A DNA stretch of 64,000 nt from Hericium rajendrae (taxonomy: Eukaryota; Basidiomycota; Agaricomycetes; Russulales; Hericiaceae). The stretch is from the NCBI GenBank assembly GCA_033439255.1, contig CM065878.1:1364001-1428000 (forward strand), read 5' to 3'. The notes below the pieces were generated by a model, which searched no databases, had not been told where the DNA came from, and saw only the letters and a list, made by a program, of their open reading frames with translations. This document shows positions 1 to 64,000 of this stretch, piece after piece. The position numbers and the translations under genes are program-made. Positions within the stretch are counted from its first letter, which is position 1, and each line of letters starts with the position of its first letter.

Positions 1-294
1 TTATATAGTCAGTCTCAGCAACAAAATACAGAAAAAGGACACATTGACGTACTGGGGTAAGAACGCACGAATGCCCTCTTTGCCGTATCGCTCCGCCTTC
101 TGCTTCGCTTCCTTGAGGATGAGTTGCGCTACGTGGCGGTCGAGGTCGTCGTCGGTTATCGTCCCAGATACAGCGCCCCCATCTGGGCGCGGACGAGCCC
201 CGAGACGACAGAAGAGAGAGACGAACTCTCCATGTCTATACGGTGCTGCAGTGGTGAGGGTGAGTTGCCATCTATCGTCGTGCGCCACTGGCAC
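1..294 (-). CDS. Unrecognised conserved-looking protein, partial
   Basis: A minus-strand reading frame runs off the left edge of the window. The readable part contains an acidic and then lysine-rich helix (TITDDDLDRHVAQLILKEAK followed by QKAERYGKEGI). A good donor (GTACGTCAAT on the minus strand) lies at about 52-43, so the first readable exon probably ends at 53 and the rest of the gene lies outside. No ATG is in frame at the 5' end near 294, so the true start is either spliced on from 295-400 or internal. The gene is divergent from NOG2 and shares roughly 240 bp of promoter with it. I do not recognise the family. The helical, charged composition would suit a small nuclear protein, but that is only an impression. 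Confidence 0.4.
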   Translation of the reverse strand: MPVAHDDRWQLTLTTAAPYRHGEFVSLFCRLGARPRPDGGAVSGTITDDDLDRHVAQLILKEAKQKAERYGKEGIRAFLPQYVNVSFFCILLLRLTI

Positions 295-531
295 CGAGGG
301 GCCTATTAGTCGGTTGTTGTGGCGGACTTTGAATTTGTACGCGAGTATAGTCGATTGTAGTCATGCTACAACACGAGTGTAGTAGCCTTACAATGGTTTG
401 TAGATTGTTTAGGGCCGGTCAGATCTGGTACCGATCCGCGGCTCAATCCTGCGTCTCGCTTTGCAAACACCCACCGTCCATCCTCGAGAACAGGGCATCC
501 GCACATCGGGCCCTGCACTATTTGATCCATC

Positions 532-2848
532 ATGGCACCCACAAAAAAAGTTCCCGTCATCTTCCAAAACCCGCTCTTCGACGTCCACCGTCTCCCTCCA
601 AAGAGTCAAGGGCGAAAACTTCTACCGCAATGCAAAGGAGGTCAAGCGTCTCAAAATGCTCTCGGGCGGCAAGCCCGTGCGCGACAAAGATGGGAAGATC
701 ATCCAGGCGGCGTTGTTCCAGAAGGGCGAGGACGAGACGAAGCCGGGGCGTGTGCAGCCTGATCGCAGGTGGTTCGGTGCGTATAGATGTCTCCTGGTCC
801 GCGGGATTGGGTGCTGATTTTTGCATGCGGTGCAGGAAACACGAGAGTGATTTCTCAGACTGCCCTTGATCAGTTCAGGACGAGTCTGCAGGCCAGGCAG
901 CATGATCCGTACTCTGTACTCCTACGCAGAAACAAGTTGCCTATGCAACTACTCGACGACGCTGCTAATCCCCATGTTCGAAAGGTAATTTTTTCTCCCA
1001 TTCTATTCATTTCAATGCGGGTTCTCAATAATACCCATTCAATCATCAGCGTTCACACATTGTCGAGACCGAAACTTTCGGCGACACATTTGGCCCCAAA
1101 GCTCAGCGCAAAAAGCCTCGCATCGACGTCGGCACCTTTGAGGAACTTGGCAAGCTCGGTTCCGCCGCATACGACGAGGCGGCAGAAGCAACCATTGCAG
1201 CTGAAATGGCGCAGCACGATCCATCAACGTCGATGTCTACCTCCGTTCACCTGAAAACGCATGCTGATTACATGGAGCCAATCTACGCCAAGGGCACGTC
1301 CAGACGTATCTATGGCGAGTTGTACAAAGTGGTCGATTCGTCGGACGTGGTGCTGCATATTTTAGATGCCCGCGACCCAGTGGGCACGATGTGCCAGAGC
1401 GTGCTGGAGTACATAAAAAAGGAGAAGGCGCACAAGCAGGTTGTGCTCATCATCAACAAGTGTGATTTGGTCCCTAACTGGGTCACTGTAAGTCCCATCC
1501 ACACCATCTGTTCAAGGATCCTGCTGATTATGTTGTTGCGATGTATTTTCAGGCCCGCTACATTCAGCATCTGACCCCGCAATACCCTACCATCGCCTTC
1601 CACGCCTCGCCAAACCACTCGTTCGGCAAGGGCTCGCTCATCCAGCTCCTTCGCCAGTTCTCGCAGCTTCACTCGGACAAAAAGCAGATCTCGGTCGGCT
1701 TCATCGGATACCCCAACGTTGGCAAGAGCAGCGTCATCAATACCCTTAAAAGTGGCAAGGTTTGCCGCGTTGCACCCGTTCCTGGAGAGACAAAGGTACG
1801 CTGTACTTGACATCACACATATTACCTGGGTTTCTCACGGAATGGGACACAGGTCTGGCAATACATCACTTTGACGCGCCGCATCTATCTCATCGACTGT
1901 CCGGGCATCGTGCCCACGTCGGCAAACGACTCGCACACCTCGACCGTCCTCAAGGGCGTCGTGCGTGTCGAGGCGCTCCCGACGCCGTCGGAGCACATTC
2001 CCGCCCTCTTCGAGCGCGTCAAGCCGCTCTACCTGTCGCGCACGTATGATGTGCCCCTCCCCAACCCCGACGACCAAGCGCAGGGCTGGAACGCGGAGGA
2101 GTTCCTCGACAAGCTCGCGCGCATGAAGGGTCGGCTGCTGAAGGGCGGCGAGCCGGACATGGAGGGCGTCGCGAAGGTCATCCTGAGCGACTGGGTGCGC
2201 GGCCGCATACCGTACTTCGTGCCGCCGCCGGAAAGGTCCGAGCACGCTGAATCAGAAGGAGGCGAAGAAGGGCAAGGGCAAGCAGCTTGCTGTCGAGCCG
2301 GTGCAGGAGGCGGAGGAGGGGGTGTGAAGGGGTGACACAGAATTTGGGGTCGATCATGCAGAAGAATACGTTCGTGGGCGAGGATGTGCAGCCCTTGGAT
2401 GAAGAGTATGAGGAGGCGGCTGGTAGCGAGGATGGGGCTGATGAGGATGTCGAGGAAGAAGAGGAAAGAAGAAGAGGAGCAATTGGCTTGGGCTGATGTG
2501 TTCCCTGAGCCGGGGCTTCCAAGGATGTTGAGTCTTCAAATGCGAAGCAGAGTGAGTCTCGATCCTATCTTTGACAAGGCCATACGCTGATAGGCGCTAT
2601 CAACGGCAGACAAATCTGATGACGAGTCTGCAGCAGTTTCTAAGGAGCCTCGCATGAAAACAAACAAGGTCCGTATCATGCGTCGTCATTTCTCATTTCA
2701 AAACTGACTGTGCGGTGTCTTTTTGCAGAAAAAGGCGGAGAACTTCTATAGCAATGCGAACGTCAAGAACAAGAATCGGACGAAGTCTGCGTTGATGAAG
2801 TCCTTGGTGGGTAAGAAGGGGAATGGCGGGGAGCGGAGAAAAGGATAA
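532..2848 (+). CDS. NOG2: Nucleolar GTP-binding protein 2 (NOG2/NGP1), 60S assembly GTPase
   Basis: NOG2 is a circularly permuted GTPase that acts in the nucleolus and nucleoplasm on pre-60S ribosomal particles. The G motifs appear in the permuted order expected: G4 NKCDLVP near 1462, G1 [12 protein letters not shown] near 1706, G3 DCPG near 1898. The conserved NGP1 N-domain ([26 protein letters not shown]) precedes them. Exons I can place: 532-776, 836-984, 1050-1487, 1553-1795, 1853 to about 2330, then acidic tail exons ending at the TAA at 2846-2848. The tail holds [14 protein letters not shown] and ends in a basic [15 protein letters not shown] segment. Odd points: an A7 run at 543-549 puts MAPTKK out of frame with the following FPSSSKTR by one base, and the region 2240-2480 switches frame several times, mostly at G or A runs. 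An in-frame ATG at 461 is an alternative start. Identity is certain from the GTPase core; the terminal coding details are not. Confidence 0.93.
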
Positions 2849-3468
2849 TGAACCCCGGCCATCGATTCTGATGGCAAGCTCGCTGCTGTAATCCGTTCCA
2901 TCCACGAATGCAATCACATTGGACTCCGGAGGATTAGCAGGAGCTCTTTGTCCGATCTCGTCGAACCTCCGGTCGATTGTGCAAGCACCACCTGCGCACC
3001 GGGCGCCCTGAGCTGACGTCTTGCCATCGCTGATCGGGTATGTGGTATCTTTTTTGTTCTATTTCAGTACGTTTTGAGGGATTGAGGGATTCTCCCTTAA
3101 TGTTGATGGTGGTCTACTTATTTACCGCTTTCTGTATCTTCCCTCGCCCTGTTCAGCTGACTGTTCGGGCTCGGATTTCGGTCCGGCAAGAGCATAGGGA
3201 AATGCCGTTGATCTTCCTAACATTTAATCTTGCACTCTTGTACGCCCACACCGAGCAAGCAGCGTCAATATATGCACGGAGCCATAAATTCTATGGTCTG
3301 CGGTGTTTACGGGAGGCGAGTTCAGCTTCGGTCTTTGGGGTGGCGATAATCAGCGTGAGAAGATCGCGCCAGTCTCTAAATCACCGTTTCTGGCGGGCGT
3401 AAATACCTTCGTTGCCCTTGACCTCTCCCCTTGACCTCTCCTCTCACCGTCTCCTTCACCCATCGACC
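2849..3468 (+). promoter_or_regulatory. Enolase upstream region with CT-rich leader
   Basis: This 620-bp stretch between NOG2 and enolase holds no gene I can support. Just before the enolase ATG lies a strongly pyrimidine-rich tract (about 3410-3465) that includes a 13-bp tandem duplication, CCTTGACCTCTCC at 3416-3428 and again at 3429-3441. CT-rich tracts before the start codon are typical of highly expressed glycolytic genes in filamentous fungi. No clear TATA box is seen at the usual distance. Confidence 0.5.
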
Positions 3469-5212
<1,744 letters not shown>

Positions 5213-5996
5213 AAAGAGTGCACTATTTCATAGCTGTAAGAGGGAAGAAGTAAGAAGTACGGACCAAACGCAAATAGATAACCCGTACCGTTGTAATCTG
5301 CAATCCGAGTGCTCAATGTACTTCATTTCGTTCATACCCGAAGGAGCTTCGCGAGAAGCATCTCAGCTGCGTCAGTGTAAGTTTTGTGTTATTTCCTGCT
5401 TTCTTCATTTACCGCATTACAGGTGCTACCTCGCAGCATGAGTCTCATCTAGTCGTGTCCAGAAAGTATAGCCTGTTTCACCGGAAGCGCCCTGCAGCTC
5501 GAAACACCGTGCGACGAACATAGCACGTTCCGCGATCGCGCCGGGCACTGCGCCGGACCGCCATGGCGCCCGAGCTCTCCCAGGATAGGCGCGTCTGCTC
5601 GCGATCAGCCCTTCCAGCTGGATGCAGCGCTTTCCATTACAGGGGTAGTATCTTATCGCCCACCCTACCCTGGCCCGCGGGTGAATCCCCCCGGCTCGTC
5701 CAAGGCACTGCATGCCTCCGTCACTTATCGGGGCGTCCTAACGGCGTCAGCATCATGATCCAGATGCATACATAAATGACGCTGCTCCATGATATCAGCT
5801 CTGGGGTCGGCGTCCTTCCTTCTCCCACCAGCTACCACCCGCGACAGCGCACATTGCACCACTACAGCCTGCTCTCTCCGAGCGAGCGAATTCTTCCGCA
5901 CGTACTGCGTCCGCCGAAGCGCCGTGACTCGCAGCTCCGGCCTCCGCGCTGAGATATATACCAGACCGCTGTTGCCCTCTCGACTCATACGCAGCC
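5213..5996. other. Intergenic region, no supported gene
   Basis: Downstream of enolase and upstream of the next plus-strand gene. Open frames on both strands here lack recognisable domains. A TATA-like ATATATA at 5954-5960 lies about 40 bp before the ATG at 5997. Confidence 0.4.
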
Positions 5997-6676
5997 ATGT
6001 CCGATCGCGCAGCCACACCCCAGTCCACCATCCCCGCCTCTGCCCCCGCACCTACATCCCCCGATAGCAACGCACCCACGTCCCCAGCTACTGCCGAGGA
6101 CCTCTCGCTCTCGCTATCCTCCCTGAAGGACGCCCGCGAGCACACGTGCGCCACACAGCGCGCGAAGAAGGCGGGCGATCGCGCGAGGGCCGGCGCGGCG
6201 CACGCGGCGGGGAGAAGGAGGGCACCGATAACCATTACCATGGCTATACAACCATCGTAGAGAAAGCATGCGATGTGGGAGGCGTGGGCCGACGCGAAGG
6301 ACGACGCCGGCGCAGGCCGGGAAGCGCGCCGAGCGCGGGACGCGGCGCGAGGGCGCGCTCGGGCCTGTGCAGGTGCGGCTGCTGGATCTGATGCGGTCGT
6401 CCAAGACGAAGGCCAAGGCGAAGAAGGGCGGAAAGATGGCAGGTGCGCTGCTCCCTTGCTTTGACTTATGTGGATGGTGCTGAAGGCTGCGTAGATGATT
6501 TCGAGGTGGTGCCGCACGTCCGGTCGGTCATTGTCCTGGACGATGCGGCTGAGCCTGAGCCTGAGGAACCGTGGGAGTACGTCTCGAGCGAGAGCGAGGA
6601 GGAAGGGAAGCGCGCTGTCGTACGCGCAGATCGTGTCGAAGGCGGCATGAAGCGGCTTTTTCGCCTGCTACGATAG
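5997..6676 (+). CDS. Small unrecognised protein, Ser/Pro/Thr-rich N terminus
   Basis: The ATG at 5997 opens a Ser/Pro/Thr-rich segment (MSDRAATPQSTIPASAPAP) followed by an Arg/Lys-rich stretch. After one or two introns the frame continues with a basic segment (LLDLMRSSKTKAKAKKGGKM). A convincing intron follows at about 6441-6493 (GTGCGC...GCGTAG). The last exon reads DDFEVVPHVRSVIVLDD and then an acidic run (EPEPEEPWEYVSSESEEE) before the TAG at 6674. The middle exon between about 6230 and 6350 cannot be read in one frame, either because of an unplaced splice site or a one-base error in the GC-rich run. Acidic/basic low-complexity composition suggests a nuclear protein, but I recognise no domain. 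Confidence 0.5.
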
Positions 6677-7005
6677 AAAGCAATCGATATATACCATAGG
6701 ACACGGACAATTAGTTTGGATTATGCATTTTTGAGGACTCACAGCATCTTGTGTACCAATAGGTCTAGAGCCCATGTAGTCGTAGTTATGGCTAAATTAT
6801 AAATATGCATATATGCTCCATGTCGCACTGGAATGATCGGTCATGAGAGAAGCATGCCACGTACCGAAGACGAGCGAAGAGCCGGTCGAGGTAACTCAGA
6901 GTCACGGAGGGCAGGTTCGAAGCAATAAATTAGATACCCAATCCGACTCCTTAGATATGACCATTAACAAGTCGCCATACCCGCACATCTGCATGTGCCA
7001 GCATT
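6677..7005. other. Intergenic, between convergent genes
   Basis: AT-rich 3' flank of two convergent genes. Nothing else is seen in it. Confidence 0.4.
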
Positions 7006-9656
7006 CTACGAGAAGCCCGTCCGGATCGTAGGCGTGAAGATCGGGAGGGATGAGCCTACAAAACAGAACAAAGTTAGAGGATATAAGCACAACTCGCAAA
7101 TCATCGCTAACCTCGGTGTTAAACACATATTTGGACAGCGGCACCGTATCCCCATCCGAGAACAGCAAATACAGATACTTCAGCGTCTCGCTCTGCATCC
7201 CCCACAGCCCAATCAGCAACCAACCGGCATGGCAGCGCAGGACACACGCACCATCAAGAACGTCTCCATCTTGTCCTCATGTCGCACGGGCACCTCGTCG
7301 ACGTTCACGATCGAGGCGAACCCGCCGCTCGGGATGCGGCAGTGCTTCTGGATCGCGCTGAAGATGTCCCAGCCCCACTGGCGGTAGCGCAGGTCGCCTG
7401 TCAGGCGGAACGCGTAGAAGAGCGACTCGACGGTCTCCGGGCTGGGGCGGCGGCAGAGTTAGCAATGGCGGCTACGGATGAGATGGGAGGGAGGGCGTAC
7501 CGCAGGATGTAGCGCGCGTCGTATGGGGGGAATGCGCCTGGGCTGAGTGCATTACACGCGTGTTAGAGTGGGCGGGGATGGCACGGCGAGGAGATGCGCA
7601 CCGGGCACCCTTGATATACCAATCCTTAGGCGCACCGCTCATCATCTTGTCCATCCCATCGCTCGGAATCCTAAAATGCGCAATCTCCGGCGCAAGGCCC
7701 CTGCACCCACACACGTCAATCAGCCCGCGCACATGCCTCCGCAGCAAAAGAGAAGCGCACGTCTGCGTATCGTGCGTGTTCATGCACGTCCGGATGAGCT
7801 CGAAGCCCGTCTTCCAGTCGCGCCGGCCCTGCTCGGTGAGCTCCTCGGGACGCGGCGGGATCGAGACGGGGTGCACGAGCGCGCCGCTCGTCGTCGCGCC
7901 GAGCATGAGCGTGCCGCCGAAGAAACACACCAGGAAGTCCTGCTTCGGTGTCAGGCGCCACGAGCTGCGCATATAGACATCAGCGAAGGAGGATGGGAAG
8001 GCAGGGGAGGGCGCACATCTGGCCGGCTTGGTCGCGCTCGGGGATGAGCTCGGCGGTGTAGGTTAGACCGGAAGACATGCCGCGGCGGATGAGATGGTCG
8101 TGGATTGCTTGTATGGCGTCGTCGTACATCTACGTTTAAATCACTGGTTAGCTGTTGTCTAAGAAAGCAGATGTTTGAACGGGCTCACGTCGCGATAGAC
8201 CGTTTCTGTTTGATCCTGAAATTTATCAATACATAGCTATAATCTCAGTTTGAAAGGCGCATACAGTTTGTACATATTGCTTTCTGAAAGACTGTTAGCT
8301 ATATTTATGATACGGGGAGTAGCATTATAACCCACAAGAGGTATTCGTAGAATGAGTCCCCACGGGAACCGAGGCGGATCGCGGACGTCACGAATTTGCC
8401 ATCGTTTGGACTGGTATCGGATTAGCAGCAGCGATGAGAAATCATAGCAGTGTGAACGCACTTCATGAATATACTAGCCAGCCCAGGCGGCATCCGCGCA
8501 GCCTTGATAACCGACATGACCTACAACGCTGCAATTAGCACCACGCATTCACCGGATACCACAGACCTGCCCACTTTCTCGGCCTTCTTCCAGTAGATGT
8601 CCTCATCAGTCAGATACGACAGGTATCTGAACTCGAGTTGCAATGTCGCCGCCTCCGCAGTGCTGACCAGGCCCTGATTATCCCTGTCAGAGACGCCTTC
8701 TCGCTTTGCAAGGTTGACCATGGACAGTGGAAGTCCCGAGGGCGTGTCAAACGCAGGGAGGATACGGTCTGCGAGGTCCTTCGCCTTTTCGAGGTAGAGT
8801 TCGTCGCCGGAGAGGTGGTATGCCGAGAGCAGACCGCCGAGGACGCGGATCGTTGTCTGTGATCCCCGACGCGAGTTCAGAAAGAGAGAAGCGAAATAGA
8901 TTCGGGGAGTGCTTACCTCGAAGGTATTGAACTTGGCGTCGCGATCGAACGTCATTTGGTTCGCGACCCACTCTCGGGCGCGCGCGTGCTCCTCGTCGAG
9001 GCCCATGAGCAGCATGGTGTCGATGGAATCCACGACGGTGTACCCGATTCCGCCGGCATCCGTGAGATCTGAGCCGTTAAAGCTGATCGGGTGATATTCG
9101 TCCGAGCCCATCGCGTCCCTCTCTGGTTCGGTCAGTCTCGCATTTCATCAGAAGTAACGAAATGGAAAGTACCATATGCCAGCCACGCATGCTGTTATCG
9201 CATTTGAGTGAATATAAGCTGGAAATGGAGGTGCTGAGGACGCACTTTGAATGCCTCGACTACTGCGTCGCGTTTCGGGATGTCGGCTTCAAGACCAATG
9301 TACATAGCCCGACTTGCACCAGGCAACTCGTCGGTCGGCCTCCCCAGCCACGATGACAACATATCCTTCACCGGCTGGGGATACTACGAGCCCGGCCAAC
9401 TTATAAACCAGTAGCCGTGTGAAATGAACGAGCGCACGCACTTGATACAGCAGAAACACAGTAACAAAATGAATGCAAAATATAACGTTCGCGAGCCTCC
9501 CGAGGGACTATGTTCCCTCTGCGGATACGGTTAGTGTCGCATCGTTCAATCAACGTTGGGAGCACGCACCGACTCCCCGTTTTGCTTCGCCGCATAGTTT
9601 CCGTTCGTTGCAGCCGCATCAGGCTGCTTCCGCTTTCTAATGGTTGGCTCAGCCAT
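7006..9656 (-). CDS. Class I alpha-1,2-mannosidase (GH47)
   Basis: Trims alpha-1,2-mannose from N-glycans in the ER or Golgi lumen. The start at 9656 gives a short basic cytosolic tail (MAEPTIRKRKQPDAAA) and, after an intron, a hydrophobic membrane anchor (LYFAFILLLCFCC) in exon 9438-9518, making a type II membrane protein. Downstream exons read SWLGRPTDELPGASRAMYIG, DSIDTMLLMGL, the GH47 motif FETTIRVLGGLLSAYHLSGD, then LTPKQDFLVCFFGGTLMLGA, and the C-terminal ETLKYLYLLFSD with the NTEAHPLP calcium-binding end and TAG at 7006-7008. About a dozen introns of 45-70 nt interrupt the gene. Odd point: before the C-terminal LPIFTPTIRTGFS one C is missing in a C run (plus-strand GGG at 7047-7049), shifting the last codons. 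The family call is secure; I cannot tell an ER from a Golgi isozyme. Confidence 0.93.
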
Positions 9657-10022
9657 GATATCTTGGGTAACTTGGGTTATACTCGTCCGCAGATTATAGC
9701 GAAACGAAATGATGGTATGGGTAATCTGGTGGTGTCTAGGTATGCTGTCCAGCTGGCAGCTGGCAGCTTGTCGGTGTTATTGGTGCGAGCAAAGGCGCTG
9801 CTGTAAACTTCATGGCACAGCCAGACCCCCGGCGCAGTCCTTGGCATCATTTTCGAGCCGGCGATTGCCGAAAGCGTACCTTGGTTACGAGTAATCTTAT
9901 CTTATCTCATCGGCTAGTTTTTGAGCTGGACAGTCTCGTTTGATATGTAGCTCCATGTTCTGTATTATACATTATAATTCACAAACTGCCGTCTGCATAA
10001 TAACGATGCTCTCTCTGATATT
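9657..10022. other. Intergenic, mannosidase promoter side
   Basis: No gene is seen. It lies between the mannosidase start and the thioredoxin stop, both on the minus strand. Confidence 0.35.
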
Positions 10023-10505
10023 CTAGGCCGCGTTGGTAGCAATCAGGTTCTGAACAGATGTAAGTCACGGGAGATTCCAAGACGGACAAGGCTACGCACC
10101 TCAAGCTGCGGCGGGATGGCGCCGACAACCTCGCCGATCTTCTGGCCGTTCTTGAACGCGAGGAACGTCGGCATCTGCAACGAAACCCAATCATGAGTCC
10201 ATCTCTCACGCGTCGATAACAGGGGACATACCGCGCGGATCCCGCACTCCTGCGAGACGTCGGGCTGCTCGTCGACGTCAACCTTGTAGTAGTCCGCGTT
10301 CGGGTACTTCGCGGCCAGCTGCTCGAAGACCGGCGAGATGACACGGCACGGGCCGCACCACGTTGCCCAGAAGTCGAAGATCGAGACGCGGTCTCTGCTG
10401 ATCTGCACACAAGAAACACATCGGTTAAGGTCGTCTCGAACAGGAGCGCGATGGACGTACGATCTCCTTGAACTGCGCGAGCGAGATGATGGGAACGGGG
10501 GCCAT
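10023..10505 (-). CDS. TRX1: Thioredoxin
   Basis: Small cytosolic disulfide reductase. Four exons join cleanly: 10461-10505, 10232-10402, 10100-10174 and 10023-10049. They total 318 nt, giving 105 residues, the usual thioredoxin size. The active site FWATWCGPC holds the redox pair of cysteines, the cis-proline loop reads GIRAMPTFLAFKNG, and the C terminus is a short helix (NLIATNAA). There is no targeting peptide before MAPVPIISLAQF, so it should be cytosolic or nuclear rather than mitochondrial. A TATA-like box lies about 80 bp upstream. Nothing unusual is seen. Confidence 0.96.
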
Positions 10506-10584
10506 GGCTGCTTTGTTTGTGGGTCTGAAACGGTAGACGCGCTGGATAAGAGGTGCCTGATATGCCGATGTCGACGATGGATGC

Positions 10585-10591
10585 TTTTATA
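10585..10591 (-). promoter_or_regulatory. TATA-like box of thioredoxin gene
   Basis: The minus strand reads TATAAAA about 80 bp upstream of the thioredoxin start codon, a usual position for a fungal core promoter. This is inferred from position only. Confidence 0.4.
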
Positions 10592-10672
10592 CGCTCGACT
10601 TTCCAATGATGATGTGATTCCGCCTTTGGTCAGCAATTAAGATACACGTGACGTCATCTAAGCCCGAGTTCC

Positions 10673-11147
10673 TCATCCCGAATCTTTCAAACACGCTCTC
10701 ACCCCATTACCACCTGCACAGATAACAAATACACCCGCGACGTACACGCCATTTGGTATGCGATTCGCGCGAACACGCGTCGGATCGTCAATTTGTGGAT
10801 TGGAAGCTGCTGGAGGGTGCCGAAAGGCGAGGAATAGGAAAGTTATGACATGCTTCCCTCGAAACGTGTTGCCTTCGGAATCGTTGTCTAGAATCGGAAC
10901 ATGCGCGGCGTGAATAGGGTTAGTTGATGTTGACTTCCATAAGAAGTCTCGTCTTCTGCGTATATGTCGCTGAGCAAGGTCGGATTCGGGGCGGAACAGC
11001 ACGGCGCCTGCCAACACGGACGCCAGACGCTCCCAGATATCTGCTAAAGTCAAAAATGTTATTACAATGTCTAAGGCATAGGGATAGAATGGCTACGAGG
11101 CCAGCGACTAATGAGAATGTCAAGAACGATAGTGTGAGGCGGAACAT
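10673..11147 (-). CDS. Possible small membrane or secreted protein
   Basis: The ATG at 11147 starts a strongly hydrophobic segment (MFRLTLSFLTFSLVAGLVAI) that resembles a signal peptide or anchor. A candidate 56-nt intron (GTAGCC...TAATAAC...TTTAGCAG) follows. After it, two frames are open and I cannot choose between them: one continues to 10673, the other stops near 10900. No domain is recognised. The gene would be read away from the F-box gene region and towards thioredoxin. Confidence 0.3.
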
Positions 11148-11389
11148 TGTGCTTTATGGTACGAATGATTAAGGGAGTGTTAGGTGGCATTAGCGCATTA
11201 TTAATGTATGATGCTGAAGCTTGTCGTATAGTTCATGTACATGTTGTCGTAAACAGGGTCGTGTGTGACCATCGTAAAAGCTGCCACATTGAATGAAACC
11301 TTGGCACAGAGAGTTGCGGGCCTGAGCGTTGCAACCCAGCCCGTTCAGAACGTCGAAAACAACGCAGTCAAGAGGAACTCACCATCAGA

Positions 11390-12590
11390 TCAACATGCAC
11401 CCCGCAACGCATCCACAACCCTCACCGCGACCCCTTTCTCCTCACAGGCCTCCAAAAGCCCAGGCACAAGCGGGTGCGCCTCGCCGCCGTCCCATAGCGC
11501 CAGCGTTACGCGTCGCAGCGCACAGGCCTCCGACCGTACGAATTCAATCACAGGTGCGAGCGGTGTCAGCGCGTCCACGCCCAGCATCACGTCCTCCAGG
11601 TCCGCCGGCAGCAGCTCCACGCCCCGGCGGAACGCCGCCGCGCCCGACCACGCGTCCGCGACCGCCAAGCTGCGCAGCGCAGGGAGTTGCTCCAGAAACG
11701 CGCGCGTTGCGGGCAGCGACCGCGTCGGGAGCGCCGGAAGCGCAAGCGTCTGGAGGCGCGCGCCGTGAGTCTGCAGGAGCGCATCGAGCAGCGCGGCGTC
11801 CGGCTGGCGCGCGCAGTACAGCGCGCAGAGACTGTCTATGGCGTTGGCGAGGAGGTATGTGAGCAGCGCGGGGCTGGGGTCCGGCGCGAGGCTGAGGCTG
11901 AGCGTGTGCAGCGCGCCGGGGTAGGCGGTGCTGGAAAGTGAGGGTGGGAGGGCGGGTGGCGTGCCGCGGAGGCTGAGAGATGTGAGGGCGGGGAAGACGG
12001 CGAGGAGCTGGAAGAGCTCAGTGCTGCTGGTGTTGGCCCAGTTTGCGTAGGTGAGAGAGGCGATTTGGGGCAGCTTTTGAGGAGGGTGAGGATAGGGGCG
12101 TCGAACGCGCTGGGTGTGTCATTCGCGCGTGAGCCGTCGGTCGAGGGAGAGGATGGGCGGTAGATGGATACGTCGAGCGAGGTGAGTCTGGGACATAGTG
12201 CGGCTGCTTTGGCGAAGCTTTGAGGCTGTAGGCAACCTGGCTGCTCCGAGTTCAGGACCGCTCGGAGCGAATCTACATCGTTGGCCAAGACTGCACCATG
12301 CTGAGCATTTGTGATTGTATTCAGGAATGCCGCGCAGCTGTTTTCAGAGCACAGGGTGACGGTGCGGAATAGAAGAGACTGGGCATGATACGACCATGCT
12401 CGGCAGACAAGCGCACAGGAAAGCAGGAGACGAGTGTGGGTCTTGTCGTCAGCATTGACATCTTCTGCGGCATGGCTGATAATTTTGGAGATGAGTTCGA
12501 CTGGGAGGTGTGGGATTGAATTACGGTTGGATGCCGGGGGACATAAGGCGTAGAAGGAGTAGTCGAAAGCAGGGAAAGCAAGAACTTAGG
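11390..12590 (-). CDS. F-box protein with leucine-rich tail
   Basis: The N-terminal part reads HLPVELISKIISHAAEDV, followed about 20 residues later by LLLSCALVCRAWSYHAQSLL and then FRTVTL. This is the basidiomycete F-box-like pattern that docks to SKP1 in SCF ubiquitin ligases. The rest is leucine-rich with repeat-like stretches (FPALTSLSLRGTPPALP, LQTLALPALPTRSLPAT), typical of the LRR-like tails of such proteins, and ends at 11390 with VVDALRGAC. One frame break separates the F-box half from the LRR half at an A run (plus-strand TTTT at 12075-12078); one more A on the coding strand would make LLKKLPQIASLTYANW continuous. The start codon is not resolved: the F-box frame has no clear ATG just upstream of 12530. 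Expanded F-box families are common in Agaricomycetes, so the target cannot be guessed. Confidence 0.75.
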
Positions 12591-13610
12591 AATACAACGA
12601 TATTTTAGCGAAAGGTCAACAGAAATGGGTCGCTGATTCGTCTAAGGGCATCGTGAAAAGTCAGGTTCTTTTTCCAAACCCAACAGCGATTTGAAGCTAC
12701 TCACGCATGGCGCATCGGAACCCCACAAAGCTGCAAGTGTCATGTAACCCATCGTCAAGGTCGATTCAGCGAACAACACGACCCGGAATAGAGAAAGAAA
12801 GGTACTGATACGAAAGCAGGAAGGCCACAGACAACTTCATAGTGCCGAATCTGCGTTATATACCAATTTCTGGGGATCACGGACAAGCAGGCCGAACGGA
12901 CGTCGGATGGGCAGAGGACGGAGCTGTGCGCCAAGCTCGCGGACTTCCATTGGACTACCGCCGCGTCGCCGGCTCGCTTGTCTTCCATTTTTGTGCCGCC
13001 ACGACGGAACAAAGACGATATGACCCTTTCTTGACGGTCCAGGCGACATGTAAATCCGTGTTTCGAAAATATGACAGTAATGAGTACATTACAGATTGAC
13101 TCGAGCCAGAAAACTCGCAAGGACAACGGAGTCAAGCTGACCCTGAGACAGACACCTCACCCACCTTCACTTCGTCACCCGCTCGACAAGTTGTCACCCT
13201 GCGCAACCGCCTCACGTTCCGCTTTTGGGGCCAGCGTGTTTCATCTCCGTGTCAGGTCGTCGGACGCTCGGGATGTTCCTCGCACTGGCATCGCCGAGCC
13301 CGTCGACTTTCTTGAAGACAATAGAGTCGACAGCGAAAAATTTGCCGCGTTACGTCTGGCGACCGCAGACGCAGCTATCATCTCGAGGATCAGCAATTAG
13401 AAGAGCCCGGAGATTCCGACAATTGTGATTTGGTTTGCCGAGATACGTACTCGTACGTCCGCTTCCTCGATCGTCGGTTAAGATTAAGCTTTGCGCCTGA
13501 GAGATTTGTTTGCATGCTCCGCCTTTGGGTGACGCGGTCCAGACGGTCCAGGTTGGTTGTCCAGATTGGTTTCTTCCTTACGGTTACTCACGTCGAGTCG
13601 AGTTTAGAAC
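12591..13610. other. About 1 kb without a supported gene
   Basis: Open frames exist on both strands but none shows a domain, a good start with splice sites, or a biased codon pattern. I checked 12870-12980 for a tRNA because of its GC-rich structured look and found no B box. Confidence 0.3.
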
Positions 13611-14046
13611 ATGGCGCTTCCCTTGGAGATATTCGGGACCGTATACGAGCGTATACGGCACTTCTACGGCCCATTTCACGCCGTCTGTGAATGTTTGTTA
13701 AGTCAACAAGGCTGGGCAGCTTGCAATGACAATGTTGGCGCACCTGATGGACGATGGGTTGCAGCATTTTCGTCAACAGATGGTGGTATTATGCGACGAG
13801 GACCCGTATGTGGCACATCTGAATCATAATCAGTGATAGGTGCAGTCGGCGGATCCGGCCTTGAGGCCTGAAGAGGCTGCAGTCGTGTCGGAACGCGCGC
13901 TGGGCTTGCAGGATAATGGCGAAGCAGGCCAAAGTGGATGAGGACGATCACCCTAGGATGTCACCGCGGACGCGACTACTCGACCTCTTGAAGACAAGTG
14001 TACGTCTGCGACGAGATGGTTTCAGCAGCATCGTTAAACAACAATG
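13611..14046 (+). CDS. Candidate small spliced gene, unrecognised
   Basis: ATG GCG at 13611 reads MALPLEIFGT and meets a donor (GTATAC). A possible acceptor at 13710 opens AGQLAMTMLAHLMDDGLQHF and RQQMVVLCDEDPYVAHLNHN, ending in adjacent TGA and TAG codons near 13830. The same frame remains open for about 36 codons beyond these stops (SADPALRPEEAAVVSERALG). From about 13917 another frame reads MAKQAKVDEDDHPRMSPRTR to a TGA at about 14044. The charged, helical composition looks protein-like, but the joins are guesses and no family is recognised. Confidence 0.25.
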
Positions 14047-14133
14047 AAAAACATAGAAGAAAATTTCATAGCGCAAGAGTTGCAAATAAATGGCTGGTAT
14101 TGGCATACTGAGATATAGACACTACAGACAACC

Positions 14134-14517
14134 CTACAATGCGAACCCAGAAGCAACAGCGTTGGGGCAGGTTGAGAGACGACGACGAAAGGCGATAAGA
14201 TGTTCCAGGAGTATGTCGACATGCAATGTCCTCGGAAGTGTTGACACCACACTTCCTAACCTGGGTTCCCTCTCGAGAGGAACAGGACTCCGAAAAGTCA
14301 CTGGCACTATCATCAACGGTGGAATCCCGTCGAGCAGCGTGGCATCTCTCTTGTTGTAAGGAAAAATGATCAGAAAATTGGACTTTATATACCTCAGGCG
14401 CCCGGACGTTGCCGGGTTTAGGGCAGGTGCGATCGGCGCGGACGTCCGCCAACTTGACTTTCTGCTGCTCACAGCGCGACAGTTCTCGCGAAACAATCGG
14501 GATGTCGTACAATTCAC
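14134..14517 (-). CDS. Doubtful minus-strand open frame overlapping the uS15m start
   Basis: A minus-strand frame could be divergent from uS15m; one version contains a possible 45-nt intron (GTATATAAAG...CAAG) near 14350-14395, followed by RDATLLDGIPPLMIVPVTF. No domain is recognised. It overlaps the first coding exon of uS15m, so at least one of the two starts is wrong. I list it only as a candidate. Confidence 0.2.
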   Translation of the reverse strand: MNCTTSRLFRENCRAVSSRKSSWRTSAPIAPALNPATSGRLRYIKSNFLIIFPYNKRDATLLDGIPPLMIVPVTFRSPVPLEREPRLGSVVSTLPRTLHVDILLEHLIAFRRRLSTCPNAVASGFAL

Positions 14518-15529
14518 TGAGGACGTGTTTCGTGCAATGTGAGTCTCTTATACTTTCTGCCATCATGGACAATTCATAATGTATCACAGGCACGCGTCCG
14601 ACGACATCCACATCGCCACTCGCCGTCACCGCCAGCCTGCACACTAGCACGCCTGTATATGCCGAGTCTCAGCGCAAACGCAGCGCGCGCATGACCCGGC
14701 AGCGCAACCTCGAAAAGCGCGTGCAGATCCAGCAGCGCGCCGAGGAAAACCGGCCGCACGTCGTGCTCGGCACGAAGGCCGGTGACGAGGAGAAGTGGAC
14801 GACGTCCGACCTCGCGCGTGTGCTCGTGAAGCCCGAGGAGCTCAAGCCAATTCCGTGGGGGCAGAAGATACCCTTCGAAGCCAAGACTGATGCGGAAGGT
14901 CGCGAGGTCCTGCGCAAGCTACAGACGGTCGGCGGCGACGAAGTGGTCACGCCCAAGGCCTTCTCGTACGGTATCACGGAGCCGGAGAAGAACTTGCTGT
15001 TCAACCATCTTCCCTATCTGAACGCGGAGTTCCGCACGAATTTCATGCGGGAAATGAAGCGTGTTACAGCCACGAGCAGCGCGATGCAGGTAGAATTCCT
15101 CAAGAACGTGCGTCAGAATATCGCGAAGGCATCGATGCTGGCGAGGGTGGTAGATTTGGTCAATGCTAACAAGGGAGGTATAATGTACGAGAACAGAAGG
15201 AGAGTGATCGAGGAGTTCTCGGAGGACGGAAAGAAGAACGATACAGGGAGACCCGAGGTGCAAGGTGGGTCCGTTGCTTCAGTTTTATTTAGCATCTCAC
15301 TCATCTGTTCTTGCTAGCTGCCCTGTTGACACTTCAAATCCGAAACTTGTGGGAACATCTAAGCAAATGCAAGCGCGATATAGCCAACCGCCGTAGTCTC
15401 CGCATACTCATACACAAGCGTGCGAAGATCCTCAAATACCTCAAAAGACTGGATCGCGACAGGTACGATCGCGTGCTGGAGAGATTAGCACTGGAGCCGG
15501 GGAGCGTTGAGGGCGAACTGATTGTCTGA
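14502..15529 (+). CDS. MRPS28: Mitochondrial small-subunit ribosomal protein uS15m
   Basis: Component of the mitochondrial 37S subunit that binds the small rRNA platform. Three exons join in frame: 14502-14538, 14590-15264 and 15318-15529, total 924 nt or 307 residues. The first 40 residues are Ser/Thr/Arg-rich without acids (MSYNSLRTCFVQ, then TASLHTSTPVYAESQRKRSA), fitting a mitochondrial presequence. The C-terminal quarter is the S15 fold: LLTLQIRNLWEHLSKCKRDI, ANRRSLRILIHKRAKILKYL and KRLDRDRYDRVLERLALEPG. The long N-terminal extension is normal for fungal uS15m. I chose the ATG at 14502 because it is the only one that splices into the presequence frame. Confidence 0.88.
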
Positions 15530-15885
15530 GGTCTGGCTGGGTCATAGAAATCTTGCCTGCTTTACTATTACTGCATGTTCTGGTAAAGGATACATCACAT
15601 ATTTCATTCATTCTAATTCCGTCCTCCAACTTGAGCTAGTTGGAATCAAGGACTATACGAGCTCCTTTGGCTCTTCGAGGTCTCTATCTAGTTTGGAGGG
15701 GAATTGACCTGTGGAAACGTCGAACTCAATATGTCAGAATTCTTTTGGTCTGCGCCAGAGTAAAGAACCGTTAGATCATTTGACGCGACGCGTGCTATCG
15801 ATTTTTCGCGACGCGCCTCAGACGCGTCTTCAACCCGTTCCTCGTTCCGCCTCCGCCTCCTCCGTCTCCTTTCCTTGTTGCAAAA
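15530..15885. other. Intergenic, importin promoter
   Basis: No gene is seen. The last 60 bp before the importin ATG are CT-rich. Confidence 0.35.
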
Positions 15886-18800
15886 ATGGCCTCGACAACC
15901 GACATTGCGCAGTTGCTCTTGTCAACCTTGAATCCTGACCCAAACATTCGCATGACAGCTGAACTGAAACTGTCGGAGACACTGGCTAATCCTGGTGCGC
16001 GGGGATTTGGATCTCTCTGATATCATGGTCTGACTGATTTGTGTTTGAAACGCGGTCCCTCCTATTCCTCTCCATGTTTCGGCACTGGAATGACGCGATA
16101 TATATGTGCTTGGACGTGTAGAGGCCGCTCTTTCGCTAGCACAGCTGATCGTTGTCCAAGATGCGGACTTGTCGCTGCGGCAGATGAGTTCCACCCATGT
16201 CCAGACCCCTTTCCGTTAGCTTGATGTTCGTTCCAAGTACTCAGCTAGTATTTTGCTGCGAAAATATGTTCAAGAGCACTGGTCGCCTTACTTCCAGCAG
16301 TTCAAGGGCAACGCGCCACCCGTCGAAGTGCGTCGATCTCCCATCTACCTCGCTGCATCCACTGACTCCTTATTCTCGCCCATCGGCATTCTAGGTGAAA
16401 TCCCAGATCCGTTCCAAAGTCTTTCAAGGTCTGTCAGATCCCCTTCGCAAGATCCGCTCTCTCTGCGTGCGTGCCACCGCCTTTCCTCCTTTCCTCCAGC
16501 TCGCTGATTCCGTGGGCTTTCAGGCCCTCACGCTCTCCAGAATCGCAACATGTGACTGGCCTGATGAATATCCCGATCTTTTGACTTCACTGCTTGGCTT
16601 GCTTAGCTCTGGCTCGCCTACAAGCGTCCATGGCGCGATGCAGGTGTTCACCGAATTCATCCGTAACGAATTGACGGAGGACCAGATTCTACCTGTGCTA
16701 CGACAGTTGCTTCCTGTTCTTCTCAACATCCTTGGCGCGAGCGAGGTATGTGCTTGTTTACCCAGCCATCTCAACTTGCATCTGGAACTTCGACTTATGC
16801 GGTCTCGTGCGTGGCGTAATAGCAACACACACCCATTACTCGCTCCCGTACTGTTGCTGTCTTCAGACAGTGTGTTGAGGCATTGTACATGGTCAAGGAG
16901 CAGCACCCACAGGCAGTGAAGGAAGCATCCAGCACCGTGCTTCCCGTTTGGCTGGACGCATTCAAGGTGTTGCTCGAGCTTGATCCTCGCCAGGATGTCA
17001 GTGGCGAGCACTGGGACGGATTGGCCGTCCGTATCCAGATATTCAGGGTACTGTTCATTTCCTTCCTGAAATTTGCTTTGGAATTGAACATTGCGCCATC
17101 GATTCAGACTCTCGACACGATCCATACGTCCTTCCCACGCACCATCGCCTCCTACCTCCCCGCATACCTCGCTGCAGGCCTCATGCACCTTCAAACCCTC
17201 TTTCCGATCTTCTATGGCTACTATCTCTCGCCCAATCCTGTCGGCGACGTCCCACAATCCGAAGAGGAAGGCGAGATTGTAGAGCTCACCAAGCTCGCTG
17301 CGCCGCTTATCGACTTTGTGTCGAGCGTGGCTCGTGCAGGGCGCGCACGCACGTGGTTCGATGAGCCGGGCCAGCTGGGGACGTTGATCGTGACGTTGGT
17401 GAAATGGGCGCAGATCACGCGCGAAAATGTACGGCCGCCGTTGACTGGGGCTCGAGTCGGCGCTGACATGCCTGGCAAATACAGGAGGAAGACTGGGCGT
17501 TGGACGCCAATCTATTCGTCTCGCAGGAGGACGACGACACGCAGGCGTACAGTGTGCGAGTTGCAGTCTTTGATCTTCTTTCTGTAAAGTTTTCCTCATC
17601 TGCTTGTTGGATGGCATGCTGACGTTTGTTCCGTGGCAGTCCTTGCTGGGTCGCGACCCGGCACCTACCGCCGCTGCCTTGAATGTTACTTCGCAGGCTG
17701 TCGTCACAGAGTCCAGGCAGGCGCGCGAAGCGGGAAACGCGGACTGGTAGGTCGATGTTCCCTCGCGCCCTCGTTGTGGTGGTTGACCATGCTACCAGGT
17801 GGCGTCCGCTCGAAGGCCTGCTTGCGGTCATCGGTTCTCAATCAGAGACGATTCTCGAGTGTCTGGACGACGAGAAAGAGTCCGGTCGTGCCAAGCCCAT
17901 TGATATCGAATACCTGCTCGCAGAGGTCATTCCATCGCTTCTGACCCTTTCCGGTACGTCCATTATCCCGTCTGATTTTGTGGAGAAAACATTGATCCTC
18001 TGTGGCATCGCGCAGAGTGTCCGTTCTTGCAGGGTCGCTGCCTTGTTTTTCGCCAGTCGTTATGCGAAGCTGCTGCCCCTCAACATCTCGGGACAGTACC
18101 TCGATGCTGCACTACAGGTCATCGAGTCCAGGGAGACGGGTATTCCGTTCAAGATCTCGGCTGTCAAGGCTATCCACTAGTGCGTTATCCGCTCATTTCC
18201 CACTATGCTTTTGACTGACGTGAACGTAAAACAGCTTCTGCCAAGGCATCGATGATTCGGCGCTGGTGGCTGTCGTACCGAGAATAGCGAGGGACCTTGG
18301 ACCATTCCTGTTGCAGACGACTGAGGACACACTTTCGCTTGTGCTTGAGACGCTGTCGGTTGTGATCGATGTCGACGACAGTCAGTGGCTGACTGTCGAT
18401 CTGGCAAATGACATTATCCTCGCTCTGCTGGAAGTATGGATGAGAAACATCAAAGGTGGATCTCCTGTGGGCATAATGTCGTCTACTGGTATGCTAACAT
18501 GTCGCTCCTTTAGATCCCATCTTCCTCTCCATCCTTACCGACATATTCTCCTCCATCGCTGGCTCTTCCACGCCTGGCGTGTATGAAATCGCTGTCAAAC
18601 AGGCCCTGCCGAAGCTCACCGTAGCCATTGGCAACACGAATCCTGAACAGTCATGGATCGCCTCGTCTGCGATCGAACTTGTGAGTGCGCTTGTGGAGGG
18701 CGCGCCGGAGGTGACCTGGGCGAGGGCTTTTTCGCGACTGTCGCGCCCAACCTGTTCGAGTGCTTGAAGGTCGCGGAGGACCGGGATGTGTTGCAGGTGA

Positions 18801-20181
18801 GAAAAGCCTCATCACACGTTCCAGTCACTCTGCTTAATTGATCTTGACTCTCCAGAACGGAATCCGCCTCCTCACCCTCATCATCCGCAAGGATGTCTCG
18901 CAACTCCTGGCTTGGACCGACGCAAACGGCCAGCCCGGCCTCGGCAATACGCTCAACGTAATTGCTCGCCTTCTCCAGAACCAGGACGAGTCCGGTGGTT
19001 TGTTCGTCGGGGATCTCATCATCCATTTGTTGCGCCGTGCCGGTGACGCTATCCTACCTGTCCTTCCCGACCTGTTGGAGGCAATGGTGTCGCGGATGCG
19101 CACTGCCAAGACCGCCACATTCCTGCAGGTGCGTACGCCCGTCCTCATATATATAACATGTCTGCTAATGGCATGAATCACAGAGCCTCATCATCCCCTT
19201 CGCCTTCCTCATCTACTCGCAACGCGACATCATCCTCAACCTCCTCGAGGCCATCCACCTCGATGACGGCCGCACTGGCCTCGAAGTGCTCATCAACACC
19301 TGGTGTGAGAACGCGGAGATCTTCCAGGGCTTGTGGCCGATGCGTGTCAGCAGCCTCGCACTGTGCCAGCTGTTCCTCGCAGAGCGTCCCAGCCTACAGG
19401 GCCTCATGGTCAAGGGCGACATCATCGTGAGGCCGGAGACGCGGGATGGTGAGTTTGCTGTTCGGGCTGGAGAGTGCACGTTTGGGTGTTGACATGTTCT
19501 TGTTCTTGCGGACGTTGAAGTGATCATGACGCGGTCGAAGACAAAAGCGGGTCTGTGTTTGTCCTTTTTCTGACTGTTATGCCGAGTTATTCTACACGAG
19601 ACTAATATTAATTTTGTCTGTGCAGTTCCTCTGGAGTTTACGTCTATTCCTTTCCCAGTCAAAGCACTCAAGTTGCTCCTGCACGACCTCCAAACTAATG
19701 GCGAAGCTGCAAGCATGGCTGCCCCAGGCGGCATGCTCGACGTCGACTCGGACGATGGCGTACGTCTTTAGCTCTCGAGACTTGTTATTTGTATTAATCG
19801 AGATTTTTACTCAGGATGAGGAGTGGACTGAAGAGGAAAAATTGAACCAAGGTTTCAAGGAAGACGAGTTCGCTTTCTTATCGGATGTCATTGGCGTCAA
19901 AGGCTCCGCGTTCGATGATGATGACATTTTGACTGAGACGGACGACGAGGAGCTGAGGAATGATCCCATTTCTCAGATTGACCTCCGGGTATGCTTATAG
20001 CCCGATCGCAAGACTGGAAACCAGCTGACGATTGTCTTCCAATCCTTAGGAGCATACGATAAATTTCCTGCAAGAATGCGCTGCCCGTGGTGTCGGCAAT
20101 TTTCCTGCACTAGTCGATCAACTGAGCGCGGAAGAGATTGTTGTCATCAAGAGGGTCCTGCAGCCACAAGGGCAGCAGTAA
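15886..20181 (+). CDS. KAP114: Importin-9 / Kap114-type karyopherin
   Basis: Beta-karyopherin of the importin-9 type; family members carry TBP and histones H2A-H2B into the nucleus. The start MASTTDIAQLLLSTLNPDPN is followed by the importin-beta N-terminal repeat (MTAELKLSETLANP, ALSLAQLIVVQDADLSLRQM, LRKYVQEHWSPYF). Many HEAT-like helices follow (DWPDEYPDLLTSLLGLLSSG, QILPVLRQLLPVLLNILGAS, VLPVWLDAFKVLLELDPRQD). An acidic loop near the end (EDEFAFLSDVIGVKGSAFDD) and the final FLQECAARGVGNFPALVDQL are diagnostic for importin-9. The gene has well over ten introns of 50-70 nt, and the stop is TAA at 20179. Total size fits the family's roughly 1000 residues. I did not see a frame break, although not every exon join was checked. 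Confidence 0.93.
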
Positions 20182-20390
20182 AGGTATCATGCAATTATAT
20201 TGATTGATTGTCGATGCCCAGATGCCTATCGAAGACATATATTTTATACGTGATAGCAGCTCGAGTCGATTTTCGGAAAAATTGGCTATAGAGGATTCAA
20301 AAAAGATTGTATATATGATATTCTGCGGTACAATCGGATACCCTTTCATCAAACGACGCTGAACGTGTTCCCAAGCTGGTGTTCCACGCC

Positions 20391-21311
20391 TCATAAGTCA
20401 AGCATTGGAGATACACAAGAAAACGCGCTCGCGGTTTGCTTTCTTGGCCTAGCAGGAGAGCGATCAGTTTTAGTTCGATGGACGATACGCGAGGACGTAC
20501 CTTCTTCGCTGCCTTTTTCCTCATCCTCCGTGAGCGGCGGCGGCGGCGGTCGACTCGCCGCCGCAACATCATCCTTCGCCTGCTGCACCTTCCCTTCTCG
20601 ATCCAGATCTTCAGCCGCCGCGGGCGGAAGAACGCCTCGTCCCACACCTGCAGCAGCTCGCCCACGTGCTTCACATGCGAGCGCTTGAAGTTCTTCTGCA
20701 AGGCGTATGTCACGAAGAACCCGGGCAGGAACCCCACGCCCAGCACGAGTGGCGAGAGCATCGCGACGGCGTGCTCTCCGGGGTGCAGCTTGCCCAGGAG
20801 GTGGCAGTCCTCGAGCAGGCGCGAGAAATCCTCCGGGCGCACGTCGTGCGCGGCGAGGTACCCTGGGCAAGGGTACATCGACTCGAAGCCGGACGTGAGG
20901 TGGTGCTTGTCTCGCGCGGGGATCCAGATGGGGGAGGGGAGCGGAGGATATGAGCATTGTGGGTTTGGAGGGCGCGCGAGGCAGGTGGGAGGCGGGTCAA
21001 GCGGCTCGCGCTTCGACGGCGCTTTGCCCGTATATGTCCATCCAGGGAGATTCTCGGGAGTGGCTCGCTCAGCAGAGGGAGGCGCGGAGCTGTAAGGCGG
21101 GGCAGCTGAAGTGGACGAGGCTGGAGAGACGAGTGTCTACGAAGGTGTGCGTCAATTGATCGTTGCTGTCATGGACAGATTGGACGCACATTCTGATCAT
21201 GCCCAGGGTATAGAGGCTGAGGCGGGGGATTGGCGGCGGCGCATATTGGCTGTATTGCGAGGGATGCGACTTCACGTCTCTCGCGTAGTACGGTGCCTCC
21301 TTCTCGGCCAT
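20391..21311 (-). CDS. Proline-rich fungal family protein, paralogue A
   Basis: Starts MAEKEAPYYARDVKSHPSQY with a Pro/Tyr-rich tail. After an intron ending near 21140 it reads APPYSSAPPSAERATPENLP, then PPLPSPIWIPAR and the family core: AAHDVRPEDFSRLLEDCHLL, a hydrophobic stretch LSPLVLGVGFLPGFFVTYAL, and LLQVWDEAFFRPRRLKIWIE. It closes with a charged Lys/Arg tail. The core is shared with the neighbouring gene at 22142-23289, so the two are a tandem duplicate. I know related uncharacterised proteins in many fungi but no function. A frame break after KIWIEKG (plus-strand CCC at 20592-20594) probably reflects one missing base, because the alternative frame continues KVQQAKDD in line with SKDD of the paralogue. 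The exact 3' end is uncertain. Confidence 0.65.
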
Positions 21312-22141
21312 GATGAGCATAGGAAGTAATCTGGGGTATAGTGCGATCTTGTTCTGGCCATGACCAGAAGGAAGACGTCGTCCTTATAAACAGACCAAGT
21401 TCATCGCCTTCGGGTTGCTCAACCTGGATTAGAACAAGGCATCATGGCATCTTCGTGGAACAAGCGTTGCGAAGACAGCGGCACATTGGATGCCCCGGAT
21501 GCGAAAGAAGCCGCAGTCCGAACGGAAGTGCCGCTTTCATTGTTAGTGTGAAGCGGACGCCCAGCCTGACGGAATACGGAAGGCCCGACGTGAACGGCGC
21601 ACGGAGATGCGGGCGTCGTTCGGGATACAGCCAGACAATGAAGAGCTCACACGATTTGGGATCCACTTCGTGGTGCTAAAGCGGTGGTGGTGAGTTGTGC
21701 GCAGTACCGTTTAGTGAGAGAAGGACGGGATGTTGAATGCGAAACAAGAAGGCTAAATGAAATATGTGCATACATCAGAACAGCGACAGCAGCGGATTAT
21801 GAGAATCGCACATGCAAAATAACATGAGAACACGCTAGAAGTTCAGGAGATATCATCTTGGGAAGTTTAGACTCGCATATCTTGGTCCGAAACGTGCTTA
21901 CCGAGATGATTTCAGATTCAAGCTGTGTACAGCTATCATCTTGCGACCACATCGCGGCGCTGAGGAAGCGCAAACGCCTTGATTGAAGACGCGCAGATTT
22001 CAAATAAACAATCAGAACCGTTGATTCAAGACGACTCCATGATGGCAAGAAATCTAAGTGGTGTACTGTAACAGCTTGGTATCGCCCTACTTGCAATCAA
22101 ATTCATCACCGATTGCCGATGACGAGGTAGACGCGCTGAGC
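21312..22141. other. Intergenic between the two paralogues
   Basis: About 830 bp with no supported gene. It is the shared space between the promoter of paralogue A and the 3' end of paralogue B. Confidence 0.35.
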
Positions 22142-23289
22142 GCTACCGCCACGCCGACCTCCCTAAGAGGAGATACAGTGATCAGCGGCAAATTTATCGT
22201 CGACTGCGGGATATGTAACATACCTTCCTGGCAGCCTTTTCTCGCGGCGCGCCTCCTTTCGCTCCCTCTTGGCCTCGCGGCGCGCTTCTTTTCGCTCCTC
22301 CTACTCTCGCGCCTGTTTCCTCTAGCATCATCATCCGAAGAACTCGATGACGATGACGAATCATCCTTCGAGCGCCCTCCGTGATGCGTCCTCCCATGAT
22401 CGATCCACAGCCTCAGCCGCCTTGGCGCAAAGAATGCCTCGTCCCACATATCCACCAGCCCGGCCATATCATCCACTTTCTTGCCCTTCATGTGATTCTC
22501 AATTGCGCGGGAGACGAATATGCCGGGCAAGAACCCGATGCCCATCGCCATCGGCGCGACCTGCGCCCCGATGCGCTGACCCATGCCGAGCTGGCATACC
22601 AGGTGGCAGTCCTCGAGCAGACGCGAGATGTCCGCGGGGTGCACGTCGTGCGCGAGCAGGAGCGGCGGCGCCGGGAAGAGGGGCACGAAGCCCGAGCTGA
22701 GGTTCGCGCCTTCTTGCGCGGGGATGCGGAGCGGCTCCATCAGCGGCGGATACGGAAGGCCTGGATTGGGCTGGCGCGAAAAGGATGGCGGTACAGGGTT
22801 AAATGGGTCGCGCTTCGCGGGCTTCGTACCATTGTAGCTGAAGACCTGCAGCTCTGGGTGGCCACCGAACTGCTGATGTCCACGATCACCGTTGACATAT
22901 CCAGAACCGCCTTGTGCAAAAGATGGGTAGGCTCCTTGTTGGGAATATGACTGTGAAGGGCCTGGGTAGTCCTGCTGGGGTGGGTAGCCTTGCTGAGGCG
23001 GGTCCTGCTGGGGTGGGTAGCTGCCCATTGGTGGATGAGGCGGTGCGGGATAACCTGCTCCTCCGGAGTAAGAAGGATAGCCAGATGCCCTGGCCGAATA
23101 CTGCGGGTTACCTGCGGGATATGAAGATGATCCAGCAGGATAAGAGGAAGAGTTTGGCGAATTGGAATAGTATGAGTCCGCTAAACCGCGGCTCTGGATC
23201 GGGGGAGGAGGCGCATGCGGTGTGTACGAGGGAGGGACATCATGATCGCTCTTCTCAGCTGAATAGTTGTACTCTTGTTTCTCGGACAT
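22142..23289 (-). CDS. Proline-rich fungal family protein, paralogue B
   Basis: Starts MSEKQEYNYSAEKSDHDVPP, then a low-complexity region rich in Pro, Gln, Tyr, Ser and Gly (for example YPPQQDYPGPSQSYSQQG) to about residue 150. The folded core follows: VFSYNGTKPAKRDPFNPVPP, LLLAHDVHPADISRLLEDCH, a hydrophobic segment VAPMAMGIGFLPGIFVSRAI, and GLVDMWDEAFFAPRRLRLWI. The tail is a serine run followed by DDD and many Arg/Lys residues. A donor (GAAG|GTATGT) near 22222 and an acceptor (CTCTTAG) near 22166 give a short last exon ending at 22142. The YPPQQ-type tail is prone to disorder and could drive condensation or wall/membrane attachment; that is inference. No function is known to me for this family. 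Confidence 0.75.
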
Positions 23290-24040
23290 TATCGATGAAC
23301 TTTGTGGGATGGGGTGGTACGTGGATGAAATCGCTGGGAATAAACTTCCTCGTGGCAGAAACTCACCTTATATATGGTGCACTGAATGTCTAAATTGATG
23401 GAATTGCAACCATGACAGACGATAGAGTCAGCGAGCATCAGTGCTGCGCGGCAGATCGCAAATGGACGAAGCAAATATTGGCTCCTTCTGACTATCGAAG
23501 CCGGCGTATTGCATAGCCTCGCGTCCATTGACCGTCGTCAGACCTTCTAAGTGTATCAAAGTAACATCAGTATCAGAGCATGCTCGTTTGGTGTGAACGG
23601 GAAGCACGCGAGTAGGAAGAGTGACCTGTGTCAAGTGAATGCGTGGGCCAAACGAGGTCACCGCACAGATGCGAGCACTGGGCCGGGCGCGTGAGCACTG
23701 CGGCCTCCACAGCTCTCAGGGTCAGCGCTCAGCTGCCGCTGTCCATCGCATCTGCGCACCATAAACTTGAGGCGATGCTCGATTTGCAGAGTAAAAGCAT
23801 ATGGCGAGAAGAACGACTGCTGATCGTAAGTCTTAGCGAAGTTGACGTTAACGGTGACGGTGACGGTGAGACAGTACGTTACATCTGCTGCATATGAAGT
23901 TGCGTCAGCATCCAATACTGTCTGTTGAGAGCAAGCAAATTTGTGTGCTACCCTCCGGCCCTGATAGCAAAGAGCCTTGTTCAAGTTGTTGGTTTGCTTT
24001 GAGATGAAGACGTTGGTTGATGGAATTCGTACACAGTACA

Positions 24041-24396
24041 TACAGCTGGATTCAAAACGATAGACCAGGACGCGTGCGCCCAGCTTCGGAGCTGGTGGGG
24101 CTCCCGATCAGATCTCCTGCGAGCCAAAGCTTGCGAAATGTATCCCTCGCAGGGAACTCTGTCCTTCTGGGCCGCGTAGCGACGTGCATTTCAGTCTGTT
24201 CAGCCTCGGTGATTTTTTCGTCGATTTTGGGCTGATTGTCAACCTCCCACACCAACTTCAGCATCTATAACGAAGAGGGAGTCTGGTGGAGTCGGCTTGC
24301 TTCGACCCCGCCGACCTGCCTCAAAAGGCCATCTTCGGAGCAGGTTCCGTAAGCGTGGAACGGGCACTTTGGTCTATCGTTTTGAATCCAGCTGTA
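24041..24396. repeat. 27-bp perfect inverted repeats bounding a 356-bp segment
   Basis: Positions 24041-24067 (TACAGCTGGATTCAAAACGA and seven more bases) reappear as an exact reverse complement at 24370-24396. The spacer is about 300 bp and has no recognisable coding content. The ends could be terminal inverted repeats of a miniature transposon, but I see no obvious target duplication in the immediate flanks. Confidence 0.65.
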
Positions 24397-24825
24397 AGGT
24401 GTCTGGCGCTTGCAGTATGAAGATGCCCGCCGGCCCGGCGCGGGTTTACCCAGGTTGGCACCGAAGCCGCTCACGTCGCCGATCTGCCAACTTGTCCGAA
24501 TCCACTGGTAAACCTCTAAAAACTATCTTCAGCAGCAGAATGAATTTGATTGTCGATTCTCTTTCCATCTGGACATCGAGTCGACACTTCCTGGCCCGAT
24601 TGTTATCAATGAGCGACCATTTTCTCAATGGAGCATTATCCTAGAGAGCGTCCATGAATCGAGCTGACGTGCTGCACATTCATAGAGATGAATATTGTCA
24701 AGAATAGCGGCAACTACGAAGCAGCTATTCACATGGACCTCGAATTCCTATTCATACTCTCACCGTTGAATCTGTCGTCTATATCTGAAGACACTGTTGA
24801 TGAAGAAGTCGAGCTCGTCGAACCC

Positions 24826-24867
24826 GGTTCGTACTCGTGAGGTTCATCATCGTCACGAGTACGAACC
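24826..24867. repeat. Perfect 15-bp inverted repeat (hairpin)
   Basis: Arms GGTTCGTACTCGTGA (24826-24840) and TCACGAGTACGAACC (24853-24867) are exact reverse complements with a 12-nt loop. No gene lies within several hundred bases on either side, so it is unlikely to be a simple transcription terminator of a neighbouring gene. Confidence 0.7.
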
Positions 24868-25061
24868 TCATGATATCTTCTCAAGTCAGTTCGCATAAAA
24901 ATATCCTATTCTTTGTGATTTCGGAGGGTTCCCTCGACCTGCAGACACCTTCCGGCCCGCTTGCTACCTACGTGGCACTCCCTGCCGCATGCTGGCACGA
25001 TGCATTCAATTGATACCGACGATTGACCGACTTTTATAGTCTCTGTCAATTCAGAACTTCC

Positions 25062-25067
25062 TATATA
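25062..25067 (+). promoter_or_regulatory. TATA-like box of esterase gene
   Basis: TATATA about 55 bp before the ATG at 25119, in a normal core-promoter position. Inferred from position only. Confidence 0.35.
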
Positions 25068-25118
25068 TTGTCGTATGTCCGTCCTTAGCTTCAGTGCCTC
25101 ACAGAATCGAAACTCAAA

Positions 25119-26507
25119 ATGCGCAAAGTGCTTCTGGGCGCTGTCTCTGGGCTTGCTCTCGCTACCCGCGCCTTTGCCGCAACGGGCCAGCTCGTGCAGG
25201 TGGAAAACTTTGGTCCAAATCCAACAGATGTGCGTCCTGTCTATTCACTGTAGAATTGTTTTATAGGTTGACGTACTGCATAGGTTGCCATGTTTGTGTA
25301 CAAACCAGCACAGCTCGCGTCACCTCCACCGCTCATCATGGCGATGCATTACTGTGGAGGGACCGCCCAAGCCTACTTCACCGGGACACAGTATGCGAAC
25401 CTCGCGGATACGCATGGTTTTATCGTCATTTACCCCAACTCGCCGCCGGATGATGGTTGCTGGGACGTGAACACCAATGCTACTCTCACCCACAATGCAG
25501 GTGGCGACTCGCTTGGCATAGTGTCCCAGGTGCATCAGATATTTTGTCTTGTCACAGCCAAGGCCTTTGACCGTACTCTTTACAGGTCCGCTATGCCATC
25601 GCAAACTACGGAGTTGATCCCAGCCGCGTTTTTGCCACTGGAACAAGTTCGGGAGCAATGATGACCAACGTGCTCATGGGCGCGTCAGTACATTCCCCGC
25701 TGTTGCTCCGCGCATCCGTGCTGACGCTCGAGTCTAGCTATCCCGACGTCTTCGCCGCCGGGTCTGCTTTCTCTGGCGTCCCCTATGGCTGTTTTGCGGG
25801 CCCGAACGCATGGAACACTCAATGCGCTCTTGGTGAGCTTATCAAGACTCCCCAGGAATGGGTGCGTATATTCCAGTCTGCGCACTCGAAAAGAAACTTA
25901 GGTATCCTTACTATATCCTAGGGTGATCTCGTGAGGTCGGGTTACCCAGGCTATACCGGCCCGCGTCCGAAGTTCCAATTCTGGCACGGAACGGTGTAAG
26001 TCAGACATTCGATTTGCTCCAGGAGCGGATGCTCATGACCTGCATACTTCCCAGAGACACCACTCTATATCCTCAGAACTTCTGGGAAGAAATCAAACAG
26101 TGGACGAACGTCTTCAACGTCAGCCAGACGCCGACTTCGAACATCACGAACGACCCGCTCCCGGGCTACTCGCGCGCGTCCTTCGGGCCCAACGTACAGG
26201 CCATCCTCGCGCAGGGCGTTGGCCATACCGTGCCCGAGCAGGCAAACGACGTGCTTCACTGGTTCGGCCTGAGCGACCTTACTCCCGGACCTGTGTCACC
26301 GACATCAAGCTCCACGGGCGCTGCACCGACTTCACCACCCGGTTTGGCGCAGCACTACAATCAGTGCGGTGGGATTGGCTATACAGGGCCTACTGGTGAT
26401 TGTTGTTATGATTATGCGTAATCTCCGAGCTAACGTTTGACGTTTCAGTTTGCGAGGCTCCGTGGGTATGCACGGTCCTAAACGATTATCATTCGCAGTG
26501 TCTTTGA
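25119..26507 (+). CDS. Secreted CE1 esterase (acetyl xylan/feruloyl type) with CBM1
   Basis: Extracellular esterase of the PHB-depolymerase-like CE1 group, expected to remove acetyl or feruloyl groups from hemicellulose. The signal peptide is MRKVLLGAVSGLALATRAFA, ending at AATGQLVQ. The catalytic domain shows PPPLIMAMHYCGGTAQAYFT, the TNATLTHNAGGDSLGIV segment, the nucleophile elbow GTSSGAMMTNVL, SYPDVFAAGSAFSGVPYGCF and the histidine segment QGVGHTVPEQANDVLHWFGL. A Pro/Ser/Thr linker leads to a fungal CBM1 (QHYNQCGGIGYTGPT, spliced to VCEAPWVCTVLNDYHSQCL). Short introns split it into about seven exons, the last ending in TGA at 26505-26507. A close paralogue lies on the opposite strand at 28526-29956. 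Substrate (acetyl against feruloyl) cannot be told from sequence alone. Confidence 0.92.
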
Positions 26508-27067
26508 ATGCGAGTTTCTTCAAGAGATCTTCGCTCAAATATTGTCTGTTCTTGTCCGAAAGTCTCAATATCCTTGGTTTTACGGGTGTGAAGTCGCGAA
26601 TCAATATGGATGAGCAGTCAAAGTGCGTTTGAGACCATATGCATCGCGTGCACCTGCACTGCAAATAAAGTCGAAAGCCATACTCGCCCTTTCGATGCGC
26701 GCCCACGTCCGTCATCGCCTTCTGGCCCAATCACTAAGCGCCCAAATTGGTGACCGCTCGTTGTCCTGAGGGATGCGGGCACACAAGGGCACGAAACAAA
26801 ATTAGACACCTGCTCAGATACCCCGCAATTGTGCACATCTCCCAGAGGACTTCACGGACTTGCGGGTCAGCAGCTGCTATGCAGTGATCACTGCATATAT
26901 TGGCGCGCACTGACCATTCACTCCACCTAGAGGGCACAGCACGTTCGAGGTATAAATTATGTTTGTCTATGGATACGGGACATCATCTTGTCTTCTGTCT
27001 TCTTTTCCTTCCTATTCCTTTGCTCGTTCGACCTTTCGATTTTCTGCCACCCAGCCAACTTCCCATC
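26508..27067. other. Intergenic with TATA-like box
   Basis: No gene is seen. TATAAAT at 26951-26957 lies about 115 bp before the ATG at 27068; a CT-rich leader follows it. Confidence 0.4.
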
Positions 27068-27938
27068 ATGTTCTCCCAGTTCATCGGATGCTTATTTACC
27101 TCGCTCGTGATCTCTAACGCGTACGCCGCGCCTCAACGGTAACGTACGTGTCTACTTTTCCGCAGTGTTTCGTTTCGAGAAATATATATCACTAACCACG
27201 AGGTCTTCTCAGTGGACAGTATATTGAACTCGGTCACGTCCCTGGTTGATCCCGCCGTCTCCGAAGCCACATCCGACGGCGAATCCTGGGGGACGAAAGC
27301 GACCGCCGAGGCTGAATCCTGGGTCTCAAAGGCCACCTCGGACGCAGGCACCTGGCTGTCCGACCACACCTCCGACATCGCGAGCGCTACGTCTCTCGCG
27401 GAGTCGTGGGCCTCCAAGGCTACTTCAATCGGTATCTCCACTGCTATCTTCCGTCCAACTGCGCACTCATCACTCCATGCCTGCAGCTGCTTCTGAGGTC
27501 AGCAAATGGGCAGACGGAACAGATATCGCCTCCACCGTTACCTGTACGTCCATCACTCCACTCTTCACATCCTTATGGTATTTGAGTTCTGCATTCTTTC
27601 CGCAGCAATCAATGGGCAGGCGTACACCGCCATCGTCTCTGATGGCGTCTACATTACGCTGGCTCCGAGCGGCACGCAGGGCGCTACCACGACGTTCGCA
27701 GGGTCTACCTACACGATTATGAACCACAACCTCGCTGGCGATGTCTCAGGACTCGGCGAGCCCCACCTCCAGGTAACTACTATTCTCTCCCACTCAATCA
27801 TATCAATCCGCTGATGCAAAGACCCGCAGTTCCAATGCTGCATTCGCCGTACGACCCTACGAGTTGTCGAACTTCGTCACCTTTCTCGCGATCCTCTCGA
27901 GCGGGTTTGTCTTTGGCGTCTGGCGGGCGATCGTGTGA
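27068..27938 (+). CDS. Small secreted Ser/Ala-rich protein, paralogue 1
   Basis: The signal peptide MFSQFIGCLFTSLVISNAYA ends at APQR. After an intron the mature part reads DSILNSVTSLVDPAVSEATS and then loosely repeated units (SWGTKATAEAESWVSKATSD, SWASKATS). It continues INGQAYTAIVSDGVYITLAP, and a hydrophobic C terminus (SNFVTFLAILSSGFVFGVWR) suits a GPI-anchor signal. About five short exons; stop TGA at 27936. The join after exon 1 is one base out of phase at a GG, perhaps another missing base. The protein at 34651-35465 has the same architecture (DSVINSLTSVIGSGI). Likely a surface or wall protein; no function known. Confidence 0.7.
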
Positions 27939-28525
27939 TTGGTTCAGCGCGAACTTTGTGATTGGCGCTTTCGGGAGCGTTGTTGCGCTCTGCTGCTACC
28001 TTGTTACGATGGACAATGATTTTATTATTAGCGACGGACCGATGTTTGTGTCTGGATTGAATATTATTTTTAATGTTGTAAGCGGACGTTCGATCGGCTT
28101 GATGATTCATCTGCGACCAGGTGACACCGGGAGGGAACCTCTGGTCACGGTGATCGCAATACATGCCGAGCCGGGGGATGAAAGAAGACCAGAACAGCAC
28201 CTGACAGCAAGATGGGAGGGTTCATTGACAGGATGTTATATAGACAGCGACTCTGATGAACGCACATGGAGCCAAAGGTAAGGAAAATCCGTCCTCAGGA
28301 TCCGAGTGCTCGACAGCTTGTCAATGGTCCTGATGGTGCGCTTGTATCATCAGGTGACTGCTGAGAACTAGTTCTTCGCCCTCATGTTCTACTGGCTGGA
28401 TCATCTTCCGTGTACATGAAGAAATGTTTCACGAGTGATATTTTGTTCCAAAACCCAATGCGTCGATACACAAGATACACAAACCACGATTACAGTGATC
28501 AGTGAAACTGGTCGGATGTCCGCCT
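27939..28525. other. Intergenic between convergent genes
   Basis: About 590 bp of 3' flank with no supported gene. Confidence 0.35.
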
Positions 28526-29956
28526 TTAGAGGCACTGTGAGTAATACGCGTTGGACGCCTGGCATGTGTATCCGGCCTCGCAGACTATAATCGCGACATC
28601 AGCTCAGAACTAATTCAATCAAAAGACAGCACTAACCAGTCGGCCCAGTCCACCCGATACCGCCACACTGGCCCCAGTGCGGCGCCGTGGGGCCAGTCGG
28701 AGGCGCAGTCGACGTCGGGCCACTGGGGGTCGAGGACGTCGGCGAGCCGGGCGAGGAAGTCGGCCCGCTGGGGTTGCCGGGCCCGGGCTGGAGGTTGCTG
28801 AGCCCGAACCAGTTGAGCACGTCGTTCGCCTGCTCGGGCACGGTGTGGCCGACGCCCTGCGCGAGGATGGCTTGGACGTTGGGCCCGAAGGACGCGCGCG
28901 AGTAGCCTGGGAGCGGGTCATTCGTGGTGTTCGAAGTTGGGATCTGGCTGACGTTGAAGACGTTCGTCCATTGCTTGATGTCTTCCCAGAAGTTCTGGGG
29001 GTACAGCGTGGTGTCACTGGGAAGCACGCAGATCATGAGCTTTCGCTTCTGGAGCGAATTGAATGTCAGACTTACGCCGTACCGTGCCAGAACTGGAACT
29101 TTGGGCGCGGGCCGGTGTAGCCAGGGTAACCCGACCTGACGAGGTCGCCCTAAAGCACGAAAGGCAAGCGTCAGTCCTCGGATCAGACCCATCGCGGACC
29201 GCGCGGACGTACCCATTGCTGGGGAGTCATGATGATCTGGCCCGTTGCGCATGCCGAGTTCCACAAGTCCGGGCCTTCGAAGCAGCCGTACGGAACGCCG
29301 GAGAAGGCAGAACCTGCCTTGAAGACATCAGGGTAGCTGCATGCGCGGGAGCGTCAGACAGACACATGGAGCAATGGCAGGAATGTACTGACGCGCCCAT
29401 GAGCACGTTGGTCATCATTGCTCCCGAACTTGTGCCCGTGGCGAAGACGTTGCTTGCATCGACGCCGTAATTCGCAATGGCGTAGCGGACCTGTGTTAAT
29501 GCGTCTGCTCGATCAGACACCACGGGTCAAGGTTGGTTCTCGCGCACCTGCTGCACGATGCCCAAGGAGTCGCCGCCCGCGTTGTGTGTGAGCGTGGCGT
29601 TGGTGTGCACGTCCCAGCATCCACCGGTGTTGGGCGGCGCGTTGGGGTAGATGATAATGAACCCGTGGGTGTCCGCGAGGTTCGCGTACTGCGTGCCGCT
29701 GAAGTACGCCTGAGCGGTACCCGTGCAGTAGTGCATCGCGACGATGAGCGGGGTAGGCGTCGCAAGTTTGCAGGCGTGTACACAAACATGCCGACCTGGT
29801 GAGCGCGAGTGAGTTTCGCGATGTACGGGCCAGGGGCACGTCGAGTCCACTCACATCGGTTGGGTTAGAACCAAAATTCGTCACCTGGACGAGTTGACCT
29901 TGTGCAGCGAACGCGCCTGTCGCAGAGGCGAGGCCGAGGAGAGCGCTGAACAGCAT
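28526..29956 (-). CDS. Secreted CE1 esterase with CBM1, paralogue
   Basis: Same architecture as the gene at 25119-26507 and nearly identical in many exons. The signal peptide is MLFSALLGLASATGAFA, followed by AQGQLVQVTNFGSNPTD. The domain reads PTPLIVAMHYCTGTAQAYFS, THNAGGDSLGIVQQ, the nucleophile motif GTSSGAMMTNVL, TTLYPQNFWEDIKQWTNVF and QGVGHTVPEQANDVLNWFGL. A longer Pro/Gly/Ser/Thr linker precedes the CBM1 (HWGQCGGIGWTGPT spliced to VCEAGYTCQASNAYYSQCL). Intron positions match those of the paralogue, so the pair arose by gene duplication. A TATA box (minus strand, 30015-30020) lies about 60 bp upstream. The CBM1 keeps its aromatic and cysteine residues, so it should bind cellulose. Confidence 0.92.
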
Positions 29957-30981
29957 TTTCAGACTGGTCGAATTACGTCGTTCTTGGGCTTGAAAACAGC
30001 CCTCGGGAAGGTCCTTTATAGTGAGCGCATGTGGGAAACCTTCCTCTTTGGTTGAGAACAACGGTTCAAAGTCGGACGGACCGCATCGTCGGCCAATCAT
30101 CGGGCAGTGCTGTAAACTGGCCAGCAGCGATGTCGGAATGCGTCAGGTATTCAAACGTGGAGCAGCGTCTGCAGGTCGAGAAAACAAGGAACTCAGCGAA
30201 CAGTTCGGGTACAGATGTGCATCAGAAGTGAGGATCATGCGACTCCTGCCTGCGGTGTCTGCCATCATGATCTTGAACTGATGACCTACATGTCGAGACA
30301 TCAAAAACATGTCGGCTTCTCGTCGATAAAATGCTGTAAGTCGAGCCAAGAACACGGAGAAATTCAAAGAATAGCGCCAAGAATACTGAACGTATAAATT
30401 CCGTGCTTTCAGAGAAATCTAGAGAGAGCCACGTATGCAACCAATTGAATCAGAGCAGGTGCAGAAAGTGCGAGATCAATGGAGATTGATGGTGACCAAG
30501 ATATCCGAGCGAGCAGTTGATGGCGGGCCGTGCATGAGCAATATTCTTTGCCTTCGGAGGTTATAAGTAGAGTTTTCTGCTTCTGAGGAAATCCACGTGA
30601 GGCAGAAGACGCCTGACTTCCAGGTAAATCCGCGATTGATGTTGTCACGTTGGGTCTTCGACCACAAGGATAGAAGCGGGCCGTTGGCTCATCTTGACGG
30701 CGTTGAAGGGCAGTCGGCTTCTAACATAAGGTTTCCGGCATGACCTGGCTATGGGTTCCTCGCCAACATGCAATGTGCGTCCGACGACTGGCGTAGTTGT
30801 GATGCAGGTGAGGGTCTCAAATTCCCGCTGCTCCCGAAGAAACATCGTCGCATCATGCACGTTCAGCAGCTATGGTAGGACATGGAAGGACGGCCACCGA
30901 CTCCTTCAATATAGACCTTTCGGCTTGGTATCTGTAAAAGAAGAAGCTGATCAAACTCGTAATCCACGTTGTGGCGTCGAT
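29957..30981. other. Intergenic; esterase promoter and LINE target flank
   Basis: The minus strand carries TATAAA at 30015-30020 for the esterase. The remainder has no supported gene up to the LINE target site. Confidence 0.4.
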
Positions 30982-30995
30982 GAGGTGTACAGCAC
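30982..30995. repeat. Left target-site duplication of LINE
   Basis: GAGGTGTACAGCAC occurs here and again directly after the poly(A) tail at 33365-33378, a perfect 14-bp match. Confidence 0.85.
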
Positions 30996-33116
30996 AGCAC
31001 AGTTCTACCCATCCGTCCCACATGAACTACTCGCCCGCGTCCTCGAGCATCAGGGGTTCGCTCCCGAATATGTTTCATTCTTTCGCGCATACCTCGCTAA
31101 CCGCACCACCCAATTCAGATGGAATGGAAGCCTCTCCGATCCGTGTCCCGCTGACGTCGGAGTCGGCCAAGGCTCTGCACTCTCACCAGTTCTCGCCAAT
31201 TTGTGCATTGCACCTCTCCTGCATGTTTTCTCTACCTCCCTCCCCCGCCCCCGTGTCACCATTGAAACCGCGTCTATGTTATTCTACGTGGATGACGGCG
31301 TGCTCATATATTCCAGTGACAGTCTAGGACAGAATGTTACCATGCTCACATATCTATTTTCCTTGTTACAGGCACTCTTTCTACGCTTCGGGTTCGTGCT
31401 CGAGCCCGACAAGCTCGAACTCATGCACTTCCCACGCCCCAAGTACCAGGGAAATCTGCCGATCCTCACCATCCCTTCTCCTCCTCCGAGCCCTGCCATC
31501 GTCCTGAAACCTCTCCACATCTGGCGGTATCTGGGTTTCTTTTTCGACCGCCAGTTGAATTTTCGCTTCCATGTTAATTTCTACGGTACACGTGCCCTCA
31601 GCACCGTTCGGTCATACCCGCTACTTGGCAATGCCAACCGTGGTCTCTCCCCTGCGCACAAGCGCCAACTCTACATATCGTGTGTTCTCCCCCCCTCACG
31701 TACGGCATTCGTGTCTGGTATAATCCGAAGAAGTTCCAAACCACCCTACTTAAACCGATCCGGCGCGCGCAGGCCGCTGCCGCACGATGGATCACCGGAG
31801 CCTTTCGCACATCACCTACAGGTGGTGTTGAAGTTCTTGCGGGTCTTCTTCCAGTTCATCTTCATCTAAAAAAGTTGTACCTACGCTCTCACCTACGTAT
31901 CCCCCGTCTCCCGTCATCTCACGTTCTTCTCCGCTCTACTCCCGCCGGTCTGAATTATCCTCCGCAGCCCCCTACGGCGTTTACTTACGGCCCAGCGTTA
32001 CGACGTATGCCCACTCAGTCTACTCTCCCGCTCCATTTTGTTACTGAAGGCGTCCCCGAGCACGTTGAAGAAGCTCTCCCCCTCCATGATGAGTGCCATC
32101 CAGGCAGACGTGTTGTCGATCATTTCTCCTCATTCATTCATTACCATACTTCTCACCCCAAAAAGCACTCCGATATGTTTCACCAGTGGTTGGCTCAATT
32201 TCACGCTTCTTTTTCTCTTATTTCTCAGTCTGAAGACTCTGTTTACGCATTTTCTGATGGTTCTGTTCTTGCTTCACAGGGCAACCGGGCAGCGGCGAGT
32301 TTCCGTGCATTCCGCGGACAACAGGAATTATTCCGCAGGTCGATTTCGTGTGGTCAAGCAACCCCTTATGATGCAGAACTGTTCGGCCTCTACATGGCCA
32401 TCCGTCACCTCACGCAGGTGGACGCGACCTCCATTCATCTTTATTGCAACAACGAGTCCGCCCTTCGCACCCTCTTTGACACCCGCAACCACGCGTCTCA
32501 AATGCTGTCTGTAATGGCATGCCATGCAGTCAGAGCGTGGCTCGACGAACACCCCGAGCGCAGCGTCCACCTTCATTGGTGCCCTGGACACGTTGGAATC
32601 CATAACAACGAACTCGTAGACCGTGATGCGAACTCCGCGGCTGCGTCCCTCCCCATCACGCCATACATCTCACACGCCTTTGCCCGTCAACGCATCACGC
32701 GATCCGTCACCAAAGAATGGCAGCGCATAGCGCACCTCCCCTCCTACATCGGCCGCCAATTCATCCCCAACCCTCGCCTCCGTAAAGTCTCCCATATCAA
32801 CGGCGGTCCGTTCATCAGCGCGTTCGGTGATTCGTCCCCATTCGCCGCACGCATGGCGCGCACAATCCTGAATCACGCCCCCACTGGTGAATTTCGGACG
32901 AGATTCTTCCCCCATGAAAACACGAACTGCAATTGGTGCCACACATTGCAGTCGCGCCGACACATCTTGAACAACTGCATGCATTATAACAGACCACACG
33001 AACGCTTCCTGGAATTCCTCATCAACTCGTCCGAGCCCGGTGCCCTTCTTTCCTCTTTTCTAACGGACAATGAGACTGCATTCACGTTTAACGACGCCCC
33101 AGACCCTCTACTTTAA
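30996..33116 (+). CDS. LINE ORF2 remnant: reverse transcriptase C-terminal part, RNase H, CCHC-like motif
   Basis: The frame enters at QFYPSVPHELLARVL and shows the RT motifs GVGQGSALSPVLANL and the catalytic MLFYVDDGVLIYS, then HIWRYLGFFFDRQLNF. At a C7 run (31689-31695) the frame changes by one base. The second part (LTYGIRVWYNPKKFQTTLLK) continues to an RNase H domain: first Asp in YAFSDGSVL, Glu in YDAELFGLYMAI, WCPGHVGIHNNELVDRDAN at the end. The position where most RNases H have the third acidic residue reads LYCNNESAL, with Asn in place of Asp. A CNWCHTLQSRRHILNNC motif (C-x2-C-x7-H-x4-C) near the end may bind zinc. The stop is TAA at 33114. The single frame change at a homopolymer could be a sequencing error. 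Confidence 0.88.
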
Positions 33117-33335
33117 AATCTCTACTGTACCTCGCCATCCGTGATCTCTACCATACATCCTCGACTTGCCTTACCATACCCCAGTAGGATTCGTCGTTCC
33201 ATCGTGGTTCTTCATTTGGACCCTTGACTATGCAGGCCGTCTTTACTCGTACCTACTACACGCACCCCTGCACTCATGTACCTACGTACTCACGCCCCTG
33301 GCCTCGGCTGGCGTTGTATATAACACACTTGATTC

Positions 33336-33364
<29 letters not shown>
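30996..33364 (+). mobile_element. 5'-truncated non-LTR retrotransposon (LINE, RT plus RNase H)
   Basis: The insertion is bounded by a perfect 14-bp target duplication (30982-30995 and 33365-33378). It ends in an uninterrupted run of 29 A residues (33336-33364). The 5' end falls inside the reverse transcriptase domain, so ORF1, the endonuclease and the front of RT are missing, the classic result of incomplete target-primed reverse transcription. An RNase H domain after the RT and a terminal cysteine-histidine motif fit the Tad1/I-like clades common in basidiomycetes; the exact clade is not provable here. The perfect duplication, intact tail and nearly open coding region indicate a recent insertion. 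Confidence 0.92.
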
Positions 33365-33368
<4 letters not shown>

Positions 33369-33378
33369 TGTACAGCAC
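33365..33378. repeat. Right target-site duplication of LINE
   Basis: Exact copy of the 14 bp at 30982-30995, starting immediately after the poly(A) tail. Confidence 0.85.
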
Positions 33379-34650
33379 CTGCATGAATCAACGTCCTAGA
33401 CTTTCTGCACTAGCGTGAGCGAGAGAATCGTAGATATAGATAAAATCATAAAACCAATGCGACAGATAATTTTGGTGTACAACACAGAATCCGTACCTCG
33501 GAAAGCCGTCGAGCAAGAGCTTGAATCGCACTCTGTTCTCTTGAAGCCACAGATAACCGGTGACGGAAGTCCTTCGATTATTTCAGGACCATTTCCGCCT
33601 CGGCGAAGGCCTATGGAAAAGAAATCCGGATAGGCTGTCATTCTTGGTCTATTTTTGTCCATTACCCCGGAGTCAGGAACTAATTTCGAACGTCTTCCCT
33701 CGACACTATCTGCGCAAACCAGCCTGGCACAAATGTCGAGCATCGGTATGCAGATATGAGACAGAAAGCGCGGGAAATGCGGAGGCCGAAGCAGAAAGAA
33801 GAACAATCCAAGACCGCACTGCCGCAACACCAGCACCGAGCCCGTCCAAGAAGTAAGTTATTGAAAAATGAGAACCAGAAGATGTCCACCACTGCGGAAT
33901 ATACTTGTCTTCCTTTCTTCCTTGCATGTGCAGAGCATCGAGGCGATGACGCTGCTGCGCAGACACCGAGATCCAGCCTGAGGGCCTCGTCAATTCGACC
34001 AATGTGGAAAACGAAAGCTCTGCAGCACTTTTTCCGCCCCACATGTCGGGGACTTCACTCCTGTGTAGCATGCTATGCATCGGCATCCGATGTCCATGTC
34101 GGATCCTCCTAGCCTGTCATGAGGAGTACCTGCCACGCGTGAGGCGGAAGTTAGAAACTGCAGGCTCTAGAGGGTAGTGAGATCACTGATAAAATCCTCG
34201 CGAAACGGGACTTAACCAAACACGACATCCCGCCATCGTCAATCTGGCGTAACGGGCAGAGCTGGAGCCTTAAAAGACGAGTGGAATTGTGGAACATCGC
34301 GTTTGGAGTATGGACGCAAAGAAAAGAGGCAGTGCTCGTGCTCGTCGTCCTGGATGACGAGCTCGGAGTCGGGACCGCCTGCTGCGCCCGAAAGCTGTGC
34401 TCCAATCAATTCCCACACTTTCACCCTCACGATCGGCAACATTTGCGAAATGACGGACTCAAGCGGACCAGTCTCCGATCCAAGGGCATGCAGCAGTCTC
34501 GATGCACCCCAAATGAAAAACAGTAATGCCTTGATATATAAAGCCCCAGATAGCAAAATAGGGCGCATTCCGCTCGTATTCCGTATTCGTTCGCACTTTC
34601 GCTTTACCGTCCGCCCCAGCTCAGCCTCGCAGCCCTTCAAGCCTACTGCA
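33379..34650. other. 1.3 kb without a supported gene; TATA box near its end
   Basis: Open frames here show no domain. TATATAAA at 34535-34542 sits about 115 bp before the ATG at 34651, the same spacing as in the paralogue at 27068. Confidence 0.4.
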
Positions 34651-35465
34651 ATGTTCGCAAAGACCTCCCGTACTTTGTTCGTTGTGCTCTTTGCCGGTGC
34701 TGCTTTGGCTACGCCCGACGTCGAGGAGCGTCAGGGTGAGTCCCAGATTTTTTTCACCCGCCCGCAGACACGCTGAAGCGCTCCCAGTTGACAGTGTGAT
34801 CAATTCGCTCACCTCTGTCATCGGCTCCGGCATCAACGACGCGACCTCCGTAGTCGCGTCCGGCTTCAGTGAGGCGACCTCCGTAGTCGGGTCTGGCTTC
34901 GGCGAGGCGACCTCCGACAGTGAGCTTCGTCTTCGATATACACCTGGGGGGGATCACTGATATAACCCATCACCATAGTTGCGAGTGGAGCGGAGGGCCT
35001 GTTCACGACCGTGACCTGTGAGTCTTCCATCAATTCGCTCTATCTCATGTGATTAATTGGATGATAGCACTTGGCGGTGTGGCCTTTACCGAGGTGTCGT
35101 CCGCCGGTGGTGAAGCGATCACGCTCGTTGGGAGCGGCTTCGGCGTAGCCACGAGTCCTTTGCCGGCTCTCAGTACACCGTCGCGACTGGCGATCTCGCC
35201 TCGATCGCGACCAAGGTGGCGAGTGAAGCCTCGTCGGCGTCGGCGTCCATTGCATCTGCATCCTCTGCGTCTCGATCCTCCGTCGCTGCGACCAGGTTTG
35301 TTTATTTCGGTCTACCATTCAGAATTCAGCTCATTTTGACGCCCCAGCACGACTTCGGCGAACACGGCCTCTAATAATGCGGGCTCTATGGTTTCCGTAC
35401 CGTCCTTGGCATCTTTCGGCGCTGTCCTCGGCGGTGTCGTCACCGGTGCGCTGATGCTCGTCTGA
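34651..35465 (+). CDS. Small secreted Ser/Ala-rich protein, paralogue 2
   Basis: The signal peptide MFAKTSRTLFVVLFAGAALA is followed by TPDVEERQ, where EER may be a dibasic-type processing site. After an intron the mature part reads VDSVINSLTSVIGSGINDAT and two near repeats (SGFSEATSVVGSGFGEATSD). It continues with a Ser/Ala-rich stretch (KVASEASSASASIASASSAS) and a hydrophobic end (LASFGAVLGGVVTGALMLV) typical of a GPI-anchor signal. Stop TGA at 35463. The exon layout and DSVINSLTS motif match the gene at 27068-27938. It is probably a glycosylated cell-surface protein; the family is not recognised by name. Confidence 0.7.
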
Positions 35466-36054
35466 GCATGCAAAGCGGTGTGGGCTGCACTCGCTGGATC
35501 GTTAGGATCCTTCAATACCTGTCGCTTCGGGCACTTTGACCGGACGATTCCTTCGAATTTGGATTTTATGATATGCCTTCGACTTTCTGGATTATACTTA
35601 ATTGGACTTCGATTGTTGCTTTGTTTATCTTTACGGTTTACTGACGATAAATATCTTTCCTTTGCGTTCTTTGAAACATGAGCATTTTTCCAGCGATTGG
35701 AGCAGCCTCTGATGAAACGGCACGTGATGCCTTTTCAATATGGATCTTCGCGGGCAGTCAGTCAGGAACATTCCACAGACAAGCAACGACAGCAATGTAC
35801 ATGGAATCGCTAATGTTGAGAGCTCTGTAAGTCATGAAAATTGCCCATCTCGAAGCACTGATGCGCATTCACCAGCTAAGGCCCTCCAGAAATGAAACTC
35901 AGATGTGCCTCCGCTATGACATCGATATGTCTCTGACCCGTTCCGCGATCGTGTCTCCGCCTGGACCCTTCCGCAGATATAACTGCTAATGCAACAGACT
36001 GATAATTGATTAACTTTCTATCACTACATTTCAGACCCCAGATAATATCCCACC
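35466..36054. other. Intergenic, no supported gene
   Basis: About 590 bp. Nothing recognisable is seen. Confidence 0.35.
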
Positions 36055-37007
36055 ATGGACAGTAGTCTCTCTCTGAACCAGGCGCGCGCCCTGGCGTTGA
36101 GCTCCTTCGTCGTGAATTTCGGCACCCAAATATTCGGGATGGTGTCGACCCCCAACATGAAACAAGTCGCGGACGCGGTAAGTCCCCTTCTCTGCCTCCT
36201 GGTTTGCGATATGCACCTCACACGCTCGACTTCAGAACCACTACGCGTTCTCGCCGAATCCATGGTTCATCGCGGGCTTCTTCTCGCTGCAGACCATCAT
36301 CCAGCTCCTCTGGATCCGCGAGCTCTTCGTCATGCACGACTTCCGCGACATCGAACACGTCACGGCCGGCGACATCGCGCTCCGCAAAGCAACGCTTGCC
36401 TACGTGCCCATCTTCGCGCTCGGCGGTCTCTGCATAGGTACGCTCTTCCTCCGCGTTCTCGGCCTCACGCAGACTCACAAAATTCTCCAGCGGCATGGCT
36501 CGTCTTCTGGAACCGCAGCCAGTTCGGCGCGTCGCAGGTGTTCGTGACGATCAACACCGTCGCGCAGCTCGGCGCGCTGTTCTCAATCCCGGGATTGCGC
36601 GGCCTGCCGTCGTCGTTCGCGCGCGCCGAGGTGCTGCTGCACCTCGTCGCGAAGACATTCGCGGGCGTGGGCGTGCTCGACATCCTCGATAACGGCGCTG
36701 TATTCATGAAGTACTCCGACGCCGGGCCCGGTCGTCCGCGCGGGCACTGTGGTGCTGTTCGCTGTGCTCGTGAGTCGTTTGATTCTATTTTGAGAGGGGG
36801 TCGGCTGATGGAGAGACTGTGTAGGCATTCGCGACGGACCCGATATTTGGGGTGTGTCTCATTTACGATATCGTTGCGTTGGCCGTGGGCCAGGCGGGCC
36901 AGTGGGGGCGCGATTTGTACTGGATGGTGTGCGGGATCGCAGCTATCGTGGTGTTGAAGGGACTGAGGTACTTGAACATGAGGACGGGGACCATTGGTCT
37001 GGATTAG
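36055..37007 (+). CDS. Multi-pass membrane protein of unknown function
   Basis: Starts MDSSLSLNQARALALSSFVV and then NFGTQIFGMVSTPNMKQVAD. Later exons read NHYAFSPNPWFIAGFFSLQT, TLAYVPIFALGGLCI, AWLVFWNRSQFGASQVFVTI and TFAGVGVLDILDNGAVFMKY. The last exon, after an intron ending GTGTAG, reads ATDPIFGVCLIYDIVALAVG and DLYWMVCGIAAIVVLKGLRY, then stops at 37005-37007. I count about six hydrophobic segments, so it is an integral membrane protein of roughly 260 residues. The segment after KYSDAGP changes frame at CCC (36727-36729); one base fewer would give VVRAGTVVLFAVL and a donor in phase. I do not recognise a named family. Confidence 0.7.
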
Positions 37008-37331
37008 AACCCGTAGTGAAAGAACAAATGTACATTGTAGCCCCGTCTGTCTAATTTCCTCTGTCCTGACATCTTTGACCGGCGACCGGTGTATACGGAC
37101 AAACTTCTTATCAATCTCCCGTTCATATTGTATGCGAGATTGAGATGGGACTGCGATCCTGCTGGTAGTCCGCCAATGGATGGATGTATGCGGCGATGAT
37201 GACATCAACGCCATCGAAGAACGTGCAAGAAATATGAGTCGGATTGCGACGGACGTTTTGACTTTCAACACTCTGTGAAGAACACGATATAGACTGTAAC
37301 TCGTTGAGTCGCATCCCAGAATCGTGCAACC
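37008..37331. other. Intergenic, no supported gene
   Basis: About 320 bp between two plus-strand genes. Nothing recognisable is seen. Confidence 0.35.
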
Positions 37332-38702
37332 ATGTCCTACCCTCTCACCCCCGCTGACCTCCGCGATATCCTTGCTTTCACGATATCCATCGCCCACACG
37401 GCGGGCGAGCTCATGCTCGAGGGCTCACGCGCCATCCAGGGCCAGTCGGCCGACGAAGTCCAGGAGAAGAAGAATTCCGTGGATCTGGTGACGGAGTACG
37501 ACACCAGGGTCGAGGAGCTCGTGAAGGCCGCGATCGCCAAGAACTATCCCAACTTCAAGTTGTGCGTCGCGTTTCTCTTGTAACCGAGAGCGAGAGCGAG
37601 AGCCCGCTCGGCTTGCGATCCTGCGATCATGCAGAGATGAAAGGCATAGGCTAACGCATGCGTTCATTTGTGCGTAGCATCGGCGAGGAATCCTACGCCG
37701 CGGGATCCCGCGAGCCGCTCACCGACGAGCCCACCTTCTGCGTCGATCCCATCGGTACGTCCCATCCCGCCCTACTAGTACAGGCCCACGCGCCCACCTC
37801 AGCTCACCGACCGGCAGACGGCACAACGAACTTCGTGCACGGCTTCCCCTTCGCCTGCATCTCCCTCGGCCTCATCGACCAGAAGCGCCCCGTCCTCGGC
37901 GTGATCTACAACCCCTTCCTCGACCACCTCTACACAGGCATCAAAGGCCAAGGCGCCTTCCTCTCGCGCAACGGCCGCCCGCGCGAGCAGCTCCCGCTCG
38001 CCGCGCCGCGCCCGCTGCCGTCGCTCTCGCAGGCGCTCGTCGCGATCGAGTGGGGCTCGGACCGCAAGGCCGCGGTGCTCTCGCCCAAGGCGGAGTCCTT
38101 CCGCCGGCTCGCGGGCGACCCCGACGGCGGCGTGCCGCGCGGGCGCATGGCGCACTCGCTGCGCTCGCTCGGGAGCGCGGCGCTCAACTTTGCGATGGTC
38201 GCGCAGGGCGGGCTCGATATGTACTGGTGCGTGGTGCGTTTGGCGGGTGTTGGCGCTGCTTATGCGTTTGCGCCGCAGGGAGATTGGCTGCTGGTGAGTG
38301 AGTTGTGGTGCGCTGGCCCTGGATGCGGTGACTGATGCGTGGCGGCGTTTGGCCAGGCCTTGGGATGTCTGTGTACGTGCGGGCTCAGAATCTATCGGCG
38401 TTCAATTTAGCTGAAGGTCGGCTGAACAGGCCGGCATTGTGGTCGCCCAAGAAGGCCGGAGGTTTCGTTACAGGCTCGAAGGACTCGCCGCATGACGGCG
38501 ACGTCACGGAAGGCATCCTCACTGGGCGCAAGTACCTCGTTATCCGCGCAATTGCAGACACAAAGGTCCGTCGGCGACTCGTGCATGATTTCTATCCATG
38601 CTGATTGATCTGCGCTTTAATTAGGATGAGACGGGCTTCCAGGCGCAGCAGCGGATCGCAAAGGAGTTCTACGACACCGTTGAAGATGTGAACCCCGAGT
38701 GA
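37332..38702 (+). CDS. Inositol monophosphatase-family phosphatase
   Basis: Mg2+-dependent sugar-phosphate phosphatase, most likely inositol-1-monophosphatase. The N-terminal helix reads FTISIAHTAGELMLEGSRAI. The metal-binding motifs are in order: NSVDLVTEYDTRVEE, IGEESYAAGS, the core [20 protein letters not shown] (joined across an intron at about 37755-37818), and GCWPWDVCAG near the C terminus, which supplies the last metal aspartate. The loop GIKGQGAFLSRNGRP is also typical. About six exons; stop TGA at 38700-38702. One extra G at 38454-38455 breaks AGIVVAQE from AGGFVTGSKDS, which are normally contiguous in this family. The QutG-type quinate-cluster homologue is an alternative, but no other quinate genes are nearby. 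Confidence 0.9.
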
Positions 38703-39005
38703 GCCCGCCCGGTGTTCGAAGTACAGGACATAGACAACTAGATGAAGTATTGGAGTACTGGCAATGTAAGCTCGGAAAGGTTTGATCTCGATTCTGAACG
38801 CCGTGCCTCCGACAACCGTAAGTTCCCCGTTTGAATGCGCGACAACTGTTGCGACAACTGTCGGGATCGATTGGGCGTAGATGGCTCAGATAAGGCATTC
38901 TATTTGACCGCGCTATATAACTGTCCTTTCTCCTCAGCTCCTGGACCGTCATACTTATAAAATCTCAGCGCAGCGGGATTCTCAATATCCTTCACTGCCC
39001 TCGCC
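38703..39005. other. Intergenic, promoter of the SIM-repeat gene
   Basis: No gene is seen. CTATATAAC at about 38913-38921 is a weak TATA candidate, about 90 bp before the ATG at 39006. Confidence 0.3.
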
Positions 39006-40889
39006 ATGGACGTGCACGGGGGACACAACCTTTCCACCTCTCTTCTGGACAACAACCTCAGCCTACATCTCAACCTGCGTGCACTGAATGCACGGACTCA
39101 AGAACTAGAGGCGAAGCTAGCGGCCGCTGAGCAGAGACTCGTCAAAGCCAAAGTCCGCATACAGAGATCCCTTGATGTGCGTGCCATTTTCGATCTTCGT
39201 TATGCGCGGATTGGTATAAACATGTTGGAACTGTCAGGTTATCGATATCTCCGATGACGAAGACGAGCCGGCAGCGTCTGAGACATCGACTCAGCGAGGC
39301 AACGGGCAAGAACCGGACGTACGTGCGCCCTAAGACTTATCTATGTGCAAAACGCTATAATTTCGTTGGGAACTTTAGGTCATAGACATCTCAGAAGAGC
39401 CCGATGTCCCATCTCAGATCTCGACGCGGCGCAGCAACAGGAAAAAATGTGACGTACGTGCATCTTGGACTTCTTTATGCGCAGAATGTTATAATTCTGT
39501 TGGGAACTTTAGGTCATAGAGAGGAACCGGATGTCCCATCTCGGACTTCGACGCAACGCTGCAACGGGGAACAATTTGACGTATGTCACTCTCTCGAATT
39601 GATCTGTGCCTAAACTGCTACAAGTCTGTTGGGATGTTAGATTATCGACATATCATCGGACTCGGAGGATGAATCGGGTGTCGCGACTTGCATGTCGAAG
39701 CAGCAGAGCGTGCAAGATAAGGCATGTACGGCTCCGAGGGCTCGCGGCAGGAAGAGAGCTGCAGCTAATGCTTTGGAGAGCCGGCGTGTCACCGTTCGAA
39801 GCAGAGACAATGCATCTGGCCTGGACTCGGGGAGTCAGGCAGCCGCTAGCTGCGCTGGAGATGTTTTAACGACGTCAGACGAGCATCCGTCGAAGAGGGC
39901 GCGAATGGATATATCATCCACGGGGTATGTTTGAAAGTTCATGGTCACAACGCTCGCTTGCTGATCTGGTGGTACGTGCAGTAATGCCCAGGATGCCGAA
40001 TTAAAGGTTAGCGCATGAGCAATCGCCTGAGGAGCTCGATATTGACATGACAGATTTTCATCTTAGATTATCCTCCCGTCAGTCTTCAAACGAGACGAAC
40101 CATACATTTTGCGAGTTCCCCTGCCACCACACATCTCGGGGAGAATTCAGACCCAGAGCCTCCCCAAGATTGTTGTTACCAAACGCTTCATGAAAGAGCA
40201 GTTAAATACCGTCACACGGACGAAGCAATTAAATTGGAACACCGTCAGGGTCCTCGATTACAGCTTCCTGGATCCTTGCTTCGACCCACTCGCACCACTC
40301 ACGCCGGGGAACGCAGGGGCATTCTTGAGCTTTGGCTCCGAGGTGGACGAGAAGACACTGCCGGAGCGGATCCATGTGTTTGTTGGCAATCTCAAGTCAG
40401 ATAAGTATCAGTACCGAGGCGACTACCAAATCGCGGGCGCCAATCCGCACAAACTTCCCTTGGCAGCATGGGTCAGGCTGAAGACCATCGTGCGTGTTCG
40501 ATTCACGCCTAGTAGATGCATAGTGCTTGTGTTGATGCCCTTTCCAGTGCAAGGAGAAATGGATCCGTCGTGTTTTGGATGGTCACAGCCTGTTAGCCCA
40601 GAAGATGAAGGCAAGGGTTATCCACTTCCAAAAGCACAGGCATGAAGCCACCCCCGCCGAGATCGACGCTATCATGAAAAGCCATATTGTGCCCGACAGC
40701 CAAGCCATTCGAGAGGCCTTCAATCGGGGACTTGTAGTGCGTATACTCTTCTGTATTCTGGTCTTCAGCGCTCATCTGGTGTTATAGTCGCTCAATTTGT
40801 GGGCGTTGGTCTGCGTTGGTTTTGACTCGAGTTTAGTAAAGGCTATACAGGAGGAGCAGCAAAACACAGGGTCTGAAGAGCGTTTCTGA
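39006..40889 (+). CDS. Protein with coiled coil and tandem SUMO-interaction-like motifs
   Basis: The first exon (39006-39176) ends in a coiled coil (LNARTQELEAKLAAAEQRLV). Then come four similar short exons: VIDISDDEDEPAASETSTQR (39238-39318), VIDISEEPDVPSQISTRRSN (39379-39453), a third copy VI..EEPDVPSRTST (39513-39580), and IIDISSDSEDESG, which opens a longer exon from 39641. V-I-D-I followed by Ser/acidic residues is the classic SUMO-interaction motif. A basic segment (RARGRKRAAANALESRR) and KRARM follow, suggesting nuclear location. The C-terminal domain includes ILRVPLPPHISGRIQTQ, RIHVFVGNLKSDKYQYRGDY and KEKWIRRVLDGHSL; this may be the fungal DUF6697 type, from memory only. Last exon ends ...QNTGSEERF, TGA at 40887-40889. 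The third copy exon is 68 nt and out of phase. Confidence 0.72.
39177..39640 (+). repeat. Tandem intron-exon duplication units
   Basis: Four introns (39177-39237, 39319-39378, 39454-39512, 39581-39640) resemble each other, most ending in a version of GTTGGGAACTTTAG, and each is followed by an exon beginning GT(C/T)AT or ATTAT. Repeat period is about 130-140 bp, covering both intron and exon, so whole intron-exon units were copied in tandem. Confidence 0.8.
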
Positions 40890-41311
40890 GGTTTGCACTG
40901 TTGGACCAAGTTATCCCATATCGCAGCTTCCAACAAGACGGGAGTGTGATCCTCTCACTGACAAACCCTACTATTGCCAAACGCGACGATAAGCGCCAAT
41001 ATGTGCGAATACATTATGCACGCAATGATATACTAGAAGTCTAGCATACAGCCATGGCAACGATTGTAAGTTGAATAGAGATATAAGGCAACGGCCGCTC
41101 GCACCCGCAAACGCCAGGGAATACAACAACAGTCCATATGCACAGCGAATCCCGAATCACATAGTCCGTCACAGACAGGTCGGACACACCGTCAGCGTGG
41201 GCGGCCACGCGACCAAGGTGCCGCTCTGCGGCGAACGCGCTCCGGGGCGCCAGTGCGCTGCGACGAGCTGATCTCGCCGACGCGACCCACGCAACCGAGC
41301 AACAGCGCCAC
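40890..41311. other. Intergenic between convergent genes
   Basis: About 420 bp with no supported gene. Confidence 0.35.
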
Positions 41312-44300
41312 CTATCGCGCCGCCATCGACATCGCGGCTGCCGCCGCGAACGCGCTCGGCGGCGTCCGCGACTTCTTCTCCTCGCGGTCCTTCTTCCCGA
41401 ATCCGAACATCGGCGCGGTGAAGCTGAGCTTCCGCGCCGCGCGCTTCAGGCCCTTGCTCTCCTTCGGCAGCGGCGACGCGGGGACCTGCCCGTCGCCCTC
41501 CCTCTCCCTTTCCTGTCCCGGCGGCTGCTCGGCGTTGTGCAGCGGGCTCGCCTTCCCCGTGACGCCGCCGAGGCCGAGCCCGTGTCCGTGCACGGAGTGC
41601 GGCCGCCGCCAGCGCTCGCTCCCGCTCCGGCGCAGCGTCGCGGCCGGGCGGAGCGCCTCGCTGTCCGTGGCCGCGCCGTCGCTCATGTCGCTCATCACGG
41701 GCGACGAGGGTATATGCGAGACTGCAAGCGCCGGCGACGACACAGGCGGTGATTCTGCGAGCCTGCTGAGGCGGCCGCCGGTGCTGGTGCCGGCGTGGGC
41801 GGTGGATGGGCGCGCGGAGGCGGACAGGTGTTTGCGCCGGAAGATGGCCGACCGCTTGTGTCCGGGCGATGGCGGGGGTGGGGATGCGGGGGTTGGAGAA
41901 GATGGTCTTGGAGGTGCTGTGAGCGTAGGCGTGGGTGTCTGTGTGGTGTTCGATGAATCAGGAGCGGATGGGGGACTTGGTGCTTGTGGAGGATGGGATG
42001 TGGATGATGGCACGACGTTCGAACTTGAAGAGTCAACCGATGAAGATGCGGATACTGAGTCTGTTCCTAGCGTGGACGTCCGCGCTTGTGATCCGAGCGA
42101 TGCGGCGGCGGATGATGTTACGGGTAATGAGTGTTGCGATGGCGGGAGTGATGATTGTGAGTGCGGGATGGATGTGGCTGAGGGATTCGGTGGTGAAGCA
42201 TATGATGAGGAAGACTGGTGTAAGTCAGTACGGCTCGTGCGCTCCGACGCCGCAGATACTACCGTTGATCGTGACGGCCGAGGAGAAATCAAAGGAGCAA
42301 AGCCTGGGCTTGTCGGAGATGTGGGCATCATCACGCCCTTCGACTTATCCTTCTTGTCTTTGTCCTTCTCGGGCTTCAGACTGCGACGTTTGAACCACAG
42401 ACTCGGCTTCCGATCTGGCTCTTTCTCTTTTGCCTCCTTACCATTGATGAGGACATGAGGAAGCGCAGGAACAGGCGGAACAGGCGTGCTGTCTTTCTTC
42501 TCCTTGCCTCTCAGCTTACCAAGGGGCGAATGAGGTGCGGGGGCTGTTGATGGTCGGCGCGGCGATCTCTCCTTCGATGAACTTCGGCGCGCGCCCTCAT
42601 TCGATGCTGCCGTGATCTTCTCCTCGGTGGATTTACGTATCCCATTGGCCAACTTCTGCGAAAAATGCTGGCTCTTATCGCTTCGGCGCCCGGATGAACC
42701 AGTTGGAGATGCGGGTTGCTCCGATGGAATCGAGACAGAGTCCACTCGCAAGGCCGGGAGAGATATATGGGGAGGAATGCCAGAGAGCACTGGGGATGGA
42801 GTTCCAACAAGAGGGGAACTATGACTTGTCTCCGAGCCTGCATCTGCGCTGACTAGCCCAGGAGGAAGGGCAGGAGTAAGCTCCACACTGTCAAAGGTAT
42901 CGCTGGGTGTGTCAACAGGGACAGGCACTCCGTTTGCGAGGGTCGAGGCGACGGCGGCAGCGGCAGCGAATGTTTCCGGCTTCAGACCCAGTGATGGAAG
43001 ATCGATGTCGACGGCCTGGTAGTACAGAACGTATGCAGAGCCACAGGGCGAGTCGCCGAAATACTTCGGGATTTCGCTTTCCCTGAGGGTCTCGATCTTA
43101 TCGTCATCAAACAACAACCAAGAAAGAGGACCCTTGACAAGGGTGACGTAGTGCCCATGATGCGGCCCACTTCATAATATGGTGAGTATATGCGAAGGGT
43201 TAAGCCTGGATGGCAACGTACCTGCCGATGTGGACGACGACAGCAAATAGTTCGTAAAGGCGATCAGGATTCTCGGCGTCATCGACAGTGTTGAATAATC
43301 GGAGCTCAAGGGGGAATGCTACACGATATGAGAGTTTGATGTACTTCTGGACGTCCTCTTGGTACTTGAATCGCTTGAGATGTAGGGCGAGAACATTAGG
43401 TAGTTTCTTAATTTTCATCCTGGACACATGGTCAACACGAGGAGTTGGGGAGGTCAAAAATTGTTCCCGATAACGTACCGCTTCTCTGCCTCTTGCAGAC
43501 CACAACAGCTGTCACAGAAGAACTTATTCTTCTGGCACAACATCTCGCTAGCACTGAACTGCCGGAGACATGCTGTCACGCTCGAGTTCTGCTCGATGTC
43601 GATGGAGAGATCAAGGAAAGCTTCGTCGCGTGAAGATACCTATCAAGCCCAACATGGAGAAACGACGGCATTAGTATTGATCTGAACGCACATGGATGAC
43701 ATTGCCTTTTATAGCGGCGATAACGAAGAATCCACCGCCAGGGGAGAAATGAGGCGGGTCGTAAGGGCAAAAAGTTACTCACAGTCTCACAGGTCAGACA
43801 TCTGGTTTCTGACGTGAGAACACCCTCAAACAGATGATGAATGAACGTGTTATCGACGTGACTTGAACCTGAGGCTGAAGGTGCAATGGTTGGCGCAGTC
43901 GAGGACAGTGTTGCTATTGATGTAGACACTGAGAATACGATCAGTCAGGTTGTTCATTTAGCAGCGACGCTTGTCTGGAACGGGCGGTGGCTTACAGTCC
44001 TCTCCAGAAGCGTTGAACTCGGGATCCTTATGATGCCGGTCCTTCTGTATTTCTTCAGTGATCTGGTTCAAGAGATAGTTCAGAAATTCATGCGCGTCTT
44101 GGTGCATGTTGCTCCGGAAGAGCTCGTTAAGTTCCCGCAGCTTGTCGATAAACGCTCGGGGCGCCACGGCTCCCTTTTCTTGAGGGTTGGTAGATATAAA
44201 CACGTATAGGGAGCGTAGGGCAGAGAAAAGAGTGGGAGGTGAGGTGGGAATGGTGAATGTGGTTGCCGATGCCGTAGACCCTGCGTCGAACGGATGCCTG

Positions 44301-44732
44301 TTCGCGTCGGATTGCCGCCGAGTAGCCGAGAGTCGAGGAGACGATGATGCAGTCATAGTGCGAGGGAAATACTTGGGGACAGTAGGTGATGAGATATCGA
44401 CGGACTGCACGACGAGGTCACGAAAGGGCGTGCAGAAGTAGAGGGCTTGGAGTACGGAATTGGCATAGCTACATAACGGTTAGAACCATGAGTTCGAACG
44501 GCTCATTGCGACGTACCAAGTACTACCAAACTGAGATATGTAGGACAGGCGTAAGACAGCGTTTCAGACGAGTAAATGAGGTGCGCACGTTTTCCAGACC
44601 AAACTGCTTGGCATCCGGCAGCACATCCAACGGGACGAGCGGTGACTGCTTAGTGGCGGCTGCCTGAGGCTGTTGTTGGGGGGCAGAGGGAGCAAAGGGA
44701 ATCCTCCACCTCGTGGCTTTTGACATAGCCAT
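41312..44732 (-). CDS. Ubiquitin carboxyl-terminal hydrolase (USP, CreB/Ubp9-13 type)
   Basis: Cysteine protease that removes ubiquitin; closest in layout to USP12/46, Ubp9/13 and Aspergillus CreB. Start [20 protein letters not shown], then [14 protein letters not shown]. The Cys box FGSTC is on a 14-nt microexon (44517-44530) and continues [20 protein letters not shown]. Later exons show [60 protein letters not shown] followed by [16 protein letters not shown] (zinc-binding CxxC), [18 protein letters not shown] and the His box [20 protein letters not shown]. The catalytic domain ends near [16 protein letters not shown]. About 550 further residues are Ser/Pro-rich and basic, probably disordered, ending at 41312. 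CreB-type enzymes act with a WD40 partner in carbon regulation; whether this one does is inference. Confidence 0.92.
44517..44530 (-). other. 14-nt microexon carrying the USP catalytic Cys codon
   Basis: Minus strand: an intron ends ...TATCTCAG, the exon is TTTGGTAGTACTTG, and the next intron starts GTACGTCG. It codes F-G-S-T plus two bases of the catalytic cysteine codon, completed by the C that starts the next exon (CTATGCCAATTCC). Without it the universally conserved FGSTCYAN box cannot be built. Confidence 0.85.
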
Positions 44733-46350
44733 TTGTCACTCCCCCGCGACAGCAAGTCGCGACGGACGGTGTGGAGAGAACGTTGGTCGACGTGGTGAAC
44801 AGTGAGGAAGGATGCGAGCCGCGCCCATAATATTCGTGATGTCCCCGCCGGAGCCGCCGCCCCGGCGCAGCTGCGTTATTTATTTTTGCCTTTTTCAGAC
44901 GGTGTCTCCGTCCCGATATTATAAATTGCCCTCACGAAATCCCTCTTTCTTTCATCCTGCCATGTCATGCACCATGATCAACCCTACCCTCGTCCCCAGT
45001 CTGCCTCCGTATTTCGGCGCACGATCGCACACTTTGAGAGCACTATCGACCGTCAAAATATCTTGTCTTGCACTCGTTCTCTTGGTTCAGTGGCGGGTTC
45101 CTGTGCCTTGCTTCGCTTCTCTCGGCACCTCCAGCACGCGGGGCGACCGGGCCACCAGATCTCCTGAGCCTTGAAGCACTTGCTACATAACAGCATCTAC
45201 ATATCAGACCTGGCAGTCATATTTTCGGCAGTATTTTCTGAGATGTAAGACTTCCTTGTCTATGCCATAGTGCGTTGCTTAGTATCTGCTGCGGTTCTGA
45301 CTATTCAGCCGCACAGACCGCTTGTGACAAACTCATCGCAAATGCTTTAAGGTGAAAAACAGAAACACTGTACGCATCAGCCGTTTCGCTCCGCGCGCCC
45401 ATCTGATATAACGATACCTCTTCCAGATGACCTCCACTTACCTGCCCATTCCGGCAGATGCGTAGATTATCTCTCCGCTATGTTGTACTTCCGTACAGCA
45501 GGTCGATTAATCGATTAGCTCCGGATGTCGCTAACGTCGATGATCTGCTCCGTTTGTTCGTCATCTGCGGCGGGTGGCGTACTTTATAAGCAGGAGGTAC
45601 TTATGCCACATGGTCGAGGAATTTTTTCGTGACGGTCCGTTTCTTTCGTCTAGGGTTCTACTGCTTCGCTTGCCGACCGTCCACCGAATAACTGCAAGTG
45701 GAGCTATCGCTGAAACGTCGGACCCTGGCCTCTCGGCGATGACAGGCTTCAAACGGAACACTCGAATTGCGCAGCAGTGCTCTACATCTGATGTGGATCC
45801 TGCCTGGGCGTCGACCTCTCACCCGACTATCGCAGTCCATCTTGTCTGGCCTTACCTGGCCTTGCAGTACAGCCGCAAATTGATCTCACCACTTTCTCAT
45901 CTTCCCTGCCTGCTCGCTGCCTATTATCTTCAAGTACCTGTGTCGCCTGACTGCGAATAACATTGATCTAATCATAATCCAATCTACCAATTGCGCATCG
46001 TCTGATTACGAAGACAACGGCGCCTGCAGTAGTTCGAGCGCCTTTGCGGTCGTACTGAGCCCACCTCATGGCGCAGGCCCTTAGATGACTCGTGTTCGGA
46101 AGGTACGAACTTCAGATGGGTACAGGCCAGGAACGTGATAGATCTCGAGCAGGCCTGAGGCCTGCCGGGACAGGGAGATTACATGCTGCAGGAACGGATC
46201 GGACTAGTCATTTAGTTCGTACACTGTTCGTACCTTGGGGCCGTGGGGCTCGAGTTAAGCCTCCGGATAACCTATAAGTAGTTTTAAATTATCTCAGAAA
46301 CTGCCATCGCGATATCCTCCGATTTTGCGCTGAGTAGGATAACGAGATCG
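44733..46350. other. 1.6 kb without a supported gene
   Basis: Holds the promoter of the ubiquitin protease. Short open frames (for example around 45574-45960) lack domains. A short inverted pair, AAGGTACGAAC near 46097 and GTTCGTACCTT near 46224, is noted but weak. Confidence 0.35.
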
Positions 46351-46716
46351 TACCGCTCGGTGTTTCGACAAAGGCTTCTTACGCATCAACACACTATTGG
46401 GTGAAAGCTGGAAGAAGGGGCCCGGAGCGGAAGGATAGAGTCTCCATGTTGTTACAGTGTTGATCCGTCAATTACAGTACTTCCAACCTTTTCCCGCACT
46501 TCCTTTTCCATCCTCCCATTCCATCCGAATTCCTACCGCTCGGTGTTTCGACAAAGGCTTCTTACGCATGAACACACTATTGGGTGAAAGCTGGAAGAAG
46601 GGGCCCGGAGCGGAAGGATAGAGTCTCCATGTTGTTACAATGTTGATCCGTCAATTACAGTACTTCCAACCTTTTACCGCACTTCCTTTTCCATCCTCCC
46701 ATTCCATCCGCATTCC
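46351..46716. repeat. 183-bp direct tandem duplication
   Basis: Positions 46351-46533 and 46534-46716 are two head-to-tail copies differing at only about four bases. Both start TACCGCTCGGTGTTTCGACA. The second copy ends nine bases from the ESS1 stop codon, so the duplicated unit is the ESS1 3' untranslated/terminator region. Confidence 0.93.
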
Positions 46717-46724
46717 TACACACC

Positions 46725-47354
46725 TCACCCAGTCCTGAGAATCAGATGCACGCCGCTGTCCGAGCTCACGACATCGCTGATCTGCCCAACTTTCAGCGCG
46801 TACGCCGCGTCCTCGAACGGCTTCTGCATCTGCCCGGGGCGGAACCAGCCTAGATCGCCGCCCTTCTCGTGCGAGGAGCAGTCCGAGTGCACGCCCGCCA
46901 GCTCGGCGAACTTCTTCTCGGAGCCGCCGATCTCTGCGGCGTACCCGCGCAGGAGCGCGACGGCCTCGTCCTTCGAGCGCGTGATGTTGGGCTGTGGAGT
47001 GCCGATCGCGCGCGTGAGCAGGTGCGCAGCGGCGCGTGTCATGGGGGCGACCCACCTCCTTCCAGCTCGACGGACGCCTGCTCCCGCTGTGCTTCACGAG
47101 CAAGTGGCTCGCGCGCACCTGGGCAGGCCGCTCGCCCCCACCTGCGCCTCCGAGGTATTCACTGGCTCCAGGGAGCGCTTGGACCTGCTCTTGCGTCAGC
47201 TCGGTAGGAGGGTCCCAGGTCGATTGCTTGGTGTCCGTGTTGTAAAAATACGGAACACCGCGCGAGTTTGACATGCGAACTTCCCAGGCAGACTTGGGCG
47301 CACAGAAAATTAGCTTCGCAGCGAGGCCTTCAGCTGTCCGAGAGTCCTCACCAT
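46725..47354 (-). CDS. ESS1: Peptidyl-prolyl isomerase Ess1/Pin1 (WW plus parvulin)
   Basis: Nuclear isomerase of phospho-Ser/Thr-Pro bonds; the known main target is the RNA polymerase II tail. The WW domain reads WEVRMSNSRGVPYFYNTDTK and QSTWDPP, with both signature tryptophans. The parvulin domain shows VRASHLLVKHSGSRRPSSWK, NITRSKDEAVALL, HSDCSSHEKGGDLGWFRPGQ, MQKPFEDAAYALKVGQISDV and SDSGVHLILRTG. The phosphate-binding arginines (SRRPSSW) and the active-site cysteine (SDCSS) are present. Exons 47056-47292 and 46725-46991 are in phase. The best start places ATG alone (47352-47354) before an intron, giving 168 residues, close to yeast Ess1 (170). An upstream in-frame ATG reading MSVSANRLTRVL would be a longer alternative. 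Confidence 0.93.
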
Positions 47355-47672
47355 CGTTAATGTGCTTAGTGGTTGTGGACGTTCGGTGCAGAGTGTGTAG
47401 AACACGCGTCAGTCGATTGGCGCTGACGCTCACATGGACGCGTCAGCGCATTGACGTGATTACCACGTGACACGCGTCACGACAAATCGCGCTATATTTC
47501 GTGAACTCGACTTCAAGCCTAAAGTTTCAACTTGGTCGGATCTTAGCCAGACTTTATGTCAGATATACACGGAACTGTCATACAGTCCTCGGAGGAGTAC
47601 TACAGGGCAAAAAGGACCGAAAATAACCGAACGGTTCTGTGCAGCCCAGTATAGGTAAAATATGACCATTCT
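47355..47672. other. Intergenic, ESS1 promoter
   Basis: About 320 bp between the ESS1 start and the MFS stop. No gene is seen. Confidence 0.35.
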
Positions 47673-50149
47673 TCAGTTTCTCATGCCTGCCTTTCCCGAC
47701 CGAGCCATTTCGAAAATGGCAGGATTCCGCGCAATCTACGAAATGTCCATGAGGTTGTAGCACATACAGTGATCTAAGGAAGACACCTACCCATGACCGA
47801 ACACGCTTCCCAAAGATATACATCGGAACCGATGCCATCCAGCACACCGCTTGGCATCCAGCGAGGATCAACAGCGATGTCTTAACGCCGCGGGCCTCGA
47901 TCATGCCGTTTGCGAAGAAGCTGAACCCGAACAGGACCATGTTCTTGAGGAAATTGCTGATGGCGAGACAGTGCAGCGCATCGGAGCCGTGCGTGTCCAG
48001 GAGGTAGGTCACCGCGGCGGAGCCGGAGACGACCATGCTGAAGTTGGCCATGCTGGAACGTGCATGGGCATTAGTCGTAAATTCACAAGGAAAGAAACGG
48101 GTCTGACGCCATGCACGCGACCGCGCCGATCCAAGGCATGTTGTGACCAGTGCCCACTGGTGAAGGTAACTTTAGGACGATTGCATAGTCCGGAGAGGAA
48201 AACAGTGCGCACCCGCCCATCCAGCGTATCCGAACACACCAAAAAGCATCATAGACATGAAGACGAGGCGAAACTCAGGTTCGTAGACGCCCCCGTTACG
48301 CTTTGACATCCAGACTGCACCCCAGTCCGTGAGCGGTCCGGTGAGCACCATCCCAATCACGATTCCGACGAGGCCGCCCAGGTTGGTCAGTCCCTTCAGC
48401 GACGTCAAGACATGGTCGAGGTCCGCGGCACAGATGCACTTACGATTTGTGCTGCGTTGAAGTTGTACTCTAACGTGAAGATCGTCGAGGAGCAAATGGG
48501 TAGAAGACCTATCGAGAGAGGTTGAGTGATCAGTATACCAACGTCCTCTGCCAATAGCACGTACTGAGCCAGGCGGTTTGCATGCCGTGCGAGAGGAATA
48601 GGAACGACGTCTGCAGAACAAGTCAAATCCATCGCCACACCAATCTCTTTTCGAACTGAGTCGTACCACAGGTGACAGCAAAAGCGGTAACGGCCTCAGT
48701 ATGACCTTCCACAGCGGATCATCGCTGAATGTCCCGTTCCAGATCTTCAGTTGCGATATGTAGCTCGGCGCAGGAGGGAAGCTTCCCGCTTCTGAGCTCT
48801 GCTCTTCTATCGAGCTCGCCTGCTTCTCGAGGCTTTGCTTCTCTAAGGTAAAATCAAGGACGTCCTTCGATGCGCGCGCCAGATGTTGGGTCCGATCATA
48901 AGTGGTCTATGGGCATGGGAGATAAGTCTAACGCCTGGCTGGGTAGAGAATCCGACTTACCTCGGGAACGAAGAAAAAGACAAGAAGCGTAACGATGCCG
49001 AGAGGATGCTCACGAACCAGAAGCCCATTTGCCATGACAGATTCTGCACAACGTATCCATAGATCAGGGCCCGCTGCCAGCAGTGTATAAGGGACGGGCG
49101 CGAGCGGCGATGGTGGGCAGACTCACAGGGTTATACCAGCAAGAATCGCGAAACTCCAGATCACAGTACGAGCACCGCGTTCGTGGATACTGTCAGAGCA
49201 ATGAGTGTGTAACACCATCTGTCTTTCTTGGCAAGACGCTCACAAGTAAATATGCTCAATACTCGATGCTACCAGGCTATTTTCAAAGTAAGCAAGTGCG
49301 ATGACAGTCAGCAGCCCTGAGACCTTACCTTTGCAGAGCGGACATGCCAAACCCTTGGAAGACACGGGAAGCCCGGATCGAGGCCAGATTTGGGCTCAAA
49401 GCACACCATATACAAGCGATGAACATCTGAAGGCAGGTCAGTGGGCCTTCCGTATGCCTAACCGGACTCGGGTTGGAGACCACTCACGACGAAGACGGAG
49501 CATAAGTATACGATCCTGTGACCGAATTTCACTGCGAAAGAGCCTTGCAGGAACCTGCATAGACGCATCAGCCTCCACAGTCGGAGCCTAGCGAGATTCC
49601 TCCGCGCACATGAAACATCCAAGGCCCAGAAGAATGCATCCGAAGCTTGATGCTACGGTGTCCACCGTCGTATGGAACTGATTGGCTAGAAGAACATATC
49701 CAGGCCCGGTCATGGGGGACAGCGCGCCATCAAGGCTTGCAGCAAACGCTCTGGGAAAAAAATGACAATCGGAACACAACAGATCAACGAAGACGAACAG
49801 AGTCCAAAAACATGCTTCTTTCTTCCATCTTGGCCAATTCAGCCTAGCGCATAACAGTCAAGAATATAAACAGCAGAACGGTAGCGAAGGACATACGGGT
49901 CCCTCGGATCATCAGACGGCTGGGGATTCAGCACGATGTGCGAGTATCGTCCGGTCCCGCGCTTCAAATGCGTCGCCTCGTCAATCATGACTTCATGTCC
50001 ACGGACGAAGCCCAGCTCAGAAAGCAAAGCCGTCCCCGGCACATGGTCCAGATGCACATCCTCTATGACCAGAACCCAGAACAATCAATGATGCAGTCCA
50101 GCTTCAATGGTTGACACAGAAGCTACTCACCGAGTATCCCGAATGCCAT
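47673..50149 (-). CDS. MFS transporter, DHA1 type
   Basis: Plasma-membrane proton-coupled drug or metabolite transporter of the DHA1 group. The start MAFGILEDVHLDHVPGTALL is a well-known fungal opening of this group; it is spliced from a 19-nt coding start (50149-50131) to an exon after GGTCATAG. Membrane segments include PMTGPGYVLLANQFHTTVDT, SFGCILLGLGCFM, RIVYLCSVFVMFIACIWCAL, LTNLGGLVGIVIGMVLTGPL and VFMSMMLFGVFGYAGWA. The central loop is basic with KASSIEEQSSEAGSFPPAP; the KRNGGVYEPEFRL motif before a late helix is typical. The C terminus reads KRVRSW, joined to IARNPAIFEMARSGKAGMRN and TGA at 47673. About ten introns. Substrate unknown. Confidence 0.85.
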
Positions 50150-50903
50150 GAGTGATGAGATGGAAAGAGAACGGCGATGGCTCCCAGGAATCGAGACCCG
50201 TCATCTGTGAGCAAAATATATCTGGGATCCAGACTAGCACCGAGCGGTGGTTGAAGGTCTCGTTACCACGTCCTTCTTGATTTCGCAGGCTGCGTTTGGA
50301 GTGTGGCGCCTGTTGGGGGCGAAAATGGGGAACAGGGTCAGATGAGACGCGCTGAGCATGGTGTAACTTGGCCAAAAGAGTGAAGTTGATCCACGGAGAG
50401 ATGGACTGTTTTCCTATTTACAGGGTCACAAGTCCAGCCTGCCACAAAATTAGCATTCCGTCTTGAGACTCGCGTGGCATAGGCAGTCTACTCACCAATA
50501 GATACGTTACGCTTCCATGTACTCACTGTCGCTTCCCGCATAGCATCCGCATCCAAAACCGGGCGGCCTACTCCATAGATGGAGAAGAAGCACGCGTCGG
50601 ACGCCCGGGAGCGGTCCTGTGGATGAGGATGCCTGTTCGCAGATGATAAGATGCGTAGAAACTACCTGAACGGACACCGGCGCAAGCTCGTGACAGCCAT
50701 CATAGGGAAACGAGGCGCCCCTTGACTAAGTCCGCTGACGAGCACATAGCGCACTGCAGCAGACGATCAGACGGGCGTAGCAAAAAGACACACCGACTGT
50801 CCATTGTCTGAATAGCATCCTACAAGATATACAAGGTCTAAATCACCGTCGCTCTGCCTGCGGCGCAGCTCCAGGTGCGTCGCGCGGCCGGTTGTAGCGG
50901 CTC
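50150..50903. other. Intergenic, no supported gene
   Basis: About 750 bp between the MFS start and the epimerase stop. Open frames lack domains. Confidence 0.35.
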
Positions 50904-52466
<1,563 letters not shown>

Positions 52467-53163
52467 GGGGGCCTCGTGTGCAGGTCGGGAATGTTGGTTC
52501 TTGTGGAAAAGAGAAAAGCGATGAAACATCTTGCAATTAGCGGGCGGTGTCGAAAATTTCCCCAAATTAGCCCGGGCCCTCACCTCGATGTTGATGATTC
52601 TTATACGATCGTGTAAAACTAAACGTGGGGCACTATATCTGACGCCAATCATGTATGTAGATGCATTACATCTCACGACTTCTAACCATTCAGTACGAAC
52701 TTCGCGTTCGAGAGGTGACGGGCCTGCGGCTGCTAGATCTACGCATTTCCCCAATATATATCCGTCTGGGCCACTACGTTATGTCCAGGCAGAAACTCGA
52801 GGTCGCTCAGCCTCCAGCCTCACTTCTGCTCCCTGAAAGTTCTGGTCATGAGATGGACGAGGCTTGCCTATGCTATGGTCGTGATTACATCGATGCACTC
52901 AAGATCTACATGGAGATAAATAGCACTACCCCGATCTTTCTTCGATAGTGGTCCGGTCCGCCGTGGTCCGGCGCCTCATTCAGTTCGGTGACCCCAATCA
53001 TCTGCACCGGTGCAGTCAAAAGCTCCATGAACTGTCAAGTGAGAAAAGGCCACGTAGAGTTGCGTAGAGCAGGACAAAGATGCACGTGTGATAGAGGATG
53101 CAAAACGTAGATGAACATATGACATGGCCTTGCATGTGCAGACGGACCAGACTCACCGTCACC
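52467..53163. other. Intergenic, epimerase promoter and THOC1 3' flank
   Basis: About 700 bp with no supported gene. Confidence 0.35.
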
Positions 53164-55756
53164 CTACTGCGACGCGTTCTCCATCTTGGTGTCCTCACCG
53201 TCCTTCGCAGGCTCGCCCTGCATCTCCACATCCTTATCCTCCGCCTTGACCGCAGGCGCAGCACCCGCGACAGGAACACTGGGACTCTCCCCTCGCTCCT
53301 CGCCCGCCCCCGTAGCACTCCCCACGAGCGCCCCCGCGCCCTCCTTCACACCCTGCTCGATGCGCTCTCGCTCCGCGCGGGCCTCTTTCTCAATCTCTTG
53401 CGCGAGCAAGATGATATCGCCCGCGCCGATCTTGCCAAAGTGTGCAAGGTAGCGGTCGCGTGCCGCGCGTAGGGCGAGCCATGACCAACGATGCTTGTTC
53501 TTAATACGATTTTATGAGCTCTTGTTCGTGCAAGATAGTTAAGTCGGACATACCTCTTCAAGCTTCAATATCTGAGAATCAGTCAGTTTTTCCGGTGCTG
53601 GCGTCGGTGCCGGCGTTGGGAATGGTGCCGACGTCGGGGCTGTTGGTGCGGGTGTGGGTGCAGGGGCGGGCGCGGTTGCGGGGGCAGCAGCGGCCGCCGG
53701 CGCGGTTTCCGCGCTAGCTGCCGGTGGCGGCTTAGATGGCGACCCAGGCTTCGCAGGCAAAGAAGGATGTAGACTTCCGTGAGGCCCACTTGAGCTGGGT
53801 TTCGGCGTTTCCGCCGACGGTGCAGCAGGCGCTACGTCCTTGCCTTGTGGTGCAGGCGTCGGTGCAGGATGTGACACTGGAGTCGCTGCTTTCGCCTTGG
53901 CTTGAGCCGCACGTTCTGCCGCCTTCTCGAGCGCCTTCCGTCGCATGTTTATTCGGTTGTCTTCGAGTTTGATCCTTGCCACGAAGTCCTTCACTTCTCC
54001 AGGTCTGAACAACCGTCAGAAACACAGATGCATCGAGTAAGAAAGACAACGCACTGGAAAGGATTCTGCAAATCCCGAAGGTCCCTGTATCCCATATCCC
54101 ATATCTCCGTCAGGGCTGCCGACCCCAGTCGGTGCTCCCATTCCTCGGGCTCGATGCGCATCTTCTTCCTCGACTCCCTAGTCGCCTCCTCCAAGCCGAC
54201 CTTGCGACCGTTAACCTCCTCAGCATACGGCTCGCGATCGAACGGCGTACACAGGTCATTCTTCCATCTAACCCAGTTTTTCTCTCGCTCTATAATGGCA
54301 TGAACTGTATCTGCGAAGGCGCGTCCGCCGGGCGCTGTCTGCCGCAGCTCCTCCTGCGCTTTCGCTATCGTCTCGATGACCCATTTGGCATCGTCAGGTT
54401 CCAGCGTGAAGTCAATTTGTAGGGAACGGTTGCGAGGCGATGACCACGAGGCCTTGGCCGACTTGGTGAACGTCAGGAGATGATTGAGTAGGATGAGTAG
54501 TTGGAAGAGGAATTGTCGGCGGAAGTGAGTATCAGCAATCTACAGTGGGAACGATATATGAGCCATGGTGGCGCCGCCAAACATAGAATAAAAACACTTG
54601 CCTCGAGGTCGAGGAGGTCGGGACTGGTTAGGAATTTGGCAAAGAAGTACTCCTGCCCGACGGTTTCTTCGCCGGCCTCTGAATCGCGCTTTCGCTTCAG
54701 TGAATTTGGGCCCGTTGAACCCGAGTTGGCAGACCGACTGCCCATCATGGCACGTTCTTTCGCGGTCGCTTCTTTAATCACAGGAAGCACCTTGTTTACA
54801 GACTCCTTGAACTCTGCCAGAGTGTTCGGGTTTGCGAAAAGCGGCGGTCGCGAAAAAGGCAGCTGTAATGACCAGAAAGTCTCGTAGAAGTCTGTGTGTC
54901 GGAGATTCAGACATGCACGAAGAGAAGATCTGAAGAGCTGCGCACCATCTTTCTTGTCCTGCTTCTTGTCAACTTGCATCGCGTCCTGTTCCTCCTTCTC
55001 CTTCTCCTCACTTTCCTCCCTCAAGCTCTTCTCCTCGTCCTTCGCCCGCGGCTGCACACCCTCCCATATAGGCCCGTACTCTCCCCGCAGGTTGACACCG
55101 CTTCGCTCGCCAAGTGGAAACACACCACTGAGGAAAGTCAGGATGCGGCCGCAGAATATTGTGTTCGAGCCCATCTTCGATAAGCGGCGGAGCAGGTCGT
55201 TGAGCATGCGGAGAAGAATGAGCGCTTTGCCCTTCTGCGGGACCATGCCCTCAGTGAGGCGGTCCGTACGCGCCTCGATCCAGGAGAAGATGTGCGAGCA
55301 TGATGGGATGGTTTGGGTCTCAAGGAGGTCTTGGAGAGTCGTAAAGGGAATGTCTGCTCGGTGGCATCTGAAGTGAAAAGTGAGCCCCTGGAAGTCAGTA
55401 ATAATGCCTGTTGAGACACACCTTGCTCTGTGAACGTCAAGACGAGGTCCAACCTGTCCATGATCTCGTCATAATACGTCGTTTCAGGATCATCCAATGC
55501 TTTCCCCTCCTTCATCTAATGGCTGACTATGAGCTATTGTTCACAACTTCCATGAGAGTGTAACGCACCGCATGAGTGAGAACCTCATTCTTCAGGGCAA
55601 ACTCCCACTGGCCTTTCCGAATTTCCGGCGCGAACTTGGACGGTGTGTCCTTCAGAGTCTTTTTCACAAGTTTATCCAAGTCATCTTTGTCAATAGGCCG
55701 GAGAGGAAGGTTCTTCAAGACAGAGCGAAGGGCGGTTTCTGGCGAACGGAATACCA
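53164..55756 (-). CDS. THOC1: THO complex subunit 1 (THOC1/Hpr1)
   Basis: Scaffold subunit of the nuclear THO/TREX complex that couples transcription elongation to mRNA export. Start MVFRSPETALRSVLKNLPLR. The elongation-factor core reads YYDEIMDRLDLVLTFTEQ, GKALILLRMLNDLLRRLSKM, FCGRILTFLSGVFPLGERSG and VNLRGEYGPIWEG. Next come an acidic/basic loop with KEEQDAMQVDKKQDKKD, DFYETFWSLQLPFSRPPLFA and a basic LKRKRDSEAG. The C-terminal half has RLGSAALTEIWDMGYRDLRD, FRPGEVKDFVARIKLEDNRI, then a long Pro/Ala-rich linker (about 90 residues) and an acidic end with KAEDKDVEMQGEPAKDG. The tail past KHRWSWLALRAARDRYLAHF resembles the part of THOC1 that carries the death-like fold in animals. About ten introns; stop at 53164. 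It is divergent from the coiled-coil gene at 55941. Confidence 0.9.
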
Positions 55757-55940
55757 TGAGCGAGACGGGAGGAAGTAAGGTGCAAACTGAGACGCCACCC
55801 GTCATTAACAATACGACGTCCCAATATGGCATCTTATACCAAATGTAGATAGCATTCCCAGGCTTAGCAGTGTTAGAGATGACGCGAACAGAATGCTTCG
55901 CAGCCGTCCTCACCTGCGTACATTGCTTCGTATCTCACCA

Positions 55941-56354
55941 ATGTCTTCTCAGTCTAACAAGGATGTTGCTGCAGCCTTTAGTGGCACGTTGCAAGTTGAA
56001 CATACCTCCTTGCAAGTTGAACGTACCACCATAGACCAGGACATGGCACGTTTAACCCAGCTACTGGCGCAAGAACCTCCTCTCGACGAAAACGCAGACA
56101 TCGATTTCCAAGCTTTACTCCATCAATTAGAGACGGCTAATAGCATTGCAGGAGGTGTGGAGAGTCGGTTAGAAAGCGTTATTGGGCGTCTGGATGAGAT
56201 GTTGGAGTCTTTTGGTCAGAACGCCGCGGATGCTGGGTTAGAGGCGGAGGCCGTGGCGGTGGAAGTGGAAGCCGTGGCCGTAGAAGTGGAAGCCGTGGCG
56301 GTTCAGGTAGAGGTGGTGAAAGAAGGCGGGGACATACAGACGGGGTCGTCTTGA
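55941..56354 (+). CDS. Small coiled-coil protein with heptad tail
   Basis: An uninterrupted frame of about 137 codons from MSSQSNKDVAAAFSGTLQVE (an in-frame ATG at 55893 would add 16 residues). It is helical throughout (TTIDQDMARLTQLLAQEPPL, VESRLESVIGRLDEMLESFG) and ends with three perfect 7-residue units, EAVAVEV, EAVAVEV and EAVAVQV (56247-56309), then VKEGGDIQTGSS. The arrangement Leu-rich helix plus short repeats suggests an oligomerising adaptor. It shares a 185-bp bidirectional promoter with THOC1. I believe similar small proteins occur in other Agaricomycetes, but I cannot name the family. Confidence 0.6.
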   Translation: MSSQSNKDVAAAFSGTLQVEHTSLQVERTTIDQDMARLTQLLAQEPPLDENADIDFQALLHQLETANSIAGGVESRLESVIGRLDEMLESFGQNAADAGLEAEAVAVEVEAVAVEVEAVAVQVEVVKEGGDIQTGSS

Positions 56355-56982
56355 GAATCGGCGACTCTGGAGAGGCGCTTCAATAAGCTTTTGCAAGGTA
56401 CGTTGCAACTCGTTTGTACCATGCGATAGATTATAAGCTTAGAAGGACCCTACAGCACCAGCAGTGCACCATAATCACGCCCTTGACATCGCTGCAATTC
56501 TATGGCGAATAATGTCCTTCTTCCAAATGTTTCCTATGAGGCATTCTGAGATCCACCGCGCGTTGACCCCGGATTTCCGGGCAGGACATTTGCCGGAAAC
56601 GGCCGGTTTCCGACAAATGTCCACCCAGGACACTTTGTGGAACATCAGCCCGACAATCTCCGGACCCGCGCGATTTCCCGCCAATGTCAGGCAAATGCCA
56701 TATTGTAGTGTCCATGGAAAGCAGCACCCAGCCGCGGCATGCGCTGGTATTGTTGCTCGCTCAATTAATTCCGAATAAATATGATTTATTGCAAATGATA
56801 CAGTAGCTAGCATTTGGCACAGATTAAGTACACGAGGCTCGCAAACGACTTGAGGTTCTGAGCGAGAAAGGGAAACGAAGCTCCAAAGCGAGCAGTAATT
56901 ACGAGGAGGCAACAGAGGTGTGCATGACGAACATCGAACGCGAATTAATCGATGCGTATCGCGCGACGGGATTGGGCAGCGA
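56355..56982. other. Intergenic repeat-bearing stretch
   Basis: No gene is seen. It contains the first copy of a dispersed repeat (56550-56700) with a strong hairpin at 56584-56622. Confidence 0.45.
56550..56700 (+). repeat. Dispersed repeat copy 1 with hairpin
   Basis: The motif CACCGCGCGTTGACCC followed by GGATTTCC occurs here and, in inverted orientation, at 59215-59345. A hairpin (56584-56622) has arms GGACATTTGCCGGAAAC and GTTTCCGACAAATGTCC that pair with one mismatch around a five-base loop. Confidence 0.65.
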
Positions 56983-57926
56983 TCAAAGGCGACAGCGACG
57001 AGAGGGATCAAGAAGAACCTTGATCGAGTCGGGGACGGCGGCGACGAGGATGGATAGAGAGGTTAAATACGGCAGCCCCATGGTCTGAGCTGCGCCCCCA
57101 AAGAGCGAACATTCAGTGCGCTGTAAACACCATACAATCGACGATTTACCTGCTCCAAAATACCATATATCATGCCGAACCCTCCCGCGTCTCCCAGAAT
57201 CCCTGATGCCAAACATGCTCGGCTTTCCAAACAAGCCGTCGATCGCCCCCGCTTCAAAGATCCATACATCAAGCGGCACGCTGCCCCAGCGGGTAGCGAC
57301 GAGACTACGCAGAGCGAGCAAGATGGTAAGAATCTCCTTCCGAATACGAGATACAGCACTTACAAGTCTGCGCGTCGCGTCAAGCATCGCGCAATCAGAT
57401 CCAGGTTCCGAGCACGAGAGGCGGCATGGCGTCAGTATCACGATTGTGAGAAGCATCCCCACACACCTGATGAATCCCGCATGCCATCAACAGGCGATTC
57501 TTGTCGCGGAGGCTCGCACTCCCCAGAAGGATGGCAGCGGGGTCGAGAAAGACCTACATTGTTGTTATCCCGAGCTGCTAGCGGCACAGAAGCGACAGCC
57601 CGAGAGGACTTTTGAGCCAAGGCCAAGGACTTTCGGGCCAGGGCCCTTGATTTTCTCTCCAGATGGTCATAGATGGTATGCTTGGCCTGCCTGCGCGAGG
57701 GATCATGGGAGCTACAGGGCTTGCACGGACAGTAATGTCGGCCTGAGACTTTCTGTGCACCTGGCATAGATCCAGAGATCACGAAAATAGAGCTCTTGAA
57801 GCCGAGGAAAGGAGAAAACAGCGCATACAGGCACGTACTCGCTGCGGGGCACGATGAGGGGGAGAAGGGAGGCGGGGCACAAAAAGGGAGGTGCGCCTGA
57901 GCACGACTTGGTGAATTTCGCGACAC
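56983..57926 (-). CDS. Unrecognised minus-strand gene, Cys-motif N terminus
   Basis: An upstream frame has a cysteine/histidine cluster (HYCPCKPCSSHDPSRRQAKH then TIYDHLERKSR) and continues basic. A possible intron near 57540 leads to a second frame (57462-56983) reading LLALRSLVATRWGSVPLDVW and IFEAGAIDGLFGKPSMFG. The C-x-C-x2-C pattern plus a later histidine resembles the N-terminal zinc motif of Tnp2/CACTA-type transposase genes found in basidiomycetes, but there is no transposase core here. I treat it as a possible degraded transposon gene or an unknown gene; the exon joins are not proven. Confidence 0.25.
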
Positions 57927-59214
57927 GTCAAGGTCAGGCGCCTCAAAGCTATCTACACGTGGACGTGACTAGGGGCAACGCTCAGCTAATTCAAACTCCG
58001 AAGCGTCCACGCGTTTTCGGCCTTAAGCGCCCAAAAAAGAGCAAAAAAGTGGCCCCGGAAAGAGGTACACTTTGAGTGCCTTCGTCCCCTTTGAATCTCT
58101 CTGGGAAACAAGTAGCAGGTGCTCTTAAATTATGTTTGAGAATATGTGTTGGATGAAAATTTGACACGTGCTTCCAGAAGAGCACTGTTGAGTTCAAATT
58201 AAGATAAAATAATTCATCCAACAGACATTACTCAAGAGGTTCGTAGATGAGTAGCCGCACACTTCCGGTCGCGGCCGGAGCACTGTGGAAGTCGGAATGT
58301 GTACCTTTTCGCCGCGAGGAAGAGCGGACGACGCGTGTTATGTAAGCAAGTCGCGTCGCGTCGCGTGCGCCCTCCGTTTGCTTTTGACCGTGTTCTGCAA
58401 CATGTTCCTATCCGTAGACACTGTGCTTAGCTGTTTCATGTTATAATATAATCTATGGCACTTTACAGGCTGATTTAAACTCGGTTTTGGCACTAGATCA
58501 CGGCAAGGCAGCCTCGTCTACCCCTCATCCCTTCCATATCAAACAATTGTCCTCATCGATCCAGCCATGACCTATCAACCTCTCGTGATGCGTGATGCCC
58601 GTACTGCCAAGCCATCCCACAAAGACAAAGACAGGATTTGAATGCATGCTGAGGGTGTGAAGAATGGAAAGTGTAAGGCCAGTCAAGATACCCTTTTATG
58701 GGCCCAACTCGAGGCATTCCCCGCCTTCGTCTTACTCTACAGGCCAATCTCCTTCGGCTTGCATGGCTTCGAGTGCGAGAAGTAGCCATTCCAACCAGCT
58801 TGGTTGAGCAAAATAAGATTGATGCTCTACAAGGGTTGGTCGATATTCTCCGAGATTTGTTGCCCCAACTCGTTGATGGATTTATGGCAAAGACTTCTAC
58901 AGATGTTCCTGAAGCGTCATTGGCCCTTTCTGCCCCGTATTTATGCACTCCACGCACCGTATATACCTCGTGGCTCATTCTGTTCATAGTTCACATACAT
59001 TGTTGACTCATTTTCCTTCTAAATACTTAAGGTCTAGTACTATCCTTCTACAGGTGTATTGCATACATGTTAACATCTACTGCGGAATTTTTTCGCAGCT
59101 CTCTGAGGGATATAACAAGCAGAAGAGTCGAACGAAACATTTCGTGGACGCTTTTTCGACGGGCGCTTAGGTCACGTGCACGGGACGCTTTTGTAACCGA
59201 GGTTGCCCCTAGTC
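57927..59214. other. 1.3 kb without a supported gene
   Basis: Open frames exist around 58550-59006 on both strands. The plus-strand one, with LVDILRDLLPQLVDGFM, looks helical but has no recognised domain or splice support. Confidence 0.3.
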
Positions 59215-59345
59215 AGTGGACGATCTAACATCGGCAGGACATTCGGGGGTCTCGAGCCCCCGCGGAGCATTCGCTGGACACTTCAGGACATTTGCTCTTT
59301 CCCGCGAATGTCCCCCTAGGAAATCCAGGGTCAACGCGCGGTGAG
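59215..59345 (-). repeat. Dispersed repeat copy 2
   Basis: On the minus strand this reads CACCGCGCGTTGACCC, one T/C difference, then GGATTTCC and a run of GGACATT/AAATGTCC motifs, matching the copy at 56550-56700 with many substitutions. It lies directly left of the hAT-like element. Confidence 0.55.
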
Positions 59346-59357
59346 AGGAGGCCATTC

Positions 59358-60062
59358 TAGGGTGGCCGAAGTTTCGAATTGAGTCAGAATTTACCGGGAA
59401 ATTTCCCTGAGCAAGATCACATCTCAAATTTACCCTCGTAATTTCCAGTAAATTTACCGGACTGTAATTACCGTCAATTGACTGGATACAGGTGGTAATG
59501 GATGCAGTAATTGACGGTAAATGACATATAGCTGAAGTATGTACAATCAGGGCCTCCATGTATCCGAGGAAATGTCTGCAGGAATCTCGACCTTCTCCTC
59601 GCACTTTCGTCTGCTGGAACACTCGAAGATGATCGCAAAAATATAGTCTCAGCAACATTACTATCATGTTCATCGACTCAGGCTTCATCGCCCTCAGCGG
59701 CGTCAATAGTGATTGGCCTCTGCGAATTGCTGCGCCTGTCGCGTCTGTCATCGGCCCGTGTGCATTGGGTATGCGGTGTGCAACCACACGGCATAGTACC
59801 AGCATAAGCTCCAATTTATACTTAAGAACTGAGCTTACGCTGTGGTGTCGGGTCCCGTATGCACACTTGGGAGAGAAATGCTAAGGTGTCAAGACATACA
59901 AGGGAATGAGATTTATGCGATGTGATATGCTGTAATAGCCCGGCATTTACCCAATTTGACTGCACAAAATCACGGCCCTCTAGGAATGACCGTAAATTAC
60001 GGGAAATTTACAGGGTAAATTTACATTGGGTAAAATTACCCTGCCACTCTTCGGCCACCCTA
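59358..60062. mobile_element. Non-autonomous hAT-like element (MITE), 705 bp
   Basis: 14-bp perfect terminal inverted repeats: TAGGGTGGCCGAAG at 59358-59371 and its reverse complement at 60049-60062. The flanks are GGCCATTC (59350-59357) and GGCCATTT (60063-60070), an 8-bp duplication with one mismatch, the length hAT transposases make. The termini beginning TAGGG also fit hAT. The ends carry extra palindromic AT-rich motifs (AATTTACCGGGAAATTT, GTAATTGACGGTAA). There is no coding region, so it would depend on a transposase encoded elsewhere. Confidence 0.8.
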
Positions 60063-60070
60063 GGCCATTT

Positions 60071-60394
60071 GCCCTTCAGGCGACGATCAGGAAGAACTTT
60101 GCCGCAGTGAGTTCGGGAAGCGGAGGACAGTCACGGGAGAGCCTGAATGTGCTTCTTCACCATACACGATGTCCCAATTGTAACGATAAATGTTATGGTA
60201 TAATATGCTCGCCACCTTTCTCTGTGTGGTCTGTACGATATTGTCTCGAAATCGAAGCAGCTAGGGTTTGGGCAAGGTTTGGATGATGATGATGATGATG
60301 ATGTCTAGAAAGGGCAGTTCGAGTTCGGTGGTGTCGGGGTCTACCAACATATCCTCTCCTCTTGCAGTCATCTTCAGCATAACCGAATGCGACA
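60071..60394. other. Intergenic, promoter of ABC-class ATPase gene
   Basis: No gene is seen. A short GAT microsatellite (about seven units) lies near 60283-60303. Confidence 0.4.
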
Positions 60395-62975
60395 ATGGCA
60401 GGTATGCACATTACACCAGATGCGATGAAACCACATTCGCTGACCCATGAATCAGGTCGCGGTGCATATTATAAAAACCTCTACGGCGGTGGTGGGAGAG
60501 GCAGGGGCGGGAGAGGCGGATCTTCGCGTCCACTAGACCAATCTCCTCCACGCAAGCGCCAGCGAAACACAGGCGGTATGAGGTTTGACATCGTGCATAG
60601 CTCTAATGAAGATGTTCATTTAATCTCAGAGATTCGTACCAGCCAGGAGCTCGTGAGCGAACTTCACAGGATTAATGGGAAGTCATACCCTGCATATCAT
60701 GATATTGAAGGTACTGCAAACAGCTGGACCTCGTGCTTATGGATGCGATGCTAATCCTACTAGGAACTTGGCATTATGACAGGTTCCTTTTGCACGTAGA
60801 TCATGTGCAAAGTGATCCGTTTGCACCACCGAGTAAGCTGCGTCTTCATGTGCAGCATGACGTAGCAAAGTTTCCTCAATCTTTCTACTGTAATAAAATA
60901 AGGTCGGTAAAGCGGCATATCCTTCCTTTATTCTCGTCGATTTCATGGCCAATTGTTGTCTAGGAGCATCGCGCTCTGCGATTTTCTGACGAGAGCTGCG
61001 TCGACCGTCAACCAACCATCCGCATTGTCCAAAAATTGGCACGGTGCCAAGGGTGGGGACATCACGTTGGACAGACCAGGTCAACAGGTCCTGCAGCGTA
61101 GCTCTGTTGTGATTGGCTCATCTGGTATTGAGGCTCGATTCACGCTTGGACTCCCTGCACAAGGTTTGTCTCATTCAGGAATCAATACGCAGTTCACAAC
61201 TGACAAGATACGTTACGGTGGACAGGTCGCACAGTTTTGGGTGACCGGGCAGCGGACATCTTTCGCAATGCTATACCTCGCCTGGCGGATCAACTCCTGT
61301 TTAAGTACCATAATCACCAGGAGCTCTTGACTTTCGTGGACAGTATCGAGGATCAGGAGAATCTTCGCGATCAGCTGAAGGCTGCAAGTATGTCATGTAT
61401 CATACAGGACAGTGATCTTTGGCCAAGGCTCATAATTTCACAGATCTTTCCGCTTTCATTATCAACGGAGCGATCCTTCCTCGTGCAAGCGGGGCATCCG
61501 ATCTTCCTCTTACGGGCCCAGGAGTCGTTCGCTTTCAGTCGCCTCCGGATCTGGAACGATCCTTCATACTACCGCATCGTGGCGAAGTGAGAGGAATGGG
61601 TATCTCGCAAGGCATTACCCTCATCGCCGGTGGAGGATTCCATGTACGAGGTCATTTCTCAAAAAAGATAAACGATCCTGACGGGATAATGGAACACAAA
61701 ACAGGGAAAATCAACGTTACTAGACGCTCTTGCTGTTGGATGCTACAATCATGTCCCAGGCGGTGAGCCCTTTTTGTACTCTCCGTCACGACACCCATTG
61801 ATCATCTTCCAGATGGGCGAGAGTTCGTTGTCGCATCGCCGACATGCGTGTCTGCCCAGGGAGAAGATGGCCGATCTATCAATAATGTTGACATAAGACC
61901 TTTTATCAACAACTTGCCTGGAGGCACTTCGACATCATCCTTCTCGACCCAAGACGCCAGCGGAAGCACGTCTATGGCTGCAGCCGTTATTGAGGTATAT
62001 CTTCACATTTTTTTGATTGTATCTTCGCTCACATCATGAGCAGGCCCTGGAACTAGGAGCAGATACCATTCTCTTTGATGAGGACACCTGCGCGACCAAT
62101 TTCTTGATACGAGATAGAAGAATGCAGATGCTTGTGTCTGCAGACCCCATCACACCGCTCATATTCAAAGCCAGTGGTTTTTCAGACGACATGCCCCGTA
62201 CTCTTTCTGACTGTCTACCATTCAGATTCGGTCTATGTACAGAGACCATGGCTGTTCATCCATCCTTGTGATTGGCGGATGCGGTTCGCCTTCTTTTTTG
62301 GACCTGCACAACTCATCACTGACTGTAATCCCAGGAGATTACTGTGACGTTGCCGACCTCGTCCTGGAAATGCGGAACTATGAATGCCATAACATCACCG
62401 ACGCTGCACGACTTGTAGCCGAAAAGATACCATCAGTCGTACGTGACTATGAAGGTATAGAGCTTCTTATGTCCATGGACGACAATGGCAACGCATACTT
62501 ACCGCTTTCCGTAGAAACGAGTTTCGGTCAAATAAGACGTCGGGAGATCAATCCTCGCAGTCTTCTGCCTTCCGGCGCCAAGACTGTCGCAAGAGGACGC
62601 ACCACAATACAAATCGGAGAGGAGTCCCTTGACCTCACCCGCCTGATGCAACTCGTCCATGAGAGTCAAACTCGAGCCATCGTATCGATCCTTCAATATT
62701 TGGTCGCCAAAAATCCTGCGCAGAAGCAAGTTGCCCTGGTCGACTGTCTTGATTCATTGCAGGCGTCACTAGACAGCGAGCGGGGACTAGATGAGGTGAC
62801 GGCTAAAGATCGCATTGACGGATTCCTTGCTCGGCCACGACTGCTCGAAGTTGGCATGGCCATCAACCGTTTGGCAAGCACTCTCACCTCATGTCGTGTG
62901 CTAAAGGGCTCATATTTCCCCCTCATCCAGCGCTCTGCCGCCTTGCAGTACAACAGCAAAATAGATAACAGGTAA
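60395..62975 (+). CDS. Predicted ATPase of the ABC class (ABC_ATPase family), with RGG-like N terminus
   Basis: The first coding exon is just ATGGCAG, spliced to GRGAYYKNLYGGGGRGRGGR, a Gly/Arg-rich RGG-like segment; PPRKRQRNTGG follows. The conserved domain then runs ISEIRTSQELVSELHRINGK, FLLHVDHVQSDPFAPPSKLR, VVIGSSGIEARFTLGLPAQG, GMGISQGITLIAGGGFH joined across an intron to GKSTLLDALAVGCYNHVPG (the P-loop is split there), SINNVDIRPFINNLPGGTST, FSTQDASGSTSMAAAVIE, LGADTILFDEDTCATNFLIR (signature and Walker B) and ILVIGGCGS. A C-terminal region (SVETSFGQIRRREINPRSLL to SLDSERGLDEVTAKDRIDGF) completes it; stop TAA at 62973. In bacteria and fungi this family is predicted to bind ATP, but I know of no established function. 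RNA binding by the RGG tail is inference. Confidence 0.9.
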
Positions 62976-63077
62976 GACCGGGAAGCAGTTGCAAATGGTG
63001 AGTATGCGTAGTGTACAAATGCATGCTAGGGTATGAGACGACGCCTTGCGCCTAATTCTACATCAGTTGGATCCAAC

Positions 63078-64000
63078 TTATGAGTCTTCCAAAGCAGCGA
63101 GATCGAAACGTTTGACGGTATCGATCATCTCCGATCCTTTCCGGACGTAGACAAGCTGAATCTCGAGTCAGCATCGATGTTTGCCAGTATTGGGCCATGA
63201 AGACGCACCATGTATGGGTTGGCTGTGGAGCCAGTTGTATCTGCCAACACCTCGTCCTTGGAGACAACGCTCACGTCCGAATCGTTGTATTTGAACCAGG
63301 AATCGGGGTTTTCAGGGAGATGGCGGGAGTAGAAGAAGTAGTGGCCCCAAGATGGTGATGAGCCGCGGTGGATAAATACAGAAGTCAGCTCGTACGCTGC
63401 CTCGCGCTCATTCTCCCATATCCTATCCAGCTCCTCCTTCAGTTTTGACGCACGAGACCGCAGCTCTTCCAGCTCGACTCGCAGGTAATCCTGCTCCGAA
63501 TTGAGGAGCAAGATGAACTCATCATCTACCTCCGGCAGGTCGACCGCTTCCTGCTTCTGCAAGAACTCATGCGTGCTTGTGAGTGCTGAGCCGAAAGGTG
63601 CGTGCTGGCGGCGGTTGTAAGTATAGAAGATACTGGAGTTTACGCATCAGATCCTTACCTTCCCCGTTGTCAACAAATGTATTCGATCGCGAATCGCACT
63701 CAGCTCGGAGTGAATAGCCTTCGACCGTTCCTTCTTTTCTGGGTTGGCGCTGTCCAGGAAACGATCCATATAAAGAGTCTCTCCAAACTTGACATACGCC
63801 TGTGATTTGTACGGCTGCATCGTCTCGCGGTCGAACTGTGCCCTCTGCAAAGAAAATCAGCCATATTGCGTTGAAGCGCACAGGTTTTACACACCTGGAG
63901 CTGAATCTGCAGGACCGGAGGAAGATCAACAAGGGTGACCTCCATCCTGGCTTTCTTCGACTCAAATTCGACCACGTCATCAAAGTACCGGCTCAGGCCA
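63078..64000 (-). CDS. UBP2: UBP2-like ubiquitin carboxyl-terminal hydrolase, C-terminal part
   Basis: C-terminal half of a ubiquitin protease, entering from beyond the right edge. Exons read YFDDVVEFESKKARMEVTLV, RAQFDRETMQPYKSQAYVKF, EEELDRIWENEREAAYELTS-like coiled-coil (VELEELRSRASKLKEELDRI), and the His box FIHRGSSPSWGHYFFYSRHL, then WFKYNDSDVSVVSKDEVLAD and TTGSTANPYM joined to LVYVRKGSEMIDTVKRFDLA. Stop at 63078. The inserted coiled-coil between catalytic sub-domains is a known feature of UBP2 and USP25/28 enzymes. The catalytic Cys box lies outside the window. The gene is convergent with the ABC-class ATPase gene, about 100 bp apart. Confidence 0.88.

Follow-up and report, generated by a model that had tools for sequence, protein, structure and literature searches.

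Tandem copying of an intron-plus-exon unit with a SIM-like motif in a DUF6697 gene of Hericium rajendrae

SUMO-interaction motifs (SIMs) have an hhXh core with an acidic or SxS flank, and their consensus is degenerate, with many predicted SIMs probably not real (PMC8616421). In RNF4, multiple SIMs give avidity for SUMO chains, as measured, and their spacing matters (PMC3901395), while SIMs set far apart may engage a number of separate partners (PMC12751080). In Daxx, the motif IIVLSDSD is phosphorylated by CK2 (PMC8616421). We describe a gene in a 64,000-nucleotide stretch of the Hericium rajendrae genome, analysed as a whole and called the window below, in which SIM-like motifs stand at the starts of exons of a copied series.

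Gene model and tandem copying

In our model the gene has nine exons on the plus strand between 39006 and 40890 of the window, with splice sites read by eye and checked by script (Table 1). All eight introns are 51–61 nt long and run from GT to AG, intron 6 with an unusual donor (GTTAGC). When exon 4 is left out, the remaining exons form a single open frame for a predicted protein of 449 residues, in which DUF6697 (PF20411), a domain of unknown function according to its Pfam name, is the sole Pfam family (residues 261–438; E 4.1e-24; 85.9 bits against a gathering cut-off of 23.9; profile positions 13–176 of 177). The first 212 residues gave no Pfam match at E up to 1. This DUF6697 domain is divergent, with 22% identity in the aligned part to the domain at 2727.9 kb on contig C6, and the next best genome match of exon 7 reached E 0.0095 and 31% identity. 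Folded alone without an alignment, exon 7 gave a mean pLDDT of 34.7. A profile of six aligned DUF6697 pieces gave six weak matches among PDB sequences, all to SETDB1 chains and none significant (best E 0.17), which perhaps reflects a Tudor-like strand pattern. The gene upstream, at 37332–38702, reads like an inositol monophosphatase gene. Farther along the window, 46343–46708 is a tandem duplication of 183 nt, in two copies 97% identical; since 183 is divisible by three, a reading frame could run through both copies if the segment is coding.

Table 1 Exons of the window gene and the introns of its repeated part.
Feature	Position in window	Strand	Remarks
Exon 1	39006..39176	+	57 codons; coiled-coil-like N-terminus (read by eye from the sequence, without computation); phase 0 end
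Intron 1 (I1)	39177..39237	+	76% identity to I3 (0/1000 shuffles); weaker against I2 (3/1000) and I4 (17/1000)
Exon 2	39238..39318	+	27 codons; SIM-like VIDISDDEDE
Intron 2 (I2)	39319..39378	+	78% identity to I3
Exon 3	39379..39453	+	25 codons; SIM-like VIDISEEPD
Intron 3 (I3)	39454..39512	+	homologous intron; genome search returned itself and the adjoining I2 copy only
Exon 4 (decayed unit 3)	39513..39580	+	68 nt; 7-nt deletion; motif lost (VIERNR)
Intron 4 (I4)	39581..39640	+	68% identity to I2 and I3 (0/1000 shuffles)
Exon 5	39641..39924	+	SIM-like IIDISSDSEDE (SxS, phosphoSIM-like), then a basic stretch
Exon 6	39982..40006	+	25 nt
Exon 7	40067..40489	+	DUF6697, first part
Exon 8	40548..40736	+	DUF6697
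Exon 9	40788..40890	+	end of DUF6697 and stop

The first four introns are 59–78% identical in pairwise comparison (over alignment columns). We compared each pair with 1000 single-base shuffles in which six bases at the start and three at the end were fixed, and found that the similarity of I1/I3, I2/I3, I2/I4 and I3/I4 was never reached, that of I1/I2 was reached in 3 shuffles and that of I1/I4 in 17. By contrast, all 16 pairs of I1–I4 with I5–I8 were reached by at least 59 of 1000 shuffles. Within I5–I8 the counts were 5 for I5/I8 and 38 for I6/I7, so a single low shuffle count can be chance. Exons 2, 3 and 4 are likewise homologous, with 0 of 1000 shuffles for each of the three pairs (z 10.7 for exons 3 and 4, z 6.3 for exons 2 and 3). 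At its start, exon 5 shows a weak likeness to exon 2 (1 of 1000 shuffles) and exon 3 (8 of 1000) and no clear one to exon 4 (51 of 1000), and its membership in the series therefore rests mainly on intron 4.

Borders at 39176/39238, 39318/39379 and 39453 are in phase 0, exon 2 being 81 nt and exon 3 75 nt long. Units 1 and 2 show the features of symmetric-exon tandem duplication, namely homologous exons with homologous flanking introns and phase 0-0 borders; unit 3 (exon 4) is homologous, yet now 68 nt long. Because I1–I4 are homologous and unlike I5–I8, we conclude that a unit of intron plus exon was copied in tandem. The likeness of the introns, and the copying of whole units with phase-0 borders, had been read from the sequence in the original prediction and hold up here (four of the six intron pairs were beyond all 1000 shuffles); its further statement that each copy stays in frame does not, as unit 3 is out of frame when spliced canonically.

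Four similar short introns in succession could also arise from introner-like mobile introns, each inserted separately rather than by tandem duplication. We regard this as very improbable, given that the exons between them are homologous as well, at the z scores reported above, and that the genome search with intron 3 (best candidates scored) recovered nothing beyond the gene's own copies. A 15-base pattern from the intron ends was also not enriched, with 24 + 15 = 39 matches against 28 + 34 = 62 for the reversed control (up to 2 mismatches). Near-identical introns at many loci, the mark of introner-like elements, were not observed, and such a spread was rejected. Neither the 464-base interval of the repeats nor a 67-base piece with intron 3 had a copy outside the gene in the 46.8-Mb genome of 19 contigs (best candidates scored, very common words skipped). 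The lack of copies elsewhere together with the unenriched intron end argues that intron and exon were copied together on the spot and that no dispersed intron is involved.

SIM-like motifs and the decayed third unit

Four consecutive exons had been predicted to start with V/I-I-D-I within 39177–39640. We found this start at 39238, 39379 and 39641, the last being one base beyond that interval; the exon at 39513 reads V-I-E-R-N-R and is 7 nt shorter than exon 3 by alignment. The repeats stand as first described, except that three motifs are present and not four, and an array of four intact SIMs was rejected because unit 3 is broken. An hhXh core followed by an acidic or Ser flank is present in three units and absent from unit 3, and the three motifs match the core with acidic or SxS flank given in PMC8616421.

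At 68 nt, exon 4 breaks the reading frame, and its canonical splicing shifts the frame of exon 5 and brings a stop ahead of DUF6697. Full length can be reached only by skipping exon 4, which leaves an intron of 187 nt, or by including it in frame in one of three ways: 57 nt (AG at 39522–39523 to the normal donor), 72 nt (normal acceptor to a donor lying 4 nt inside intron 4) or 63 nt (AG at 39520–39521 to that same donor). These forms were enumerated with the upstream donor (intron 3) and the downstream acceptor (intron 4) fixed and with splice sites unscored, and none of the three retains a SIM. We infer that unit 3 dropped its motif through the 7-nt deletion after copying, and that it would be skipped or trimmed in splicing.

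To count SIM-like motifs we used the pattern [VI][VI][DE][VIL] followed by at least four D, E or S in the next eight residues, two of them being D or E. The N-terminal part of the gene has three sense-strand matches; 500 random sequences drawn from a first-order Markov model averaged 0.008 and never had more than 1. A background of 145.5 kb, read in six frames, has one match; it comprised the window outside the gene, five ubiquitin-like loci and 27 loci of an acceptor pattern with their centres removed, 4 of these 27 being near-identical to one another. Across the genome that DNA pattern, which is a splice acceptor with [VIM]-I-D-I directly after it, occurs 38 times versus 13 for the reversed-pattern control, and three of the 38 fall within 418 bases in the gene. 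When 30 of the 38 matches were read by eye, the acidic criterion was passed by the three window matches and by locus L061 (VIDINDEERQSQ), which is absent from the background count because the centres of these loci had been cut out.

Four other loci (L055, L059, L060 and L062, on contigs C9, C10, C11 and C11) share a near-identical segment that follows TAG and reads IIDIDN(D/N)AVVDGSSEESTESEKEDE. The same 15 bases occur on C19 at 116198 and 172463. This repeated segment is probably a multicopy element or a gene family.

Comparison of exon 2 with exon 3 shows 4 synonymous changes (3.7 sites) and no non-synonymous ones (11.3 sites) in the five codons of the motif, and 6.2 synonymous (13.0 sites) and 12.8 non-synonymous changes (44.0 sites) in the linker. 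The exon 5 motif differs from that of exon 2, and from that of exon 3, by 3 synonymous changes and 1 non-synonymous change (V to I) in each comparison, and exons 3 and 4, compared in a trimmed frame, differ by 4 synonymous and 8 non-synonymous changes. These small numbers, on five motif codons, are compatible with constraint on the motif and little constraint on the linker.

Since unit 3 requires non-canonical splicing for a full-length protein, the gene could be a decaying duplicate, with neutral tandem copies and with the 7-nt deletion as the onset of pseudogenisation. The stop that canonical inclusion of exon 4 brings before DUF6697 would fit such decay, as would the divergence of the domain and the weak next best match of exon 7 noted above. 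It is nevertheless a quite unlikely explanation in our judgement: without exon 4 the gene keeps one open frame, GT-AG introns and nearly the full span of the DUF6697 profile (13–176 of 177), and the motif codons of exons 2 and 3 differ only synonymously.

Related DUF6697 genes and SUMO in the genome

A DUF6697 profile search gave 18 exon-level matches, which were grouped by hand into the window gene and eight other genes; some C6 pieces near 2716.7–2717.5 kb overlap in profile position. Four of these genes, in the same grouping, lie within about 23 kb on both strands of C6 (2715–2738 kb). A six-frame scan of 58 kb around the eight genes returned four SIM-like matches in total, all at most 1300 nt upstream of the domain: on the sense strand in four of the eight genes, and on the antisense strand in none. 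In 300 Markov random sets the mean number of matching genes was 0.03 and the maximum 1. The remaining four genes gave no SIM match in the 1300 nt scanned. The motifs are IIEIESTDDE, VIDLDSDSEPE (twice) and VIELSSYDDE, and the two VIDLDSDSEPE genes are so closely related that they amount to little more than a single event.

In three of the four motif-bearing paralogues, the motif lies in a phase 0-0 exon of 42, 45 or 69 nt directly after a coil-like first exon, one of these three models needing a GC donor in intron 1. In the fourth, on C5, the motif follows the intron after the coil-like exon, as read by eye from the sequence. On C6 the gene near 2738 kb, whose model extends into its second exon, shows a coil-like exon and no SIM match. 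Each motif-bearing paralogue has one match, compared with three and a remnant in the window gene. Since the DUF6697 domains are much diverged, a motif at the same gene position speaks for an ancestral SIM exon, and the SIM exon probably predates the duplication.

We also found a SUMO gene, on C8: the locus passes the Pfam cut-off for Rad60-SLD, and the peptides of two exons there, which we joined by hand, match PDB chains of SUMO2 and Smt3. Another Rad60-SLD (SUMO-like) protein, with an acidic stretch, is encoded near 1790 kb on C3 (E 1.2e-10); it is presumably of the Rad60/Esc2 type.

The repeated segment might instead be an acidic-hydrophobic motif for another partner, for example another ubiquitin-like protein or a basic protein, and no functional SIM array. 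The degeneracy of the SIM consensus and the doubtful reality of many predicted SIMs (PMC8616421) favour such a partner, as do the diverged linkers between the motifs, whose many amino-acid changes indicate that the short motif alone was kept. We consider it unlikely, because what is kept, in the window gene as in the four other motif-bearing DUF6697 genes, is the hhXh core followed by an acidic or Ser-acidic run, the usual form of a SIM, and because the genome encodes SUMO. The SIM-like character ascribed to the motifs in the original prediction is in line with these occurrences in four of eight relatives and with the synonymous-only change between the motifs of exons 2 and 3 (five codons).

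A candidate multi-SIM protein and known systems

Given a SUMO gene, motifs that fit the SIM pattern and the documented avidity of repeated SIMs, we read the window gene as encoding a DUF6697 protein that binds SUMO chains or several SUMO moieties. With moderate confidence, we predict such binding by a multi-SIM protein whose valency changes through duplication and decay of a symmetric exon. A single SIM, encoded by a small symmetric exon (phase 0-0) that follows the coil exon, was probably present before in the gene from which this branch descends. Tandem copying of the SIM exon with its upstream intron would have produced four units, one of which would then have lost its motif through the 7-nt deletion, presumably to be skipped or trimmed in splicing. 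The resulting protein, probably nuclear, would have a short coiled-coil-like N-terminus, a flexible stretch with three SIMs and a C-terminal DUF6697. Its SIMs may grip poly- or multi-SUMOylated partners by avidity, dimerisation through the coil would double their number, and the gripped partners would have DUF6697 brought to them. Against the reading of one bound chain, a protein with several SIMs may hold a number of SUMOylated partners together (PMC12751080). Fast evolution of valency is plausible within this one genome, given a single match per motif-bearing paralogue and three with a remnant in the window gene.

More broadly, DUF6697 proteins could be undescribed fungal SUMO readers in which a SIM in its own symmetric mini-exon acts as a cassette, its number going up by duplication and down by decay. 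The decayed exon 4 could then serve to switch splicing, because a transcript that includes it canonically encodes a protein cut short ahead of DUF6697. This extension is tentative, and we lean slightly against it.

If the motifs bind SUMO, they offer a functional handle on DUF6697, and the DUF6697 genes of this one genome, with no match, one motif or three, form a natural series for the evolution of SIM valency, which would let the effect of each added motif on chain binding be tested. A symmetric exon that carries one short linear motif is a concrete route to changing motif number in a single step, and the window gene is perhaps a natural example of how the number of SUMO tags that a protein grips can be tuned. 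In the open-licence literature we found no paper naming DUF6697 and none bringing together SIMs, tandem duplication and exon duplication; searches for SIM work in fungi and Basidiomycota gave papers on other subjects by title, papers on exon duplication or symmetric exons included none on SIMs by title among the matches listed, and SIMs with motif evolution led only to the GCNA paper. Exon duplication is well known. Repeated SIMs are well known too (PMC12751080). In the literature searched, what is new is that the two occur together, in an uncharacterised family whose motif has a symmetric exon to itself.

Compared with described systems, the window protein resembles RNF4 and other STUbLs in having several SIMs in its N-terminal part, which in RNF4 provide avidity for SUMO chains (PMC3901395; PMC12751080). 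This likeness is by pattern only (three motifs). The protein differs from STUbLs in the spacing of its motif starts (27 and 25 residues when exon 4 is skipped) and in carrying DUF6697 and no RING domain detectable by Pfam, which returned DUF6697 only and left the first 212 residues blank. Without a RING by this measure, nothing supports a STUbL, and STUbL identity was rejected. Of the initial interpretation, intron-plus-exon copying and SIM-like character are retained, and four motifs, copies all in frame and a STUbL-like role are given up.

The phosphoSIMs of Daxx and PML are similar in having a hydrophobic core followed by SxS and acids (PMC8616421; PML: PMC4276917), so that IIDISSDSEDE of exon 5 and VIDLDSDSEPE of two other DUF6697 genes can be set beside the Daxx motif. 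They belong to other proteins with other domains, and the likeness of exon 5 to a phosphoSIM is one of sequence. In GCNA, Wss1 and Spartan, SIMs likewise occur in disordered regions that evolve fast and adjoin a folded domain; that domain is a protease there, and the part of the source available to us describes no multiplication of SIMs by intron-plus-exon copying (PMC5098910). The other DUF6697 genes are of the same family as the window gene, and the four that bear a motif have a single match where the window gene has three.
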